From assembly GCA_019456145.1 (NCBI GenBank), contig VRUL01000001.1, forward strand, positions 310,001 through 374,000: a DNA stretch of 64,000 bases, read 5' to 3'. Below, piece after piece: positions 1-64,000 of the stretch; position 1 is the first letter of the stretch, and every line of letters starts with the position of its first letter. This DNA comes from Planctomycetota bacterium (lineage in GTDB: Bacteria > Planctomycetota > Phycisphaerae > Sedimentisphaerales > Anaerobacaceae). The position numbers and the translations under genes are program-made. Under the pieces are notes generated by a model. The model was given only the letters and a program-made list of their open reading frames with translations, searched no databases and was not told the DNA's origin.

Positions 1-59
1 TAGAAAATTCCCGCCCGTGGTCTTTAAAGTACGTCATCCTTTCAACCGATAAAAAAATA

Positions 60-113
60 GGGCTGAGGTCAAGAGGGAGGAGGGAGGAAAGAGAAGAAAG
101 ATGACCTCAGCCC
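60..113. other. Hairpin with polypurine GGAGG-rich loop, copy 1
   Basis: An 11-bp perfect stem (GGGCTGAGGTC at 60-70, GACCTCAGCCC at 103-113) closes a 32-nt loop made almost only of purines, with several GGAGG cores. No ORF lies here. A near-identical stem recurs at 229-277 and a related structure at 61870-61925. The loop resembles a Shine-Dalgarno decoy or a GGA-rich CsrA-type target; that reading is inference. Confidence 0.6.
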
Positions 114-228
114 ATTATATCTGCAGTTAATTATCCCTTCGGCTTATAAAAAGTCTGTCCGCTCCGTTATCCAGGATCTTAATTTACAATTTATCAGCAC
201 CAATGCCGGATTAAATTAACGATAAAAT

Positions 229-277
229 GGGCTGAGGCCAGGAGGTGATGAAAAAGAGGAGCTTAAAACCTCAGCCC
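229..277. other. Hairpin with polypurine GGAGG-rich loop, copy 2
   Basis: A 9-bp perfect stem (GGGCTGAGG at 229-237, CCTCAGCCC at 269-277) closes a purine-rich loop with GGAGG and GAGGAG. The stem sequence matches the core of the hairpin at 60-113, so the two are a repeated pair about 170 nt apart. The loops differ in sequence but keep the purine bias. Confidence 0.6.
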
Positions 278-329
278 GTGGTTGAGCATAAAATATATCT
301 CTTACAGAAAAAACTAATAACATGTTAAG

Positions 330-349
330 CCACCCTCCTTATTAGGTGG
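330..349. other. Small hairpin with anti-Shine-Dalgarno-like loop
   Basis: CCACC (330-334) pairs with GGTGG (345-349). The segment CCCTCCT (333-339), partly in the loop, is the exact complement of AGGAGGG at 78-84 in the first polypurine loop. A loop-loop contact is therefore possible. The stem is short and could be chance. Confidence 0.3.
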
Positions 350-360
350 ACGGGAAAATC

Positions 361-707
361 CCCGTATAAAAACAATATAACAGAAAAATCGCAGATTGCA
401 ATAAAAAAATCGATGTAGAGCAAACATTTTCTGGTTTTGACTAACTCAGAAATCGCCGGAAAAACCTTTATCAGGCAAAATCCTCAGTGCTAACATAGCC
501 GAATGTGCCTTTGTTTCTGTGAAAAGGTATTCACAATATTTGCTGTCTCGCCGGATTTTCTTTTAATTTTTGGTTGAAACCGGTCATAATTGAGTAAGGA
601 AATCCATTTCGGCAGGTGTCCATATTAGAAGGCGTGTTAACAATATTGGAATGGCCGGCCTTTGGTAGAGCTGATAAATTGAAACAGTTCAATGAAAGGG
701 CAAAAAA
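361..707. other. Leader region without a recognised gene
   Basis: Non-coding stretch between the hairpin pair and the first gene. It is AT-rich. I see no convincing promoter, riboswitch or ORF in it. Confidence 0.4.
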
Positions 708-1361
708 ATGAAGAACAAAAGTTTTGCGATACTGGCAGTTCTGGCTCTATCAGTTGTAGTACTCACCGGCTGTGAGAGAAAAGAGCCTCTGGAGGAGCCT
801 TCGAGAGAGCCTTCAAAAGAGCCTTCAAAGGAGATCGAGCCCGAAGTTGCCAGGAAAGCGCCTGGCTTTACAATAAAAGCCTTCGACGGCAAAACTATTA
901 GTCTTTCCGACTTCAAGGGAAAAATTGTTGTTCTCGAGTGGTTCAATTACGAATGTCCCTTTGTCCTGCGGCACTACGGAAAAACAACTACGATGATTGA
1001 CCTTGCAAATAAGTATACGGACAAGAATGTCGTCTGGCTTGCGATAAACAGTACAAGCAATGCAACACCGGAAGCCAACATGGAATTTGCGCAAAATCGC
1101 AAACTCCCATATCCGATACTCGATGACACCTCCGGTACGGTGGCACGGGCCTACGGTGCGCAGACGACCCCGCATATGTTTGTTATAGACACAAAGGGAA
1201 GTATCGCCTACCAGGGCGCAATTGATAATGACGAAAGGGGCAGAAAGAGAAAAGGCGTAATTAACTATGTTGATAAGGCCTTGGCGGAGCTGACCGGCGG
1301 AAAAGAGGTAAGCACTACAGACACCATGCCGTATGGCTGTATTGTAAAGTTCACTAAATAA
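708..1361 (+). CDS. Thioredoxin-fold redoxin lipoprotein (PRX-like, AhpC/TSA type)
   Basis: Predicted exported thiol-redox protein of 217 aa. The N-terminus has a lipoprotein signal peptide with lipobox LTGC, so Cys22 would be lipidated. A charged spacer with repeated EPSKEPSKE follows. The redoxin domain covers about 48-215. The active-site region reads YECPF with Cys83, and the usual second Cys of a CxxC is absent; a late PYGC Cys211 could be the resolving residue. This pattern is known in PRX-like redoxins of the AhpC/TSA superfamily. The gene stands alone, and nothing nearby identifies its partner. Confidence 0.8.
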   Translation: MKNKSFAILAVLALSVVVLTGCERKEPLEEPSREPSKEPSKEIEPEVARKAPGFTIKAFDGKTISLSDFKGKIVVLEWFNYECPFVLRHYGKTTTMIDLANKYTDKNVVWLAINSTSNATPEANMEFAQNRKLPYPILDDTSGTVARAYGAQTTPHMFVIDTKGSIAYQGAIDNDERGRKRKGVINYVDKALAELTGGKEVSTTDTMPYGCIVKFTK

Positions 1362-1776
1362 AACTGCCTAAGTTAATTAAATTTAGAGGCTTTTACGTCC
1401 TGTTGAAAACCTGAAAAAAAGGTCATTCTAAGCTATGCGAAGAATCTCATTTTGGATTTTACCCGGCGGCTTTGCTCGCTAAGCGATACATTTTTCGACC
1501 CCACAGAGATACGCATCGAAATAAAAAAATATAAAGTCTTTTGAATAAATTAAGTCTTCGCTGTGTATATTAATAAGGAAATATAAAATATTGAAATTAG
1601 GCGTAATTTGACGATGAAAGCTTGTTTTCTCGAGTTTTCATTATAACAAACGGGAGAATCCAAAGATGTAATTGTATTTTACAACCGGATTTGGTATTCT
1701 GTTACAATGGTTGCTCAATAGCATAGTTGAGCTAATAAGTATGGGAAATATCATTTTAATTTAAGAAGGAGGCACC
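1362..1776. other. Intergenic region with one degenerate dispersed repeat
   Basis: No ORF. It holds a degenerate member of the GTCATTC...GAATCTCA repeat family at 1422-1449. The 3' end supplies a strong ribosome binding site (AAGGAGG, 1766-1772) for the next gene. Confidence 0.5.
1422..1449. repeat. Dispersed repeat, GTCATTC...GAATCTCA type
   Basis: A short copy of the family seen better preserved at 15938-15975. Both start GTCATTCT and end GCGAAGAATCTCA. Confidence 0.5.
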
Positions 1777-3993
1777 GTGATTAAATCAAGAGGTTTCAGA
1801 AACGCTTTGTTTGCGGGGATAGTGGTTTTGCTGCTGACTCTCGGCAGTGTATGGGCTGGAAGTTCCAACAGGGCCCCCCGTGACAGAATATTGCGGACAG
1901 TGCCGGCAAAGAGCCTGTTTTGTGTGCGCATAAACAACCTTGATGGCACTTTGGACGCTGCCGATTTATTTTTGAAGGGCATTGCGCCTGAATCTTTCGA
2001 TGCCAAAGAGACTGTGCGTTCCGGACTGGCCAAGTTCCTCGGCGATAAAGCATTGAAAGGCGTGAACACAAAAGGCTCGTTTGCAATTTTTGGCCTAAAC
2101 GTTCCGAGTGAGTCGGCGGGAGGCGGTTTTATGGGCGACATATTCATCGGTGCGTTAATACCGGTGAGAAACTACGATAAGTTCATCTCCGGGAATCCTA
2201 ACTGCAGCGAACCTGACGATAAAGGCATTTCGACCATAACAGTTGACGGCAAGGTCAGGGGTTTGGTTACGAGATTCCGTCGGTTTGCCTTGCTTTGCCC
2301 AAAGAAGGCACGCGACAAAATGATACGGGCCAGGAAATTAATGCGTGCCAGAAGAGCGGGCTTGGCCAGGGCCCTCGATAAGAACGAGATCGAACTGGCT
2401 ACAACGTCATCGGTATGGCTTTATGTAAACGTCCAGCAGGGATCCAAGCTCGTCGCACCTATGCTTTTTGCTCAGCTTGAACAGATGAAGACTGTACTGA
2501 AAAAAATGAATGAAAGCGGTCAGGGGGCTATGGGTGATCCTGCCGCTATCATTGGTTTTTACGCAGGTATGTTCAAGATAATGATCAATGGAACCGACCA
2601 CATCGTGGTTGGGCTTTCACCAAAAGCCGATGTCTTCGATATGACCATTGGTATCAAGGCGGTGCCTGGCACCGAGATGGCCGGGATGCTTAGTGCCCCG
2701 ACGGGCGGAGACTTCAAAAAGCTGTTGGCATATCTCGACGACGGCGCAATGATGAATTTAGGCTGCAACATCAACCATAAGACCTTGAAATTCAGCTATC
2801 TCAAACTTATTGACCTGATGGGCGAGATAGCTGTTGATGCAATTCCCGAGGCGGACTTGGAGAAGTTGAAGAAGCTCACTACCAAAGGCATTGATGCCAT
2901 GGGTGATTCACTGGCAATTTCACTCACCGTAGGCGGCAAAGACTCTTCACCATTTTCTGCCAAATACGTCATCAAGGTCAGGGACAGCAAGGCGTTTGAG
3001 CAGGTCATTGAAGAGCAGATGCAAATGATGCAAGACGGCGCCCTTGCCAAACTGTATAAATCATTCGGGATGGAAATGGATGTCAAGGTTAAACGTGGTG
3101 TAGGCACCTACAAAGGCATCAGGATCGACTCGGCAAAAGTGGCGTTCAAGATGGGTGAGAAGGATTCTCCGCAAAGCCAAATGATGGAGAAAATGTTCGG
3201 TGATGGTCTGAATTATCGCTGGGCTTTGGTAGATGACTATTGCGTGTATTCGATTGGCGGCGATGCGGATAAAACAATCCGAGAACTCATCGACCAGGTC
3301 AAGGCCGGAGGTCCCAAAGAGATTGGCGCCGAGATCAAGGCCGCACTGGACGCCATTCCAAACAGCGGGCAGGCCGATCTTATTGGCACCGTAAATTATA
3401 TCCGTATGCTAAATATGGCATCGGGCTTTATGGTCATGCCCGGCAGCGTAGAGTTCCCGAAGCTCGATGTACCAACAAAAAGCAATATTGCGTTTACGTC
3501 TCAGTCTGCCGATGGCAAAATGACATTCCGGATGGCTCTGCCCAAACAGCATCTGCTCGAAATCAAATCGGCATTCAAGACGCTTATCCCGCAGATTCAA
3601 CAGCAACAAAAGCAGCAAAAGAAACAGGAAACTAACCTCGATGCCGAAAAGGCCGCCGTTCACGCCGCTGCAGCATGGTTGAAGTTGTTGGACAGCGGAA
3701 AATATTCCCAAAGCTGGGATGAGGCTGCCCAATATGTTAAGGCACTTGTAAGTAAGGACAAATGGCAAAACAGTATCAAAGGTGTCAGGGGACCTCTGGG
3801 CAAAATGGTCTCCAGAGAACTAAAGTCAAAAAGCTACACTACAACAGCTCCCGGGGCGCCGGATGGCCAATATGTCATAATTCAGTACAAGACGAGTTTC
3901 GAGAATAAGGCCTCTGCAATCGAGACGGTTACACCTATGCTGGGAACCAATGGCAAATGGAAAGTTTCAGGCTACTTTATTAAGAGTCTCTAA
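1777..3993 (+). CDS. Exported protein with C-terminal DUF4019 domain
   Basis: 738-aa exported protein. It starts at GTG 1777, supported by AAGGAGG at 1766-1772. Residues 1-28 form a signal peptide. The long central part (about 35-610) is an alpha/beta region that I do not recognise, rich in Met and Lys. A Gln/Lys-rich linker near 605-625 leads to a C-terminal domain of about 110 residues. Motifs there (AAAWLKLLDSGKYSQSWDEA, VRGPLGKMVSREL, GYF near the end) fit DUF4019. Function is unknown. The fusion of a large exported region to DUF4019 is the main feature. Confidence 0.75.
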   Translation: MIKSRGFRNALFAGIVVLLLTLGSVWAGSSNRAPRDRILRTVPAKSLFCVRINNLDGTLDAADLFLKGIAPESFDAKETVRSGLAKFLGDKALKGVNTKGSFAIFGLNVPSESAGGGFMGDIFIGALIPVRNYDKFISGNPNCSEPDDKGISTITVDGKVRGLVTRFRRFALLCPKKARDKMIRARKLMRARRAGLARALDKNEIELATTSSVWLYVNVQQGSKLVAPMLFAQLEQMKTVLKKMNESGQGAMGDPAAIIGFYAGMFKIMINGTDHIVVGLSPKADVFDMTIGIKAVPGTEMAGMLSAPTGGDFKKLLAYLDDGAMMNLGCNINHKTLKFSYLKLIDLMGEIAVDAIPEADLEKLKKLTTKGIDAMGDSLAISLTVGGKDSSPFSAKYVIKVRDSKAFEQVIEEQMQMMQDGALAKLYKSFGMEMDVKVKRGVGTYKGIRIDSAKVAFKMGEKDSPQSQMMEKMFGDGLNYRWALVDDYCVYSIGGDADKTIRELIDQVKAGGPKEIGAEIKAALDAIPNSGQADLIGTVNYIRMLNMASGFMVMPGSVEFPKLDVPTKSNIAFTSQSADGKMTFRMALPKQHLLEIKSAFKTLIPQIQQQQKQQKKQETNLDAEKAAVHAAAAWLKLLDSGKYSQSWDEAAQYVKALVSKDKWQNSIKGVRGPLGKMVSRELKSKSYTTTAPGAPDGQYVIIQYKTSFENKASAIETVTPMLGTNGKWKVSGYFIKSL

Positions 3994-4132
3994 CAAAATG
4001 AATCGTTGTACCGAAAGCGAGCGTTTTTTCGTCCTGCAAGGAAGGCGAAACAGGCAATGCCGAAGCATTGTCGATGCAGCCTGACGTCGTCAGGACGAAA
4101 AACAAGCCGCTTGAATACAGAGTCATTTTGTT
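3992..4132. repeat. Snap-back element with nested inverted repeats
   Basis: Outer arms AACAAAATGA (3992-4001) and TCATTTTGTT (4123-4132) are perfect complements. Inner arms TTTTTCGTCCTG (4025-4036) and CAGGACGAAAAA (4091-4102) are also perfect, and CAGGC/GCCTG and AATGC/GCATT pairs nest inside. The left arm overlaps the stop codon of the preceding gene. The downstream flank (TAGGCTCT, then TAGCT) resembles that of the element at 18916-19098. Confidence 0.7.
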
Positions 4133-4264
4133 ATAGGCTCTAAGTAGCTCAAACTGACTTGTTGGTTGTCATGCTGAGCCGAAAGGCCAAGCATCTGGCC
4201 TTGGAATAAAAACAGATAGATAGTGCCGGTTGGAAGCGCGAGCTTTTAGGGGAAAGGAAGTGAA

Positions 4265-5416
4265 ATGTCTTCTCACAAACCTGTAGAATCAGTGCATTTG
4301 ACTGTTGCCATCGTCGGGATTTTGACAGTTTGTTCATTGGCGTATGCGGAATTCCCTAAGTTTGAATATCACTTGATAGACCGAATCGGTAACAAAATGG
4401 GCCAGACATCTTTAGTGGATGTCGATAAGGATGGAGACCTGGACTGGATTGCCGGATGCAATTATGGAACTATATGGTGGTTCGAGTATAAAGGCCCTGA
4501 TAACTGGGTCACACACCTGCTCGGCAAAAAAGTCCTGACAGAGGTCGGAGGCACCGCTTTCGATGTAGATGGAGATGGCTGGATCGACCAGGTCTCAGGC
4601 GCCGCCTGGTACAAAAACACGGGCAAACCGCGAGAACAGGAATTTATAAAATATCCCAACGCAGTTATAGAAAAATCCCATGATATTGTCTTTACGGACA
4701 TCGACGGAGACAAAAAGCTCGACTTGCTGGCTATGAGCGACAGAAGCGGCCTGTTCTGGTATAAAATCCCAGCCGATCCGACCAGGCTCTGGATTGAACA
4801 TAAAATAGGCCCGGCGGTACACGGGGGAATCGACCCGAAAGGTGCAGGGGACATTGATGGCGACGGCGACATCGATGTGGTTCGCACGAACGTTTGGTTC
4901 GAGAATCTCGATGGAAAGGGAACCAAATGGGCCGAGCACAAAAACATTGACTTCGGACAACCAAAGGCAAGATTTCCTCTGATGACCAAAACCTGGGTGG
5001 TTGACCTCGATAAAGATGGGGACAACGATGTCGTCCAAGCCGAGGGAGACTGTCTCAGCGGACGAATAGCCTGGCACGAGAACGCTGATGGTAAGGGCAG
5101 AGTATGGATTAGACACCTGATTGCAGACAAGGCCGGCCAGGACTACCATTCAATCGCCGTGGCGGATTTCGATAACGATGGCGACCTCGATGTCTTTTCA
5201 GGTGGAGGCCCATTGACAAAGAGTCCTCCTCATAAATGGTTCATCTGGGAAAATCTCGACCGCAAAGGCCTAAAGTGGAAACAGCACTTAATTCTCAGCG
5301 GTAAACGCTGCCACGAAGCCAAGGCGGCCGATGTTGACGGCGACGGTGATATTGACATATGTTCCAAACCCTGGAATGGTGATGAGCACGTCTACCTTCG
5401 AAATATGCTTAAATAA
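4265..5416 (+). CDS. Exported FG-GAP/VCBS repeat protein
   Basis: 383-aa exported protein. An N-terminal hydrophobic segment ends at a likely cleavage site after SLAYA. Seven repeats of about 45 residues each carry an Asp-rich DxDxDGxxD calcium-binding loop, for example DVDKDGDLD, DIDGDGDID and DFDNDGDLD. This is the FG-GAP/VCBS beta-propeller pattern, so it is probably a secreted or surface calcium-binding propeller. The start ATG follows GGAAAGGAAG. The gene stands alone, and the target it binds cannot be deduced. Confidence 0.8.
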   Translation: MSSHKPVESVHLTVAIVGILTVCSLAYAEFPKFEYHLIDRIGNKMGQTSLVDVDKDGDLDWIAGCNYGTIWWFEYKGPDNWVTHLLGKKVLTEVGGTAFDVDGDGWIDQVSGAAWYKNTGKPREQEFIKYPNAVIEKSHDIVFTDIDGDKKLDLLAMSDRSGLFWYKIPADPTRLWIEHKIGPAVHGGIDPKGAGDIDGDGDIDVVRTNVWFENLDGKGTKWAEHKNIDFGQPKARFPLMTKTWVVDLDKDGDNDVVQAEGDCLSGRIAWHENADGKGRVWIRHLIADKAGQDYHSIAVADFDNDGDLDVFSGGGPLTKSPPHKWFIWENLDRKGLKWKQHLILSGKRCHEAKAADVDGDGDIDICSKPWNGDEHVYLRNMLK

Positions 5417-5654
5417 CCCCCACAATGTAATTAAAATTTCTTTGCCCGACATACCGCAGAACCGATATGCATTTCCCTTTTATTGGTGGTTAAATAGCCG
5501 ACAAATTGCCGATACTGATAGAAACGCAATATGTTTCGGCCTGATAAAAGGAGATAACAAAGCTCCGCGCCCCAAATACATCGATATTCGATTCTATCAA
5601 ACAGTCCGGGCATAGTAAAAGGCTCGAAAAACACTTTAATCTGGGAGGTGTTAA

Positions 5655-6338
5655 ATGACAAAATGGGCATTTTGGACGGTAATGCTCTATATCAGTTTGG
5701 TTGTAGCATTATTTACCCCTTTGCTTTTGTCGCTGGCTTTCCTGGGTGATTTCGGCGTCTCAGAGATGTTGAACATGTACTCTGCCTGGCAGTTTTGGAT
5801 TGTGTTCGGAATCTGTGTATTAATACAGGCGGCTTTGCTTTTGATTCCTGTTAAAATCTCCAATGACAGCTATCAGCCCAAGCGACACATCTGGCTTCCA
5901 ATTGTCGCCACGGCTTTGGCGTTTTCAATAGTAATAATCGGTATAATATGGTCGTTATTAGCGGCGATTTGGGGCGATGACGGTTGGGGACCGGTCTATG
6001 CCTGGGCAATTCTGATCTTCTTTGGCCTAAGCTGGCTAATCTGGGCAATATTATTTTATCGTTTCTATCGCGATGCCGAGCCCGGGATTGTGACTCGGCG
6101 CCTGACCGCCTGGCTGCTCAGAGGAAGTATTCTTGAACTGCTTGTGGCCGTGCCAAGCCATATTATTGTTAGGCGGAGAGGAGATTGCTGCGCTCCGGGA
6201 TTCACTTTTTTCGGTATCGCCACTGGTGTTGTGATTATGGCGCTGGCTTTTGGGCCCGGATTATATTTTCTGTTCTGTAAACGATTCGAAAAAATGAAAC
6301 CCGCAAGCAAACGTAACGGTCATCAAGTTTCGAATTGA
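5655..6338 (+). CDS. Multi-pass membrane protein of unknown function
   Basis: 227-aa integral membrane protein with about five or six predicted helices (roughly 8-30, 45-66, 80-105, 113-135 and 185-210). A basic segment near 165-180 reads IIVRRRGDCCAP, with paired cysteines. The ribosome binding site GGGAGGTG precedes the ATG. I do not recognise a named family, and the neighbours give no functional link. Confidence 0.65.
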   Translation: MTKWAFWTVMLYISLVVALFTPLLLSLAFLGDFGVSEMLNMYSAWQFWIVFGICVLIQAALLLIPVKISNDSYQPKRHIWLPIVATALAFSIVIIGIIWSLLAAIWGDDGWGPVYAWAILIFFGLSWLIWAILFYRFYRDAEPGIVTRRLTAWLLRGSILELLVAVPSHIIVRRRGDCCAPGFTFFGIATGVVIMALAFGPGLYFLFCKRFEKMKPASKRNGHQVSN

Positions 6339-6513
6339 TGCCCCTAACTGGAACGCCGAGAAGCCCGGTCGCTGCACAATGGGCCAGCCATCGAATTCCG
6401 AAAGCCGTTATTGACGAAACAGCCTTTAAAGACTATTCTAATTGTACGAATAACTCGTCGTTCGCAAAGCGAGCGGCGGTGCACGAACCACGAATTTTAG
6501 AAAGATTTTTACG

Positions 6514-8325
6514 ATGCTCAAAAGAACACATACTTGCGGGAGGCTTAGGCTGGAGGATGCCGGAAAAAAGGTAACACTGGCTGGATGGGCCCATTCATAT
6601 CGTGACCACGGAAATCTGGTCTTTATCGACCTGCGTGATAAAGAAGGGCTCACCCAATTAGTCTTTAATCCGGTCACCCAGCCGAACGCTCATAAGCTGG
6701 CAAAGACAGTCCGCTGCGAATGGGTAATAGCCGTTAAGGGAATGATTCAACAGCGAAGCGAAGGTATGGAAAATCCGAAGCTGCCCACAGGCCAGATAGA
6801 ACTGGTCGTTGAGCAGTTGGAGATTTTAAATGTCTCAAAAACACCGCCGTTTGAAATCGACAGCGCTGAAAAAACAAGCGAGGAGTTGCGCCTCGCCAGC
6901 CGCTATGTTGACCTGCGCAGGCCGCAGATGCAGGCCAGGCTCCGGGTAAGGCATCGTGTCGCAAAACTTGTGCGGGATTATTTCGACAGGTTGGGCTTCC
7001 TGGAGATTGAGACACCGTTTTTGGCAAAGAGTACCCCCGAAGGTGCAAGAGATTTTCTCGTGCCCAGCAGGTTGCAAAAAGACTGCTTCTACGCCCTGCC
7101 GCAATCACCGCAGCTTTTTAAGCAGATTCTTATGATAGGCGGAGTCGATAAATACTTCCAGATAGTACGATGCTTCCGCGATGAGGACCCCAGGGCTGAC
7201 AGGCAGGCCGAATTTACACAGATTGATGTCGAAATGAGTTTCGTAGATAGTAACGATGTCATCGGAGTCCACGAAAATCTTATAGCAAAGATTTGGAAGC
7301 AAATACTCGACATTGATGTCAAGGCACCAATGACGCGCCTGTCATACAAACAGGCAATGACCGATTACGGCACCGACCGACCGGATGTACGCTTCGATAT
7401 GAAGCTCAAAGACATATCCGATATCGCCAAAAAAAGTTCGTTCAAAGTATTTACATCGGTCGTTGAAAAAGGCGGGATTGTAAAAGGCATTTGTGCGCCC
7501 GGAAAAAAACATTCCAGAAGTGATATCGAAAAAACACTCACCGGCTTTGTTGCGGACTACGGTGCAAAGGGACTGGCTTGGGCAAAGCTCAAAGAAGAAA
7601 ACGGCAAACTTGAATTTGTGGGTGGTCTTAAAAAGTTCTTCAGTCCCGAATTGCAGAAAAAGATTGTCAAACGCTTCAAGGCCAAAGATGGCGACATGCT
7701 GTTGTTCGTTGCTGATAGCCAAAAAATTGTAAACAAGGCTTTGGCGCCGCTGCGATGCAAACTGGCTAAAGACCTGAAGCTCTACGATCAAAACAGCTTT
7801 GAGTTTGTCTGGATCGTAGACTTTCCCCTGTTTGAGTTCAATGAGGACGAAAAGCGTTACGATTCACTGCACCATCCGTTCACCGCGCCTGTGCAGGAGG
7901 ACCTGGAAAAGCTCGAAACCGACCCGGCCGATGTCCGGTCACAGGCATACGATATCGTTGTTAATGGTTCTGAAATTGGCGGCGGAAGTATTCGTATCCA
8001 CAAAATGAAAGTGCAGCAGAAAGTCTTTGACCTGCTCAGTATATCCAGGAAGCAGGCACAGCAGCAGTTCGGCTTCTTTCTAAAAGCCCTCGAATACGGC
8101 GCCCCCCCGCACGGCGGAATAGCATTCGGTCTGGACAGGCTCATTATGTTGCTTACAGGTACAGAAAATATTCGAGACGTCATCGCGTTCCCCAAGACAC
8201 AGCGAGGTCAGTGCCTCTTGACTGATGCCCCAAGCCCGGTGGATAAAAAGCAGCTCGATGAGCTCAACCTGAGAACCCAGAGACACCTGCACGCAATCGA
8301 GCAAAAAACCAATGACAAAAAGTAA
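6514..8325 (+). CDS. aspS: Aspartate--tRNA ligase
   Basis: 603-aa class II aminoacyl-tRNA synthetase that charges tRNA with aspartate. The N-terminal OB-fold anticodon-binding domain covers about 1-110. Class II motif 2 ([11 protein letters not shown]) lies near 218-230, an inserted GAD domain lies in the middle, and motif 3 ([10 protein letters not shown]) near 533. Length matches the bacterial type. His32 in YRDHG sits where E. coli-type enzymes have Leu; as I recall, His there is typical of non-discriminating enzymes that also make Asp-tRNA(Asn). That specificity is inference. Confidence 0.95.
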
Positions 8326-8380
8326 TAATCGCGCCCAAAGCAGACCGAACCCACATTGCTGCGATTGAGGAGTATATCTC

Positions 8381-9034
8381 TTGTTTCTGTTGCTTCCTTA
8401 TAAAGTTGATGTTCAAAGCAGTAGAAAGCCGTTTGCAAACTACCTGGTAATGGTTGCTATGGTGGCGGCGTTTGCTTTGCAGATGACCTGTCCAGTGGAA
8501 AAAGTGGAACGATTTGTTTTGGATGGATGGTCTGCCGTGGGGCTTTTTGGGCATATGTGGCTCCACGTGGGCTACGGGCACATCATAGGAAATTTGGTGT
8601 TCCTTTGGGTGTTCGGAAATGCGGTATGTTCAAAACTGGGCAATATACTCTATCTGCATGTATACATAGGTGCCGGACTTTTGGCTGGGATTGTACACCT
8701 TCTTTTTGACGACCGTATGGCTGTCGGGGCAAGTGGAGCGATATTCGGGATTATCGGGACATATCTACTGCTATATCCGTTTAATTCCATAAAATGCTTG
8801 TTTTGGTTTTTAGCTTATGTGCGCCGATTCAGTATAGCAGGATTTTGGATAATTCTATTATGGGTTGTACTCAATGTTATCGGCGCTATCAGTGGATACA
8901 CGGGGGGAGCGGCTTATTTTGCGCACATCGGTGGTTTCGTTGGGGGGAATATATTGACAATAATCCTGTTAAAGTCAAAATTGGTAAAAAGAGACAGCAT
9001 GGATGATGCCATTGTAAGGTCGATAAAGATATAA
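8381..9034 (+). CDS. Rhomboid family intramembrane serine protease
   Basis: 217-aa membrane protein with about six helices. The catalytic pair is visible: Ser118 in GASGA and His182 in AHIGGFVGG. His67 and Asn71 of the HxxxN motif support the oxyanion site. The start is TTG 8381, backed by GAGGAG at about 8 nt spacing. It cleaves membrane proteins within the bilayer; the substrate is unknown. It lies 55 bp after aspS on the same strand and may be cotranscribed. Confidence 0.88.
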   Translation: MFLLLPYKVDVQSSRKPFANYLVMVAMVAAFALQMTCPVEKVERFVLDGWSAVGLFGHMWLHVGYGHIIGNLVFLWVFGNAVCSKLGNILYLHVYIGAGLLAGIVHLLFDDRMAVGASGAIFGIIGTYLLLYPFNSIKCLFWFLAYVRRFSIAGFWIILLWVVLNVIGAISGYTGGAAYFAHIGGFVGGNILTIILLKSKLVKRDSMDDAIVRSIKI

Positions 9035-9138
9035 AGCAAAGCCGATGATAGTATGTAAAGCTGAAAAATCGGCTTGTACTTTTTGCTGATATTGCGGATA
9101 ACAGTATTAACAGGCCGGGCTGTTGATTGCACGCGGAT

Positions 9139-9360
9139 AAAAACTTTATGCCGATTAATCTAAAATCCATTGCGGACAAAATCTTAAAGCTTCTTAGGCT
9201 CTGGCATCTCTCGTTAGCCGAAAAGTGTAGGATTGTATTCGGGGCGGGTAAAAACTTTATATGGAATAATCTAAAACGCATTGCGGCAAAAGTCTTAAAG
9301 CTTCTTGGACTCTGGCCTCTCTCGTTAGCCGAAAAGTGTAGGATAGCATTCGGAGCGGCT
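9139..9360 (+). repeat. 111-bp in-frame tandem duplication in the kinase N-terminus
   Basis: Two consecutive 111-bp (37-codon) units, about 9139-9249 and 9250-9360, share AAAAACTTTAT, long runs of TCTCGTTAGCCGAAAAGTGTAGG type and the peptide LSLAEKCRI. The copies differ at scattered positions, so the duplication is not brand new. It lies just before the first membrane helix. Confidence 0.8.
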
Positions 9361-10881
9361 GTCGTCTTGATTTTAATCCTTGCGCTTCTTTGGCCCTATA
9401 TCTGGATGGGCCAGTTGACAAAAAAGGCATACCTCGATGCCGGCAGGGCAAAAGCTGAGACTGTGCTGCGTCAGCACTTCCGGGTAAAAGAATCAGGCCA
9501 AACAGAACTACCCGCACTGGCAAATACAGGTGAAAGACTTGATGTAAACGAACCTGAGATATGCCTGGTTCGTTTCACAAAAGACGGCCAAAACAATATG
9601 CTCAGGTTGACACAAGAGCAGAAAGATATGATTGAAGCTCTGAAATCTGAAGAAACCAGGGACGACAACATCTTTTTTGACAGAAAAAAAGGACTGCGTT
9701 ACAGTAACTACGTGCGGATTTTCAGGGCAAACGATAAGTGTATAAGCTGCCATAAGTCGCAGGGTTCGGCGTCCGCTTTTTCTCTAAATGAGCAGGTTGG
9801 TGCGGTGGTTATTCAACGCTCGGCTGATATTGGTGACACGGTGCTTATAAATCGCGTCTCGATAATCGCAGCTATCCTGTTTGCAGGAACAGGGGCTGTT
9901 GTTGCATTTTATATGATAATGCAGCGCGTAATCCTTCGCCCGATTCGACAACTAAGAGCACTGGCAAGTAACGTCGCCGAGGGAAATCTCGATATAAGAA
10001 GCGCGATAAAAACCGGCGACGAATATGAAAAGCTTGCAAACGCTTTTAATCATATGCTCGATGGCTTGCAGGCGGCACAGGAAAAACTGCGGCAGGCAAA
10101 CAAACAGCTCGATGCGAAAATAGCGGAGCTTTCCGAGCGAAATATTGAGCTGTTCAAGGCCAACAAAGTAAAGAGCGAATTTTTAGCTAATATCTCACAC
10201 GAGTTCAGAACTCCCTTGAATGCGATACTCGGCTTTGCGCAAGTGCTCAGGGATAAGCCCGGACTTCTAAAAAAGGAAAAAGCGCAGAGGTACGCAGAGA
10301 ATATCATCACTGGAGGAAACAGGCTCTTGAATATGATTAATGATTTGCTCGACCTGGCAAAGACAGAAGCAGGTAAAATGGAGCTGCACATAGAAAAAGC
10401 CTCTGTGCAAAAGTTGTGCAAGGCTATGATAGTCTCATTTTCGTTGCTGACCAAGAAAAAGAAAATCAAAGTCAAGCTCTTGACCGATGTCAATATCCCG
10501 TCGCTTATGACAGACCCCGGCAAAGTCCAGCAGATTCTTTACAATTTTTTAAGTAACGCCGTAAAGTTCACTCCACAGCGAGGAAAGATTGAAATTCGGG
10601 CAAAGCTTCTCTCGGATGAAAACACCGTCCGCATCGAGGTAGCTGATACCGGCTGCGGTATCGCCGAGGCCGACAGGGAAAAGATTTTTGAAAAATTCCG
10701 ACAGGCTGACGGCTCGATAACGCGAGAATCAACCGGCAGCGGTCTGGGCCTTACCATCAGTAGAGAATTGGCTGCTTTGCTGGCAGGAAGTATCGGGCTG
10801 GAAAGCGAGCTTGACAAAGGATCAACATTCTGGCTCGATATCCCGGTTACACTCAGGAAGGACCAGGGCCGGACTAACTAA
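9148..10881 (+). CDS. Sensor histidine kinase with DUF3365 haem-type sensor and HAMP
   Basis: Hybrid-free sensor kinase. I place the start at ATG 9148; TTG 9127 is the alternative. After a duplicated amphipathic N-terminus comes one membrane helix (about 67-88), then an extracytoplasmic DUF3365-like sensor with CISCH (Cys198, Cys201, His202), a c-type haem motif. A second helix, HAMP, HisKA (SHEFRTPLN, phospho-acceptor His351) and HATPase_c follow, with N box NFLSNAVKF, G1 DTGCGIA and G2 GSGLGL. Haem suggests redox or gas sensing. No response regulator is adjacent, so the kinase is an orphan here. Confidence 0.85.
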   Translation: MPINLKSIADKILKLLRLWHLSLAEKCRIVFGAGKNFIWNNLKRIAAKVLKLLGLWPLSLAEKCRIAFGAAVVLILILALLWPYIWMGQLTKKAYLDAGRAKAETVLRQHFRVKESGQTELPALANTGERLDVNEPEICLVRFTKDGQNNMLRLTQEQKDMIEALKSEETRDDNIFFDRKKGLRYSNYVRIFRANDKCISCHKSQGSASAFSLNEQVGAVVIQRSADIGDTVLINRVSIIAAILFAGTGAVVAFYMIMQRVILRPIRQLRALASNVAEGNLDIRSAIKTGDEYEKLANAFNHMLDGLQAAQEKLRQANKQLDAKIAELSERNIELFKANKVKSEFLANISHEFRTPLNAILGFAQVLRDKPGLLKKEKAQRYAENIITGGNRLLNMINDLLDLAKTEAGKMELHIEKASVQKLCKAMIVSFSLLTKKKKIKVKLLTDVNIPSLMTDPGKVQQILYNFLSNAVKFTPQRGKIEIRAKLLSDENTVRIEVADTGCGIAEADREKIFEKFRQADGSITRESTGSGLGLTISRELAALLAGSIGLESELDKGSTFWLDIPVTLRKDQGRTN

Positions 10882-10954
10882 AAGGCTCTAAGATTGTTTA
10901 TGCACTAAAGCTGATTAGCAAACGAACTGTCGTTTAAATAAAAAGGAGGAAATT

Positions 10955-13003
10955 ATGCGTTTGATTTGTTCGTTGTTCTTAATTCTTCATATAACTGTCA
11001 CAGCTTTTGCCACAACCCATCCCGGCCGGACTCATCCTTTTTCCGTTCACGATATGTTGGCGATGGACCGTATCTCGGACCCGCAGGTCTCACCGGACGG
11101 CAGGGGGATTGTTTTTGTGTTGCGCAAAACTGACCTTCAAGACAACCGCGGCAGGACCGACCTTTGGATCATCGGCGTCGACGGCAAGGGGCATCGCCGT
11201 TTGACGTCTCATCCCGAAAACGACTTTAATCCACGTTGGACTCCGGACGGAAAGTCCATCTGGTTTATTTCCACCCGGTCGGAATCATCACAGGTTTGGC
11301 GCATTCGCGTTGACGGTGGAGAGGCCGACCAGGTTACCGATGTGCCCCTTGATGTTGCAAATCTTCTCGTCTCACCTGATGGCCTCAACATCGCTTTTAC
11401 TATGGAGGTCTTCCCCGACTGCAACACTGTGGAATGCACAAAGGAAAGGCTCGACGAAATCAAGGCAAAAAAAACAAGCGGCCGAATTTACGACCGAATT
11501 TTCGTTCGCCACTGGGACACATGGAAGGATGGCCGACGCTCACATCTGTTTGTCATGCCTTCGACAGGAGCCCAGACAGTGGACGTAATGCAGGCTATGG
11601 ATGCTGATACTCCTTCCAAACCGTTCGGAGGTCCCGAGGAGATTACTTTTACACCCGACGGTAAAGCCCTTATCTTTTCCGCCCGCGATGTCGGCAAACA
11701 GGAACCGTGGTCGACCGACTTCGATCTCTACATGGTACCCATTAACGGATCCACCCCGCCGAAATGTTTGACCGAAAATAACGAAGCCTGGGATACTAAT
11801 CCGGTTTTTTCGCCCGATGGCAAGACCCTGGCCTACTTAGCTATGACCAGGCCCGGTTACGAGTCCGACCGTTTCCGAATTATCCTGCAGCGCTGGCCGG
11901 CAGGCAGAAAACGTGTCTTGACGGAAAAGTGGGATCGCAGCCCATCCTCGCTCTGTTTCTCACATGATGGCAAAACGATTTATGCCACAGCAGCTAATAT
12001 AGGCCAAAAATCCCTGTTCGCAATCAACATAAAAACCGGTAAAGCCCGCACCATCGTCGAAGAAGGTAGTGTCAGTTCGCCCGGCATAGCAGGCAAAAAG
12101 ATTATTTACGGCGCCGGTTCCATGAGCAGCCCGGTGGAACTGTTTTCGGTTAAACCTGATGGCCGTAATGTGCGCCAAATCACTAATATCAACTCAGAAA
12201 CAATCGCCGCCGCCCGGATGGGTGACTATGAGCAGTTCTCTTTCAAGGGATGGAATGATGAAACGGTCTATTGCTATATGGTCAAACCCGTGGATTTTAA
12301 TCCCCGTAAGAAATACCCCGTCGCTTTTCTAATTCACGGAGGCCCACAGGGCTCTTTCGGTAACACTTTTCACTATCGATGGAACCCGCAAGCCTACGCG
12401 GGAGCTGGCTACGCTGCGGTCATGGTGGATTTTCACGGCTCTACTGGTTACGGACAGGCATTTACCGATTCAATCCGAGGTGATTGGGGTGGTAAGCCGC
12501 TCGAAGACCTCAGGAAAGGCCTGGCAGCCGCATTAAAGCGATATCCCTGGACCGACAGCGATAGAGTCGGTGCGCTGGGAGCTTCATTCGGAGGTTATAT
12601 GGTTAACTGGATCGCTGGAAAATGGACGGACCGTTTCCGCTGCATGGTCAATCACGATGGCAACCTTGATGAGCGGATGGCCTACTTTGACACCGAAGAG
12701 CTCTGGTTCCCCGAGTGGGACCATCTCGGCACTCCATGGGACAACCCTGATAGCTACGAAAAGCATAACCCTGTAAACTACGTCAAAAACTGGAAAACTC
12801 CGATGCTCGTCATCCACGGAGCGTTGGATTTTAGGGTGGCAGATACCCAGGGCTTGTCCACCTTTAATGCTCTACAGCGTCTCGGTATCGAAAGCAAGCT
12901 GCTGTACTTTCCTGATGAAAATCACTGGGTCATGAAGCCGCACAATTCCATTCTCTGGCACGAGACCGTGATAGGCTGGCTGGACAAATGGCTAAAAAAA
13001 TGA
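10955..13003 (+). CDS. S9 family (prolyl oligopeptidase-type) serine peptidase, exported
   Basis: 682-aa exported peptidase. The signal peptide ends near residue 20. An N-terminal beta-propeller (about 30-420) contains repeated SPDGK/TPDGK blades of the WD40-like PD40 type. A C-terminal alpha/beta-hydrolase domain has nucleophile Ser544 in GASFGGY, Asp625 in HGALDFRV and His657 in DENHW. This is the acylaminoacyl peptidase/dipeptidyl peptidase layout. It cleaves short oligopeptides outside the cytoplasm. The ribosome binding site AAAGGAGG is strong. Confidence 0.88.
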   Translation: MRLICSLFLILHITVTAFATTHPGRTHPFSVHDMLAMDRISDPQVSPDGRGIVFVLRKTDLQDNRGRTDLWIIGVDGKGHRRLTSHPENDFNPRWTPDGKSIWFISTRSESSQVWRIRVDGGEADQVTDVPLDVANLLVSPDGLNIAFTMEVFPDCNTVECTKERLDEIKAKKTSGRIYDRIFVRHWDTWKDGRRSHLFVMPSTGAQTVDVMQAMDADTPSKPFGGPEEITFTPDGKALIFSARDVGKQEPWSTDFDLYMVPINGSTPPKCLTENNEAWDTNPVFSPDGKTLAYLAMTRPGYESDRFRIILQRWPAGRKRVLTEKWDRSPSSLCFSHDGKTIYATAANIGQKSLFAINIKTGKARTIVEEGSVSSPGIAGKKIIYGAGSMSSPVELFSVKPDGRNVRQITNINSETIAAARMGDYEQFSFKGWNDETVYCYMVKPVDFNPRKKYPVAFLIHGGPQGSFGNTFHYRWNPQAYAGAGYAAVMVDFHGSTGYGQAFTDSIRGDWGGKPLEDLRKGLAAALKRYPWTDSDRVGALGASFGGYMVNWIAGKWTDRFRCMVNHDGNLDERMAYFDTEELWFPEWDHLGTPWDNPDSYEKHNPVNYVKNWKTPMLVIHGALDFRVADTQGLSTFNALQRLGIESKLLYFPDENHWVMKPHNSILWHETVIGWLDKWLKK

Positions 13004-13088
13004 TTATTGATTATTCGTTAAAAATAATTTAACATATTCGGTGTAAACCGGTAATCAAACGTGATTAATCAATTATTAAGGTGTGCTG

Positions 13089-13592
13089 ATGGCTCCAAAA
13101 TTTGTAAGAGCGGTTTTCCCCGGCTCCTTTGACCCCATTACAAACGGGCATTTGGATGTGATAACACGGGGTGTCAAGCTTTTTGACGAGCTTATCATTG
13201 CCGTCGGAAAAAGCCCGGTAAAGAACCAGCTCTTTACTCCTAAAGAGAGGGTGGAGATGATAGCCGAGCTCATAACAGATATGCCTGGCGTCTCGGTTGA
13301 GAGTTTCGATGGGCTGACCGTTGAATATGCTGCTAAAAAAAAGGCGGATGTCATCCTCAGGGGACTGCGAAGCCTTACAGACGTTCAGTATGAGTTCCAG
13401 CTTGCTATGACAAACAGGGCCGTGGCGGGAATAGAGACTATATTTGTTATGACAAGCGAGCAGTACGGCTTCACCAGTTCCACACTCATTCGACAGATTG
13501 CTTCGCTGGGAGGTAACCTTTCAAAACTCATTCCGGAAAATGTCCATAATCGGTTACAGCAGCACCTTAAAAAAGGCGATAGAAAATCTTGA
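13089..13592 (+). CDS. coaD: Phosphopantetheine adenylyltransferase
   Basis: 167-aa enzyme of coenzyme A synthesis that transfers AMP from ATP to 4'-phosphopantetheine. The nucleotidyltransferase motif GSFDPITNGH sits near the N-terminus. ILRGLRSLTD and the C-terminal STLIRQIASLGG are typical of CoaD. I prefer ATG 13089 because AAGGTG lies just upstream; GTG 13083 would add two residues. The next gene starts 22 bp downstream on the same strand. Confidence 0.93.
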   Translation: MAPKFVRAVFPGSFDPITNGHLDVITRGVKLFDELIIAVGKSPVKNQLFTPKERVEMIAELITDMPGVSVESFDGLTVEYAAKKKADVILRGLRSLTDVQYEFQLAMTNRAVAGIETIFVMTSEQYGFTSSTLIRQIASLGGNLSKLIPENVHNRLQQHLKKGDRKS

Positions 13593-13614
13593 CAAAGGCC
13601 GCGACTCACTGGAT

Positions 13615-13986
13615 ATGTTGACAGTTAGTGTTGAAACCTGCTTTTGGGCATCGCACCAGTTGACCTTAAAGGACGGCTCGAAGGAGCCTCTCCACTCGCA
13701 TAACTTCTCGGTTAAAGCTGAGATCAGCAGTAACGCCGTAAGCGATATGGGACTCGTTATGGACTTTCGAACACTCAAGGCGATGCTCGATAATATCGTC
13801 GCTGAGTTTGATAATAGGATATTGGACAGCTTAGAGTATTTTAGGCAGAACAACTCCACGGCCGAAAACGTAGCAAAGCACATTTACAGGAAACTTCAGC
13901 CCGGAATACCAAAAAACGTCAAACTTGAAGCTGTCAGGGTTACCGAGGAGCCGGGCTGTGCGGCAAAATTCACCGGGCCGATTTAG
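13615..13986 (+). CDS. 6-pyruvoyltetrahydropterin synthase family protein, PTPS-III-like
   Basis: 123-aa protein of the PTPS/QueD fold, starting at ATG 13615. Zinc ligands are His14 (ASHQL), His27 and His29 (LHSHNF). QueD enzymes have a catalytic Cys in CxxxHGH. Here the motif is E24-P-L-H27-S-H29, matching the ExxHxH pattern of PTPS-III enzymes, which replace dihydroneopterin aldolase in folate synthesis. Late TEEPGCAAKF is also family-like. Assignment to PTPS-III is inference; a divergent QueD is the alternative. It follows coaD closely and may be cotranscribed. Confidence 0.75.
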   Translation: MLTVSVETCFWASHQLTLKDGSKEPLHSHNFSVKAEISSNAVSDMGLVMDFRTLKAMLDNIVAEFDNRILDSLEYFRQNNSTAENVAKHIYRKLQPGIPKNVKLEAVRVTEEPGCAAKFTGPI

Positions 13987-14099
13987 GAAGAAAAACGAAA
14001 TAAAATGTGTTTGCAAACATGATAAATAAAAGGCGGCCGGCAAATCGACCTATAGAGGGTGTCCGAATTTGACGATATTTTCTCAGGCGACAAGGGAGC

Positions 14100-14128
14100 T
14101 TGCCAGGTTGGTAATATTTTGGTATGAT
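14100..14128 (+). promoter_or_regulatory. Predicted sigma-70-type promoter for mcsA-mcsB
   Basis: -35 TTGCCA (14100-14105) and -10 TATGAT (14123-14128) are separated by 17 bp. The first gene starts at 14214. I see no CtsR-type direct repeat around it. Confidence 0.5.
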
Positions 14129-14213
14129 ATATATGTGAACAGTTTACTCTGACGCCGGATAATAGACAAGCGTTGAGTATCCGGTATCGAGAATCGAGTA
14201 TAGAGGACTGGGT

Positions 14214-14744
14214 ATGCAGTGTCAAATTTGTAACAAAAACGATGCGACTATTCACCTGACCGAGATTGTTGATGGTGTACGCTCCGAGATGCATATTTGC
14301 GAAAATTGCGCACAGGACCAGGGCATAGCCGTCAAGAGTCAGATTCCCTTAAATGAACTGCTCAGCAGTCTCCTTGCCGTCCAGCCGACAGACGAGGAAT
14401 TGTTCGGCCCGTCAGAGAAAATGACCTCGACATCATGCTCGAACTGTGGCTTTACCCTGGACCAATTCAGAAAAGAGGCCGTTCTGGGTTGCCCCTATGA
14501 TTATGAGGTTTTTGAGAAACCGCTTCGCCGACTGATAAAAAAAGCTCAAAACGGAAAAACTACTCACTGTGGAAAAGTACCTTCGAAGACCTCCGTGGGC
14601 ACAAAAAAGCAAATGAAGCTTATTACACTCAAGCAGCGCCTCGATGAGGCCCTGCAAACCGAAGATTACGAGCTGGCGGCGAAATTGCGGGACAAAATAA
14701 AAAAGTGTGAAACCCAAAGTAAAACAACAGATAAAAAAATATGA
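14214..14744 (+). CDS. mcsA: McsA-like zinc-finger protein with UVR motif
   Basis: 176-aa partner of the arginine kinase McsB. Two treble-clef-like zinc pairs are visible: CQIC and CENC at the N-terminus, then CSNC with GCPYD further on. A linker leads to a C-terminal UvrB/UvrC-type helical motif (LKQRLDEAL...EDYELAAKLRD). The stop overlaps the start of mcsB by 4 bp (ATGA), implying translational coupling. In Firmicutes McsA activates McsB and helps control CtsR; neither ctsR nor clpC is adjacent here. Confidence 0.88.
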   Translation: MQCQICNKNDATIHLTEIVDGVRSEMHICENCAQDQGIAVKSQIPLNELLSSLLAVQPTDEELFGPSEKMTSTSCSNCGFTLDQFRKEAVLGCPYDYEVFEKPLRRLIKKAQNGKTTHCGKVPSKTSVGTKKQMKLITLKQRLDEALQTEDYELAAKLRDKIKKCETQSKTTDKKI

Positions 14745-15871
14745 AGCTCACCGATCTAAGTAATGACATAAACGAATGGTTCAGCGGCTCCGGACCATTG
14801 GCCGATATCGTTATTTCCTCAAGGATTCGACTGGCAAGAAACCTGGCCGGATACAAATTCTTGTCCCGGTGCTCGAATGCTGAAAAATCTCAATTGCTTA
14901 AGAAGCTCAGAGACGTCCTGATGTCACTGGAGCTTGGTGAGAAAGTCTTTTATATCAGCGTCGACCGGGCACCGGTTCTCAACAGGCATTTCCTGGTGGA
15001 GAGGCATCTTATCAGTCGCCACCATGCCTTCGGAAAGGGACCCAGAGGCGCAGTTATCGCGGAGAAGGAGTTTTTCACCGCGATGATTAACGAGGAAGAC
15101 CATCTGAGAATCCAGGTCCTAAAAGGCGGACTCCAGCTCTCTAAATGTGCCGAGCAGATAAATCACATCGACGATATGATTGAGCAGAAGGTCAGCTATG
15201 CTTTCAGTCCTCGTTATGGATACCTCACGGCCTGCCCGACAAATCTCGGAACCGCAATTCGGGTCTCCGTAATGCTGCATCTGCCGGCTTTGAAGATAAC
15301 CGGCCAAATTGAGAAGTTCTTCAACGCCGCAAAGGATATGAACCTCGCAGTCAGGGGGCTCTTTGGGGAAGGAACAGAGGCCGCTGGAGATTTCTATCAG
15401 ATATCGAATCAGGTAACACTTGGCATCTCGGAGTCGGATATTATCACGCAGTTTGAAAACGTCATCATCCCTGAAATTGTCGACTATGAAAACGCCGCAA
15501 GGAATCAACTGCTCTCAGAGCAGATGGACCTTCTTGATGATAAAATTTCCCGGGCGATGGCCCTGTTACGAAATGCACATTTGATTAGTTCACAGGAGGC
15601 CTTGTTCCTGCTCAGCCATTTGCGGTTGGGTTTGAATATGTGCGAGAATATGGGGGCTTCCAGTCCTGTCATTGATACGCTTTGCAAGCACACCCGGCAG
15701 GGAAACAAGGCAGATAAGCGCCAGGGAATTTCAATTGCCACAATAAACAGGCTCTTTATGCTGACTCTGCCGGCACACTTGCAGCTAAACTATGGAAAAA
15801 GCCTGGATGCTACCCACAGAGACGCACTCCGGGCACAAATTATCCGCTCCGCCCTTAACCAGGGATTATAG
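14741..15871 (+). CDS. mcsB: Protein arginine kinase McsB
   Basis: 376-aa ATP:guanido phosphotransferase that phosphorylates protein arginines, marking proteins for ClpCP degradation in known systems. The ATP-binding SSRIRLARN motif lies near the N-terminus. The phosphagen-kinase signature CPTNLGT lies mid-protein. The C-terminal RDALRA fits the RDxxRA motif that binds phosphoarginine allosterically. It overlaps mcsA by 4 bp. A hairpin with a T run (15995-16025) lies downstream. Confidence 0.92.
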   Translation: MKLTDLSNDINEWFSGSGPLADIVISSRIRLARNLAGYKFLSRCSNAEKSQLLKKLRDVLMSLELGEKVFYISVDRAPVLNRHFLVERHLISRHHAFGKGPRGAVIAEKEFFTAMINEEDHLRIQVLKGGLQLSKCAEQINHIDDMIEQKVSYAFSPRYGYLTACPTNLGTAIRVSVMLHLPALKITGQIEKFFNAAKDMNLAVRGLFGEGTEAAGDFYQISNQVTLGISESDIITQFENVIIPEIVDYENAARNQLLSEQMDLLDDKISRAMALLRNAHLISSQEALFLLSHLRLGLNMCENMGASSPVIDTLCKHTRQGNKADKRQGISIATINRLFMLTLPAHLQLNYGKSLDATHRDALRAQIIRSALNQGL

Positions 15872-15937
15872 CCCTACATTCTTACTTTTCGCTTCTTCCT
15901 TGCCCCTAATCCCTTCAAAATTCCACCTGCCCCGCCT

Positions 15938-15975
15938 GTCATTCTGAACGCAACGAAGTGAAGCGAAGAATCTCA
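15938..15975. repeat. Dispersed repeat, GTCATTCTGA...GAATCTCA type
   Basis: Starts GTCATTCTGAACG and ends GCGAAGAATCTCA, with a palindromic GAAG-rich middle. It is a sister of the degenerate copy at 1422-1449 and is distantly related to the GTCATTGCGA family nearby. Confidence 0.6.
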
Positions 15976-15994
15976 ATTTTCCGTCCTTTTATAT

Positions 15995-16025
15995 AGCCCC
16001 CAGTCCTGTGCTGGGGGGTTTTTTT
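15995..16025 (+). terminator. Hairpin with T run; GCCCCCAG repeat family
   Basis: GCCCCCAG (15996-16003) pairs with CTGGGGGG (16011-16018) around the loop TCCTGTG, followed by seven T. It would serve as an intrinsic terminator for mcsB. The same stem and loop recur at 46016-46038 and 48546-48576, so it is also a dispersed repeat. Confidence 0.7.
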
Positions 16026-16060
16026 GTCTTTTTTACCCACCCCTGCGGGTGAGGTTGTTA

Positions 16061-16085
16061 GCCCCCTGCACTGTAGGGGGTTTTT
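16061..16085 (+). repeat. GCCCCC...GGGGG hairpin, related copy
   Basis: CCCCCT (16062-16067) pairs with AGGGGG (16075-16080), loop GCACTGT, then five T. It is a variant of the preceding hairpin. A small CACCC/GGGTG hairpin sits between them at 16038-16051. The surrounding 15872-16390 otherwise holds no gene. Confidence 0.6.
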
Positions 16086-16393
16086 ATTCTGCCACGCCTG
16101 CCCCGTGAGTTTACCCTGTGGGATAGCAAGTAATTATCTCATGGGGATTGACGAATTAGCGGTAGGGTGGGTCGAGCCCCACCAGGATTCTTGTTGATAA
16201 ACAACCTTTCGTTTGATAGTCTAACGCTCACGTATGCCGTCCTGAATTAGCCGAAGCCATGAGCGCAGCCGAACGGGACAGCCAAAGGGAAAAGATCTCG
16301 GATATTCAGTTAGACTCGGAAAACTCAAAAAACAGGCAGATATTTGGTGTTTTAGCGGCCTTTACCTGTTATTATGGGACACTAAGGCCAGAT

Positions 16394-16470
16394 GTCATTG
16401 CGAAGAGCGAAGATGACGAAGCAATCTCACATTGTCATTGCGAAGGAGCCGAAGGCGACTGCGGCAATCT
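16394..16470. repeat. Two tandem GTCATTGCGA...GCAATCT repeats
   Basis: Copy one spans 16394-16429 and copy two 16434-16470. Each begins GTCATTGCGAAG and ends GCAATCT, with an internal palindrome. The second copy ends 6 nt before the start codon of the GIY-YIG gene and is the inverse of the repeat at 16757-16789. Confidence 0.75.
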
Positions 16471-16476
16471 AAAACT

Positions 16477-16788
16477 ATGAAGTACTACTGGGTATACATT
16501 ATCACCAATACTAACAACACAGTCCTTTATACAGGTGTTACTAACGATCTTGAGCGAAGGATTGCTGAGCATAAAGACAAAAAAGGCTCTTCATTTGCGA
16601 GCAAATATAATGTGACCAAGTTGGTTTTTTATGAGCGCTTCGACCGGGTTTATGATGCTATAGGCGCAGAAAAAAGGATTAAAGCTGGCTCCAGAGCGAA
16701 AAAGATTGAAATAATAGAAAAAATGAATCCTAACTGGCAGGATTTGTATAATCAGAAGATTGCCGCGGCCTTTCAGGCCTCGCAATGA
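16477..16788 (+). CDS. GIY-YIG nuclease family protein
   Basis: 103-aa single-domain nuclease of the URI/SLX1-like group. The start is ATG 16477. The GIY part is YYWVYII and the YIG part is LYTGVT. Arg in LERRIAEHK, Glu in GAEKRIK and the late NPNWQDLY complete the catalytic pattern. Such proteins cut DNA at branched or specific sites. The last codons (about IAAAFQASQ) are translated from the flanking palindromic repeat, which also supplies the TGA stop. Confidence 0.85.
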   Translation: MKYYWVYIITNTNNTVLYTGVTNDLERRIAEHKDKKGSSFASKYNVTKLVFYERFDRVYDAIGAEKRIKAGSRAKKIEIIEKMNPNWQDLYNQKIAAAFQASQ

Positions 16789-16789
16789 C
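16757..16789. repeat. AGATTGCC...GCAATGAC repeat, inverted orientation
   Basis: AGATTGCCGCGGCC and GGCCTCGCAATGAC flank a 5-nt centre. It is the reverse complement type of the repeats at 16394-16470 and almost identical to the copy at 60676-60708. It overlaps the 3' end of the GIY-YIG gene. Confidence 0.75.
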
Positions 16790-16828
16790 AGGAATTCACA
16801 AAAGTTATTCGGATAGACACCAAGCTTG

Positions 16829-16891
16829 ATATGTCACAGAGGAAGGGTGATTTGCCACAGATGAAGCGTTATCTGCCATAAATGAAGCGCC
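16829..16891. repeat. Three 21-bp tandem repeats
   Basis: Units at 16829-16849, 16850-16870 and 16871-16891 share the pattern AT.TGCCACAGATGAAGCG. In one frame they encode a 7-residue LPQMKRY-type repeat interrupted by stops. They lie 36 bp before the PEP-CTERM remnant. Confidence 0.65.
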
Positions 16892-16926
16892 AGTTGTAGC
16901 ATATTATAGGCTTTCGTGTCACCCAA

Positions 16927-16989
16927 GTCCCTGAGCCGGCCACCCTCTTACTGCTTGGCCTCGGTGGTTTGATTTTAAGAAAGCGCTAA
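16927..16989 (+). pseudogene. Remnant of a PEP-CTERM protein (C-terminal sorting signal only)
   Basis: One frame reads VPEPATLLLLGLGGLILRKR then stop. It is a complete PEP-CTERM signal: VPEP motif, hydrophobic helix, basic tail. The same frame is closed by a stop at 16897-16899, so the exported protein that carried the signal is gone. It implies that an exosortase/PEP-CTERM system exists or existed in this genome. Confidence 0.75.
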
Positions 16990-17070
16990 AAATAGTGTCT
17001 TGATTATCCAGTCAGAGCGATATACAATTCTGATATGTCAATTTTGGGGTAATTTGAAAAAGGGGCTAAA

Positions 17071-17571
17071 ATGAGGGAAAAGATGGGTTGGAGTTTCGAC
17101 CGTTTGCTTAGGTCTCAAATCGGTTTCTTCAAACGACTCACTTTCTATCGAAAGCCAATTAAGGCACTAAAGACAGACCTTACAACACAGGAAAAGGAAT
17201 CTATTGAAGCGATGATGTGTGGCTTCGGATGGGTAGCCAACAGCAATATGGGAAGAGTACCCGAGACAGATTGCATTTCCATAATGGTTGTAACACCTAT
17301 CCGAATTGTTATGGCTGCGGGAGAATTAACGACAGGCATTGAATATCACGAAATAGCGAATTGCTTTTGGATTGAAGGGGACTTTTGCCTCGAAGCAAAG
17401 GAGAAAGAGAAAGAACTTGGTATAGCAGGTTTTCGCTACGAGCCCATTTCGCATAACTCGGATAACTGGACCGAGCCTCGACGCGCCTCATTTCAAGAAT
17501 TGATACTACAACACGTCAAGGAATCTTCTGCAGACGGTAGGATGGGCAACTCGCTTGCCCATTCTGAGTGA
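17071..17571 (+). CDS. Hypothetical protein
   Basis: 166-aa protein that I do not recognise. The ATG follows AAAGGGG. The sequence is soluble, with no signal peptide or membrane helix. A basic N-terminal part is followed by a mixed alpha/beta region with ISIMVVTPIRIVM and GIEYHEIANCFWIEGDF. The final residues (about RMGNSLAHSE) come from a palindrome, ATGGGCAA/TTGCCCAT at about 17544-17564, so the native C-terminus may have been replaced by repeat sequence. Confidence 0.5.
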   Translation: MREKMGWSFDRLLRSQIGFFKRLTFYRKPIKALKTDLTTQEKESIEAMMCGFGWVANSNMGRVPETDCISIMVVTPIRIVMAAGELTTGIEYHEIANCFWIEGDFCLEAKEKEKELGIAGFRYEPISHNSDNWTEPRRASFQELILQHVKESSADGRMGNSLAHSE

Positions 17572-17675
17572 AAATATGAGCCGCATGGGCAGTCCACAGG
17601 ACGCCTTCCGTCGGATAACCTGCTCATTCTACGGGACTAAATAATCCTAATGTGAGACTGGAATATTTATTAGCA

Positions 17676-18152
17676 ATGATTAAAATCACTATTGATACAA
17701 ATATTCTATCGAAACAGAAATTGCTCGATCTCTGCAAGAGAATGGGATTTTGTGTTTTTGTTGTAACAGTTACTGAGAGGGAAATTGATGGTACTTCATT
17801 TCAAGATATTGTCAAGAAATTAGATCGGATACTAGAGATTGGCGTATGGGGTGAAAGTTCTTGGGGTAAATTCGTTTGGGCTGATGATTCGGAAGCTAAA
17901 GATTTGGAAAAGATCTTAGGGGTAATATCAAACAAATCTTTTCCTGTTCCTGGGAAACGAGACAATTTATCAAAAGGACAACGCAAACAATTGCGCGACG
18001 CTATGGTTCTCTTGGCCCACACCAGAAATAAAAGAGATATCTTTGTTTCAAATGATGAAACAGCTTTTATTAGATACGGAAGACGAGAACAACTTGAGAA
18101 GATGTTTAAGATTAAAATTATGAATGAAAATGACTTTATCAAGGAGTATTAA
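17676..18152 (+). CDS. PIN-domain-like protein
   Basis: 158-aa protein. I choose ATG 17676 because the PIN core begins at once with IKITIDTNIL; GTG 17652 is upstream in frame. Acidic residues sit where PIN nucleases bind metal: Asp in ITIDTN, Glu in TVTEREID, Asp in QLRDAMVLLAH and SNDETAF near the C-terminus. PIN proteins are typically RNases, often VapC-type toxins. No antitoxin-like ORF adjoins it, so a toxin role is unproven. Confidence 0.6.
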   Translation: MIKITIDTNILSKQKLLDLCKRMGFCVFVVTVTEREIDGTSFQDIVKKLDRILEIGVWGESSWGKFVWADDSEAKDLEKILGVISNKSFPVPGKRDNLSKGQRKQLRDAMVLLAHTRNKRDIFVSNDETAFIRYGRREQLEKMFKIKIMNENDFIKEY

Positions 18153-18284
18153 AGGTGTCCGCCTGCACCCTCATGTGGTAAATTTCCCCCCTGTTCCATG
18201 AGTTCCTTGAATTAATTGGTCTGTTTTTGTCCTCTTTGCCCGCTGCTCTCCGGCATATTTTTTCATAAAATAGTTCGATTTTCA

Positions 18285-18313
18285 TTGAACATTTCGGGGA
18301 AGTATGGTATAAT
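18285..18313 (+). promoter_or_regulatory. Near-consensus sigma-70-type promoter
   Basis: -35 TTGAAC (18285-18290), 17-bp spacer, -10 TATAAT (18308-18313). No coding sequence starts close downstream. Instead three small hairpins follow directly, which suggests a non-coding transcript or a long leader. Confidence 0.6.
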
Positions 18314-18318
18314 ACAAA

Positions 18319-18377
18319 CTGCCATAGAAATGGCAGGTATTTAGCGGAGAACCGCAAGTCTTCGTATCAGCAGATAC
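18319..18377 (+). ncRNA. Candidate structured RNA: three consecutive tetraloop hairpins
   Basis: CTGCCAT-AGAA-ATGGCAG (18319-18336), GCGG-AGAA-CCGC (18344-18355) and GTATC-AGCA-GATAC (18364-18377) follow each other closely, each with perfect stems and a 4-nt A-rich loop. They begin about 6 nt after a TATAAT box. I match it to no known RNA family. The 3' end is not clear, and the rest of 18153-18470 has no gene. Confidence 0.4.
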
Positions 18378-18475
18378 ACGCAAAAAAGCATTATCTCTCA
18401 AGCCAGACAAGGTTTTGATTATTTAAATTTATGTAATTTGGATTTGTTTAGGATTTAGATATTAGGATTTAAGAT

Positions 18476-18919
18476 TTGAAACTACCAATGCAAGCTATAA
18501 TCTACGCAAGCCCCCTATTCAGCCTAACTTGCCAACCAATTATGACAGTAATTATGCAAAACGAACCCAATTTCACGGATGACCAAATGAACGTAAATAA
18601 AGTAATAACAAAACATTATGAAGATAATTCCAATTGGGCACTTGGCCAAAACGAACCCAATACGAACCCAAACAAAGCCAATTTCAAACGGGGGCACTTA
18701 CTCATCGACCGAATGAACCGGATTTGTTGTCTTTGCGGCTTTTCTGTATCGCTCGACACTGCCAAAATGGCACTATATAAGAACAATTTGGAATTTGAAA
18801 AAGGGCGGCAAAAAAACCTTAACCTCTTAAGATACAAGAGGTTAAATAGCTCCGCCCTGCTCGGCCCACTAACTGGCACGCTTTTTGCATATTCATATAA
18901 TGAGAAATATTGGACTTAG
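18476..18919 (+). other. Repeat-derived reading frame with QNEPN/NEPN motifs
   Basis: An open frame of 147 codons lacks a ribosome binding site and contains MQNEPNFTDDQMNV, then GQNEPNTNPNKANF. I recall similar NEPN-rich translations scattered in related planctomycete genomes, so it is probably a dispersed DNA repeat that happens to stay open. The preceding TTTAGGATTTAGATATTAGGATTT is a simple repeat. I do not call it a gene. Confidence 0.4.
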
Positions 18920-19098
18920 AGCTTATCCGAATAACCGGGTCGTTATGAGGACGAGCGAAAAGTTCGAGGCCAAGGCGGCAGGCCAAAAATGCTCGGAGGC
19001 GTGGTTTTCTCCACGTTGAGAACATTTTTGACCGACAACGCAGGCATCGGGCTTTGCAGCCGGCCGCAATAGAGCGGGTTATTTGGATAGGCTCTTAA
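18916..19098. repeat. Snap-back element with imperfect terminal inverted repeats
   Basis: Left arm TTAGAGCTTATCCGAATAAC (from 18916) pairs with the right arm ending GGATAGGCTCTTAA (to 19098), allowing one bulge and two mismatches. The interior is GC-rich with further pairing. It lies directly before the dnaK leader. The right flank AGGCTCTTAAATAGCT matches the flank of the element at 3992-4132. Confidence 0.6.
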
Positions 19099-19134
19099 AT
19101 AGCTGAAAAAAACAACAGCGAAAGGAACTGAATC

Positions 19135-21066
19135 ATGGCTAAAATAATTGGCATAGATTTGGGAACGACAAATTCTGTCGTTGCAGTAATGGAAGGCTCT
19201 TCGCCGAAGGTTTTGATAAATTCTTCAGGCTCTCGACTGACCGCTTCTGTCGTTGGCTTTACGGACAAGGGCGAGAGGCTCATCGGACAGATCGCTCGAC
19301 ATCAGCAGGTAACAAATCCTGAAAACACCATATTTTCCATCAAACGATTTATGGGAAGAAGACACAGTGAAGTCTCTTCAGAAGAAAAGATTGTGCCCTA
19401 CGAAATTACCGGCGGCCCGGAAGAGCTCGTAAAGGTCCATGCACGAGGCAAGGAATACACACCGCCCGAAATTTCCGCGATGATTTTGCAGGACTTGAAA
19501 AAAACCGCGGAGGATTACCTGGGGGAAAAAGTTACAAGCGCTGTTATTACCGTCCCGGCATACTTCAATGACTCACAGCGACAGGCAACAAAGGACGCCG
19601 GTAAAATAGCGGGACTAAAGGTCGAGAGAATTATTAATGAGCCAACTGCCGCGGCACTTGCCTACGGACTTGAAAAGAAAAAGAACGAAAAAATCGTCGT
19701 CTTTGACTTCGGTGGCGGAACCTTCGACATATCGATTCTCGATATCGGTGACGACGTCGTTGAGGTCCTAAGTACCAACGGTGATACGCATCTCGGAGGC
19801 GACGACCTCGACGAGGCGATTATAAATTATCTGGCCGATGAGTTCAAAAAGACCGAAGGCATCGACCTGCGAGGTGACCCGATGGCCCATCAGCGTCTAA
19901 GAGAGGCCGCAGAAAAGTCAAAGTGTGAATTAAGCTCCCAGCTCGAAACGACCGTCAATCTACCGTTTATTACTGCCGACGCTTCAGGACCAAAGCATTT
20001 GCAGATTACCATCACTCGCAGCAAGTTCGAATCACTCGTGGAGCCGATTCTCGAAAGATTAAAAGGCCCCTGCTATACGGCTCTGGAGGATAAGAAAGTG
20101 GATGCAGGCGGTATCTCCGAGGTCTTGCTTGTCGGCGGTTCCACAAGGATTCCCAGGGTACAGGAAATTGTCAAAGAAATCTTCGGCAAAGAGCCCAACA
20201 AGAGTATCAATCCCGATGAGGTCGTTGCGCTGGGGGCCGCTATTCAGGGTGCGGTACTGGCCGGTGATGCGGGCGTTAAAGACATTCTGCTTTTAGATGT
20301 AACGCCGCTTTCGCTCGGCGTTGAGACACTCGGCGGAGTTATGACAAAATTGATTGAGCGAAATACAACTATACCAACAAGTAAAAAAGAAGTCTTCTCA
20401 ACCGCTGCCGATGGTCAGACTACCGTCGACATTCATGTCCTGCAGGGAGAGAGGGAATTTGCGAAGGACAACCGAACTCTCGGAAGGTTCCAGCTTGCGG
20501 AGATTCCGTCGGCTCCCAGAGGAATTCCCCAGATTGAGGTTGCCTTTGATATCGACGCCAATGGTATTTTGAGCGTCTCAGCTAAGGACTCCGGCACCGG
20601 CAAGCAGCAGTCCATTGAGATTAAATCCAGCTCAGGCCTCAGCGAACAAGAGGTTGAGAAGATGACTAAGGAAGCCGAGTCCCACGCCGGCGAAGATAAG
20701 AAAAAAAGAGAAGTTATTGATTTGAAGAACCAGGCTGACCAGTTGATTTATACTACGGAAAAAACTCTAAAAGAGCACGGCGAAAAGGTATCTGCCGAAA
20801 CCCGCGGAAACATCGAAGGGGCGGTAAACAACTTGAAAGAAGTTGTAAAAGGTGAGGATGCCGATGCGATAAAAAAGGCCGTTGAAAACCTCGCAACCGT
20901 CGGACAAGAATTAGGCAAGGTACTTTATGAAGAGGCGGCAAAAAAACAGGCCGCTTCAGCCCCGGGGCCGCAGAATGCCCAAACACCCCCGCCGCCGGAG
21001 GGCGAAGTAAAAAGAAAAGAGCCGGATGATGTAATCGACGCCGAGTTCGAAGCAAAAGATAAGTAA
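19135..21066 (+). CDS. dnaK: Chaperone protein DnaK (Hsp70)
   Basis: 643-aa Hsp70 chaperone that folds proteins in ATP-driven cycles. The ATPase domain (about 1-385) shows [36 protein letters not shown] and LVGGSTRIP. The substrate-binding domain follows with LDVTPLSLG. The C-terminus ends in acidic [13 protein letters not shown]. Length is standard. AAAGGA precedes the ATG. No grpE, dnaJ or CIRCE palindrome is visible nearby. A hairpin with a T run lies at 21267-21294. Confidence 0.97.
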
Positions 21067-21070
21067 ATAT

Positions 21071-21159
21071 CCACCGGTTGAAACCGGTGGCATTGCCGTA
21101 TTCGGGCGTTGCCCGTCCGCCTGCGGCGGTTGTTTCCATCCGCCAGTTGAAACTGGTGG
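21071..21159. repeat. Two related palindromes (CCACCGGT-TGAA-ACCGGTGG type)
   Basis: CCACCGGT/ACCGGTGG (21071-21090) and CCGCCAGT/ACTGGTGG (21140-21159) share a TGAA-type loop. They are similar enough to be copies of one element, and lie just after the dnaK stop. Confidence 0.6.
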
Positions 21160-21266
21160 TATTAAAATCGGAAGAATAAATCTTGATATGTAAGTTGAAG
21201 CCTTGTATCGTCTTGACACAACATAATAAAAAAACCGGATTGCAAACGTTTTTTGACTCCTAAATA

Positions 21267-21294
21267 AAAGCACAGGCAATGGCTTGTGCTTTTT
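21267..21294 (+). terminator. Predicted intrinsic terminator downstream of dnaK
   Basis: AAAGCACA (21267-21274) pairs with TGTGCTTT (21285-21292), and T residues run to 21294. It lies 200 bp after the dnaK stop and before the convergent mnmE. Confidence 0.6.
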
Positions 21295-21310
21295 ATTTGC
21301 GATCTTATAT

Positions 21311-21461
21311 CAATTGTGATTAATATCTGCGATATTGTCATCTCGACCGGAGGTCAGATGCAATCTGACCGAAGTGGAGAGATCTATTAAAAACAGATTT
21401 CTCGACTTCGCTTCGCTGCGCTCGAAATGACGTTAATGTGCGCATTAACTAATCACAATTG
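21311..21461. repeat. Snap-back element with 12-bp perfect terminal inverted repeats
   Basis: CAATTGTGATTA (21311-21322) and TAATCACAATTG (21450-21461) are exact inverses. Inside lies a GTCATCTCGA...TCGAAATGAC palindrome (21337-21431) of the GTCAT repeat type. The element ends 3 bp before the mnmE stop codon. Confidence 0.7.
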
Positions 21462-21464
21462 GTA

Positions 21465-23045
21465 TTATTTGCCTATACAGAAGCTGCTGAATATTTTTTC
21501 TAATATCTGTTCATCGGCCCGACCAAATCCCCCTGTGGCAGATTCTATATCGCAAAGGCCCTGGTAAGCGGCTCGAAGCATCATCGCCGTTACCTCATCA
21601 TTGCCCGCCTTCAATTCATTAAGGGACTCGCTGACATTCTCGATTGCCTCGGTCACAGCCTGCCTGTGCCGGGCCGTAAGCGCTACGCTCATTGCCGGAT
21701 GCTCCGCCGAAAGGCGTCCTCCTTGGGAGTCCTTACGGACTGTGGAGATTCTCGATGCTCGTTGTTCCCGGCCCAATGTTCGAGTATCGGGCGTCGAGTA
21801 TCGGGTATCGAGTAATTTTCTATCAATCGTCTCTCGCAGAAGTTCTATACCCGTACCGGTTTCTGCAGATGTCGGCAGAAACTCGGAAGCAAATCCCGTT
21901 AGAGACTTTTCACGTTGGGCCCCCAACGGGGCGAACAATTCTTTTAGATCGACAAGCTTCCTGGCTAATACCTCTTCCGACACCATGTCGGATTTGGTTA
22001 TGACAGGTATCAGAAATTGTGGTTCTATGAGTGTGCGTATTGATATATCTTCGTACCAGTCTGCTTTTGCGATATCCACACAAAATACAACCACAGAGCT
22101 GTTTCGCAGCGCCTCGATTGCCGCCTGCTGTGCCAATTCATCGAGAATGTTATTCGGTGCGCGTATCAAGCCCGCACAATCGAACAGCACGCATCTGCTG
22201 TGGGCCAATGTCAGCACGCCCGTCAGCACGTCCCTGGTTGTCTTACGCAGTTCAGAGACAATACTTCTTTCTTTGCCGAGCAGTTTGTTGAGCAGACTGC
22301 TCTTGCCGGCGTTGGGCGCACCTGCGATTCCCACTGCAGGCAAATCAACTAACTCTTCGTAACTGACGCTGCCCGACAGCAGCCGCTCAAGTTCATTTTG
22401 TATTTGAGTTAATCTATCGGCCGCCTCGGCGCCGGTTATGAACTCAATTTCTTCGCCGCTAAAATCCAGACCCGCCTCTATCAAACTAAGGCAGTCCATC
22501 AATTCAGAGCGTATTCTTGACGTGGTTTGTCCCAGTCGCCCGGCAAGAAGTTTCTCAGAAGCGGCCAGTTGAAACTTGTTGCTGCTTACAATAACTTCAT
22601 TCACCGCCTCGGCCTGTGTCAAATCCATTTTGCCGTTAAGATATGCACGCGCCGTAAATTCACCGGGCCCGGCCATACGAATCTGCCCGCCCGAGGAAAG
22701 CAAATGGTCCATTAAGGCCTCAGTGACCGTGGCGTTGGTATGGATGTGAATTTCGGCAATGTCGTCGCCCGTATACGAATGCGGAGCAAAAAATAGATAC
22801 AGCGTTGCATCAACGATTAGCTCATCGTCAATGGTGATCTTGCCGGCTATTAAGCTCGCCTCTGGTGCCCTGTGCCCTGTGTCTTGAGACCCGGGCCGCG
22901 AGCGGCGAGCGACGAGCGACGAAATTGGGGGGCTAAAAAGCTGATTGATTTTTTCGATTGTGCCGGGCCCGCTTATACGAATAATAGCTCTTTGCCCCGG
23001 GCTTGGAGAACTGATCGCTGCGATAGTATCATCAAGCTCGTACAT
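21465..23045 (-). CDS. mnmE: tRNA modification GTPase MnmE
   Basis: 526-aa GTPase that, with MnmG, modifies the wobble uridine of certain tRNAs. The N-terminal folate-binding domain, a helical domain with an inserted G domain (G1 GAPNAGKSS near 242, G3 DCAG, G4 TKSD near 350) and the C-terminal CIGK with its catalytic Cys are all present. It is about 70 residues longer than usual. The extra parts, about 43-63 and 411-453, are translations of dispersed DNA repeats. It lies 7 bp after yidC, probably in one operon. Confidence 0.93.
   Translation of the reverse strand: MYELDDTIAAISSPSPGQRAIIRISGPGTIEKINQLFSPPISSLVARRSRPGSQDTGHRAPEASLIAGKITIDDELIVDATLYLFFAPHSYTGDDIAEIHIHTNATVTEALMDHLLSSGGQIRMAGPGEFTARAYLNGKMDLTQAEAVNEVIVSSNKFQLAASEKLLAGRLGQTTSRIRSELMDCLSLIEAGLDFSGEEIEFITGAEAADRLTQIQNELERLLSGSVSYEELVDLPAVGIAGAPNAGKSSLLNKLLGKERSIVSELRKTTRDVLTGVLTLAHSRCVLFDCAGLIRAPNNILDELAQQAAIEALRNSSVVVFCVDIAKADWYEDISIRTLIEPQFLIPVITKSDMVSEEVLARKLVDLKELFAPLGAQREKSLTGFASEFLPTSAETGTGIELLRETIDRKLLDTRYSTPDTRTLGREQRASRISTVRKDSQGGRLSAEHPAMSVALTARHRQAVTEAIENVSESLNELKAGNDEVTAMMLRAAYQGLCDIESATGGFGRADEQILEKIFSSFCIGK
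21687..21815. repeat. Dispersed repeat translated inside mnmE (insert 2)
   Basis: Contains TCGAGTATCGGGCGTCGAG-type simple repeats plus a GGAGTCC/GGACTCC-like palindrome. It encodes about residues 411-453 between the G domain and the C-terminal helices, where other MnmE proteins have no such segment. The reading frame is kept. Confidence 0.65.
22857..22919. repeat. Dispersed repeat translated inside mnmE (insert 1)
   Basis: GTGCCCTGTGCCCTGTG and GCGAGCGACGAGCGACGA are low-complexity repeats encoding about residues 43-63 of MnmE. They are in frame and sit in a loop region of the N-terminal domain. Confidence 0.55.
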
Positions 23046-23052
23046 TTACAAA

Positions 23053-25038
23053 TCATGTCTTATGGAAGGGCTTGGGCTTTTTCTTTTTGACTTTCCCCCC
23101 GGTTTTGCTCGTTACAGAAACAAGATCCTTGGATTCGACTTCTTCTTTCTCACGAATGTGCTTGCGGATGATGTGCTGCTCAAAAACGCCCGCAAAGGTA
23201 CTCGACATGATATAAAGATTCACTCCCGACGGTGCTTTGTATAACATCAGCGGGAACATCAGCGGCATCATAATCATCATCATTTTTTGCTGCTGGGCCA
23301 TCTGAGGATTGGCCGATGCCCCTTGGTGCGGCATTAATTTCTGCTGCAAATACATTGCCACACCCATCAAAAGGGGGAGCAGGTTTAGTGATTCTATCTT
23401 CGTACCCAACAAAGGAACAATTATTGTCGTTGGAAATCTATAAAGTGCGTCCGGCATTGAAAGGTCGGTAATCCAAAAAGGCAAAAATCCTTCCCCTCGC
23501 AGTTCAATGCTGGCGTTTACCGCGCTCCAAAGAGCTATCCAAACGGGCATCTGCACCATCATCGGCAGAAAACCCATAATCGGCGAGGCACCCTGCTTTT
23601 TGTAAAGGGACATCATCTGCTTGTTCATCTCGGCTTTGTTATTGGCGTATTTCTTCTTTATCTCCTCGGCCATCGGTGCAAGCTTGGTCATCTTACTCAT
23701 CGAGACCTGGCTCTTCTTCGTAACAGGATGCATGGCAAGCCGAAACAGGAAAACTAATATGATAATCACTACGCCGTAATTACCGATAAAGCCGTACATC
23801 AATTTCATCAGAGCCAATATGCCGAAGGCTATCGGATTGATAAGACACGTCGGACAGCAAAAACAGGGCATAAAGGTTATCGTCTTGACAAAGCCCATCT
23901 TTTCATACAGATCATTTTTATCGAAAAGGCTTTTGTCTTTAGGACCAAGATAAAGCAGAAAGTTATATGTCTTTTCGCTGTTGGCATGGCCCGCTTCAGC
24001 CAGGCTGATTGATGCGATTTTCAAATCAAATCCGATCGTCTCATCGCCGCTGTTGGAACGCTCATCTCCATCGGGATTGTAGAATCGCCCCGTTTTATCT
24101 GCTACCCAATCACAAAAGTCTTTGCCCTGGTCCGCAACCGGCACAACTATGGCCGCAAAATATTTATTTGTCGCGGCGATCCAGAGGAAATTAGCGCCGG
24201 GTTTTGTCAGCCGTCTGTCCTTGAGCTCTTTTGCCTTAAGTTTTTTGGTACTAAGTCCCATGCTGACCACTTGACCTTCGGCATTTCTAAAACCCGCTAT
24301 GACCTGTCTCATGTCGGACCTGAAAGACTCCCTGCCAAGTCCTATTGGGCCGGCTAAATTGAAACGAACATTTTGCTCGCTGTCCATCAGATTCTCAACC
24401 GTTAAAACGCAACCCAGCAGGTAGCTGTCACGCGTAATCTTATAGGTTTTAGTTAATTTCACTAATGGCACACCGGTGTCCCTAACCGTAATGACCGCTT
24501 CGAAACTGGCTGTTTGCTGCGAACCGTCCGCTGATTTTTCAACTCCGAGGCTTTTCCAGTGCAATTTATCCAGAGAAAGTTGCAATTGCTGCTTAACAAA
24601 TACAAAGCCGGTATTGGCCATCGACAAGACTTCACTGCCGTCATAAAGCTGTACTGGTGATAGGATCTCCAGAGGTTGTGGGTTTTTATAATCACGGTCA
24701 TCATATCTGCTAAAGACTGCCTTCCTTATGGCCGCACCTTGCGAACTCAATTCGAGATGAATCTTAAATCCGCTCTTAGAGTCAATCGACCCTAACGAAA
24801 CAGTTTTAGCTTGAGCGTCACTGGCCCACAAACGAACAAAATCTGCCGCTTCCAGAGTCTCATTGCTTGTCGTAGCGGCCTTTGCAATACCGCTTTCTAT
24901 GTCCGTCGTTTGTTGCAGGAGTATACAGGGTCCTCTTTCGGACAGGCAGGTTTCACATGGTCCGGATTCAAAAACAAGCCAGCCGCAAAAAACAACAAAA
25001 CCGGCCACAATCAATAATAAAACAGTCCTGAAATTCAT
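23053..25038 (-). CDS. yidC: Membrane protein insertase YidC
   Basis: 661-aa insertase that helps proteins enter the inner membrane. It has an N-terminal helix, a large periplasmic beta-domain (about 60-370) and a C-terminal Oxa1-type core with about five helices (from PIAFGILALMKLMYGFIGNYG onward). A Met-rich stretch and a basic tail (KVKKKKPKP) end the protein, as is usual for YidC. It is followed by mnmE after 7 bp, the common yidC-mnmE order. No rpmH or rnpA lies upstream here. Confidence 0.94.
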   Translation of the reverse strand: MNFRTVLLLIVAGFVVFCGWLVFESGPCETCLSERGPCILLQQTTDIESGIAKAATTSNETLEAADFVRLWASDAQAKTVSLGSIDSKSGFKIHLELSSQGAAIRKAVFSRYDDRDYKNPQPLEILSPVQLYDGSEVLSMANTGFVFVKQQLQLSLDKLHWKSLGVEKSADGSQQTASFEAVITVRDTGVPLVKLTKTYKITRDSYLLGCVLTVENLMDSEQNVRFNLAGPIGLGRESFRSDMRQVIAGFRNAEGQVVSMGLSTKKLKAKELKDRRLTKPGANFLWIAATNKYFAAIVVPVADQGKDFCDWVADKTGRFYNPDGDERSNSGDETIGFDLKIASISLAEAGHANSEKTYNFLLYLGPKDKSLFDKNDLYEKMGFVKTITFMPCFCCPTCLINPIAFGILALMKLMYGFIGNYGVVIIILVFLFRLAMHPVTKKSQVSMSKMTKLAPMAEEIKKKYANNKAEMNKQMMSLYKKQGASPIMGFLPMMVQMPVWIALWSAVNASIELRGEGFLPFWITDLSMPDALYRFPTTIIVPLLGTKIESLNLLPLLMGVAMYLQQKLMPHQGASANPQMAQQQKMMMIMMPLMFPLMLYKAPSGVNLYIMSSTFAGVFEQHIIRKHIREKEEVESKDLVSVTSKTGGKVKKKKPKPFHKT

Positions 25039-25069
25039 TCTCAGCTCTTAATTCTCAATCATTAATTTC

Positions 25070-25855
25070 TCACCGGCCATCCCGCAGTCTTTCAGCGTGG
25101 AAGTTGTCTAATTGTTCGATGGCCTGTATTTTTTTGATAGTCGTTTCAAAATCGTATTCAACACGGACGAAGTGCACCTCGTTTCCATCTACATAAGCGT
25201 AGCTTGCACGCCTGTTTTTGTCCCTTGGCTGGCCGACTGAGCCGATATTGATAATCGCTTTCTCATCGGTAATAATCGGATAAACGTTGTTCAGCTCACT
25301 GGGAAGATAGAAGTCCGGCTCATCAAGAAATACACCGGGCATATGAGTATGGCCCACAAAGCAGATATGCTTGACACGCTCGAACAGAAGCCGAACCTTG
25401 GCGGGATTCGTGTAAACGTCATCGGGAAAAATGTATTCGTTAATCGGCCTTCTCGGAGAGGCGTGAACAAAATCTATTATCGCTGATTTTGTTCCCAGTT
25501 TTGTTTGCAGCATCCGGCGCATCGGAAGCCCACCAAGAAAGCTCCACCGCCTGTCATGCGCCTCTGGCGAGTCGTTGTGACCGTTTGTTTCCAGAATAAA
25601 GCGGGTCCAGAAGCTTGCCTGCTCTGCACCGTAATTAAAATTGGTCGGCTCATAAAGAGTCGCGTAATCGTGGTTACCCAGAACGCACCACTTGGTCTTC
25701 TCGATTATCAAATCCAGACATTCCCTGGGATTGGCTCCGTAGCCGATTACGTCACCAAGACAATAAATCGTCTCGATACCGCGCCTTTCGATATCAGCCA
25801 GGACCGTCGTCAAAGCTTCGATATTTGAATGTATATCGCTCAGAATTGCAAACAT
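25070..25855 (-). CDS. Calcineurin-like metallophosphoesterase
   Basis: 261-aa protein, starting at the ATG at 25855, where the family motif begins at once (MFAILSDIHSN). Metal-binding motifs in order are DIHSN, GDVIGYG, GNHDY and GHTHMPG. It is of the YfcE/MJ0936-like two-metal phosphodiesterase type. The substrate is unknown. It lies upstream of yidC on the same strand with a 31-bp gap and may share its operon. Confidence 0.85.
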   Translation of the reverse strand: MFAILSDIHSNIEALTTVLADIERRGIETIYCLGDVIGYGANPRECLDLIIEKTKWCVLGNHDYATLYEPTNFNYGAEQASFWTRFILETNGHNDSPEAHDRRWSFLGGLPMRRMLQTKLGTKSAIIDFVHASPRRPINEYIFPDDVYTNPAKVRLLFERVKHICFVGHTHMPGVFLDEPDFYLPSELNNVYPIITDEKAIINIGSVGQPRDKNRRASYAYVDGNEVHFVRVEYDFETTIKKIQAIEQLDNFHAERLRDGR

Positions 25856-26273
25856 ACGTATTCTCAAGTAAATATTGGTCTTGTCTTTCACAAAGCTTTG
25901 ATTTATAGCAAAAAACATTAAGAAATGCCAGAATATTTATTCGCTTTCAAAGAAAAAACAGGTTATAGGTCGTTCCAACAGTCGCTTTTCGATAGTCGGC
26001 AGGATAGTGAACCGGGATAGATTACTCCGCCTCGCTCACAATGCCGCGGGCTCTCATTCCCGCCATTCTTGAGCAAACCAGACGCCTCCGCCCCCAAATG
26101 GGCTTCGGCTCATGACGTTGTAATGCTGGAAAATTGGTGACCGACAAAGAGGCAATCTGAAGATTAAAGACTAAATACGCCTTGCTTTGCCCGTGGTTAT
26201 CGATATAATACCCCCTGCAAAACACAAGAAACCCAAAACGCAGAAAATGCGATTGGGAAACTGGATACGAAAT
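25856..26273. other. Divergent intergenic region
   Basis: Lies between the phosphoesterase gene (minus) and lptB (plus). I see no clear promoter pair, repeat or RNA gene. An upstream in-frame extension of lptB (from 26187) is possible but reads unlike the family. Confidence 0.4.
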
Positions 26274-27014
26274 ATGGTACTTCTTGAAACTCGAGGACTC
26301 GTAAAGAAATATTCCGGAAGGACCGTAGTAAACGGAATATCAATTGAGGTGGGCCCGCGAACAATTGTCGGACTGCTCGGAAGAAACGGGGCTGGAAAAA
26401 CCACATCCTTTAGAATGATTGTGGGTATGGTTACTCCCAACGGCGGGCAGGTCGTCTTCCAGGACCAGGATGTTACAAAGCTGCCAATGTACAAACGTGC
26501 ACGCCTCGGGCTTGGTTATCTTTCACAGGAGCCAAGCATCTTTCAGCGGCTAAGCGTCAGAAACAACCTTTATGCGATTCTCGAAACAATGTCTATTACA
26601 AAGGCCGAGCGAGACCGAAAGGCTGATATGCTCATTGACCGTTTCTCGCTTCGAGAGGTCGCTGGTAGCCAGGGAAGGTTCCTCTCAGGCGGAGAGCGAA
26701 GAAAACTGGAAATCGCCCGGGCAATGGTAACAGATCCTTCATTGATTCTTTTGGACGAGCCATTTACCGGCGTTGATCCTATTGCTGTCGGCGACCTGCA
26801 GGAGGAAATTCGCCGCCTTGTCGCTTCCGGACTCAGTGTTCTTATTACCGACCATAACGTCGAAAGGACCCTTGAAATTGTCGAAAAGGCATACATAATC
26901 GACCATGGCAAGGTCATAGGTTCCGGCTCACCCGCAGAGATCGTCCGAGACGAGACTGTAAGACAGTACTACCTCGGCGACATATTCGAAGGCGACGAAT
27001 TCGACAATACATAA
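26274..27014 (+). CDS. lptB: LPS export ABC transporter ATP-binding protein LptB
   Basis: 246-aa ATPase that powers lipopolysaccharide transport with LptFG. It has Walker A GRNGAGKTTS, signature LSGGERRKLE, Walker B LILLDEPFTGVDP and switch His in ITDHNV. The tail DETVRQYYLGDIFEGDEF is typical of LptB. I start at ATG 26274 (MVLLETRGL), where homologues begin; ATG 26247 is possible. No lptA or lptC is adjacent. Its presence suggests an LPS-type outer membrane. Confidence 0.9.
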   Translation: MVLLETRGLVKKYSGRTVVNGISIEVGPRTIVGLLGRNGAGKTTSFRMIVGMVTPNGGQVVFQDQDVTKLPMYKRARLGLGYLSQEPSIFQRLSVRNNLYAILETMSITKAERDRKADMLIDRFSLREVAGSQGRFLSGGERRKLEIARAMVTDPSLILLDEPFTGVDPIAVGDLQEEIRRLVASGLSVLITDHNVERTLEIVEKAYIIDHGKVIGSGSPAEIVRDETVRQYYLGDIFEGDEFDNT

Positions 27015-27059
27015 CTGTGATGCGTCGAGCATTAAGCCCCGAGCTGCGGAATACGAAAA

Positions 27060-27587
27060 ATGATAGATTTTGAAAAATGTCAACTCACGCATTACCCGGC
27101 TGACGTTTTGGTAAGGCCGGCCTCACCAGTTGAGAAAATAGACGATAATATCCGTCAGTTGGTAGAGAAAATGATCGATATTATGCTCAAAAACAAAGGA
27201 ATCGGCCTGGCGGCGCCACAGGCTGGCGTGCCACTGCGGCTGTTTATCATTTCGCTCGATGGAGACAGAAACGCCGTAAAAGTTTATATAAATCCAACCG
27301 TCACACCGATCGGTGACCTGGATGACGTGGAAGAGGGCTGTCTCTCGGTGCCCGGAATTTACACTAATATTCGACGATACAAAAAATGCAAAGTTACTGC
27401 CACTAACCTCGACGGCACGGAATTTAACCAGGAAGCTGAAGGCCTGTATGCAAGGGCGCTGCAGCACGAAAATGACCATATCAACGGCGTTACTATCGTC
27501 AGCCGTATGGGACAGGCCGCTAAAATCGCACGCAGAAAGCTGCTTAAAAAACTTAGAGATGAGCACGAAAACAAGCGTGAAACATGA
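27060..27587 (+). CDS. def: Peptide deformylase
   Basis: 175-aa metalloenzyme that removes the formyl group from new proteins. Motif 1 is GIGLAAPQ (47-54), motif 2 is EGCLSVP with metal ligand Cys94, and motif 3 is HENDH with His136 and His140. The third motif reads HENDH rather than the usual HExDH with hydrophobic x, still consistent with function. It is followed by fmt and rsmB on the same strand, the classic deformylase-formyltransferase neighbourhood. Confidence 0.95.
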   Translation: MIDFEKCQLTHYPADVLVRPASPVEKIDDNIRQLVEKMIDIMLKNKGIGLAAPQAGVPLRLFIISLDGDRNAVKVYINPTVTPIGDLDDVEEGCLSVPGIYTNIRRYKKCKVTATNLDGTEFNQEAEGLYARALQHENDHINGVTIVSRMGQAAKIARRKLLKKLRDEHENKRET

Positions 27588-27642
27588 ATCTTGAAATCTC
27601 GATACACGATACTTGAGAATCGAGAATCGAACTTCGGGTATT

Positions 27643-28605
27643 ATGAAGATAATCTATCTCGGAAGCGGAGAATTCGGCCTTGAATGCCTTAATACTTTGG
27701 CACAATCAGGCCATAGCTTGGAATTCATCGTAACCCAGCCGCCTCGTCAGGCCGGCAGAGGCAGAAAGCCGACGCCTACGCCCGTTGCCCGCTGGGCCGA
27801 TTCACATTCGGTACCTTTTATCGAAACCGACAACGTTAACGCACCGCCGACAATCGAAAAGATAGCAGCTTATCAACTGGATGTTACTGTAGTAATTGCG
27901 TTTGGCCAAAAAATCGGCAGCGAGATAATCAATCTGTCCCCAAAAGGTGCTATAAATGTACACGCCTCACTGCTTCCGAAATATCGCGGGGCTGCGCCTA
28001 TAAACTGGGCCATTATCGAAGGTGAAAAACAAACCGGCATAAGTATAATCACATTAGCTGAAAAAATGGACGCCGGCGACATCTTAACTCAGGCAACAAC
28101 CGATATTGGAGCAGACCAAACAGCGGGCTTACTTCATGACAGACTGGCCCAAATCGCCGCACCGCTGTTGGTAAAAACGATAGACGACATCGCCAACGGC
28201 ACAGCCGTCTATTGCCAACAGGACCATTCAAAGGCTACTTTGGCGCCGAAACTTAAAAAATCCGATGGTTTTCTGGATTTTAACGAGCCGGCCGAGCTGC
28301 TCCAAAGAAAGATACGAGGCTTTTGGCCCTGGCCCGGCGCTTCGGCAGTCTATATCTCCAAAAAAACCGAATCCGCCAAAGGCGGACTGCGGGTAACAAT
28401 AGCAATGGCAGAGGTAGTACAGGCATCAAGCCAGGCTCAACTGCCCCCCGGAACGTTCGATGAAAACCTAAATGTAATTTGCGGCCAACACGCCTTGAAG
28501 ATTACAGAAATCAAACCGACTGCTTCTCACCTTATGCACTTCAGGGATTTCGTCAACGGTCACCATACCCAGGCTGGTGACTGCTTTATTAAGATAGAGC
28601 AATAG
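27643..28605 (+). CDS. fmt: Methionyl-tRNA formyltransferase
   Basis: 320-aa enzyme that formylates initiator Met-tRNA. The start is ATG 27643 (MKIIYLGSGEFG); an upstream TTG lies in repeat sequence and is unlikely. The formyl-transfer core contains NVHASLLPKYRGAAPINWAI, with the conserved Asn and His, and the later Asp in MDAGDIL. A C-terminal tRNA-binding domain follows. It lies between def and rsmB. Its leader (27594-27640) carries a copy of the TCGAGAATCGA simple repeat. Confidence 0.95.
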   Translation: MKIIYLGSGEFGLECLNTLAQSGHSLEFIVTQPPRQAGRGRKPTPTPVARWADSHSVPFIETDNVNAPPTIEKIAAYQLDVTVVIAFGQKIGSEIINLSPKGAINVHASLLPKYRGAAPINWAIIEGEKQTGISIITLAEKMDAGDILTQATTDIGADQTAGLLHDRLAQIAAPLLVKTIDDIANGTAVYCQQDHSKATLAPKLKKSDGFLDFNEPAELLQRKIRGFWPWPGASAVYISKKTESAKGGLRVTIAMAEVVQASSQAQLPPGTFDENLNVICGQHALKITEIKPTASHLMHFRDFVNGHHTQAGDCFIKIEQ

Positions 28606-28606
28606 A

Positions 28607-29983
28607 ATGGCCGGCCACAGCAAAAAAACCGCACGAGAAATTGCAACGGCTGTCTTAAACCGCTTCGACAAAAAACGCCGATACGCCGCTGTCATCTTAA
28701 AAGATTTGCTCCAGCAAACCGACCAAACCCAGCGGGCCACCGACCTTCTCTTCGGCACGATAAGAAATCGAACCGCCATCGATAAGGTAATAGCCGAATT
28801 CTCAGGTCGCCCCCTCGAAAGGATACAACCCAAACTGCTCAACATTATCCGCGTCGCCTCTTTTGAGCTTATCTATTGTCCCCAAACGCCTGAATATTCA
28901 ATCGTCAACGAAGCGGTCAATACTGCCAAAGCCCTCGCACGTAAAAAGCAAATCGGCTTTGTAAATGCCGTCCTCCGCCAAATCACAAGACACATACAAA
29001 ACCGCCAAGTTCCACTATCACAGGCTGACCCCAAAAAAATACTTCCACAAACGCTTTCAACAGGCTGTCAGTTCGATACTGATATTTTAGCCGACCCCCA
29101 GGCTTCGCCCGCTGATTATTTCAGCCTCGCTTTTTCACTGCCCCAATGGCTCATAACCGACTGGCTCAACGAGTTCGGCGCTGAACAAGTCCGTCAAATC
29201 TGCTTTGCAAGTAATCGAAGACCGAGCATCTACATCAGGACAAACACGCTAAAGACCACAACACAGCAATTAGCCGAAAAATTCCACACCGCAGAAGTCG
29301 ACTGTGAAATAGTACCCCTCGATACTCCACGAGAATCCAGTACGATAAGACTTAAAAGCCCCAAAGCGATAGCGGAATTGCCCGGCTTTAAAGAAGGGCT
29401 ATTTACCGTTCAGGACATCACTGCTGCGCTTCCGGTTCGGCTATTGAATCCACAACCGGGATGGACAATCCTCGATCTCTGCGCTGCCCCGGGTACAAAG
29501 ACAACCCAATTGGCTGAGCTTACCGAAGATTCGGCAAAGATTATCGCAACCGATATTGACACTGAGCGCCTAAAATCCGTCAATGAAAATACCACCCGCC
29601 TCGGTATAACCTGTGTCAATATCCTTCAATATGAGCAAATTCGAAATTCTAAATTCGATTGTGTCTTGTTGGACGCTCCGTGCTCAAATACCGGCGTACT
29701 GGCAAAGCGCATCGAGGTCCGCTACAGAGTAAATCCAAAGGCAGTAAAGGAGCTGGCAAAAACACAAACAAGGCTGCTCGCTGATGCCGCGGAAATGCTG
29801 AAACCAAGAGGCAGAATCTGCTACAGCACTTGCAGCATCCAAAATCCAGAGAACAGTCGGCTCATAAAAGACTTTTTGCAGAAAAACTCCGGCTTCGAAC
29901 TCGAATCAGAACGGTTCACCTTGCCATCTGCTGAGGAATTCGACCACGATGGCGGCTACGTCGCAATCATAACGAGAAAGTAG
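28607..29983 (+). CDS. rsmB: 16S rRNA m5C967 methyltransferase RsmB
   Basis: 458-aa enzyme that methylates a cytosine of 16S rRNA. The N-terminal NusB-like RNA-binding domain covers about 1-140. The SAM-binding motif DLCAAPGTKT lies near 288-300. The two cysteines of the RNA m5C mechanism are Cys359 in DAPCSNTG and Cys409 in YSTCS. The ATG comes 1 nt after the fmt stop, so translation is probably coupled. Confidence 0.93.
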   Translation: MAGHSKKTAREIATAVLNRFDKKRRYAAVILKDLLQQTDQTQRATDLLFGTIRNRTAIDKVIAEFSGRPLERIQPKLLNIIRVASFELIYCPQTPEYSIVNEAVNTAKALARKKQIGFVNAVLRQITRHIQNRQVPLSQADPKKILPQTLSTGCQFDTDILADPQASPADYFSLAFSLPQWLITDWLNEFGAEQVRQICFASNRRPSIYIRTNTLKTTTQQLAEKFHTAEVDCEIVPLDTPRESSTIRLKSPKAIAELPGFKEGLFTVQDITAALPVRLLNPQPGWTILDLCAAPGTKTTQLAELTEDSAKIIATDIDTERLKSVNENTTRLGITCVNILQYEQIRNSKFDCVLLDAPCSNTGVLAKRIEVRYRVNPKAVKELAKTQTRLLADAAEMLKPRGRICYSTCSIQNPENSRLIKDFLQKNSGFELESERFTLPSAEEFDHDGGYVAIITRK

Positions 29984-30048
29984 TTGCTTAAGCTGCTTCT
30001 GTTATTACAATGAACCAATAGAAGCTCTTAATCATAAGGCCCTCTGAT

Positions 30049-30957
30049 ATGAACGCCGTATTACTTGATAATGTCTGTAAATCTTTCGGAAAGCTCAACG
30101 CTGTGGACAACTTGAGTGTTCAGGTCTCCGTGGGCAGGGTCTATGGTTTCCTGGGGCCGAACGGTGCCGGCAAAACAACAACCATTCGCATGATTATGAA
30201 TATCATACGCCCCGACAGTGGACACATCGAAATATTAGGGGATGGTCAGATTGAGCAGGTAAAAAGCCGAATTGGCTATATGCCCGAGGAGCGGGGACTC
30301 TATCGAAAAATGACCGCTCGTAAGGTCCTGACATATTTTGGCGCGATAAAGGGTGTCAATGACAAGGAGCTTGCTCAGCGGGTACCGCAATGGCTCGATA
30401 GGGTGGAGTTGGCCGACTGGGCTGACAAGAAAGTGGAGGAACTCTCACGAGGAATGCACCAGAAGCTCCAGTTTGCGGTCACTGTCATAAACAATCCGGA
30501 GCTTGTCATTCTTGACGAGCCGTTTTCAGGCCTCGACCCTTTGAACCAGGACTTGATAAAAAACATCATTCTTGAAATGCGTAATGAGGGTAAAACAATA
30601 ATCTTTTCCACGCATGTAATGCACGAGGCTGAGAAGCTTTGCGACTTCATCCTTCTTATTAACAAGGGCAAACTGATATTGGATGACACACTCGACAATG
30701 TCCGTTCCCGGCAAAGCGCCCATACGGTCAGCGTCGAGCTTGAGGGAGATACCGCCTTCGTTGAAAACCTGCCAATGGTAACAGCGGTAAAATCTGAAGG
30801 TAATCGCCTGGATGTTACTCTGGCTGATGCAGATACACAAGAGTTTCTAAAAGCCCTTATGCAGCGCGCACGCGTGCGGGCCTTTGAGGTAAAGGTGCCA
30901 TCCCTGCATGAAATCTTCGTTAACCTGGTTGGAGCAAGCGATGCAGAGGATTCTTAA
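30049..30957 (+). CDS. ABC transporter ATP-binding protein, NatA-type
   Basis: 302-aa ATPase of an ABC-2 exporter. It has Walker A GPNGAGKTT, signature LSRGMHQKLQ, Walker B LVILDEPFSGLDP and switch FSTHVMHEAE. The C-terminal part (about 225-300) fits the DUF4162 extension of NatA-like proteins. It overlaps the permease gene by 17 bp. The pair probably exports ions or small molecules; the substrate is unknown. Confidence 0.88.
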   Translation: MNAVLLDNVCKSFGKLNAVDNLSVQVSVGRVYGFLGPNGAGKTTTIRMIMNIIRPDSGHIEILGDGQIEQVKSRIGYMPEERGLYRKMTARKVLTYFGAIKGVNDKELAQRVPQWLDRVELADWADKKVEELSRGMHQKLQFAVTVINNPELVILDEPFSGLDPLNQDLIKNIILEMRNEGKTIIFSTHVMHEAEKLCDFILLINKGKLILDDTLDNVRSRQSAHTVSVELEGDTAFVENLPMVTAVKSEGNRLDVTLADADTQEFLKALMQRARVRAFEVKVPSLHEIFVNLVGASDAEDS

Positions 30958-32212
30958 GATTGCCCGGCGAGAATTCGTTGAAACCGCCAAGACCAAAACT
31001 TTTATTATAGGCGTTCTAATGGCCCCGGTCATCATCGGCGCCATCATTTTCTTTACCAGCCGAATTGCAGGCGATAAAGCCGGCCCGCGACCTCCCATCC
31101 AGGTCGCTGTAACAGACCTCTCCAAGCAACTTGCAGAAAACTTCGAAATCTCTTTCGACGACTACAATAAAGGAAATCCCAATAGGCAATTCCTGCTTCA
31201 GCACCTCGACGCGCAGCAGGATGCCAATGCAGTTCAGATACAGGGCAAGACCAGGCTCCGTAACGATAAGCTCGATGCCTATGTTGTCCTGGATCAAGAC
31301 ATTCTCGAAGGACCCGGCAAAATACGCTTTTATACCCATAAGCCAAAGCCCACAGACTTTGATGCGTACTTGACCATCGAGAATCTTTTCAGAAAGGCCG
31401 TCGAGAATCGGCGCTACCAAATAGAAAAGCTCGACCAGGACCTGATTGCAAAGCTTCGTTACGTCCCGATTGAACGCGTGGAGATTGGATCCGCTGACGA
31501 CAAGGAGCAGATTCAAACACCAATCCAGGGAATAGTGAATATGATGGTTCCGTTCTTTTTTATGTATCTGATTTTTTTGGGAATGGTGGGTACCGGTCAA
31601 CAGATGCTCGGCAGTATAATCGAAGAAAAAGGTTCGAGAATTATCGAGGTCCTGCTCTCGGCAGTCAGTCCTTTTCAATTGATGGCTGGCAAGATTCTGG
31701 GATTGGCCGGGATTGGCATAACCGTTATGGCGCTGTGGTTTGCTGCTGCTTATGCAGCCGCCTGCTGGCAGGGACTGAACGTTGGTGTCACTCCGCAGCT
31801 GATGGTGTATTTTGTGATATATTACATACTTGGCTTTCTTTTCTTCAGCGCCGTCCTCACCGGTATCGGCTCTGTCTGTAACACCATCAAGGAAACCCAG
31901 AGCTTGATGATGCCTGTAATGTTAATCTCCATAATTCCCATGATAGCCTGGTTCAAGCTTGTTCAAAGTCCCAATGGGACGATGGCCAGAGTATTATCGT
32001 TCGTTCCGCCAGTGACACCGATGGTGATGGTATTGCGATTGGCCTCCGGCGCTGACGTCTGGTTTGTAGAGATCGGCGCTTCAATTCTCCTGTTGGCTGT
32101 AGCGGTGCTCGTAGTGACATGGGCCGCGGCTAAGATATTCAGGACCGGAATTTTAATGTACGGAAAAAAACCAGGCTTCTTCGAAATTCTACGCTGGCTA
32201 AGACAAAGCTGA
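30941..32212 (+). CDS. ABC-2 type permease, NatB-like
   Basis: 424-aa membrane permease, starting at ATG 30941 inside the 3' end of its ATPase gene. One helix near the N-terminus (about 22-45) precedes a large extracytoplasmic domain (about 50-190). A C-terminal bundle of about six helices follows, with EEKGSRIIEVLLSAVSPFQL between the first two. This is the NatB/DUF3526-like arrangement. The 17-bp overlap with the ATPase gene argues for a single transporter. Confidence 0.85.
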   Translation: MQRILKIARREFVETAKTKTFIIGVLMAPVIIGAIIFFTSRIAGDKAGPRPPIQVAVTDLSKQLAENFEISFDDYNKGNPNRQFLLQHLDAQQDANAVQIQGKTRLRNDKLDAYVVLDQDILEGPGKIRFYTHKPKPTDFDAYLTIENLFRKAVENRRYQIEKLDQDLIAKLRYVPIERVEIGSADDKEQIQTPIQGIVNMMVPFFFMYLIFLGMVGTGQQMLGSIIEEKGSRIIEVLLSAVSPFQLMAGKILGLAGIGITVMALWFAAAYAAACWQGLNVGVTPQLMVYFVIYYILGFLFFSAVLTGIGSVCNTIKETQSLMMPVMLISIIPMIAWFKLVQSPNGTMARVLSFVPPVTPMVMVLRLASGADVWFVEIGASILLLAVAVLVVTWAAAKIFRTGILMYGKKPGFFEILRWLRQS

Positions 32213-32316
32213 AAACCGTTTTTCGGCCAGGCCGCATCCGTTTTGCCGCTTTCTTCTGGCCGACCTCGGGTGGTAGCCTCAAGCGCAGCTTGGAGATGGT
32301 TTGCAGTCGGCACGCC

Positions 32317-33693
32317 TCACGACCGCTTCCATTTCGGCCCTTCGGCGTCGATTTCAGCGTGCAGTTTAGCTAACGTTTTCTTCATAGCCGCAAGACGCTC
32401 CGGCTCACTTGCAGCGAGATTGTGCTCCTCCGCGATATCTTTGCGCACGTTATACAGCTCGAATTTCGTCATTTTATTATCAGCCAAAATCTTCCAGTCT
32501 CCCTCTCGCATCGCAACCGTCAAAGGCCTGCTCAGCGCCCGGTCATACCGCCAGTAAAGCGGCACCTTCCGCTTGATTCTTTTACCCTTAAAAATCGGCA
32601 TAATACTGGCTCCGTCGATTGCCCTGTCAGTCGGCACGCCGGCACCTGCCATAGCGCAAAGCGTTGGCAAAATATCCGTTCCGTTGACCGGCTCACCGCA
32701 GACGGTTCCCGCTTTGACCTTGCCCGGCCACCGGATAATACCCGGCACGCGAATCCCCCCTTCATACATATGCAGCTTCATACCACGTAGCGGCCCCGGT
32801 GAGCCGAATGACCGGTGCGCCCCACGATAGCGGTCCAGTGTTTCAGGCCCGTTATCGCTGGTGAACATCACAAAAGTTTTGTCACGCAGTTCCATCTCAT
32901 CTAACGTCTTCATCAGCCGGCCGAACTCATGGTCCATCTGCGTAACGTTGCCGTAATAAATCGCCTCTTTCTTGCCCTTGTACATCTCCATAAACCTCGG
33001 CCCCGTTGCGATCGGCTCGTGCGGTGCGTGAAACCACACAAACAAACAGAACGGCTTCGACCGGTCCCATTTATTTTTCAGCCAGTCAATCGCCTCCTGA
33101 ATTATCAGCGCAGAGGAATATCCTTTCATCTTGCCCGCCAGCTCGCCGTTACGTACAAAATTAGCTGGATTCTCGTGCGTTGGCCTGGCGTTGTTCTGCG
33201 TCGAGAACCAGTACTCAAAGCCGTGGTCATTCGGTTGAGGCTGCTCGGGCGAGTTAAACTTACCGTTGCAATGCCACTTGCCGATATGGCACGTCCCATA
33301 ACCTTCTTCTTTCAACAGCGTCGCAACTGTAATCTCTTCTTCTTTAAGGTGCATAGGATTATTGCCGGGGATCCAGTCATAAACTCCGCTGCGGAAGGGT
33401 GTCCGCCCGGTCAGCATTCCAGCACGAGATGGTGAGCAGACCGGGGCCGCGGCATAGCAGTCTGTCAGCTTCATACCCTCGGCAGCTAACTTGTCAAGGT
33501 TCGGTGTTTTGATATGTTGGTGGCCAAAGCAGCTAAGGTCACCATAGCCTAAGTCATCGCACAGTCCTATCACGATGTTTGGTTTATTCCTGTGACTCCC
33601 GCCCGTAAAAGGCTTACTAATGTCCTGGCAACTTTCGAGTGCAAGCGACGCGGCACTAAGACCCAGGCCCTTCAAAAAATTACGTCGATTCAT
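32317..33693 (-). CDS. Tat-exported sulfatase (formylglycine type)
   Basis: 458-aa arylsulfatase-family enzyme that removes sulfate esters, probably from polysaccharides. A Tat signal (RRNFLKGLGLSAAS) is present. The CxPxR motif is Cys86-S-P-S-Arg90, so Cys86 would become formylglycine. Metal ligands include DD at 46-47 and the later TSDNG. Abundant sulfatases are typical of marine Planctomycetota. Cys22 in ESC is a poor lipobox. No maturase gene lies nearby. Confidence 0.92.
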   Translation of the reverse strand: MNRRNFLKGLGLSAASLALESCQDISKPFTGGSHRNKPNIVIGLCDDLGYGDLSCFGHQHIKTPNLDKLAAEGMKLTDCYAAAPVCSPSRAGMLTGRTPFRSGVYDWIPGNNPMHLKEEEITVATLLKEEGYGTCHIGKWHCNGKFNSPEQPQPNDHGFEYWFSTQNNARPTHENPANFVRNGELAGKMKGYSSALIIQEAIDWLKNKWDRSKPFCLFVWFHAPHEPIATGPRFMEMYKGKKEAIYYGNVTQMDHEFGRLMKTLDEMELRDKTFVMFTSDNGPETLDRYRGAHRSFGSPGPLRGMKLHMYEGGIRVPGIIRWPGKVKAGTVCGEPVNGTDILPTLCAMAGAGVPTDRAIDGASIMPIFKGKRIKRKVPLYWRYDRALSRPLTVAMREGDWKILADNKMTKFELYNVRKDIAEEHNLAASEPERLAAMKKTLAKLHAEIDAEGPKWKRS

Positions 33694-34031
33694 TTCTTAT
33701 CCTCCATTGAAGATTGATGACTAAAAGATACTAAACAGCCGTTTCTACATAGTCAACACAAATCGAATCCACAGCTTTTCCACAATAAAAACTTACGTTG
33801 TGCAAAACATGTTCAAAATAAATTTTTTTCGTGCGCAAACTCAATAACAACAGCAACCTCTATAAAGTGGAAAAGAAATTTTCCAAAATGCCATTGATTT
33901 GTCTTCTCGCAGACCAATAATAGCGGGTAGTTAACGTTTGATTTTTAGTTGACTCAAAATCAAGGGATTATTTGACTGATGGAATTAACACTGAAAAATA
34001 TGCAACTATCAATTGGTAGAGGAGAAGATCG
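33694..34031. other. AT-rich region upstream of dnaA; weak origin candidate
   Basis: No ORF. TTTTCCACA at 33776-33784 is one mismatch from the DnaA box consensus, and a similar AATCCACA lies just before it. A/T runs occur nearby. Too few boxes are visible to call an origin, but dnaA-flanking position is suggestive. Confidence 0.25.
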
Positions 34032-35492
34032 ATGCAGGGCACAATCACGGATGAGCAAGCCCGCTCCGCGGCAAACCGGATAAACGCTGTTAACAAAGCT
34101 CTTGCCGAGAACGTTGGACCGCAAAAGTATCGAATTTGGTTTAAGAACTCAACCAAAATGACGCTTGCTGGAGGATACTTAAAAGTTGGTGTTCCTAATC
34201 TTTTCATTGCGAGCTGGATTGAAAATCATTTTTCAAACCAAATCAGCCGCGCCGTTAGAGAAGTTACCGGCAACAGCCCGAAGATTAGCTTTACAATCGA
34301 CCCGGAGCTGTCCGGGACTCAGCGGCGAACTCAACTCGATTCGCAGGCGCAGCTCGTGGAAAAGGCGCAGAATCAGCCAAACGGACACAGAACAAGGTTA
34401 CAAACGGCTTCAACGAAAAGGCTGCACTTCAGTTTGGATACGTTCGTTGTCGGAGCCTCGAATCAACTCGCATACAACGCGGCAAAAGCCGTCGTGGAAG
34501 AAAATAATTGCCCTTTCAATCCGCTGTTTATTCATGGAGGATACGGGGTCGGAAAGACACATCTGCTGCAAGGGATTTGCAATGCAGTCTGTTCGAAACG
34601 CCCCCAAACTAATTGGCTATATCTCTCAGCGGAGGATTTTGTCAATCAGTTTGTGCTGGCCTTGAAGACAAAAAAGCTGGAGGCTTTTAGACGACGAATG
34701 CGACAAACGGATTTGTTGGCAATCGACGACATTCACTTCTTGGCCAGCAAACCGTCGACGCAGGAGGAGTTCATGCACACTTTTAATACAATCAATCTGG
34801 CGGGAAAACACGTCGTCCTGGTCTCTGACGCACATCCGAAGATGATAGGGCAAATCTCGGAAAAACTCGTCAACAGGTTCGTCTCAGGAATGGTCGTAAA
34901 GATTGAAAACCCGGACTTAAACACTCGATGTCAAATCTGCAGACTATACGCAAAAAAACTCGCAACAGAAAACGGCAGGTTGAGAATCGCAAAAAGCATC
35001 CCCGAAAATGTAATACAATACATCGCCGAAAATCTCAGAACAAATGTGAGGGAATTGGAAGGCGCTCTGCTGAAATTAATTGCCTTCTCGGCGCTGCAAA
35101 ACCAGAAAATAAATCTGTCTATGGCACAGGCCGTTCTGGCCGAACACCTGGAAAGGTGTGACCCGATTGTCCATATATCAGACATCGAATCAGCAGTCGC
35201 AACCTATTTCGGAATAACACCTGCCAAGATACACTCCTCCAAGAAAGACAGGACTGTCGCACTCGCACGGCATTTTAGTATGTATCTGACAAGAAAGCAC
35301 ACAAAGATGTCGTTTTCGGAAATAGGAAGATTTATGGGCAATAAAAATCACGCCACCGTGCTTTTGGCATGCAAAAGGATCGAAGGCCTCTTGAAGACCG
35401 ATGCAGAGCTGTACTGGAACGGGCCGGCTGGTAACAAAGTCGCCAAGGCCAGGATCATACTTAAAAATCTTGAGGTGAGCATCTCCAGATAA
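34032..35492 (+). CDS. dnaA: Chromosomal replication initiator protein DnaA
   Basis: 486-aa initiator that opens the replication origin. Domain I covers about 1-90, with a flexible domain II to about 130. The AAA+ domain III has Walker A GGYGVGKT (169-176) and Walker B LLAIDDIHF. Domain IV carries the DNA-binding signature NHATVLLACKRIE. GAGGAG precedes the ATG. dnaN and recF do not adjoin, as in many planctomycetes. Confidence 0.96.
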   Translation: MQGTITDEQARSAANRINAVNKALAENVGPQKYRIWFKNSTKMTLAGGYLKVGVPNLFIASWIENHFSNQISRAVREVTGNSPKISFTIDPELSGTQRRTQLDSQAQLVEKAQNQPNGHRTRLQTASTKRLHFSLDTFVVGASNQLAYNAAKAVVEENNCPFNPLFIHGGYGVGKTHLLQGICNAVCSKRPQTNWLYLSAEDFVNQFVLALKTKKLEAFRRRMRQTDLLAIDDIHFLASKPSTQEEFMHTFNTINLAGKHVVLVSDAHPKMIGQISEKLVNRFVSGMVVKIENPDLNTRCQICRLYAKKLATENGRLRIAKSIPENVIQYIAENLRTNVRELEGALLKLIAFSALQNQKINLSMAQAVLAEHLERCDPIVHISDIESAVATYFGITPAKIHSSKKDRTVALARHFSMYLTRKHTKMSFSEIGRFMGNKNHATVLLACKRIEGLLKTDAELYWNGPAGNKVAKARIILKNLEVSISR

Positions 35493-35533
35493 TACGTGCC
35501 TCGTGATGTGTACCTCGGGATTTGGAGTGTACC

Positions 35534-37603
35534 TCACGAGCCTCGGCCTACGATTTCCGTTTTGCATTTCGGTATCGCCGCTAAAAATTTCGCGCCGTAG
35601 GATTTATTGACCACGCGCGAATCCAGAATAACAACGATCCCCGTATCGGTCTTACTGCGGATTAGTCGACCAAAGCCCTGCTTGAATTTGATAATCGCCG
35701 AAGGCAATTGATAGTCATTGAAAGGATTCCCCCCCTGCTCTCGTATCTGCTCTAATCTGCCCGCAAGCAGAGGTTTATCCGGCACCGCAAAAGGCAGGCG
35801 AACGATAATAACATTGCTAAGCGCAGCCCCCGGCACATCAACCCCCTGCCAGAAGCTGTCCGTTCCGAACAACACGTTGCTGCCCTCAGCCTTAAAGTGC
35901 TTCAAAAGAACTGTCCTGTCGATACCCGCCCCCTGCTGCAGCAGGTCAATATTATTTTCCGCAAGCCAGTCACCCATCTCCTCGGCCAGCGTCCCCAGCA
36001 TCTTATAGCTGGTAAAAAGAACAAACGCCCGCCCTTTTGTTTGCAGTATGTATTTTTTCAACTTCTCGGCCGCCGCTTTGATAAAACCCGAATCGTTAGG
36101 ATTAGGCAGCTCCTTTTCAATATAAATCGTGACCTGCTTTTCGTAATCGAAAGGCGACCCCAGGCCCAGGGCATCGTAGTCTTCAAGACCGATTCGACCG
36201 GCAAAGAAATCAAAGCCCCCTCTTTGCTGGCCCTTCTCCGCCGCTCCGCTGCTCAACGTCGCGCTCGTCAATATCACCGATTCATATTTATCGAACAGGC
36301 ATCTTTTCACATCAGGCCCGACGTTCACCGCCGCGCTTTTCAAAACAACCCGCTGTTGGCGCCCCCTTCCTACGCTGCCCGTTTCCACCCAGTAAACATA
36401 ATCCGCCTGCTTCTGTGCCAAAAATCGCTCCAAATCCTGCGCAAGCCCCGCACACCGGTCGACGAACCGCGTAATCTCAAATTTCTCATCGACGTCTTTG
36501 GTTTCCTTGGCCAGCTTAGCCAATTCCGACCGCAGTTCCTTCAGATGTCCCCCTATCCTGTCTTCAACGAAATTCGCATGACATCTGCCGTTATTATGCC
36601 CCTTGTTCTCTTCGAACCAGTCCCGGACTCCCCTGAAGAACGCCTTTGCCTCTTTATCGATTCGCCCGATAATTTTCATCGCTGCCTCTGACTTTCTCGC
36701 CGAATCCATATAAGCCAGAAGCCCTCTGTGCGTCCGCGGATTATAAAGCCCGTCGAGCAGAAATCTTACTCTGTAATTGCTGATATCTATTCCGAAATGA
36801 TCTTCCGCCACGTGCTCGATATTCTGTGCCTCATCGATTATCACGTACCGGTAGTCCGGCAGCACAGATGCCCCCTGTTCTTTTAGAACAAGGTCGCTAA
36901 ACAACAGCGCATGATTTGCCACAATAATATCAGCGGTTTCCAGCCGCCGCCTTGCCCGCCAGTAAAAGCATTCACGAAAATGCGGACACTTCCTCCCCCG
37001 GCAGTTACCGTGCTCGCTCCTGACCAAATCCCACACCTGGCCCTTCGGCACAAACGTAAGACTGCTCAACGAACCGTCATCCGTTTGCCTGGCCCAGTCA
37101 TTTATCACCGCCAATTGCGAGCCGGATTCATCGAATAGCCGCCCCTGCCTTCGTATCGCAAAGTCAAGTCGCCGTTTACACAGATAATTCCCCCTACCCT
37201 TTGCCAGCACCGCCGTAAATCCCCGAGGCAGACACTTGGTCAGAAAAGGAATGTCCTTACCCGTCAACTGCTCCTGCAGCGTAATGGTAAAAGTACTGAT
37301 TAGTACCTTGCTTGCCCCGTTAGAACGCTTCCTTTTTTGTATTCTCTCGTCCTTTGTAGAATTTCTAACCGGGTCTGCGTTTTTGTAAACCAGCTCTATA
37401 GCCGGGATAAGATATGCAAAGCTTTTGCCGACCCCCGTCCCGGCCTCGACGGCTAAATGCCGACCGTCCGCAAGCGCCTTCTGCACCGCCCGCGCCATCT
37501 CAACCTGTTCAGCCCTTTTCTCAAACCCGCCAAACGATTGCGAAATCACACCGCCCGCCCCAAAAACCGCTTCTATGTCTAATCCAGTATTAGCCTTTAT
37601 CAT
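35534..37603 (-). CDS. DinG-type ATP-dependent DNA helicase
   Basis: 689-aa superfamily 2 helicase of the XPD/DinG group. Walker A is EAGTGVGKS (53-61) and the DEAH-equivalent box reads DEAQ. Four cysteines expected to hold an iron-sulfur cluster lie in YLCKRR and CRGRKCPHFREC. The C-terminal motifs GTDSFWQGVDVPG and QGFGRLIRS complete the helicase core. It acts in DNA repair or removal of DNA-RNA structures. It converges on dnaA with a short gap. Confidence 0.88.
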   Translation of the reverse strand: MIKANTGLDIEAVFGAGGVISQSFGGFEKRAEQVEMARAVQKALADGRHLAVEAGTGVGKSFAYLIPAIELVYKNADPVRNSTKDERIQKRKRSNGASKVLISTFTITLQEQLTGKDIPFLTKCLPRGFTAVLAKGRGNYLCKRRLDFAIRRQGRLFDESGSQLAVINDWARQTDDGSLSSLTFVPKGQVWDLVRSEHGNCRGRKCPHFRECFYWRARRRLETADIIVANHALLFSDLVLKEQGASVLPDYRYVIIDEAQNIEHVAEDHFGIDISNYRVRFLLDGLYNPRTHRGLLAYMDSARKSEAAMKIIGRIDKEAKAFFRGVRDWFEENKGHNNGRCHANFVEDRIGGHLKELRSELAKLAKETKDVDEKFEITRFVDRCAGLAQDLERFLAQKQADYVYWVETGSVGRGRQQRVVLKSAAVNVGPDVKRCLFDKYESVILTSATLSSGAAEKGQQRGGFDFFAGRIGLEDYDALGLGSPFDYEKQVTIYIEKELPNPNDSGFIKAAAEKLKKYILQTKGRAFVLFTSYKMLGTLAEEMGDWLAENNIDLLQQGAGIDRTVLLKHFKAEGSNVLFGTDSFWQGVDVPGAALSNVIIVRLPFAVPDKPLLAGRLEQIREQGGNPFNDYQLPSAIIKFKQGFGRLIRSKTDTGIVVILDSRVVNKSYGAKFLAAIPKCKTEIVGRGS

Positions 37604-37850
37604 TACAGAATTTATTATCCACTATTCATCACTCATCGCAAGCATCGAATATCACGAATTGTGCATCAATTATCGCCAATCAAGCATCTCGTAGCGCAGC
37701 GAAGACACCTTAGGTGGAGTATCGAGAATCAAGCATCAAGCATCAAGAATCCAGCATCAAGTATCCAACTTTAGCTCACTTTAGGCACTTTAGTTCACTT
37801 TAGCTCACTCCTCAATATCGAGTATCGACATAAGTCCTATAAGAATTCCC
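37604..37850. repeat. TCGAGTATCGAG/GCATCAAG simple-repeat region
   Basis: Irregular copies of GCATCGAATATC, GTATCGAGAATC and AAGCATCAAGCATCAAG fill this gap, with CACTTTAGCTCACTTTAG repeats at its end. The family also appears at 14160-14205, 27594-27640, 54000-54055 and 60708-60735, and inside mnmE. No gene. Confidence 0.6.
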
Positions 37851-37879
37851 TTGATTTGCCTCTCTCAATCAGATATACT
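37851..37879 (+). promoter_or_regulatory. Predicted promoter of the first beta-helix gene
   Basis: -35 TTGATT (37851-37856), 17-bp spacer, -10 TATACT (37874-37879). The paralogue has the same arrangement at 39916-39944. The 113-nt leader carries a conserved AGGCGAGACTTT...GCTTCCT segment and a GCCCC/GGGGC hairpin (37963-37976) just before the ribosome binding site. Confidence 0.7.
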
Positions 37880-37992
37880 CACTTTATATCTACTATAGAG
37901 TTGGCCAGGCGAGACTTTTAGCTTCCTGACCGGTATTCATTCGTCATAAAGAAAGAGGTTTTGCCCCAAACGGGGCGAAAGGAGATTCGAAA

Positions 37993-39864
37993 ATGGCTGG
38001 AAAAACATTTCTTAAATCCACACTGGCGATTTCACTGTTACTAATAGTATTGACTTTCTCAGCCACCGCTCACGCAAAAATAATCTATGTTGATGCCGAT
38101 GCTGCGGGTGCAAACAACGGCTCATCCTGGCCCGACGCCTTCAACTATCTGCAGGACGCACTAAGTGATGCCTATAGCGGCGAAGAAATCCACGTCGCCA
38201 AGGGCACCTACAAACCCGACCAGGGCTCCGGAGTCACGCCCGGCGACCCAGAAGCCACCTTCCAGCTCATCAATGGCGTTACTATCAAAGGCGGCTACGC
38301 GGGTCTTGGTGAACCAGACCAGAACGCCCGCAACATCCAACTCTACGAAACCATCCTCACCGGTGACCTCGATGGTGATGACGTTGATGCGAACGACCCC
38401 CGTGACTTGCTGGATGAGCCGACACGAAGCGAAAACAGCTACCACGTTGTAACCGGCAGCGGAACTGACGAAACCGCCGTCCTCGACGGGTTTACCATTA
38501 CCGGCGGGAATTCAAATGGCGACTTTTCTCCGAACTGGAAGGGCGGGGGTATCCGAAACTACTTAGGCAGCCCCACACTAACCAACTGCACTATCACCAG
38601 GAACTCGTCATGGCTTGAAGGTGGCGGGATGTTCAACGTTGGCAGTCCGATGCTAATGCTAACCAACTGTACATTCAGCAACAACTATAGCGACTACAGT
38701 GGGGGTGGGATGTACAACACCGGACGCTACAGCAACGTTACGCTGATTAACTGCACCTTCAGTGGTAACTTCGCAGACTACGAAGGTGGTGGCTTGTACA
38801 GCGGATACAGCAAATACAACAGCCCGAAGCTTACCAACTGTGCATTTACCGGCAACACATCAGGCGCCCGGGCTGGCGGGATGTACAACACCGGCGATTC
38901 GACTCTGACCAACTGTACGTTCACCGGGAACTCGGCGGACTGGGAAGCGGGCGGGATGTTCAATGACGGATCCAGCCCGACACTGACCAACTGCACATTC
39001 ATCGGGAACTCGGCAGGCGAGAATGGCGGTGCTATATATAACTTCGGTCCCTTCGGCACTCCGACGCTGACAAACTGCACGTTTAGCAACAATTCGGCTG
39101 ACAATGGCGGCGGGATATACTGCATCCATGAGAGCAATATGACTGTTACCAACTGCATTATGTGGGGTAATATGGCCACACAGGGAAATGAAATAGCCTT
39201 AAACAACTTCTGGGATGAGGGCATTTTGTATCCGGCGACAATAACTGTCCGCTATAGCGACGTTGAGGGTGGGGTCTCGGAAGTATTTGTAGACACAGGC
39301 TGTACGCTTAACTGGGACGACGGCAATATCGATGACGACCCGTGCTTTGTCCAGCCCGGTTATTGGGACGCAAACGGAGTATGGGTTGACGGCGACTATC
39401 ATATCTTAGCAGATTCGCCGTGCGTAGATGCCGGTGACCCGAATTACATAGCCGAACCTAATGAGACGGACTTAGATGGCAGGCCCCGCGTAATCGGCGG
39501 GCGAATCGATATGGGGGCTTATGAGTACATGCCCTCTATACCAGCCGAGGCCAGAATCCTTCCACGAACCATCAACCTCGCGAGTAAAGGCAAATGGATT
39601 ACCTGCTATATCCGGTTACCGGAAGGTTATACTGTTGCTGATATTGACCCCAACAGCGTTTTCCTTCAGGACGAAGTTAAACCTGAGTCTCTCCTCCTAA
39701 ATGAACAACAGCAGGTTGCTACGGCCAGATTCAGCCGCGAAGATGTTCAGCCCATTCTAAAAGCTGGCGAAGTTGAGCTAAAAATCACCGGCCGATTGAC
39801 CGACGGCACAGTCTTTGAAGGAACCGATATGATTAAAGTGATAAACAAGGCCGGCAAAAAATAG
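37993..39864 (+). CDS. Exported right-handed beta-helix protein with Pmp-like repeats
   Basis: 623-aa surface or secreted protein. Signal peptide MAGKTFLKSTLAISLLL ends near AHA. Then come IIYVDADAAGANNGSSW and about eight repeats of the type LTNCTFSGNSA..GGG, the polymorphic outer membrane protein/beta-helix pattern. A C-terminal module (about 515-623, AEARILPRTIN to INKAGKK) is shared with the next gene. AAAGGAG precedes the ATG. The role is unknown; adhesion or polysaccharide binding is plausible. Confidence 0.85.
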   Translation: MAGKTFLKSTLAISLLLIVLTFSATAHAKIIYVDADAAGANNGSSWPDAFNYLQDALSDAYSGEEIHVAKGTYKPDQGSGVTPGDPEATFQLINGVTIKGGYAGLGEPDQNARNIQLYETILTGDLDGDDVDANDPRDLLDEPTRSENSYHVVTGSGTDETAVLDGFTITGGNSNGDFSPNWKGGGIRNYLGSPTLTNCTITRNSSWLEGGGMFNVGSPMLMLTNCTFSNNYSDYSGGGMYNTGRYSNVTLINCTFSGNFADYEGGGLYSGYSKYNSPKLTNCAFTGNTSGARAGGMYNTGDSTLTNCTFTGNSADWEAGGMFNDGSSPTLTNCTFIGNSAGENGGAIYNFGPFGTPTLTNCTFSNNSADNGGGIYCIHESNMTVTNCIMWGNMATQGNEIALNNFWDEGILYPATITVRYSDVEGGVSEVFVDTGCTLNWDDGNIDDDPCFVQPGYWDANGVWVDGDYHILADSPCVDAGDPNYIAEPNETDLDGRPRVIGGRIDMGAYEYMPSIPAEARILPRTINLASKGKWITCYIRLPEGYTVADIDPNSVFLQDEVKPESLLLNEQQQVATARFSREDVQPILKAGEVELKITGRLTDGTVFEGTDMIKVINKAGKK

Positions 39865-39915
39865 CCCGGATCTGGGGTGCGCCGTACTACAGCCCAAAGT
39901 CCCATAAGAATTCTC

Positions 39916-39944
39916 TTGACTCGTGTCTCTCAATCGGATATACT
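39916..39944 (+). promoter_or_regulatory. Predicted promoter of the second beta-helix gene
   Basis: -35 TTGACT (39916-39921), 17-bp spacer, -10 TATACT (39939-39944). The sequence from -35 to the start codon is clearly related to that of the first gene, including a GGCCC/GGGCC hairpin at 40026-40040 before GAAAGGAG. Confidence 0.75.
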
Positions 39945-40054
39945 TTTTATAACGACTATAGAGTTAGTGAGGCGAGACTTTCCGCTTCCTGGAAGGCATT
40001 CATTCGCCATAAAAAAAGAGGTTTTGGCCCCAAAAGGGCCGAAAGGAGTGAAAA

Positions 40055-42967
40055 ATGGCTGGAAAAACATTTCTAAAAACCACACGGACAATTTTTGCGG
40101 TATTATTTCTTCTCGCTCAAGTGACCTTTGCCGCACCGCCCAGGTACGAAATCATTGACCTCGGCACACTCGGCGGCCGATTCAGCGGCGCCAGAGCCAT
40201 CAATGATGTGGGGCAGGTCGTAGGCGGGTCGGATATGGCTGATGGTCTCTTCAGACACGCGTTCCTCTGGGACCCTATCAAAGGTATGATTGACCTAAGC
40301 ACAATCCCTGGCCACAATTATAGTAGTGCTATGGCCATTAATGACTATGGCGTCGTGGTCGGTAACTCTGACCCCTATGGTGACCAACCTTATCCCTTCA
40401 TCTGGGACTCTGTCAACGGGATGCGCTACCTGGATGGTCTCTTTGGCGAAGGTGGAGCCCTCGGAGTCAACGACGCCGGGCAAGTCGCTGGGAGTGTGTG
40501 GTGGCAAGCGGCCTACGCCTTCCTTTGGCACAGTGACAGTAGTGTGATTGACCTTGGTACACTCGGAGGTACTCATAGTAGTGCCTGGGACATCAATAAC
40601 ACCGGAAAAGTAGTCGGGAATTCAGACACAGCCGTCGGCGACAACCACGCCTTTCTCTGGGATAGTACAAACGGCATGCGTGATCTGGGCACACTGGGCG
40701 GTAATAAAAGTTCGGCCTGGGCGATTAACGACCTCGGACAGGTAGTTGGATGGTCAACAACCGCAACTGGTGATTGGCATGCCTTCCTCTGGGATAGCAA
40801 CAGCGGTATGATTGACTTGGGCGCTGGTTGGGCAACAGGCATCAACAACGCCGGACAGGTGGTTGGCTGGCTCAACCCCAGAACCGTCGGAGGCCCTGCC
40901 TTCTATTGGGATAGTGACAATGGCATTGTTATACTTGATTTCCTGAGCCGTGCCTACGATATAAACAACCGCGGACAGATCGTAGGAGAATATGGGGGTA
41001 TTGCAGTTCTTATGACGCCGATCCCGCCGAAAATCATCTATGTCGACGACGATGCTGCCGGTGCAAATGATGGCTCATCCTGGGCCGACGCCTACAACTA
41101 TCTCCAGGACGCTTTGGCCGCCGCCTACAGCGGCGACGAAATCCACGTCGCCAAGGGAATCTACAAGCCCGACCAGGGTACTGGCGCAACACCCGGCGAC
41201 CGAGAAGCAACCTTCCAGCTTATAAACGGCGTAACTCTAAAAGGCGGCTACGCAGGCTATGGCGAACCAGACCACAATGCCCATGACATCGAACTATACG
41301 AAACCATACTCACCGGCGACCTCAACGGCGATGATGGTGATGTGGACAATCCTCGTGACCTGCTGGATGAGCCGACACGAAGCGAAAACAGCTACCATGT
41401 TGTAACCGGCAGTGGCACCGACGAAACCGCCATCCTCGACGGCTTCATTATCACCGCTGGCAATCTCAACAGAGAAAGTTTATCACCACATAATAGCGGT
41501 GGAGGGATGTATATCGACCAAGGAAATCTGGTAATAAGCAACTGTAACTTCAACAATAACTCGGCTTGGTACGCCGGAGGCGGTATATATATTAGAGTTG
41601 GCAGTGCAGTGCTCACCAACTGCATATTTAGTGGGAATTCTTCAGGTCACGGTGGCGGTATTAGGAGCTTCGGCAGTTTGACTCTAACAAATTGCATCTT
41701 CACTGGGAATTGGGCCGCCGAGGGCGGTGGTATGGAGAATCGTGGTATCATGACATTGACTAACTGCATCTTCAGTAGGAATTCAGCGAAATATGGTGCT
41801 GGCGGTTTGGAGAATCATACGTGGAAAGGCAGCCCAATGCTGATCAACTGCATGTTCAACGATAACATAGGTTCGTGGGGTGGTGGAATGCACAACTACT
41901 ACTGTAGTACCGCCCCTACGCTAATTAACTGTTCCTTCATAAATAACCTGGCTGGAACTGGTGGAGGTATGTGCAATTTAAGCAGCAGTCCGATATTGGT
42001 CAACTGTACATTTACATATAATTCAGCATTTGAGGGCGGAGGAATGTCAAACCTATGTGGGGATGAGGGTCCTAGTGAGCCTGTGATTACTAAGTGTGCG
42101 TTTATCCGTAACTCGGCTGGAGATGTTGGTGGCGGAATGTTTAATCAAATTGGCTTCCAGACATTGACAAATTGCATTCTCAGCGGAAACTCGGCAGAAT
42201 ATGGCAGTGGGATTCTCGTTTCTGAAAGCGTTCTGACACTGATCGGTTGTACGTTTAGTGGAAATTCAGCCGACGATAGTGGCACCATATGTAGCTGGTA
42301 TGACAACAGTGAACTGAGACTTTCCAACTGCATTCTCTGGGATGGCGGCAACGAAATATATAATCGTGACGACTCAACTATAAATGTCACCTATAGCGAT
42401 GTTCAGGGTGGCTGGCCCGGCGAGGGTAACTTCGAAGCCGATCCGTTATTCCGCGACGCTGACGGACCCGATGGCATCCCCGGCACGGAAGATGACAACC
42501 TGAGGCTTTCTATTGGTTCACCCTGCATAGACACCGGCGACCCGAATTATATGGCCGAACCTAATGAGACGGATTTAGATGACAGGCCCCGCGTAATCAA
42601 CGGTCGAATTGATATGGGTGCTTACGAGTATAGTCCACCGATACTTGCCGAGGCCAGAATCCTCCCACGAACGATCAATCTACAAAGCAAAGGCAATTGG
42701 ATAAACTGCTATATCCGGTTGCCGGAAGGTTACAATGTTGCTGATATTGACCCCAACAGTATTTCCCTTGAGGAGCAAATTAAACCTGAGTCTCTCCTGC
42801 TAAATGAACAACAGCAAGTCGCGACAGCTAAGTTCAGCCGCGAAGATGTTCAGCCCATTTTTGAGATAGGTGATATCAACTTAAAAATCACCGGCCGATT
42901 AACAGATGGAAGCTGCTTTGAGGTCACAGATACGATTAAGGTAATTGATAAAGCCGGCAAAAAGTGA
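40055..42967 (+). CDS. Exported HAF-repeat/beta-helix fusion protein
   Basis: 970-aa paralogue of the preceding protein with an extra front part. After a near-identical signal peptide, residues about 28-325 hold HAF-type extracellular repeats (DLGTLGG..SSAWDINNTGKVVG..HAFLWD). Then IIYVDDDAAGANDGSSW begins the shared beta-helix region with about ten LTNCxFSGNSA..GGG repeats. The C-terminal module again ends in DKAGKK. Insertion of HAF repeats into a duplicated beta-helix gene is the simplest history. Confidence 0.85.
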   Translation: MAGKTFLKTTRTIFAVLFLLAQVTFAAPPRYEIIDLGTLGGRFSGARAINDVGQVVGGSDMADGLFRHAFLWDPIKGMIDLSTIPGHNYSSAMAINDYGVVVGNSDPYGDQPYPFIWDSVNGMRYLDGLFGEGGALGVNDAGQVAGSVWWQAAYAFLWHSDSSVIDLGTLGGTHSSAWDINNTGKVVGNSDTAVGDNHAFLWDSTNGMRDLGTLGGNKSSAWAINDLGQVVGWSTTATGDWHAFLWDSNSGMIDLGAGWATGINNAGQVVGWLNPRTVGGPAFYWDSDNGIVILDFLSRAYDINNRGQIVGEYGGIAVLMTPIPPKIIYVDDDAAGANDGSSWADAYNYLQDALAAAYSGDEIHVAKGIYKPDQGTGATPGDREATFQLINGVTLKGGYAGYGEPDHNAHDIELYETILTGDLNGDDGDVDNPRDLLDEPTRSENSYHVVTGSGTDETAILDGFIITAGNLNRESLSPHNSGGGMYIDQGNLVISNCNFNNNSAWYAGGGIYIRVGSAVLTNCIFSGNSSGHGGGIRSFGSLTLTNCIFTGNWAAEGGGMENRGIMTLTNCIFSRNSAKYGAGGLENHTWKGSPMLINCMFNDNIGSWGGGMHNYYCSTAPTLINCSFINNLAGTGGGMCNLSSSPILVNCTFTYNSAFEGGGMSNLCGDEGPSEPVITKCAFIRNSAGDVGGGMFNQIGFQTLTNCILSGNSAEYGSGILVSESVLTLIGCTFSGNSADDSGTICSWYDNSELRLSNCILWDGGNEIYNRDDSTINVTYSDVQGGWPGEGNFEADPLFRDADGPDGIPGTEDDNLRLSIGSPCIDTGDPNYMAEPNETDLDDRPRVINGRIDMGAYEYSPPILAEARILPRTINLQSKGNWINCYIRLPEGYNVADIDPNSISLEEQIKPESLLLNEQQQVATAKFSREDVQPIFEIGDINLKITGRLTDGSCFEVTDTIKVIDKAGKK

Positions 42968-42977
42968 ACCGGCCGGT

Positions 42978-44612
42978 TTATTCGGGGACTTGATTTCCAG
43001 CCGCACCGATGTCAATGGCTTTCTTAAGTGTAATAACAGCCGGCGCATCAGGCAGCTTTTCGAAAGCGGCGTCGATTGCCTTTTTCGCTTCGTTGGCCCT
43101 GCCCAACTGGTAATAAACATAGCCCAACAAAAACTGCAGATCAGCAGAATCGCTCCTCTGGAGCCATTCTTCGATATCGATTATTCTGCTTTCGACCTTG
43201 TCCCTGTCGCCCACCATAGCAACAAGGTCTATCTTAAACCGTGCGTATTCGGGGAAAATCTCCAAAGTCCGGGAAAGGAATAGCGCGCTGCTCATATATC
43301 CGCCGGCCGCGAATAACGCATGGCTCTTGCCTGCGTAGGCAAGCGGGTCGTCATGCTTGTAAATCGACGCAAGCGTATAAGTGTTCGCTGCCCGATAGTA
43401 CTTACCCTCTTTGAGATATAGCTCGGCGGCCCGCATATGCTGATTGAACTTGTCATCAGAGTAGGAAGCAAAACTCTGGTGTTTACCCATAATGCTTTTG
43501 GCTCTTTCGGTTGAATTGATCTTGGCAAGCTCATCCACCAGCGTCTTACCCTTTCCTGATTTCCCGGTAAGCTGTTCCCGCATCAGGGACAGGCGTTTCT
43601 CCATCTCTGTTTCTGATTGGCGCTCATCATCCGTTGGTTCTTCACCCCCAACGCCCGAAATTTGTTTCGGGTCGCGGGTATCAGGTATAAGACCTTCGTT
43701 TTGGGCCTTTTCAATTTCCTGTTTCATCCGCTCATAGACGTCGAGTTGCCCACGCTTTTGCACCTCTCTGAGCACACTTTTCTCCGGCAAAAGCCCTGTA
43801 TCGTCTATGGCGGGCTGCTTTTTTGTTTTCAGAAGTTCTGGTCGTTGTAACGTATCGGCGCCTTGCGCAAACTTGCTAAATGGCCGCAAAGGGTCGTCAC
43901 GGACAATCAGGCTTTGCCTCAGGGAAGGCGCTCGGTGTTGTAGCTGGCCCAAGTCCTGCCGCAAACGTTCCATCTGGGCAAGGTTCTGCTCATCGACAAG
44001 TTTTTTGGCTTCGGCGTATGAAAGAGTCCCGTCTAAAATAAGTTTCTCTAAATGCTGAGGCCTGAACCGCATCGGCCTGTATCTTACCTCTGGAATAATC
44101 GTCTGCGGGCTGGAAAAAGTCTGTCCACGGGGCACAGCCGCAACCGAAAATCCTTCCACAGCCCGGCCCTGTATCCGTGAAGATGGAGACCGAATAACAC
44201 TACGCAAACCGGGCCTGGTTGTCGTTACTGTACCTGATGGTGAATAATACGGATTGTATCTGCCTGGTATCACACCGCCGCTGCTTATTGGGCTCCTGGA
44301 ACGACGCAAAAAAGAATCAAGTGTTCCCGAATTGGTCCTGCCAGCAAAGTCCGAAATCGCATTATAAGGAACAACGCCGCGAAAATGTTTACCCCCTCCG
44401 ACATTGCCCGTAATCACACGGTTACCGGTCGTATCAATCGGGTTACGGCTGGGAAACAGACCGCTCCGGAAACTGCTCTGGGGCACCGTAGGAGAGCCGA
44501 TGGGATTGCGGATTGCAGGATTTCCGAACCCTGCTTGGGCCACAGCAGGGCCCGTCCCCGATAAAGCGGCATAAAACAACACTGCAAACAGTATATAAAC
44601 TACATTTCTCAT
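42978..44612 (-). CDS. Exported TPR-repeat protein
   Basis: 544-aa exported protein. The signal peptide ends at VAQA near residue 26. A long Ser/Arg/Pro-rich low-complexity region runs to about 200, followed by charged helical sequence with a possible coiled coil (about 210-370). C-terminal TPR-like helices (about 395-535) include AAELYLKEGKYYRAANTY and LLGYVYYQLGRANEAKKAID. It probably forms protein contacts in the periplasm. It converges on the beta-helix gene. Confidence 0.7.
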   Translation of the reverse strand: MRNVVYILFAVLFYAALSGTGPAVAQAGFGNPAIRNPIGSPTVPQSSFRSGLFPSRNPIDTTGNRVITGNVGGGKHFRGVVPYNAISDFAGRTNSGTLDSFLRRSRSPISSGGVIPGRYNPYYSPSGTVTTTRPGLRSVIRSPSSRIQGRAVEGFSVAAVPRGQTFSSPQTIIPEVRYRPMRFRPQHLEKLILDGTLSYAEAKKLVDEQNLAQMERLRQDLGQLQHRAPSLRQSLIVRDDPLRPFSKFAQGADTLQRPELLKTKKQPAIDDTGLLPEKSVLREVQKRGQLDVYERMKQEIEKAQNEGLIPDTRDPKQISGVGGEEPTDDERQSETEMEKRLSLMREQLTGKSGKGKTLVDELAKINSTERAKSIMGKHQSFASYSDDKFNQHMRAAELYLKEGKYYRAANTYTLASIYKHDDPLAYAGKSHALFAAGGYMSSALFLSRTLEIFPEYARFKIDLVAMVGDRDKVESRIIDIEEWLQRSDSADLQFLLGYVYYQLGRANEAKKAIDAAFEKLPDAPAVITLKKAIDIGAAGNQVPE

Positions 44613-44899
44613 AATACTAAATACCGCATGACTGCCGGTATGTTCATAATTTAGTTACTGTTGTGAAAATAACATTTGTCGCACCTGCAAAGGCTAAAAT
44701 CCGTTTTTTCGCCGTAGTTCCCTGTTTTCACAGGGCGGACATTGTCAGTTTCGGCTTTCCACAGCAGGAACTAATGAAAAATATTTCAGATCACCAGGCA
44801 TAATTTTCCTTCAAACACAAAGCAAGCCCGATAACCAAGTCGCTGTTTCCCCCCTTAATTGCATCGGCCCAAAAAAACCTGCGAACGCCGCCGAATCTG

Positions 44900-45766
44900 C
44901 TAACCTGGGTCGCTCTTATACTTCGGCTTTTCTGCCCAGCTTAGTTTAGTAGCTAAAGTGTCCCACTGCGTCCTCAGCGGATTGTTGACTACAAGAAAAT
45001 CCCCCTTATGCCTTTCGATTTTCACCACATCATCGATCGATAGTTTGCTGGAAAACTGACCATCAATAGAAACCGTCGTCCCTTCATTAACACGCACCCC
45101 GAAAATCTCCACTCTGCTCTCGGCATTGATAACGATTGGCCGAAAGTTCAGCGAATGCGGACAAATCGCGGTGATAACCATTGCCTCCATCTTCGGCGAA
45201 AGTATAGGCCCCCCACACGAGAGATTATAAGCGGTGGATCCCGTCGGCGTGGAGATTATAAGGCCGTCGCTGACACAGCCCGCAAGCGGCTGACCATCCA
45301 CTGATATTTTTAACTCAATCATCTTAAAAGGAGGGCCGGCCGTGATGAAAACATCATTGATGGCCGCCGAGCGGAATTGTTCCTGACCATTGTGGAACAT
45401 CATACACCCCAACATCATGCGTTTGCCTATCAGCGCTTTTCCTGATGTTAAAGAAGGAAAAAAATCTTTAAGCTCTTCGACATTGAATTCAGCTAAGTAC
45501 CCGAGCTTGCCGAGGTTCACACCTATAACCGGCACATTAACCTCGCTCAGTTGTCTTGCCGCAGACGTAATACTGCCATCGCCCCCGAAGACAACCGCAA
45601 AGTCCGCCTCTTGTAAAATGTTTACCGTGCACTCCTCTATTCCGCAACTGGCGATGACCTCGGCCTTGCCCTTTGCAAAATCCAGAAAGTCTTCGATTAT
45701 CTCAGCAACGTGTCCTTTTGTCGGGTCGCCGAAAATCACTAATTTTGGCAGATTCATATCTCCCAT
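44900..45766 (-). CDS. nadK: NAD kinase
   Basis: 288-aa enzyme that phosphorylates NAD to NADP. The catalytic GGDGS lies at 61-65, followed by GVNLGKLGYLAEF. NAD-binding PTGSTAYNLSCGGPI and the late VSIDGQ complete the family pattern. Length is standard. It sits alone on the minus strand. The preceding gap 44613-44899 has no gene. Confidence 0.94.
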   Translation of the reverse strand: MGDMNLPKLVIFGDPTKGHVAEIIEDFLDFAKGKAEVIASCGIEECTVNILQEADFAVVFGGDGSITSAARQLSEVNVPVIGVNLGKLGYLAEFNVEELKDFFPSLTSGKALIGKRMMLGCMMFHNGQEQFRSAAINDVFITAGPPFKMIELKISVDGQPLAGCVSDGLIISTPTGSTAYNLSCGGPILSPKMEAMVITAICPHSLNFRPIVINAESRVEIFGVRVNEGTTVSIDGQFSSKLSIDDVVKIERHKGDFLVVNNPLRTQWDTLATKLSWAEKPKYKSDPG

Positions 45767-46154
45767 ATTATCGCCTCAAACAATTAAATTGTTAATCTTT
45801 ACCCATCAATTATCGACAATGCTACACCAACAATCAAATAAAATCTACCTCTCATCCCTGCGAGGATTTCTTTTTTGTTAGCCCCTTGCACTGCAAGGGA
45901 TTTCTTATTTTTTTATACGGTTAGGCACTGCCGGGGGATTATATTTATCCCCGCGTTTTACGCGGCTTTTCCTTTTTAAAAATCGCGACGTCTTTTGTCG
46001 CTTCCGTATCGATTAGCCCCCAGACCTGTGCTGGGGGTCAAAACCCCACAAGGAATACTTTTTTCTGTCATTCCGCACTCGATGCCGAATCCATTAATAG
46101 ACAAGTCAATACGTTCGTTTGTGTTAAATGTGGATATATATCGAGCAGGAAGTA
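45767..46154. repeat. Intergenic region packed with GCCCC-type hairpins
   Basis: Holds CCCTTG/CAAGGG (45883-45899), CCGCG/CGCGG (45951-45965) and GCCCCCAG/CTGGGGG with loop ACCTGTG (46016-46038). The last is the same family as 15995-16025. Some have T runs and could terminate transcription, but the clustering suggests repeat spread. No gene. Confidence 0.6.
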
Positions 46155-47084
46155 TTAGAAACCTTCTTTTAAGATTTGGTCCAGAGTACATGTAGCGATG
46201 CAAATTGAAGTATCTGCCGCTCCGTAGTAAATTTTCATATCGCCATTATCTTCGAGCACCGCACCGCAGGCAAAACAGACATTGCCAACGTCACCGATAC
46301 GCTCATAATCTTCTCGTGGGGAAAGGATTGGCTGGTCACCGCGCTTTATGACTTTGGAGGGATTGTCCAGGTCAAGAAGGATTACTCCAATTCGGTAGAT
46401 TGGCCCTGATGAGGTCATCTTTACTCCGTGATAAATTTCCAACCAACCCCCATCGGTTTCGATAGGTGCAACTGAGGCTCCAACTCTAAAATCGTCCCAG
46501 AATCCACTACGAGCAGTGATAACGACCTCAGAGTCTCCCCAGTTGATCAGGTCCGGTGAATACGAAATCCAGATGCTTCCTCTCCCAAGTCCGATTGGCC
46601 TGTCCAGCCGGGCGTATCGTCCATTGATTTTTCTTGGGAACAAAATCCCATCCTTATTACCAGGTTCAGAAACCAGTGCGATACGTTCATAGTTGACATA
46701 ATCATCTGTTTTAGCAAGAGCTATCCTGGTACCGCAACTGCCTAATGCTGTATACATTACATAGCATATTCCATCTATGACTGTTATTCGCGGGTCTTCA
46801 ATTCCCTTTTTTTCGTATAAGGCAAAATGTCCCTCGCTGGCCGGCAGCATTACAGGCTCTTCATCAATCGTAAAATGCAGCCCATCATCACTTCTTGCCA
46901 GGGCAAAAAATGAGTACCCTTGCTGGCCTTCAACCCTGAGAAGCAGATAGACTCCGTCATCGGTGACAACGGGCGAACCATTGAATACCGTGTTGGCGCG
47001 GAACGGAACATCTTCTACGGTGATCACCGGATTACCTTCCCAGCGATGCAGCAGATCACGCCCCTGAAGTCTGGCATTGATCAT
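46155..47084 (-). CDS. GH130 family glycoside phosphorylase, copy A
   Basis: 309-aa protein of the beta-mannoside phosphorylase family, which splits or builds beta-mannosidic links with phosphate. The start is ATG 47084, backed by AGAGGAGT. The frame upstream of it belongs to the other copy. Key motifs are HRWEGNPVI, the GIEDPRI segment with the likely catalytic Asp, YARLDRP and SPREDYERIGDVGNV. It follows copy B by 1 nt, so translation is coupled. Preferred sugar is unknown. Confidence 0.85.
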   Translation of the reverse strand: MINARLQGRDLLHRWEGNPVITVEDVPFRANTVFNGSPVVTDDGVYLLLRVEGQQGYSFFALARSDDGLHFTIDEEPVMLPASEGHFALYEKKGIEDPRITVIDGICYVMYTALGSCGTRIALAKTDDYVNYERIALVSEPGNKDGILFPRKINGRYARLDRPIGLGRGSIWISYSPDLINWGDSEVVITARSGFWDDFRVGASVAPIETDGGWLEIYHGVKMTSSGPIYRIGVILLDLDNPSKVIKRGDQPILSPREDYERIGDVGNVCFACGAVLEDNGDMKIYYGAADTSICIATCTLDQILKEGF

Positions 47085-47085
47085 T

Positions 47086-48045
47086 TTAATACTCCTCTTT
47101 GCTTTCAATGCAGTTCTTGACAATTTCTTCAACCGTGGTCGTCCCCACGCAGATGCAGCTATTAGACGCACCATAGAAAATATCAAGGTAGCCATTACTG
47201 TCAACAATCGCACCGGTAGTAAAAACAACGTTCGGCACGTCACCGATTCTCTCGTAATTTCCGCGAGGTGACAGAATCGGAATGTTTGACCGTCCAATGA
47301 CACGGCCGGGCTCCTCTTTATCGAGTATTACGGTCCCGATTTTGTAGATTGGCCCTGCCGATGTTTCCTTTGCACCATAATATAAAACAAGCCAACCTTG
47401 GTCTATCTCAAATGGTGGGCCCCCTGCCCCGATTCGATCCGAATCCCAGAATCCTTCACGCGGGGAGATAACAAGTTCAGAACTACCCCAGTATATCAGG
47501 TCGTCACTGTAGGTTATCCATATGCTGTTGTCACAACCGGTTCTTTCCAGGCGAGCGTATCGCCCCTTAATTCTTGCCGGAAACAGCGTACCAGCCTTGG
47601 TGTCCGGCTCGGAAATCAAACCAATCTTCTCAACGCTGCGGAAATCTTCTGTCTTGGCAAGAGCCAATCGATATCCATGTTCACCAAGTGAGTTATACAT
47701 GATGTAATACATTCCCTCTAAGAATGTGACTCTACCGTCCAATACACCGTGTAATTCGTGCTGCTTATATTTAGAATCTAAGGATGGCAGTAAAAAAGGA
47801 GCCTCTTCTACCTGGTAATACCCCTTTGTATCTGATCTCGCTAAATGAATACTTCGCTGTCCGGAAAGATGTTCAAGAGTAACAAGCAAAAGTATCTCCT
47901 CCTCGAAGGAAACAACTCCTGCATTGTGGATATCGGCGCATTTAAAACCCAAATCGGAAATACTGATCAGAGGATTGCCCTCCCACCGATAAACAATATC
48001 CTGGTTGTGCCGTTTCACGAACCTGCTTCTTCTTGTAACAACCAT
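47086..48045 (-). CDS. GH130 family glycoside phosphorylase, copy B
   Basis: 319-aa protein, paralogous to the next gene in the operon. Motifs are YRWEGNPLI, VLDGRVTFLEG where copy A has IEDPRI, YARLERTG and SPRGNYERIGDVPNV. The catalytic Asp region is kept, but neighbouring residues differ, suggesting divergent substrate use. Its last codons contain the ribosome binding site of copy A. It starts the two-gene operon. Substrates may be mannan breakdown products. Confidence 0.82.
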   Translation of the reverse strand: MVVTRRSRFVKRHNQDIVYRWEGNPLISISDLGFKCADIHNAGVVSFEEEILLLVTLEHLSGQRSIHLARSDTKGYYQVEEAPFLLPSLDSKYKQHELHGVLDGRVTFLEGMYYIMYNSLGEHGYRLALAKTEDFRSVEKIGLISEPDTKAGTLFPARIKGRYARLERTGCDNSIWITYSDDLIYWGSSELVISPREGFWDSDRIGAGGPPFEIDQGWLVLYYGAKETSAGPIYKIGTVILDKEEPGRVIGRSNIPILSPRGNYERIGDVPNVVFTTGAIVDSNGYLDIFYGASNSCICVGTTTVEEIVKNCIESKEEY

Positions 48046-48445
48046 GCAAAAACCTCGACAAGCCTTAATTCAGGATTGCACAAAATACAGCCCACGCTAA
48101 CATATCGGTCAAAGCCAAACGCTACTTTCCCTCATAAAACACCCAATTGAGAATCTCCACTCAATATATTCTAAGAAACATAGGTTCTTGATGTTGGAGT
48201 CCTTGTTGAATTGGCCTTTTTATATTTTCTCATCTCTACGATATGAGCGTCCTGCTTATCGGACCGCTTACCCGCATCCCGAATCCCTGCATGCCTTAGG
48301 CAGGGACCCAGCGTTTCTCACTTCATCATTCGAAATTCCTTGCAGCGGTAGGGTAGGGGCTTGCCCCACCATTATTTATGAGTTTATCCTGAGCGCGGTC
48401 GAAGGAATATTGGATATTCCTTCCGTCACGCCAATCTCAACCCAT

Positions 48446-48480
48446 GTCATTGCGAGGAGCGAAGCGACGCGGCAATCTCA
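48446..48480. repeat. GTCATTGCGA...GCAATCT repeat without a gene
   Basis: Begins GTCATTGCGAGGAGCG and ends GCGGCAATCTCA. It is the same family as the repeats bracketing the GIY-YIG gene. Confidence 0.7.
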
Positions 48481-48486
48481 TATTTA

Positions 48487-48576
48487 GCCCCGCAATTTAT
48501 TGCGCGGGGTGTCATTTACGCGCAGGCGCCGAATCCAAATTGTTAGCCCCCCACCCCTGTGCTGGGGGGTTTTTTC
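48487..48576. repeat. Two GCCCC-type hairpins, second with T run
   Basis: CCCCGC/GCGGGG (48488-48509) and CCCCCCA/TGGGGGG (48547-48569, loop CCCCTGTGC, then T run to 48576). The second is a member of the family at 15995-16025. Confidence 0.6.
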
Positions 48577-48701
48577 TACGCCAATCTCAACCCCCCTCAT
48601 CCTGAGAAAATACAATCATTTTTTGAATTGCATACTATAGTCTGAAGCCACGCTGAGATATTTCCGTTATCCTGCAATTACATAAGGAGTGTTCTGTTTC
48701 G

Positions 48702-48938
48702 TTACCGTGAGAGAAAGCCTACTTGCTTCTCAATTGATTGTATTATTTCCTTGTAATAATCTGCAATCCTACGGGCTTCATATGCACTCGAACATTCCTC
48801 AACACAATATGGTTCATGAATTTGCCCGGTATTTAAATACTCCTCCGTATATTCCCAAGCTTCCATTCTCAGGTAAAGCGCATCTAAAATTTGACCAACC
48901 TCAAGGGCTGGTAATTTCAAATTGATGTTGTTATTCAT
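48702..48938 (-). CDS. Small conserved-looking hypothetical protein
   Basis: 78-aa soluble, mostly helical protein (LKLPALEVGQILDALYLRME...CSSAYEARRIADYYKEIIQSIE). GGAG precedes the ATG at a good distance, and a codon pattern with conserved-looking acidic helices argues for a real gene. I do not recognise a function. It sits 16 bp after the HNH nuclease gene on the same strand and may be cotranscribed. Confidence 0.55.
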   Translation of the reverse strand: MNNNINLKLPALEVGQILDALYLRMEAWEYTEEYLNTGQIHEPYCVEECSSAYEARRIADYYKEIIQSIEKQVGFLSR

Positions 48939-48954
48939 GCTTTTACTCCAACAA

Positions 48955-49728
48955 TTAATGCAAGAAAATGTTCTCCCTATGATAATCTAAAGCATTTTGA
49001 TCTGGGAAAAAACGGTCTGGCATCTTTATTTTTTTCCCATTCATTTCTATAAACGCAATTTCATACATTTTACATTTTCTTTTTGTTTTAATTTTTGTTG
49101 AAATTATGACACAATAATCCTTGTCGATAGAAATTATACCTCTATCGAAAGCTCGGTCATGCAAAGCACAAAGTGATAAACCATTTCGAGGATCTACTCT
49201 TCTTGATTTGCTTTTTGACCAAGGAATGATATGACTTGCGTTAAGCATTTCTGGTATTGATAAGAGACAAATCGCACAAGCGAAATCATAACTTGCTAAA
49301 ACTGTTTCACGAAAAAAATGTTGAACAAGTCTTACCTTTACATTTCTTTTCATTTCTGTTTTTTGGATGTCTTTATAGAAATCAGTTTGTATTCTTTTCT
49401 CTTGATCTGCTCCATGGCCCAGTTGATATAATATCTTTTGGCTTTCATATGCCAAAGTTTCCCAATCATTATTGAATTCATCCCATATTAGTTTGTCCTG
49501 TTTACTTCCGTGTGCCAATCCTTTTATATTTCTTTTTTTAAGTTGCGGATCAAATCGAGCGAAGTTACACATTTTCATAGATACGGAACTTGGACTCCGG
49601 CCTAACATCTCTGCAATCTTAATTATATTATGGTTTGAATTATGTATGCGACCAAAGGGAATTCGACAGTATAGGTTAAACGCTATTATTAATTCCTCTC
49701 TTTCCCATATTTTCTTTCTGCTCGACAT
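48955..49728 (-). CDS. HNH endonuclease (restriction-like)
   Basis: 257-aa nuclease. The N-terminal half (about 1-75) contains a Myb/HTH-like segment (IIKIAEMLGRSPSSVSMKMCNF) that could bind DNA. The C-terminal HNH core has Cys151-x-x-Cys154, HIIPW (His166), Asn182 in PRNGLSLC and His190 in LHDRAFDRG, as in COG3440 restriction-type nucleases. AAGGAGGT precedes the ATG. Base composition is visibly more AT-rich than the housekeeping genes. No methylase is nearby. Confidence 0.85.
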   Translation of the reverse strand: MSSRKKIWEREELIIAFNLYCRIPFGRIHNSNHNIIKIAEMLGRSPSSVSMKMCNFARFDPQLKKRNIKGLAHGSKQDKLIWDEFNNDWETLAYESQKILYQLGHGADQEKRIQTDFYKDIQKTEMKRNVKVRLVQHFFRETVLASYDFACAICLLSIPEMLNASHIIPWSKSKSRRVDPRNGLSLCALHDRAFDRGIISIDKDYCVIISTKIKTKRKCKMYEIAFIEMNGKKIKMPDRFFPDQNALDYHRENIFLH

Positions 49729-49908
49729 TATTTTACCTCCTTAAAGAATTATTTATACTATTTTCATTATAAGTTAATAAAACATCAAGTCTTTTCTTAA
49801 ACCCCAGATTTCCCCTCCACCACGTACGCTAAACGCTATTTTTTCTATGCTATTCTGGGCCTGCCCCATGAGAATTAAAAACCGAAGGCGATTGTCTACC
49901 TTCTAACC

Positions 49909-50184
49909 GTGCCCGAAGGCCCGATTAGCAAAAATCGGTTAATAGTAACGCTCCAGATATGCCGATGGGCCCCTCGCGATAACTACGGCCGGTTACTATG
50001 TCAAGGCCATCACTTGCAATGGTTAAGCAGGGGCGGCCGGGATGTCCTCCAAAACATGGTACTAATTTGTCCTAACCATCACGTTGCCGTCCACCGCTGC
50101 GATTCACCCTTTGACTATCAACATCATGCCTTCCACTTCCCAACACACAAAGAACGCTTACTCCTTAACACCCACTTAAAGTAA
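49909..50184 (+). pseudogene. HNH endonuclease fragment
   Basis: 91 codons from GTG 49909 encode GHHLQWLSRGG...LICPNHHVAVHR, the second half of an HNH nuclease core. The first half and any N-terminal domain are missing, and no ribosome binding site precedes the start. I take it as a decayed C-terminal remnant. A very small intact HNH protein is less likely. Confidence 0.5.
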
Positions 50185-50280
50185 ACACAAACACCTCGCG
50201 ACGAATTTGTCGGGGGCATCTTTTATAACCACGATTCACGTGGGGGGAATGATTCCGAGTGGGCAAACAAATCCTGCCCC

Positions 50281-52884
50281 CTAAACGCCTTCATCTTTTG
50301 TTGCAAGTGAATTCGCCACTTCACGTTTGATGAGTTCTGGCATATCTTGGGTCATCCAATCGTTTTGTCTTAGCCACTGTAGACATTCAGATTCATTGAG
50401 AGAGTCATCGGCAATAAGCTCGGATATGGCGATAGCACTTGAACGACTAAGACCAAGCCCTATGAGAGAAAGCTGCGTTGTCTGAGAAACGCCTAATTCT
50501 AGAAGAACACTCAGTTCCAGTAGTCTGTCAACAAGGTCTTTCCGTTCAATACGGTCCAAATACACTCTCAGGAGATCTACATAACATGAAAGATACTTCG
50601 GCGCTTGAAAACGAGCAAATTCCTCAACATCCTTCATTGTGTCCCTGATCAAAGCGGATAGTTCTTTGTGAATATCGTGTCTCCTATAGTATTTCTGACG
50701 GCTTGAAATTATCCGAGCCAGCGGATACCCCTTCATCCAATCGACAATTAACAGTGCGAGTTGGCGAATCCTGATACTTCCACCAAATACTGACCCAAGA
50801 TATTGATTGATACGGTTAAGTATCTGAACATATCCGTCAAATGCATCTTCGCTTTCTGCACGAATAGGGATTAGGTCTTCGACAGACTTTTGTTGGTTCA
50901 TTGTTCGATCATCGAAATATGACAACAGACTATCCATTGCGATTGGGCTAATCCCAGGATTTCGCAGAAGAACTTCTTGTGGCGTTTTAAGATTTCCAAC
51001 TATTTCGGCAATCCTCTCGTCCAGAGTGCGAATAAGCTCCTCATGAAAACGGCGTGCCCAAATAGCCGAGGCTATACTGCTGTTTCGTATGTACGAAGAC
51101 ACAAGATATGAAAAGACATATTCTAAGTTTGGATTCTTGCGTGCTTCCTCTCGCGGTGTTTGGTTTTCAATAAACGATAGAAGCTCATCGCTTCTTGACA
51201 GGACTTCATCCGATGTCCTCGAAATCCGAAATTTCGTTCGCCCCTTTGGAGCGCCTTTCTTCCAAACGTCCTCTCGCTTCGCATCGACACAAACGACATT
51301 GCCCTGAAATTCCTTACCCCATCGTCCCGCACGACCAGCAAGATTCCAGAAATCATTTGGATTCATAGGTTTATTACGTCCTTTTTGGGGTCCGCGGACA
51401 AATATGCTTTGACAAGGCATGTTAACACCTTCGATTAGCGTGGACGTGCATACCAAATACTTTATCTTGTTTTGGCTAAACAGTCTCTCTATCTCTGTCC
51501 GGATCAAAAGAGGCATATTGCCATAATGAAAAGCAATACCTCGACGGAGGACGTAACCCAAAGAATATTTGCGATGAATTGTTTTCTGAATGAGGTCAAT
51601 GAGATCGTGGATTTCCTTATCCTGAGATGATTCAGAATCATCTCCAATTAAATCATAAAGTTGCTTTGCCCTTTTCTCCGCATCGGCGGCTCCATTGACA
51701 TAGATTACGTTTCCTCCCTTAGGGTTACCTAAAGAAAAAGCGACGAACGGCAACCGCTTGCTAACAAGCGAGGGACTCGATGGTAACTGTATATTGCCAA
51801 TTTCGATAGGATTCTCTTCCAGAATCAATTCCACATTCCAGATTTGTGGCCGTCTGAATACTTGAGAAACCCAGATAAGGTTTTGATTGACCATTGTATC
51901 TTCACTTACAAGTGCCTCCCGCGAAACACCATCAGGAGTATCCTCAAGCATGATGTCAGGATTCTCTGTCATAGGGCTGGCGAAAATGATCCTGCATTGC
52001 GGATTCCTGCAAGCGACCGCCTCAACAGCCTGTTGCAGCAGTACACCGCGATAATTATCGCCGATTTTCTGAGCTTCATCAATGATCAGCAAATCCACGG
52101 ATATGTCGTTGTTGAATGCGGCCAGTAGAACATGAAGTCGTTCCTGCGTGAAGACAAATATATTGGCTCTGTCTGCTTTCAATGATGATTGTAATGGAAG
52201 AGTTACAACTGAAGTATTCTCCACATGCTCAGATTTAAGAATACCCACAATATCCCGCTGAACTTGCTGGATAAGTGCACGCGTTGGAACAATATAAACA
52301 ACTGTTGGCTGGGTATTATTTCGTAAATATTCCGCCAGCCACCGTCCGATGATAAATGATTTTCCTGCTGATGTAGGAGCTGAAATACTGATCCAATCGT
52401 GTGTGTTTACGCTTTGCCAGAAGCTACATTGGAACCTGTTTGCCTCAAGGAGCTCATCATCCGACAATGCAATAGTGTTCTCAATAGATCGCTTAATCCA
52501 ATCTTGATATAGAGGAAACGGCAAGCGATCGGAATAATTCATTTGAAGAAGTTCACGCCGTTCTGCCAACTTGATCGCTGGCCTGTTTGCCAAAGTGTCC
52601 AGGACAACGGCTGCGGCATGTTTTTCCACTTCTGAAGTATTACCGCATTCCAGACAATATTGAGCGATTCGAAGAGCGGTATCTTGGCATTTTTCGGTTT
52701 CAGATTGCGCAAGCAGACTGGCGCATAATAGTAGGTACTTCCAGTCATGTGATTCTTGGGTATTGTCACTATTCCTTTGCAAGCTGGAAAACTGACCGGC
52801 TACAGAATCAATGAGCAAATTGCGGTATCTATCCTGAAAGCCAGAATTGTTAAGAAGCCATTCTTGAAGATCAGTTTTACTCAT
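50281..52884 (-). CDS. hamB: Hachiman-type defence helicase HamB
   Basis: 867-aa superfamily 2 helicase of the Ski2/Brr2-like type. An accessory N-terminal region (about 1-140) precedes Walker A SAPTSAGKS (168-176), DEAQ (269-272), TSTLIEGVN and the late motif NLAGRAGRWG. A long helical C-terminal region follows. It overlaps the DUF1837 gene by 8 bp. In Hachiman systems HamB senses or unwinds DNA and releases the HamA nuclease. The system name rests on the pair, not on a search. Confidence 0.85.
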   Translation of the reverse strand: MSKTDLQEWLLNNSGFQDRYRNLLIDSVAGQFSSLQRNSDNTQESHDWKYLLLCASLLAQSETEKCQDTALRIAQYCLECGNTSEVEKHAAAVVLDTLANRPAIKLAERRELLQMNYSDRLPFPLYQDWIKRSIENTIALSDDELLEANRFQCSFWQSVNTHDWISISAPTSAGKSFIIGRWLAEYLRNNTQPTVVYIVPTRALIQQVQRDIVGILKSEHVENTSVVTLPLQSSLKADRANIFVFTQERLHVLLAAFNNDISVDLLIIDEAQKIGDNYRGVLLQQAVEAVACRNPQCRIIFASPMTENPDIMLEDTPDGVSREALVSEDTMVNQNLIWVSQVFRRPQIWNVELILEENPIEIGNIQLPSSPSLVSKRLPFVAFSLGNPKGGNVIYVNGAADAEKRAKQLYDLIGDDSESSQDKEIHDLIDLIQKTIHRKYSLGYVLRRGIAFHYGNMPLLIRTEIERLFSQNKIKYLVCTSTLIEGVNMPCQSIFVRGPQKGRNKPMNPNDFWNLAGRAGRWGKEFQGNVVCVDAKREDVWKKGAPKGRTKFRISRTSDEVLSRSDELLSFIENQTPREEARKNPNLEYVFSYLVSSYIRNSSIASAIWARRFHEELIRTLDERIAEIVGNLKTPQEVLLRNPGISPIAMDSLLSYFDDRTMNQQKSVEDLIPIRAESEDAFDGYVQILNRINQYLGSVFGGSIRIRQLALLIVDWMKGYPLARIISSRQKYYRRHDIHKELSALIRDTMKDVEEFARFQAPKYLSCYVDLLRVYLDRIERKDLVDRLLELSVLLELGVSQTTQLSLIGLGLSRSSAIAISELIADDSLNESECLQWLRQNDWMTQDMPELIKREVANSLATKDEGV

Positions 52885-53854
52885 TGGCCAACCTCAACTC
52901 AAATCGAAAGGCCTTACGATAATTTTCAACACTTGGGAAAGGAAGACAGAACACTTCGATTTCGAAAGTATCAATTTTCTCTTCGATTACTCGTTTCTGT
53001 ATGTGTGTTTTGCGCTCGTCGAAGATTGTTTCAATATCCTGCTTCACCTGTTCCATTTCCTTCGAGTTCGGCGTTGTCGGATAGGCATCGGAATCAAAAC
53101 CTATCAGACATAATCCACGATACTCCAATTGCCTAGACTTAGGATCATCCGGATCAAGATAGCCTTTCAACGCGTCCTCCAATTCCCTGTTGTTGAAATC
53201 GATTCCATCTCGCATTAGTTCGAGATCCCGATTTTGTGCAGCGTCGCTTCCACCAGCATCGCGAAGAAATGGCGCGATGCTGGCAAAGCATTCACGCGCC
53301 GCTTGTGCAGCATTGCCATGAAGCTTTGATTCTCCCCAGTACAATGCCAGATTGCCGTTAGATTTATTTACTCCAACATGAATGCCGTCACTACCATGAA
53401 CATGCATTTCAGTATTAGTCTTCAAAACCATTTTGGTAAACATCTGCGGTAGCCGCAAAACAGTTTCAGCCAAGACAGAGAGCAAAACCTCACCACCCTC
53501 GCCGCTCTGGGGCAAACGTGTGAACAGTTTTTGCGCCTTCGCATTGAGTTTAGCTGTCGGAGTAGCCGAGCCTGTCTTTATCGCTTCATTGAGAGCACGC
53601 TGGATTTCACTACGCGGTATCGCAAAGTCAGTGATCCTATTACCGATAAACTTTGCAAAGTCTTTCACTCGTGGCCTCTTGTTGCCATCCAGAGCTATGA
53701 AGTGACAATGGGCTTGAGTTCGAGTATTGTCTATCCCAACATTGCAACAAACTGTTTCTAGATAGGCATTAAGGTCATCAGGTTGGGTTCGCAGCAGGGG
53801 AATAAGGCGATTATAAATGTCAGGATATTGCTCTGCTATCGCTTGCTCTTCCAA
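52877..53854 (-). CDS. hamA: Hachiman-type defence nuclease HamA (DUF1837)
   Basis: 325-aa protein matching DUF1837, the HamA family. The start is TTG 53854 with GAGG upstream. The PD-(D/E)xK-like core reads Glu122 in GGEVLL, Asp156 in SDGIH and Glu175-Ser-Lys177 in GESK, so the nuclease appears intact. It overlaps the helicase gene by 8 bp, implying a fixed pair. Known HamA-HamB complexes cut DNA on phage infection. Confidence 0.85.
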   Translation of the reverse strand: MEEQAIAEQYPDIYNRLIPLLRTQPDDLNAYLETVCCNVGIDNTRTQAHCHFIALDGNKRPRVKDFAKFIGNRITDFAIPRSEIQRALNEAIKTGSATPTAKLNAKAQKLFTRLPQSGEGGEVLLSVLAETVLRLPQMFTKMVLKTNTEMHVHGSDGIHVGVNKSNGNLALYWGESKLHGNAAQAARECFASIAPFLRDAGGSDAAQNRDLELMRDGIDFNNRELEDALKGYLDPDDPKSRQLEYRGLCLIGFDSDAYPTTPNSKEMEQVKQDIETIFDERKTHIQKRVIEEKIDTFEIEVFCLPFPSVENYRKAFRFELRLANE

Positions 53855-54532
53855 AACTCAATCCTCAAACCTAACAATGCTTATAAAATCTACATAAATC
53901 GTCAAATGAACCTTTTTCTTCACACTTTATAGCCGTTCCCGGCCACCAAAATGTTGATAACAACTCGCCACTAGGCTCCATTTAACTAATTCTCTAATTC
54001 TCTAATCAAGCATCGAGCACTTGTCCGCCTCTGCCGGATCCAGTATCGAGATAACGCCCCCGATGCCTTCTCTTTTTTCTGCCCCCAAAATACCCCAAAT
54101 TATCTTGTCCGTCAAATCAAATTCGTGTACATTCGTGGTTACTTTTTAGCCTTTTATGTATCTTTTTGCACATTTTTCTGCGCATTTTTGTGGCTTAAAA
54201 ATCTCTATAATCCGTGTAATCCGCGATTTAACCCCCCAAAAGTCAAAGCGGAATAATTTTCGAAATTTACGCTGTAATCTTACCCATTCAACTGACGAGA
54301 TACGAAAGCAATCCGTGGTTACTTTTGTATCATTTTTAGTAGATTTTTGCCAAAAAGCAGCCAAATCTGTGCACTTTTTGGTCATTTTTTTCATTTTACT
54401 TGGTATTTTTGCTCTTTTATCTTTGATTGTTGATTTCCCCTCCAACTTTAGCCCGCCTGTCCGAATCCCTGTAGGTTGTAGACAGGGGCCCAGAAAATAC
54501 TCCGCTCATCCACTCTTTCACCCATCTTCGCA
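53855..54532. other. Intergenic region with simple and dispersed repeats
   Basis: Contains AAGCATCGAGCAC and GTATCGAGATAA (near 54006-54055), ATTCGTGTACATTCGTGG (54121-54138) and TCCGTGTAATCCGCG (54211-54225), all resembling common dispersed repeats. A frame at 54156-54563 is open but reads through them and overlaps dxs, so I do not call it. No RNA gene seen. Confidence 0.5.
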
Positions 54533-56473
54533 TCAACTCTCCAGCATTTCTCTTGCTGTCTGAGCTATTTTATCTGCATTTATACCGGCCTGCATAAGCT
54601 GCACCGGCCGGGTGTCGTGTTTTATAAAACTCCTCGGTGCCCCAAGCACCACTATCGGTTTCATAGTGGACTTATCGAAACTTGCTGCAGCTAATTCAAG
54701 CACGGCTGAGCCGAATCCACAGGCGGCCGTATGGTCTTCTACAGTTATGATTGCTTTGCCCTTGTGCGCCAACTGAACAATTTTTTCATCGATGGGGGCG
54801 GCAAACCGCGCATTTATCACATCGGCCGCAATCCCGTCCTCGGCCAGCAGCTCAGCCGCTTCCAGCGCTTCTGTCAAAACGCTGCCGTAGCTGACAATCG
54901 CAATCACTGAATCTTTTGTCTTTTTAACAACCACGCTTTTACCTAATTTAAACGGCCGGGCACAGGCCCGCCGAGCCGGTGCAGATTTCTTTGCCGGCAC
55001 AACGTCTTTCGGATATCTGATAACGACCGGCTTGTCCTGGCTAAGTGCAAATTCCAAAGCCAGTTTCGTCTCGACCTCATCCGCAGGCGCCGTCAGCACC
55101 ATATTGGGCATCATCCTTAAATACCCTATATCCATTAAGCCATGATGTGTCGGCCCATCCGAGCCCACCACTCCGGCCCGGTCGACACAAAAGACTACGG
55201 GCAGATTCTGCAGCGCAACTTCCTGGAATATCTGGTCGAAGCTTCGCTGTAAAAAGGTCGAATAAATACAGACCACCGGCTTCAACCCGGTCCGCGCCAG
55301 CCCGGCCGCAATATCCACCGCCGCACTTTCAGCGATACCCACATCGTAGAATCTGTCCTCGAATCTCTTACGAAATTCCACCAGCCCCGTACCATTGCAC
55401 ATGGCCGAGGTGATAGAAATAATTTTGTCGTCTTTTTCGGCTAATTCTGCCAGGTGCTTGCCGAATACATTCGTATATGTTGGTCTACCTGTTTTCGGGG
55501 CGGTCTCAACCTCCACGCATTCTCCGTTTTTATGGTTGTTAATCTTGAACGGCCCGGTCGAGTGAAATCTGCTTGGTTGTGAACCTGCCGGGTGAAAACC
55601 TTTACCTTTCTTTGTGTAGACGTGCAGGATTGCGGGGTGCTCTATATCGGCCAGCGCCTTGAATAACTTTATTAGCGGGCCGATATCGTGGCCGTCAACT
55701 GGGCCGAAATAGGGGATATTGAGGCTCTCAAACATCTGGCTGGCGGGCAGGACCATTCGAATGCCCTTTTTAATCCTTTCAACGGCCTCATCAACGCTCT
55801 TGCCGATGACGGGCAAGTGCTCGAGTATATTATGAGTTGTCTTGCGCAAATCCTCATAGGTCTGGCTGAGCCGGATTTTTGAGAAGTATTTTGCCACCGC
55901 CCCCTGCGTGGGGTCTATAGCCATCGAGTTGTCGTTGAGCACGATCAGCAATTGCCTTTTGACCAGTCCGAGGTTGTTGAGCGCTTCGAAAGAAACGCCG
56001 TTTACAATGCTGGCATCGCCGACCAACGCCACGATTTTACTATTTTTCTTTTGCTGGGTTTGTCCTATCGCCATTCCGATAGCGGTCGCTATAGCGGTGC
56101 CGGCGTGGCCGACAGTGAACTGGTCATACTCGCTTTCGGCGGGGTTGGGAAAGCCGCTTATTCCATCAACCTTGCGGAGGAGCTTGAACTTATCTTTCCT
56201 GCCGGTGATGATTTTGTGCGTATAGCATTGGTGGCCGACGTCCCAGAGGAGCTTGTCCTTTTTGAAATCGAAGACGTGGTGCAGGGCCAGGGTCAATTCC
56301 ACTACGCCGAGATTGCTGGCCAGGTGCCCGCCGGTCTGGGCGACCGAGTTGAGAATGAACCGGCGTATTTCATCGGCCAAGTCGTTTAGCTGACTCACGG
56401 ACAGCTCTTTCACGTCCTCAGGGCTGTCTATCCCGTTTAGAAACTTCCAATTTTCGTGTGAGATTTCTGTCAT
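54533..56473 (-). CDS. dxs: 1-deoxy-D-xylulose-5-phosphate synthase
   Basis: 646-aa thiamine-diphosphate enzyme that starts the MEP isoprenoid pathway from pyruvate and glyceraldehyde-3-phosphate. GGHLASNLGVVELT opens the TPP-binding domain, and LVGDASIVNGVSFEALNN holds the metal site. DRAGVVGSDGPTHHG belongs to the pyrimidine domain, and a transketolase C-terminal domain follows. Its product feeds the polyprenyl synthase near 62218. This is a housekeeping gene inside the accessory island. Confidence 0.95.
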   Translation of the reverse strand: MTEISHENWKFLNGIDSPEDVKELSVSQLNDLADEIRRFILNSVAQTGGHLASNLGVVELTLALHHVFDFKKDKLLWDVGHQCYTHKIITGRKDKFKLLRKVDGISGFPNPAESEYDQFTVGHAGTAIATAIGMAIGQTQQKKNSKIVALVGDASIVNGVSFEALNNLGLVKRQLLIVLNDNSMAIDPTQGAVAKYFSKIRLSQTYEDLRKTTHNILEHLPVIGKSVDEAVERIKKGIRMVLPASQMFESLNIPYFGPVDGHDIGPLIKLFKALADIEHPAILHVYTKKGKGFHPAGSQPSRFHSTGPFKINNHKNGECVEVETAPKTGRPTYTNVFGKHLAELAEKDDKIISITSAMCNGTGLVEFRKRFEDRFYDVGIAESAAVDIAAGLARTGLKPVVCIYSTFLQRSFDQIFQEVALQNLPVVFCVDRAGVVGSDGPTHHGLMDIGYLRMMPNMVLTAPADEVETKLALEFALSQDKPVVIRYPKDVVPAKKSAPARRACARPFKLGKSVVVKKTKDSVIAIVSYGSVLTEALEAAELLAEDGIAADVINARFAAPIDEKIVQLAHKGKAIITVEDHTAACGFGSAVLELAAASFDKSTMKPIVVLGAPRSFIKHDTRPVQLMQAGINADKIAQTAREMLES

Positions 56474-56810
56474 ATTTAACGAGCCCGCTTTATAAAGGCT
56501 GTAACGGGGTAAATTTGCTCCAGTATTTTGGTCATTTGCGGTTCTTTCGGCTGTTTACTACGAGAAATATTGCATATTGTTGAAGAGCAAAAATGGAAAT
56601 TTCAATTTTTTTTACTGCTTATATCCTAACAAGTTATCTCAAAAAAGCCATCGGGAAATTGGCCTTTTTTCGTGCCAAACGCATACATTCGTCCAATTAA
56701 GTGAATGGACGTTTGCCAGTTGGTGGCTCTGACCGAAAACAGAATTATTTTGTTATAATATCAATCTCTACAAGAGATTAGCGTAAAAAGACAAATTTTT
56801 TTAAACTTCC
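56474..56810. other. Divergent region between dxs and the XRE regulator
   Basis: AT-rich with no ORF. Apart from the promoter and operator listed next, I see no repeat or RNA gene. Confidence 0.4.
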
Positions 56811-56848
56811 TTGACTTTTTCGACCGAATTGTTATCATATATGATAAC
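56811..56848 (+). promoter_or_regulatory. Promoter with 18-bp perfect palindromic operator
   Basis: -35 TTGACT (56811-56816) and -10 TATCAT (56833-56838) are 16 bp apart. The -10 lies inside the perfect palindrome GTTATCATATATGATAAC (56831-56848). An operator on the -10 suits repression by the XRE protein encoded 36 bp downstream. Confidence 0.7.
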
Positions 56849-56884
56849 AGGTGGGATGAGATACCAGAAAGGGGTGGTAATAAG

Positions 56885-57274
56885 ATGAGTGATAAAAATG
56901 AGAGCTTCGGGAGCTATCTAAAGGAGCTTCGACTTAAGTCAGGATTCGGCTTGAGGCGTTTCGCCAATTTAATTGAGATGAAGGCCTCTAATTTGTGTGA
57001 CATTGAGCACGGTCGACGCCGAATGCCGAAGGAACGCCTGGAGGCTATAGCTGATGTCCTTGGTCTGGAGAAAGGAACTTCAGATTGGGAACACTTTTTT
57101 GAACTGGCCCGCACAAAAGGAGAACTGCCAGTGGACATACAACAGATGGCAGAGCGTCGGTTCATGCCGGCTTTGTTGCGTACCATAGATAATGTTAAAT
57201 TATCCGATGATGATGTAAAACGATTAATTGAAGAGATCCAGGGAAGGAAGATTACAGGCGATGGATCCAGTTAG
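56885..57274 (+). CDS. XRE-family transcriptional regulator
   Basis: 129-aa DNA-binding protein. A helix-turn-helix domain covers about 8-62 (YLKELRLKSGFGLRRFANLI, then NLCDIEHGRRRMP). The C-terminal half is helical. AAAGGGG precedes the ATG. It overlaps the ImmA-like gene by 14 bp. The palindrome at its promoter suggests autorepression, relieved when the partner cleaves or binds it, as in phage-type ImmR/ImmA switches. Confidence 0.82.
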   Translation: MSDKNESFGSYLKELRLKSGFGLRRFANLIEMKASNLCDIEHGRRRMPKERLEAIADVLGLEKGTSDWEHFFELARTKGELPVDIQQMAERRFMPALLRTIDNVKLSDDDVKRLIEEIQGRKITGDGSS

Positions 57275-57908
57275 CCACCTTCGTACTTATACTCTCACAG
57301 AACTAGAACAAATTGCTGCTAACCAACTGAAATCTCTCAGTGATAATTTCACTATTCCGATTGATATAGAAGATATTGTAGAACAGTGTGATATTGATCT
57401 GGATATCAAAAGAGGCTCAGTTGATCGTGGCATAATGGGTCAGATCGGTACTAATTTAGATACGGGTAAATTTATAATAAAAATCGACGAGAAACTATTC
57501 GAGGCAAGACACAACCAGCGAATATGTAGAATGACGATTTCCGAAGAATTTGCTCATTTCTTACTTCACAGAAAAACCATTGAGAATGTAAAAACTTATG
57601 AAGACGCTATAGCCCTCAAAAATCATCCTCACTGGCACAAATATGAAAGAAACGCAAAATGGTTAGCCGCTGCTTTATTAATGCCTGCGGGACATGTGTC
57701 GAACGATAGTCGTGAATTATACAAACAGCTTGTCTCTTCGGCTGGTTTTGGTAATCCAACAGCAGTAAAGAAATATATTAGAAATTTACTTGCAGATAAG
57801 TATGACGTTTCAGTTTCTGCTATGAAGTATCGCCTCGAGAAGTGGCTGGTAAATGTAATGGAAAAAATCGATCAGGCCATGCAGGATAAATTAGACTTTT
57901 TGGACTAA
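57261..57908 (+). CDS. ImmA/IrrE-family protein with altered HExxH
   Basis: 215-aa protein of the COG2856 metallopeptidase family, starting at ATG 57261. The zinc motif region reads ISEEFAHFLLH: Glu96 and His99 are kept, but Glu95 replaces the first His. Variants with EE at this spot occur in the family, so activity is uncertain. The downstream WLAAALLMP is family-typical. It is coupled to the XRE gene by a 14-bp overlap. Confidence 0.8.
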   Translation: MDPVSHLRTYTLTELEQIAANQLKSLSDNFTIPIDIEDIVEQCDIDLDIKRGSVDRGIMGQIGTNLDTGKFIIKIDEKLFEARHNQRICRMTISEEFAHFLLHRKTIENVKTYEDAIALKNHPHWHKYERNAKWLAAALLMPAGHVSNDSRELYKQLVSSAGFGNPTAVKKYIRNLLADKYDVSVSAMKYRLEKWLVNVMEKIDQAMQDKLDFLD

Positions 57909-57990
57909 ATTGCCATCCTCTAAATTGTCCCGAGCGCAGTCGAGGGACCTGATTTTAAATTCCTTCTTTTCCCCTCGATTTATAAAAATC

Positions 57991-58770
57991 TCATAGTGGA
58001 CTAGCAACCTTCCACCTTCTGTTAAAGTTCTCTACCAATACATCAAATATATCACTACACATTTTTTTATCCAATGCAATTGCAAACGATTCCTTAGCAC
58101 CTAAGTCCTTCAAGCTATATCCCAAAATGACAAGCCTATCAAGCGAGACGATGTATCTGTCATGAATCTCCGACTTCGAATAGCTTCTGAACTCCATATT
58201 AGTATATTCAGACTTGAAATCCTGTAGTTCCCTCAGGAACCGTTGTTTTGTTTTGGGCCGCAAATTTTCAATCTTTGTGAGGCATTTAATCCTTCGCTTC
58301 TTGCTTTTCGATAAAATATCCAATGCCCCAAGATCACAATAAGGATCTAAAATTTTAAGATCACCCTTCAACTCGTCCAATATATTTTCTGTTAAGATCC
58401 TTTTACTGCTGTGTTTTTTACCTGGCTCAAAATAATGAACTTTCACACCCTCTGCCCCTGCTTGGGAAACCAAATGCTCTTTTCCAGACTTCATAATCTC
58501 GTAGAAAGTTCCTGTTGATTCCTTGTATTTATGAATCTTCCCTTGTGCTCTATTGAACGCGCCGGTAATAGCTCTCGTACTAACACTAACCTCCTTTGCG
58601 TGTAATATGACGTGAGCTATCTCGTCAGCTTTCAACCTACTTATCCTCAGCTTCTCCTTCACCACCCATAGGACCCACAATCCCATTTCAAGAGGTTTAT
58701 CATAGTTGCTAAACTCAGGCAAACCATCAGTATTTGCCTTCCGAAATCTTCCCAACAGTTCCATATCCAT
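57991..58770 (-). CDS. Phospholipase-D-like protein, last gene of the four-gene operon
   Basis: 259-aa protein starting at ATG 58770, 1 nt after the previous stop. The N-terminal half (about 15-110) looks like a winged-helix domain similar in pattern to those of the upstream gene. The C-terminal part carries IHDRYIVS...LVILGYSLKDLG, an HxRx5D-GYS arrangement that fits a single PLD-like catalytic half, with Arg in place of the usual Lys. It may be the effector nuclease. I know no named family that fits exactly. Confidence 0.6.
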   Translation of the reverse strand: MDMELLGRFRKANTDGLPEFSNYDKPLEMGLWVLWVVKEKLRISRLKADEIAHVILHAKEVSVSTRAITGAFNRAQGKIHKYKESTGTFYEIMKSGKEHLVSQAGAEGVKVHYFEPGKKHSSKRILTENILDELKGDLKILDPYCDLGALDILSKSKKRRIKCLTKIENLRPKTKQRFLRELQDFKSEYTNMEFRSYSKSEIHDRYIVSLDRLVILGYSLKDLGAKESFAIALDKKMCSDIFDVLVENFNRRWKVASPL

Positions 58771-58771
58771 A

Positions 58772-59200
58772 CTACCGCATCTCCTTTTTGAAACCACTTT
58801 CGACATAATCTTCACCGGCTCGGGTCAAAACCCAAGCCTTTTTATCATCCTTTTTGGACTTGCACTCCATCATATGCCTATTATTGACATTTATATTAGC
58901 AGTATCGTTCAAATTCTTGGGTGGCGTCTCTTTTGCGTCTGTGAATCCATTTTCTAAGTCCTTCGCGTTGAATGACGACAAGCATTCGCACTTCTCAAGA
59001 TAAAATCCTATAGCCAAAGCTGTCTGAGTGTATCCTTTTGGTTTCTTTTCTTTTAAAAATTCCTTTAACGAGATTTTCTTTTTTCCGCGAGTTTTTTTCT
59101 GTTCTTCTGATGATGGCTCGGCCGACATGGCTTCTAATTTTGATATTCTTCTTTCATGCTCCTGCAACAATGTTTTAACTTCTTCGATCGCTTCTTCCAT
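58772..59200 (-). CDS. Coiled-coil plus winged-helix-like protein, operon gene 3
   Basis: 142 aa from ATG 59200, where GAGGTG is well placed; GTG 59209 is in frame. A coiled coil opens it (MEEAIEEVKTLLQEHERRIS), then a charged linker with TRGKKKISL, and then SLKEFLKEKKPKGYTQTALAIG..LEKCECLSSFNAKDLENGF, which looks like a winged helix ending KAWVLTRAGEDYVESGF. I do not recognise the family. It is 42 bp after gene 2. Confidence 0.55.
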   Translation of the reverse strand: MEEAIEEVKTLLQEHERRISKLEAMSAEPSSEEQKKTRGKKKISLKEFLKEKKPKGYTQTALAIGFYLEKCECLSSFNAKDLENGFTDAKETPPKNLNDTANINVNNRHMMECKSKKDDKKAWVLTRAGEDYVESGFKKEMR

Positions 59201-59242
59201 TTTGGTCACCTCAAATATTCTTCTTTATTCTATTTTCTACAT

Positions 59243-59683
59243 TCATAAGGTATTTTTCCATTCCTTCGTTAGGCTATAAAACCCGTATTGTTTTGAATCG
59301 ACAAATCCTCTAGTCTTTGCCTCGTTTGGATAAAACATATTAAATTTACCTAACATGTATTTAGCTGACATCTTATTCCAGCGTTTCCTAATTTCGCTGA
59401 TCTCAACGTTTTTATCAACTTTCCCATGTGCAAGATAAGCGAGTAAAATGGTGAATCTTCTGGGGCCACTTTTGCCGGTGGCGTATCTGTTAACAAAGGT
59501 TCTCTCATTGAGGGAATAATCAAGATCACTACTTGGGGTTGCCCCCTTTTTCTGTGTTGCCTTCTGGACGCCACCAGCTGCAGATACAACTTTCTCAAGC
59601 TCTTCAATTCGTCCTATAGTTTGCGATAAATCTTTCTCAAGTTTTTCAATCCGAGCTATATATTTTCCTAAATTTTTGTCCAT
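59243..59683 (-). CDS. Coiled-coil plus winged-helix-like protein, operon gene 2
   Basis: 146 aa, with AAGGAAG before the ATG. Heptad-like IARIEKLEKDLSQTIGRIEE leads to an Ala/Gly/Lys linker (AAGGVQKATQKKGAT). The C-terminal domain (about 65-146) runs from GPRRFTILLAYLAHGK through ISEIRKRWNKM to FVDSKQYGFYSLTKEW. The layout matches genes 1 and 3. It starts 6 bp after gene 1. Family unknown. Confidence 0.55.
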   Translation of the reverse strand: MDKNLGKYIARIEKLEKDLSQTIGRIEELEKVVSAAGGVQKATQKKGATPSSDLDYSLNERTFVNRYATGKSGPRRFTILLAYLAHGKVDKNVEISEIRKRWNKMSAKYMLGKFNMFYPNEAKTRGFVDSKQYGFYSLTKEWKNTL

Positions 59684-59689
59684 TATTTT

Positions 59690-60028
59690 TTACTTCCTTA
59701 AAACATATAGCCACTTTTTTGTTTTATTATCCGGTATACGAGTAAGCGTCCGTCTCCTGGTTAAATTTAGCAGGTTCATCGAAACACTTGGTTTGGGATA
59801 ATAACGTCCAATTTCTTTCAATCTACCCATTATTGTAGAGAGGTTTTTGGGTGTATCAAAAAACTCTTCCTCGATGAGTATTGAAAGAGCGCCCGAAGCA
59901 CCCTTTTTGGCTTTGGGCTTAACTTTCACAGAAGACTTCCCGGCCGAAGTTCCAGCACTGGATATCGAAGCCAGTTGGTCCACAAGTTCCTTTATTTCCT
60001 TGGCAATTTCTTGAGCAGTCCTCTTCAT
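59690..60028 (-). CDS. Coiled-coil plus winged-helix-like protein, operon gene 1
   Basis: 112 aa, first gene of the operon, with AAGGAG 7 nt before the ATG. A short helical front (MKRTAQEIAKEIKELVDQL), a Ser/Ala/Lys linker (SAGKSSVKVKPKAKKGASGA) and a winged-helix-like C-terminal part ending TRIPDNKTKKWLYVLRK. It shares the three-part layout of genes 2 and 3, so the three may be distant paralogues. Not recognised. Confidence 0.55.
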   Translation of the reverse strand: MKRTAQEIAKEIKELVDQLASISSAGTSAGKSSVKVKPKAKKGASGALSILIEEEFFDTPKNLSTIMGRLKEIGRYYPKPSVSMNLLNLTRRRTLTRIPDNKTKKWLYVLRK

Positions 60029-60080
60029 ATTTATACTCCTTTTAGATTTCCTTTAACAACAACTATATTTAACAAGACTG

Positions 60081-60109
60081 ATAATATAAGACGATTCTGC
60101 TTTTGTCAA
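60081..60109 (-). promoter_or_regulatory. Near-consensus promoter of the four-gene operon
   Basis: Read on the minus strand: -35 TTGACA (60109-60104), 17-bp spacer, -10 TATTAT (60086-60081). It points at the gene starting at 60028. Such a strong match suggests high or tightly controlled expression. No obvious palindrome overlaps it. Confidence 0.75.
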
Positions 60110-60660
60110 GTAAAATATACGCTAATACAAGAAAATATATGGTTTAAGGTTGGTCTTTGGGGTTCTACTATCACTTATGGTATAAACGTTCTCGTCGAAG
60201 AATTTTAACATCTTGGATATATCGCGTTTTATCGGCTATAAATGCTGTTATTCTATCATTATTTATCAAAGCATTTAGTTGAACAATATAATAATATAAA
60301 TGTATACGAAAGGCGATATGGCAAAAACCCACATTTATATCGTTATTAAAGCTATAAAAGGGTATATTTAGGATTCCCTTTAGCTGTTATTCTATATTAT
60401 ATTACTTGTAGTATAAGTATCTAATTGGTATTAAATTTAATAATGAGTAATAATGCTATTCTTAGGCCAAAAACAGACATATATGATTTGTTTTAACGAT
60501 ATAAGCTGTTGAAAAGAAGAGATAATATGAATATTCTTAAGAATTCAGAAGAAACCTCTACCTGAGGTAGTTGCTAAATATTCTTTTATTACGCGTAAGT
60601 GGCACTTTCTATGTTTGAAATTCAATAAAATTCGCAGACGATGTGAGTTTTTATTTTTAG
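60110..60660. other. Very AT-rich gene-free region with diverged direct repeats
   Basis: GCTGTTATTCTAT occurs at 60244-60256 and 60383-60395, with weaker echoes near 60452 and 60505. Elements of TTTTATCG/TATAA/GCTGTT type seem repeated. No ORF. It could be a regulatory or replication-type region of the accessory segment; that is a guess. Confidence 0.35.
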
Positions 60661-60675
60661 TTTTGAGTTGAAAAC

Positions 60676-60708
60676 GAGATTGCCGCGGCCTGTCGGCCTC
60701 GCAATGAC
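60676..60708. repeat. GAGATTGCC...GCAATGAC repeat without a gene
   Basis: Almost identical to the right-hand repeat of the GIY-YIG unit at 16757-16789. It is followed by TCGAGAATCG and GCATCCAGCATC simple repeats and by ACACCTTAGGTGG (also near 37710). The rest of 60709-61164 has no gene I can support. Confidence 0.7.
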
Positions 60709-61164
60709 ATCGAGAATCGTGCATCCAGCATCTCCCTATGGGACACCTTAGGTGGAAAAATCAATCAAAAATGAACGTGTGAAATGACAAAATGGGGTAA
60801 AAATAAATTTTTTTTTATTCTTTTATCACTAAGTATTTAGGTCAATCGGCCGGCCTGAAAATCCTCCCAATTTCGTACCAAAAGTGAACATTCGTGCAAT
60901 TATAGAGGGACGTGTTTTTTTGCCCTCGGCCAAAAAGACGTTAATGCGTAGATGAGTAGAAGCGTGAATGAGTGGATGCAGAGATGCGGAATGAGAAGAT
61001 GTTGGTCGGCTATTTTTTCCGGTGCGTTGCGTGTAAAGCGAGCTTTATTCGCGTGGTGCCGCGGGATTGTGCTGTCACGCACACAGGCGGGATTTACCTC
61101 AAAGACTCCGGCCAACCAGCAGCCGGGCGCGAGGCCGGAGTTTCCCGGCCGGGGCCGATTGCCG

Positions 61165-61836
61165 ATGAGCGAATATTTGCCGGTGCCGTTAGAGAATCTA
61201 ATAGCGGCGATACAGCGCGAAACGGGCAGGGCCCTGGCGGGGCGGGATTTGTCAGATGTCCTTGCTGCCTATCAAGGGATGTCCGATCGGCGGAGATTGG
61301 GGATAAAAAATGAGGCCGATGGTTATGGACTGATACCGTTGACGCAGGGGAAATTCGCGATTGTAGATGCGGAGGATTATGACCGGCTTAATCAGTATCA
61401 ATGGTATGCGTGTAAGTGCAAGAGCACTTTTTATGCCTGCCGATGCGAAGGTGGAAAAACTATTAGAATGCATCGGGAGATTATGCGCGCCCCGAAAGGG
61501 TTGATTTGCGACTATATAAACCACAATGGTTTAAATAACCGCAAGAGCAATCTTCGGCTTTGTACCCATGCCCAAAATTGTTATAACCAGCAGGCCAGTT
61601 CAACGGGCACATCAAAATATAAAGGCGTGAGCTGGCATAAATGCAGCGGCAAATGGAGTGCCCGAGTCAGATGCGACAGAAAATTTTATAACCTTGGTGA
61701 CTTTGAAAACGAGATTAAGGCGGCGATGGCATACGATAAAAAGGCAAAAGAGCTTTTCGGTGAATTTGCCTACCCGAACTTTCCGGAAAAAAGGGAGCTG
61801 AAAAAATTGATACGAAAGATTGTCGGGGGTGAATGA
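61165..61836 (+). CDS. HNH endonuclease with C-terminal AP2-type domain
   Basis: 223 aa from ATG 61165; the frame is open back to 60952, but the added part is basic, Cys-rich and looks non-coding. After an N-terminal segment, the HNH core shows MHREIM, DYINHNGLNNRKSNLRLCT and Asn in NCYNQQ. The AP2-like DNA-binding domain follows (YKGVSWHKCSGKWSARVR...AYDKKAKELFGEF). This is the homing-endonuclease layout. No intron or intein is evident, so it may be a free-standing mobile gene. Confidence 0.82.
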   Translation: MSEYLPVPLENLIAAIQRETGRALAGRDLSDVLAAYQGMSDRRRLGIKNEADGYGLIPLTQGKFAIVDAEDYDRLNQYQWYACKCKSTFYACRCEGGKTIRMHREIMRAPKGLICDYINHNGLNNRKSNLRLCTHAQNCYNQQASSTGTSKYKGVSWHKCSGKWSARVRCDRKFYNLGDFENEIKAAMAYDKKAKELFGEFAYPNFPEKRELKKLIRKIVGGE

Positions 61837-61869
61837 CGGAATGTTTTAAAGTCGATGGCTCAAATAAAA

Positions 61870-61925
61870 AACAGGGCTGGGTGCGGAGGGAGAGGAGGAG
61901 AAAGCGAGATATTCCCAACCCTGTT
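61870..61925. other. Hairpin with polypurine GGAGG-rich loop, copy 3
   Basis: AACAGGG-C-TGGG (61870-61881) pairs with CCCA-A-CCCTGTT (61914-61925), leaving one internal mismatch. The loop is purine-rich with GGAGGG and GAGGAGGAG. It is the same design as 60-113 and 229-277 with a different stem sequence. It follows the HNH-AP2 gene by 33 bp. Confidence 0.55.
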
Positions 61926-62089
61926 AAATGCTTCAAATGAAAATATATTATCCGCAAGATGTAAGACTTTTATAACTCTAACAATTCAGCAGGAATCTGT
62001 AAACACAAAATTTATTTTAGAATTATTTTTTTGAAATTTATGGTATAGGGATTTGTAACAATAGTGAAAATAGGTAATATACGCAAATT

Positions 62090-62151
62090 GTCATTTCGAG
62101 CGAAGCCGAGAAATCTGTTTAAATAGACCCATCGACTGCGCTCGGGGTGAC
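62090..62151. repeat. GTCATTTCGAG...GGGGTGAC palindromic repeat
   Basis: Begins GTCATTTCGAGCGAAG and ends CGCTCGGGGTGAC, with imperfect pairing of the ends. It resembles the interior of the element at 21337-21431. Confidence 0.6.
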
Positions 62152-62217
62152 GGCGAGCGGTTGCCTTAATGAAATCCCGCCTAAGGCGGTTAATTTATCC
62201 CGTAAAATCTTTTTTTG

Positions 62218-63105
62218 TTATTTTGTTCTTTCGAGCAGTGCCAGGGCGAGTTGGCCGAGGGTGTCGGCTTTTTTGCCGAAGGGGTCCAGAAGTGCTACGG
62301 CTTCATCGGCGAGCTTTTTGGCCAACTGCTTTGATTTTTCAATTCCTACGACCGCAGGATAAGTCATTTTGCCGGCATTAGCGTCTTTGCCGGCTGTCTT
62401 GCCTAACTGCTCGCTCGAAGCACACACGTCAAGGATGTCGTCAGCTATCTGGAAGCCGAGGCCAATCTTTAAGCCATATTCAGATAAGGCCTCAAGCTGA
62501 CTTTTATTTGCACCTCCACAAACAGCCCCCATTACAGCGGCGCATCTGAAGATCTTAGCGGTCTTATTAATATGGATATCCTGCAGCTCCTGTTGGGTTG
62601 CCTGTGTTTTTTTTGCAGGTGCTTTTAAGTCGGCCATCTGGCCGGCAATCATACCGGCGGGCCCGGCGGCCCGGGCCAACTCACGAACCAGCGTTACGGC
62701 AACGGCCGGCCCGTCAATTTCTTCGGCCAGAATCTCAAAGGCCAGCGTCAAAAGGGCATCTCCTGTCAGTATAGCCGTCGCCTCATCGAAGGCCTTATGG
62801 CAGGTCGGTAATCCCCGTCGAAAGTCGTCATTATCGATCGCCGGCAAATCATCGTGTACGAGCGAATAGGTGTGCACCATCTCAATCGCGGCGGCGGCAA
62901 TTTCTGCGTTGCGGTTTGTTTTGCCGCTGGCAAGCTCACAGCACCAGAGGACCAACGCCGACCGTATGCGCTTACCCGGAGCAGAAAGGGTATACTTCAT
63001 AGCTTGCATTAAATCGCTGTTAATCCGGGTGTGCCTGGCCAGCAACTGCACCAGGGTGTCATTTACGAATTGGGCCTTCTTTTGTAACAGGGCATTGAAG
63101 TTCAT
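62218..63105 (-). CDS. Polyprenyl synthetase (farnesyl/geranylgeranyl diphosphate synthase type)
   Basis: 295-aa trans-isoprenyl diphosphate synthase that chains C5 units from the MEP pathway. The first Asp-rich motif is DDLPAIDNDDFRRG and the second is DDILD. KRIRSALV opens the active site. The spacing in the first motif fits bacterial IspA-type farnesyl synthases. Product length cannot be read from sequence alone. dxs lies in the same window. Confidence 0.92.
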   Translation of the reverse strand: MNFNALLQKKAQFVNDTLVQLLARHTRINSDLMQAMKYTLSAPGKRIRSALVLWCCELASGKTNRNAEIAAAAIEMVHTYSLVHDDLPAIDNDDFRRGLPTCHKAFDEATAILTGDALLTLAFEILAEEIDGPAVAVTLVRELARAAGPAGMIAGQMADLKAPAKKTQATQQELQDIHINKTAKIFRCAAVMGAVCGGANKSQLEALSEYGLKIGLGFQIADDILDVCASSEQLGKTAGKDANAGKMTYPAVVGIEKSKQLAKKLADEAVALLDPFGKKADTLGQLALALLERTK

Positions 63106-63202
63106 TGACTATTTAGCATTGAGTATTTACGATTGATAATTTGAAAAGACATCATATTTGATAGTAATTGGATAATAGACAATAGTAAATAGAAAATTGA
63201 AA

Positions 63203-64000
63203 ATGGTTCTTATTCTCGGCGTTACGGCCTCTGGAAAGGGTCAGTTGGCGTTTAGTCTGGCCGAGAGCTTAGGTGCTGAAATCATCAGCGTCGACTCGAT
63301 GAAAGTCTATAGACGGATGAACATCGGGACCGGCAAGCCGCCCAAAGAAGCCCGTGAGCGGTTTCGGTACCATTTAATTGACGTAGTTGAGCCGAGTGAT
63401 ACTTTCAACGTGGGGACCTTTTTAGAGCTGGCCAATGATGCAGTAGAGCAGATAAAGAGGCGAAACAGACCGGTTATCGCGGTCGGCGGGACCGCTCTTT
63501 ATATCAAGGCCCTTCTGTATGGCCTTTTCGAAGGCCCGGGAACCGATGAGCACATTCGCGCCGAGTTGCTGGCACGGGCAGAAACCGAAGGCGCCGAACT
63601 GTACCGTGAATTGGTTAAAATCGACCCTGTCGCCGCTGAGCGTATCAGCCCGAATGATACTAAACGAATAATCCGGGCCCTTGAGGTTTATCAAATCAGC
63701 GGCAAGCCCATATCGAGCCTTCAGAAGCAATTCAATGCGGAAGAGCCGTTGCAGAACTGGACGATAATCGGGCTGCGGAGAGAGAAGACCGAAGAGAACA
63801 AGAGGATCAACGCCAGGGTCAAGAGGATGATTGGGGCCGGTCTTGTCGATGAGGTCCAATCTCTGCTTGACGAATCAAAACCATTGGGCCAACAGTCCCG
63901 CTGCGCAATCGGCTACGCCGAGATAATCGATTACCTCTGCGGCCGAATGACTTTGAAGGAAGCAATCGAACTTATCAAGAAGAACACCCGCCGATTCGCC
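63203..64000 (+). CDS. miaA: tRNA dimethylallyltransferase MiaA (cut by window end)
   Basis: The first 266 codons are open to the window edge. MiaA transfers a dimethylallyl group to A37 of tRNAs. P-loop GVTASGKG is at the N-terminus, followed by DSMKVYR, GTGKP and the later VGGTALYIKAL. The C-terminal NTRRFA begins the segment that usually continues as KRQxTWFR, so only a short end is missing. The start is ATG 63203, since homologues begin close to this motif. Confidence 0.94.
   Translation, partial: MVLILGVTASGKGQLAFSLAESLGAEIISVDSMKVYRRMNIGTGKPPKEARERFRYHLIDVVEPSDTFNVGTFLELANDAVEQIKRRNRPVIAVGGTALYIKALLYGLFEGPGTDEHIRAELLARAETEGAELYRELVKIDPVAAERISPNDTKRIIRALEVYQISGKPISSLQKQFNAEEPLQNWTIIGLRREKTEENKRINARVKRMIGAGLVDEVQSLLDESKPLGQQSRCAIGYAEIIDYLCGRMTLKEAIELIKKNTRRFA

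Follow-up and report, generated by a model that had tools for sequence, protein, structure and literature searches.

A PTPS-family protein without the Cys-Asp-His triad alternates with FolB in a planctomycete order and probably replaces it in folate synthesis

We identified P0001, a short gene in the window (the whole stretch of 64,000 nucleotides that was analysed), as a candidate replacement for FolB in a planctomycete. Judging from sequence comparison, we put the probability at roughly 0.85 that its product is a PTPS-fold pterin enzyme that depends on zinc and stands in for FolB in folate synthesis. It is probably a PTPS-III-like variant, a dedicated aldolase that would rely on zinc and a glutamate to make 6-hydroxymethyl-dihydropterin. 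The computed support consists of residue conservation, the loss of Cys and Asp-His, a FolB that is undetected in the host genome, a strict alternation of the two genes among related genomes and an empty slot where P0001 would lie. A more far-reaching account, to which we would give even odds, is that P0001 dropped the whole Cys-Asp-His triad and works with zinc and one glutamate as a dedicated dihydroneopterin-type aldolase, free of the 6-pyruvoyl or 6-carboxy side reaction, and that it was repeatedly swapped for FolB within the lineage, the slot between coaD and mcsA being left cleanly empty.

Table 1. Features of P0001 and its neighbours, in positions of the window.
Feature	Position	Strand	Remarks
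coaD-like gene (PF01467)	13083..13592	+	Conserved upstream neighbour
P0001, PTPS-family gene	13615..13986	+	Proposed FolB replacement; complete ORF, 123 aa plus stop
His14 codon	13654..13656	+	Predicted Zn ligand; identical in 72/72 orthologues
E24-P-L-H27-S28-H29 motif	13684..13701	+	E24, H27 and H29 in 72/72; Gly at position 28 in 4/72
D66-N67	13810..13815	+	Position of the missing Asp-His dyad; opposite DH of QueD and PH0634 in the alignment
Glu84 codon	13864..13866	+	Predicted pterin-binding Glu; identical in 72/72
Glu111 codon	13945..13947	+	Predicted pterin-anchoring Glu; 72/72, and 141/141 in a wider set
mcsA-like gene (UVR motif)	14214..14744	+	Conserved downstream neighbour
mcsB-like gene (ATP:guanido phosphotransferase, PF00217)	14741..15871	+	

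An earlier note, made from the DNA letters, had assigned the gene to the PTPS family, and the Pfam model PF01242 agrees (100.4 bits, cut-off 22.4); its coordinates, strand and frame are correct, and the start of P0001 aligns with the starts of its relatives. Residues 23-29 read K23-E24-P25-L26-H27-S28-H29. The position of the QueD cysteine, four residues before the first motif histidine, is therefore taken by Lys23, so that the cysteine is absent, and Glu24 lies at -3. The same note had described both features, and they extend to the relatives: among 72 full-length orthologues of the order (leaving out G010, G065 and a second, split copy in G037), Cys at position 23 occurs in none, and His14, Glu24, His27, His29, Glu84 and Glu111 are identical in all, which shows that the motif of P0001 is not due to chance. 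Glu24 is the candidate base and His27 and His29 are predicted zinc ligands, and Ser28 stands at a free position; for Glu84 and Glu111 we assume the pterin roles of the positions known from PTPS structures. The earlier note was right that Ser replaces Gly in EPLHSH. Its suggestion that this sets P0001 apart as a special class does not stand, because position 28 varies freely within the order (16 different residues, with Gly in 4/72). A point absent from that note is the loss of the catalytic Asp-His, which in E. coli QueD lies in LDHHYL and which by alignment corresponds to D66-N67 in P0001; the pair survives in one of the 72 orthologues (G028). The mark of the P0001 group is thus the joint loss of Cys and Asp-His, with the zinc ligands and Glu24, Glu84 and Glu111 invariant.

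The same pattern is found beyond the order. From elsewhere in the phylum we retrieved 62 of the strong relatives, including all 12 that co-occur with FolB. Cys is present in 36, all of them with CExxHGH and Asp-His; the remaining 26 have neither Cys nor Asp-His, and 22 of these keep the glycine. Over the whole planctomycete survey, Asp-His is found in 37/37 Cys-bearing sequences against 1/98 Cys-less ones. The most economical reading has Cys and the dyad disappear jointly, with the constraint on the glycine relaxed afterwards, within the order. In a tree with few columns and many open forks, for which a random 28 of the order rows were kept along with P0001 and G001, 59 planctomycete Cys-less sequences group together amid Cys-bearing ones (SH-aLRT 93, not starred). 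Loss of the dyad is not confined to this clade, nor is it general among ExxHGH proteins, as two Aquificota sequences have ExxHGH without Asp-His and the archaeal PH0634 has ExxHGH with it; for the Plasmodium PTPS 1y13 the match ends at profile position 68, so that Asp-His is not readable from it. We also examined 19 lower-scoring PTPS sequences, in which the Asp-His pair is present in 19/19 and Cys was read in 18. Six of them, the weaker matches sampled from FolB genomes, all have both Cys and Asp-His.

The fold points to the PTPS family as well. The AlphaFold model of P0001 (input: P0001 and six loci) has a pLDDT of 89.3, and its closest solved fold is PH0634 of Pyrococcus (Z 17.6, rmsd 1.7, 114 aligned), followed by E. 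coli QueD (Z 16.7), Plasmodium PTPS (Z 13.6-13.8) and the DHNA-type T-folds (Z about 9-10). FolB (PF02152) is not among the two Pfam families that match P0001 at E up to 1. The best-scoring NCBIfam model is QueD, at 65.6 bits below its cut-off of 89.25, and 6PTHBS likewise stays below its own (62.9 bits, cut-off 125.5). Read by strict motifs, Lys23, Ser28 and Asn67 depart from the CxxxHGH plus Asp-His of QueD and PTPS-I, the stretch holds no Cys for the CxxxxxHGH of PTPS-II, and EPLHSH departs from the ExxHGH of PTPS-III. P0001 does have the PTPS fold, three predicted zinc-binding histidines, Glu at -3 and no Cys at -4, as PTPS-III would have, and FolB is, judged by distribution, absent and replaced; clustering with folate genes is not seen, the flanks being coaD-like and mcsA/mcsB-like. 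The nearest named relatives are metagenome-assembled Phycisphaerae, with up to 75% identity. A search of plasmids returned 172 records, all below 60% identity; the best 15 of these are 34-35% identical, and the annotated features among the matches listed are mostly queD.

The strongest argument for replacement is the distribution of P0001 and FolB in the order, for which we sampled 107 genomes with a completeness of at least 85%. P0001 as query matches 79 of them. Four (G033, G085, G090, G102) were not counted as P0001-type, their only match being a two-domain paralogue, nor was G001, whose short PTPS has CExxHGH. This leaves 74 genomes with a P0001-type gene (among them contig-end fragments in G010 and G065, and a gene with an in-frame stop in G030), 23 with FolB, none with both and 10 with neither (Fisher p 6.5e-16, uncorrected for relatedness). 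Counted by genus (n=62), the figures are 47, 11, 0 and 4. Both states are present in four of the six families, and when FolB was shuffled among genera within families, the mean was 7.9 co-occurrences and zero was reached in 0/20000 shuffles. With CoaD serving as proxy for the host phylogeny, the best tree has 8 state changes; this tree is poorly resolved, and the well-supported branches yield 2 independent pairs, both in the expected direction. Thus, the PTPS-III-like bypass of FolB put forward in the earlier note gains support from comparison, with folB undetected in the host genome and co-occurrence in 0/107 genomes.

The locus tells the same story. P0001 lies downstream of what is presumably coaD and upstream of genes that we take to encode McsA and McsB. 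Folate genes and queuosine genes are not seen adjoining it in the window. The P0001-type gene is at most 372 bp from coaD in 64 of the 74 genomes, on another contig in nine and 6.1 kb away in one. Among 33 related loci (including the look-alike pairs L003/L010 and L005/L016, seemingly from the same genomes), a coaD homologue is found in 32, mcsA in 32 and mcsB in 31, and with a P0001-type gene the distance from coaD to mcsA is 479-813 bp (31 loci, the look-alike pairs again included). Of the 23 FolB genomes, 21 have a CoaD match. In 17 of these, coaD and mcsA share one stretch with a gap of 55-380 bp and PTPS is missing; a sensitive profile search of these 17 gaps detected no PTPS remnant (best E 1.2). 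Another four, all from a single genus, have coaD on a stretch without mcsA or PTPS and do not bear on the slot, so that the count rests on the 17. Since the gaps are short and free of remnants, genomes with FolB cleanly lack the P0001-type gene at a single conserved position. Which of the two events, FolB gain or PTPS loss, came first is something that we infer. Elsewhere in the window, positions 18476-18925 have a counterpart in L004 (12185-12676) with 74-78% DNA identity, possibly a dispersed repeat of the lineage.

Some genomes of the order carry neither gene. In G055 and G056, which belong to one genus (L245, L263), the coaD-mcsA slot is cleanly empty with a gap of 82 bp and FolB is undetected; missed genes could be involved, or a third route, for which the transaldolase-type candidate suggested in PMC1971073 may be considered. 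G003 has the same empty slot and undetected FolB, is nested in a FolB-bearing genus and is split into 660 contigs. As for the other seven, G025, G046, G081, G085 and G102 are also without a CoaD match, and in G029 and G068 mcsA is not shown on the stretch. G001 is peculiar in another way: besides FolB and a second PTPS, it has an additional one with CExxHGH (L109, 160-525) that scores 97 bits against the QueD cut-off of 89.25.

In the wider phylum, FolB matches occur in 74 of 294 sampled genomes, three of them being urate oxidases. FolB and a strong short PTPS are found together in 12 of the 294. Together with G001, these rule out a general exclusivity of FolB and short PTPS. All 12 PTPS are CExxHGH with Asp-His, indicating that FolB tolerates the hybrid enzyme, and as all 13 co-occurring PTPS are CExxHGH, exclusivity still holds for the Cys-less type within what was read: no case of FolB together with a Cys-less PTPS was found among the sequences read across order and phylum. 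Three genomes with a Cys-less gene do give an apparent FolB match, which passes the Pfam cut-off in G373 and stays under it in G248 and G389; all three matches proved to be urate oxidases. Urate oxidases (PF01014) do match the Pfam FolB model (L286 963-1856, L287 724-1584, L288 584-1582), and one of them exceeds the curated FolB cut-off (34.9 vs 31.8 bits), an annotation trap. Regarding folB itself, in the FolB genome G032 of the order (L214, 3064-5168) genes for GTP cyclohydrolase I, folB, HPPK and a QueC-like protein lie in a row, and in two distant genomes (L207 3317-4878, L215 2796-4456) folB has a short-chain dehydrogenase gene on one side and an HPPK gene on the other, an arrangement that suggests a folB-folK cassette.

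How might such an enzyme work? FolE would provide 7,8-dihydroneopterin triphosphate, which P0001 would bind through Glu84, Glu111 and the three-His zinc site. Instead of the PTPS cysteine, Glu24 could then be the base for a retro-aldol cleavage of the side chain, and the resulting 6-hydroxymethyl-7,8-dihydropterin would pass to FolK and FolP. We propose that the Cys-Asp-His triad was lost as a unit because this cleavage does not need that relay, leaving a dedicated aldolase that would lack QueD-type activity. The chemistry, the substrate (triphosphate, monophosphate or dihydroneopterin), the product and the roles of single residues are put forward here as proposals.

Planctomycetes carry methanopterin-linked C1 enzymes, and the pterin made by P0001 might go into tetrahydromethanopterin or some other pterin cofactor instead of folate. 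In archaea, PTPS-III members take part in methanopterin synthesis (PMC5041015). However, the P0001-type gene alternates with FolB, whose product is a folate intermediate, and the later folate enzymes are common in the order: HPPK is present in 102/107 genomes and DHPS scores above cut-off in 97/107 (undetected in 8/107, with one further match far below cut-off). We therefore regard a role outside folate as improbable, although folate and methanopterin roles may share one product, which makes this alternative partly compatible with FolB replacement.

The host genome (5.73 Mb) encodes folE, HPPK (folK), DHPS (folP) and QueC. FolB was undetected in it by a search that was positive in 10/14 control genomes; being 94.7% complete, the genome does not allow the absence of a gene to be taken as proof. 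It has two PTPS matches, P0001 and the two-domain paralogue. The latter (265 aa, with the PTPS match confined to residues 139-264 in the C-terminal half) is encoded on contig C6 directly downstream of the GTP cyclohydrolase I gene (folE), and it keeps CxxxxxHGH and Asp-His. The search of the full genome for folB and queD that the earlier note had recommended thus ends with folB not detected and this paralogue as the likelier queD. The same note held that a separate folB plus clustering with queuosine genes would argue for another role, and neither was found. As a side observation, the HPPK match (G000:C12:33498-33878) lies in a frame of 375 codons, roughly 360-400 codons in many relatives, which suggests a fusion with a second domain.

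Could P0001 itself be the QueD of the host, a 6-carboxytetrahydropterin synthase with an altered active site? The QueD model does score best among the NCBIfam models, and the genome has QueC, but that score is under its cut-off and Cys and Asp-His are lost. Distribution speaks against it too. In the order, QueC scores above 100 bits in 20 of the 23 FolB genomes, and each FolB genome has one PTPS (except G001 with two and G087 with none), located in a frame of 258-445 codons like that of the two-domain paralogue; in the eight FolB genomes in which this type was read, Cys and Asp-His are intact in 8/8. With QueC usual in these genomes and the sole PTPS two-domain-like with an intact triad, the two-domain PTPS is the likelier queuosine enzyme, despite bearing the PTPS-II motif of PMC5041015. 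On residues, model score and distribution, we reject the QueD role for P0001 as very unlikely. A decaying or non-catalytic paralogue, as the missing classic triad and the freely varying HGH glycine and dyad positions might suggest, is barely credible for a gene kept in 74/107 genomes with its zinc ligands, Glu24, Glu84 and Glu111 identical in 72/72, and we reject it as well.

FolB replacement by a PTPS in planctomycetes is not new in kind. PMC5041015 describes PTPS-III enzymes (ExxHGH) that act in folate synthesis, hybrids bearing CExxHGH and strict-motif annotation; in PMC2229834, Plasmodium PTPS has Glu-38 in place of Cys and releases 6-HMDP, which E38C abolishes; and PMC4674097, citing earlier work, reports that many bacteria, Planctomycetes among them, have no folB. 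Our search of the literature on planctomycete folate and PTPS/DHNA, with subscription literature mostly outside its coverage, found no description of a Cys-less, dyad-less clade or of the alternation with FolB, and one on the catalytic triad found nothing relevant. As PTPS paralogues replacing FolB are already known, the advance lies in the variant and in a sharper test rather than in a new pathway. The swaps between P0001 and FolB amount to a natural experiment in which the residue requirements of an aldolase-type PTPS can be tested. Moreover, strict ExxHGH matching misses the whole clade, and the NCBIfam QueD and 6PTHBS models both leave P0001 below cut-off. Finally, P0001 suggests a route to folate in the folB-less planctomycetes of this group.

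Among known systems, the FolB dihydroneopterin aldolase (PF02152) holds the pathway place that we propose for P0001, and it is a distant T-fold relative; it belongs to a different sequence family, and its mechanism is metal-free. PTPS-II (CxxxxxHGH) is of the same family, its motif being borne by the two-domain paralogue, whereas P0001 is without the Cys and has another spacing. QueD and PTPS-I (CxxxHGH) have the fold and the zinc site in common with P0001, which has lost their Cys and Asp-His. PTPS-III (ExxHGH; Plasmodium and the bacterial and archaeal FolB bypass) resembles P0001 in the Glu at -3, the three conserved histidines, a FolB undetected in the genome and the proposed product 6-HMDP. 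P0001 differs from it in having Ser for Gly and no Asp-His, the dyad being kept in the ExxHGH protein PH0634. Finally, the PTPS-I/III hybrids (CExxHGH) have the same Glu and zinc site, and the planctomycete ones surround the Cys-less group in the tree. Unlike P0001, they keep Cys and Asp-His (37/37 read) and coexist with FolB in 13/37, a share to be read knowing that all known co-occurrences were fetched on purpose.
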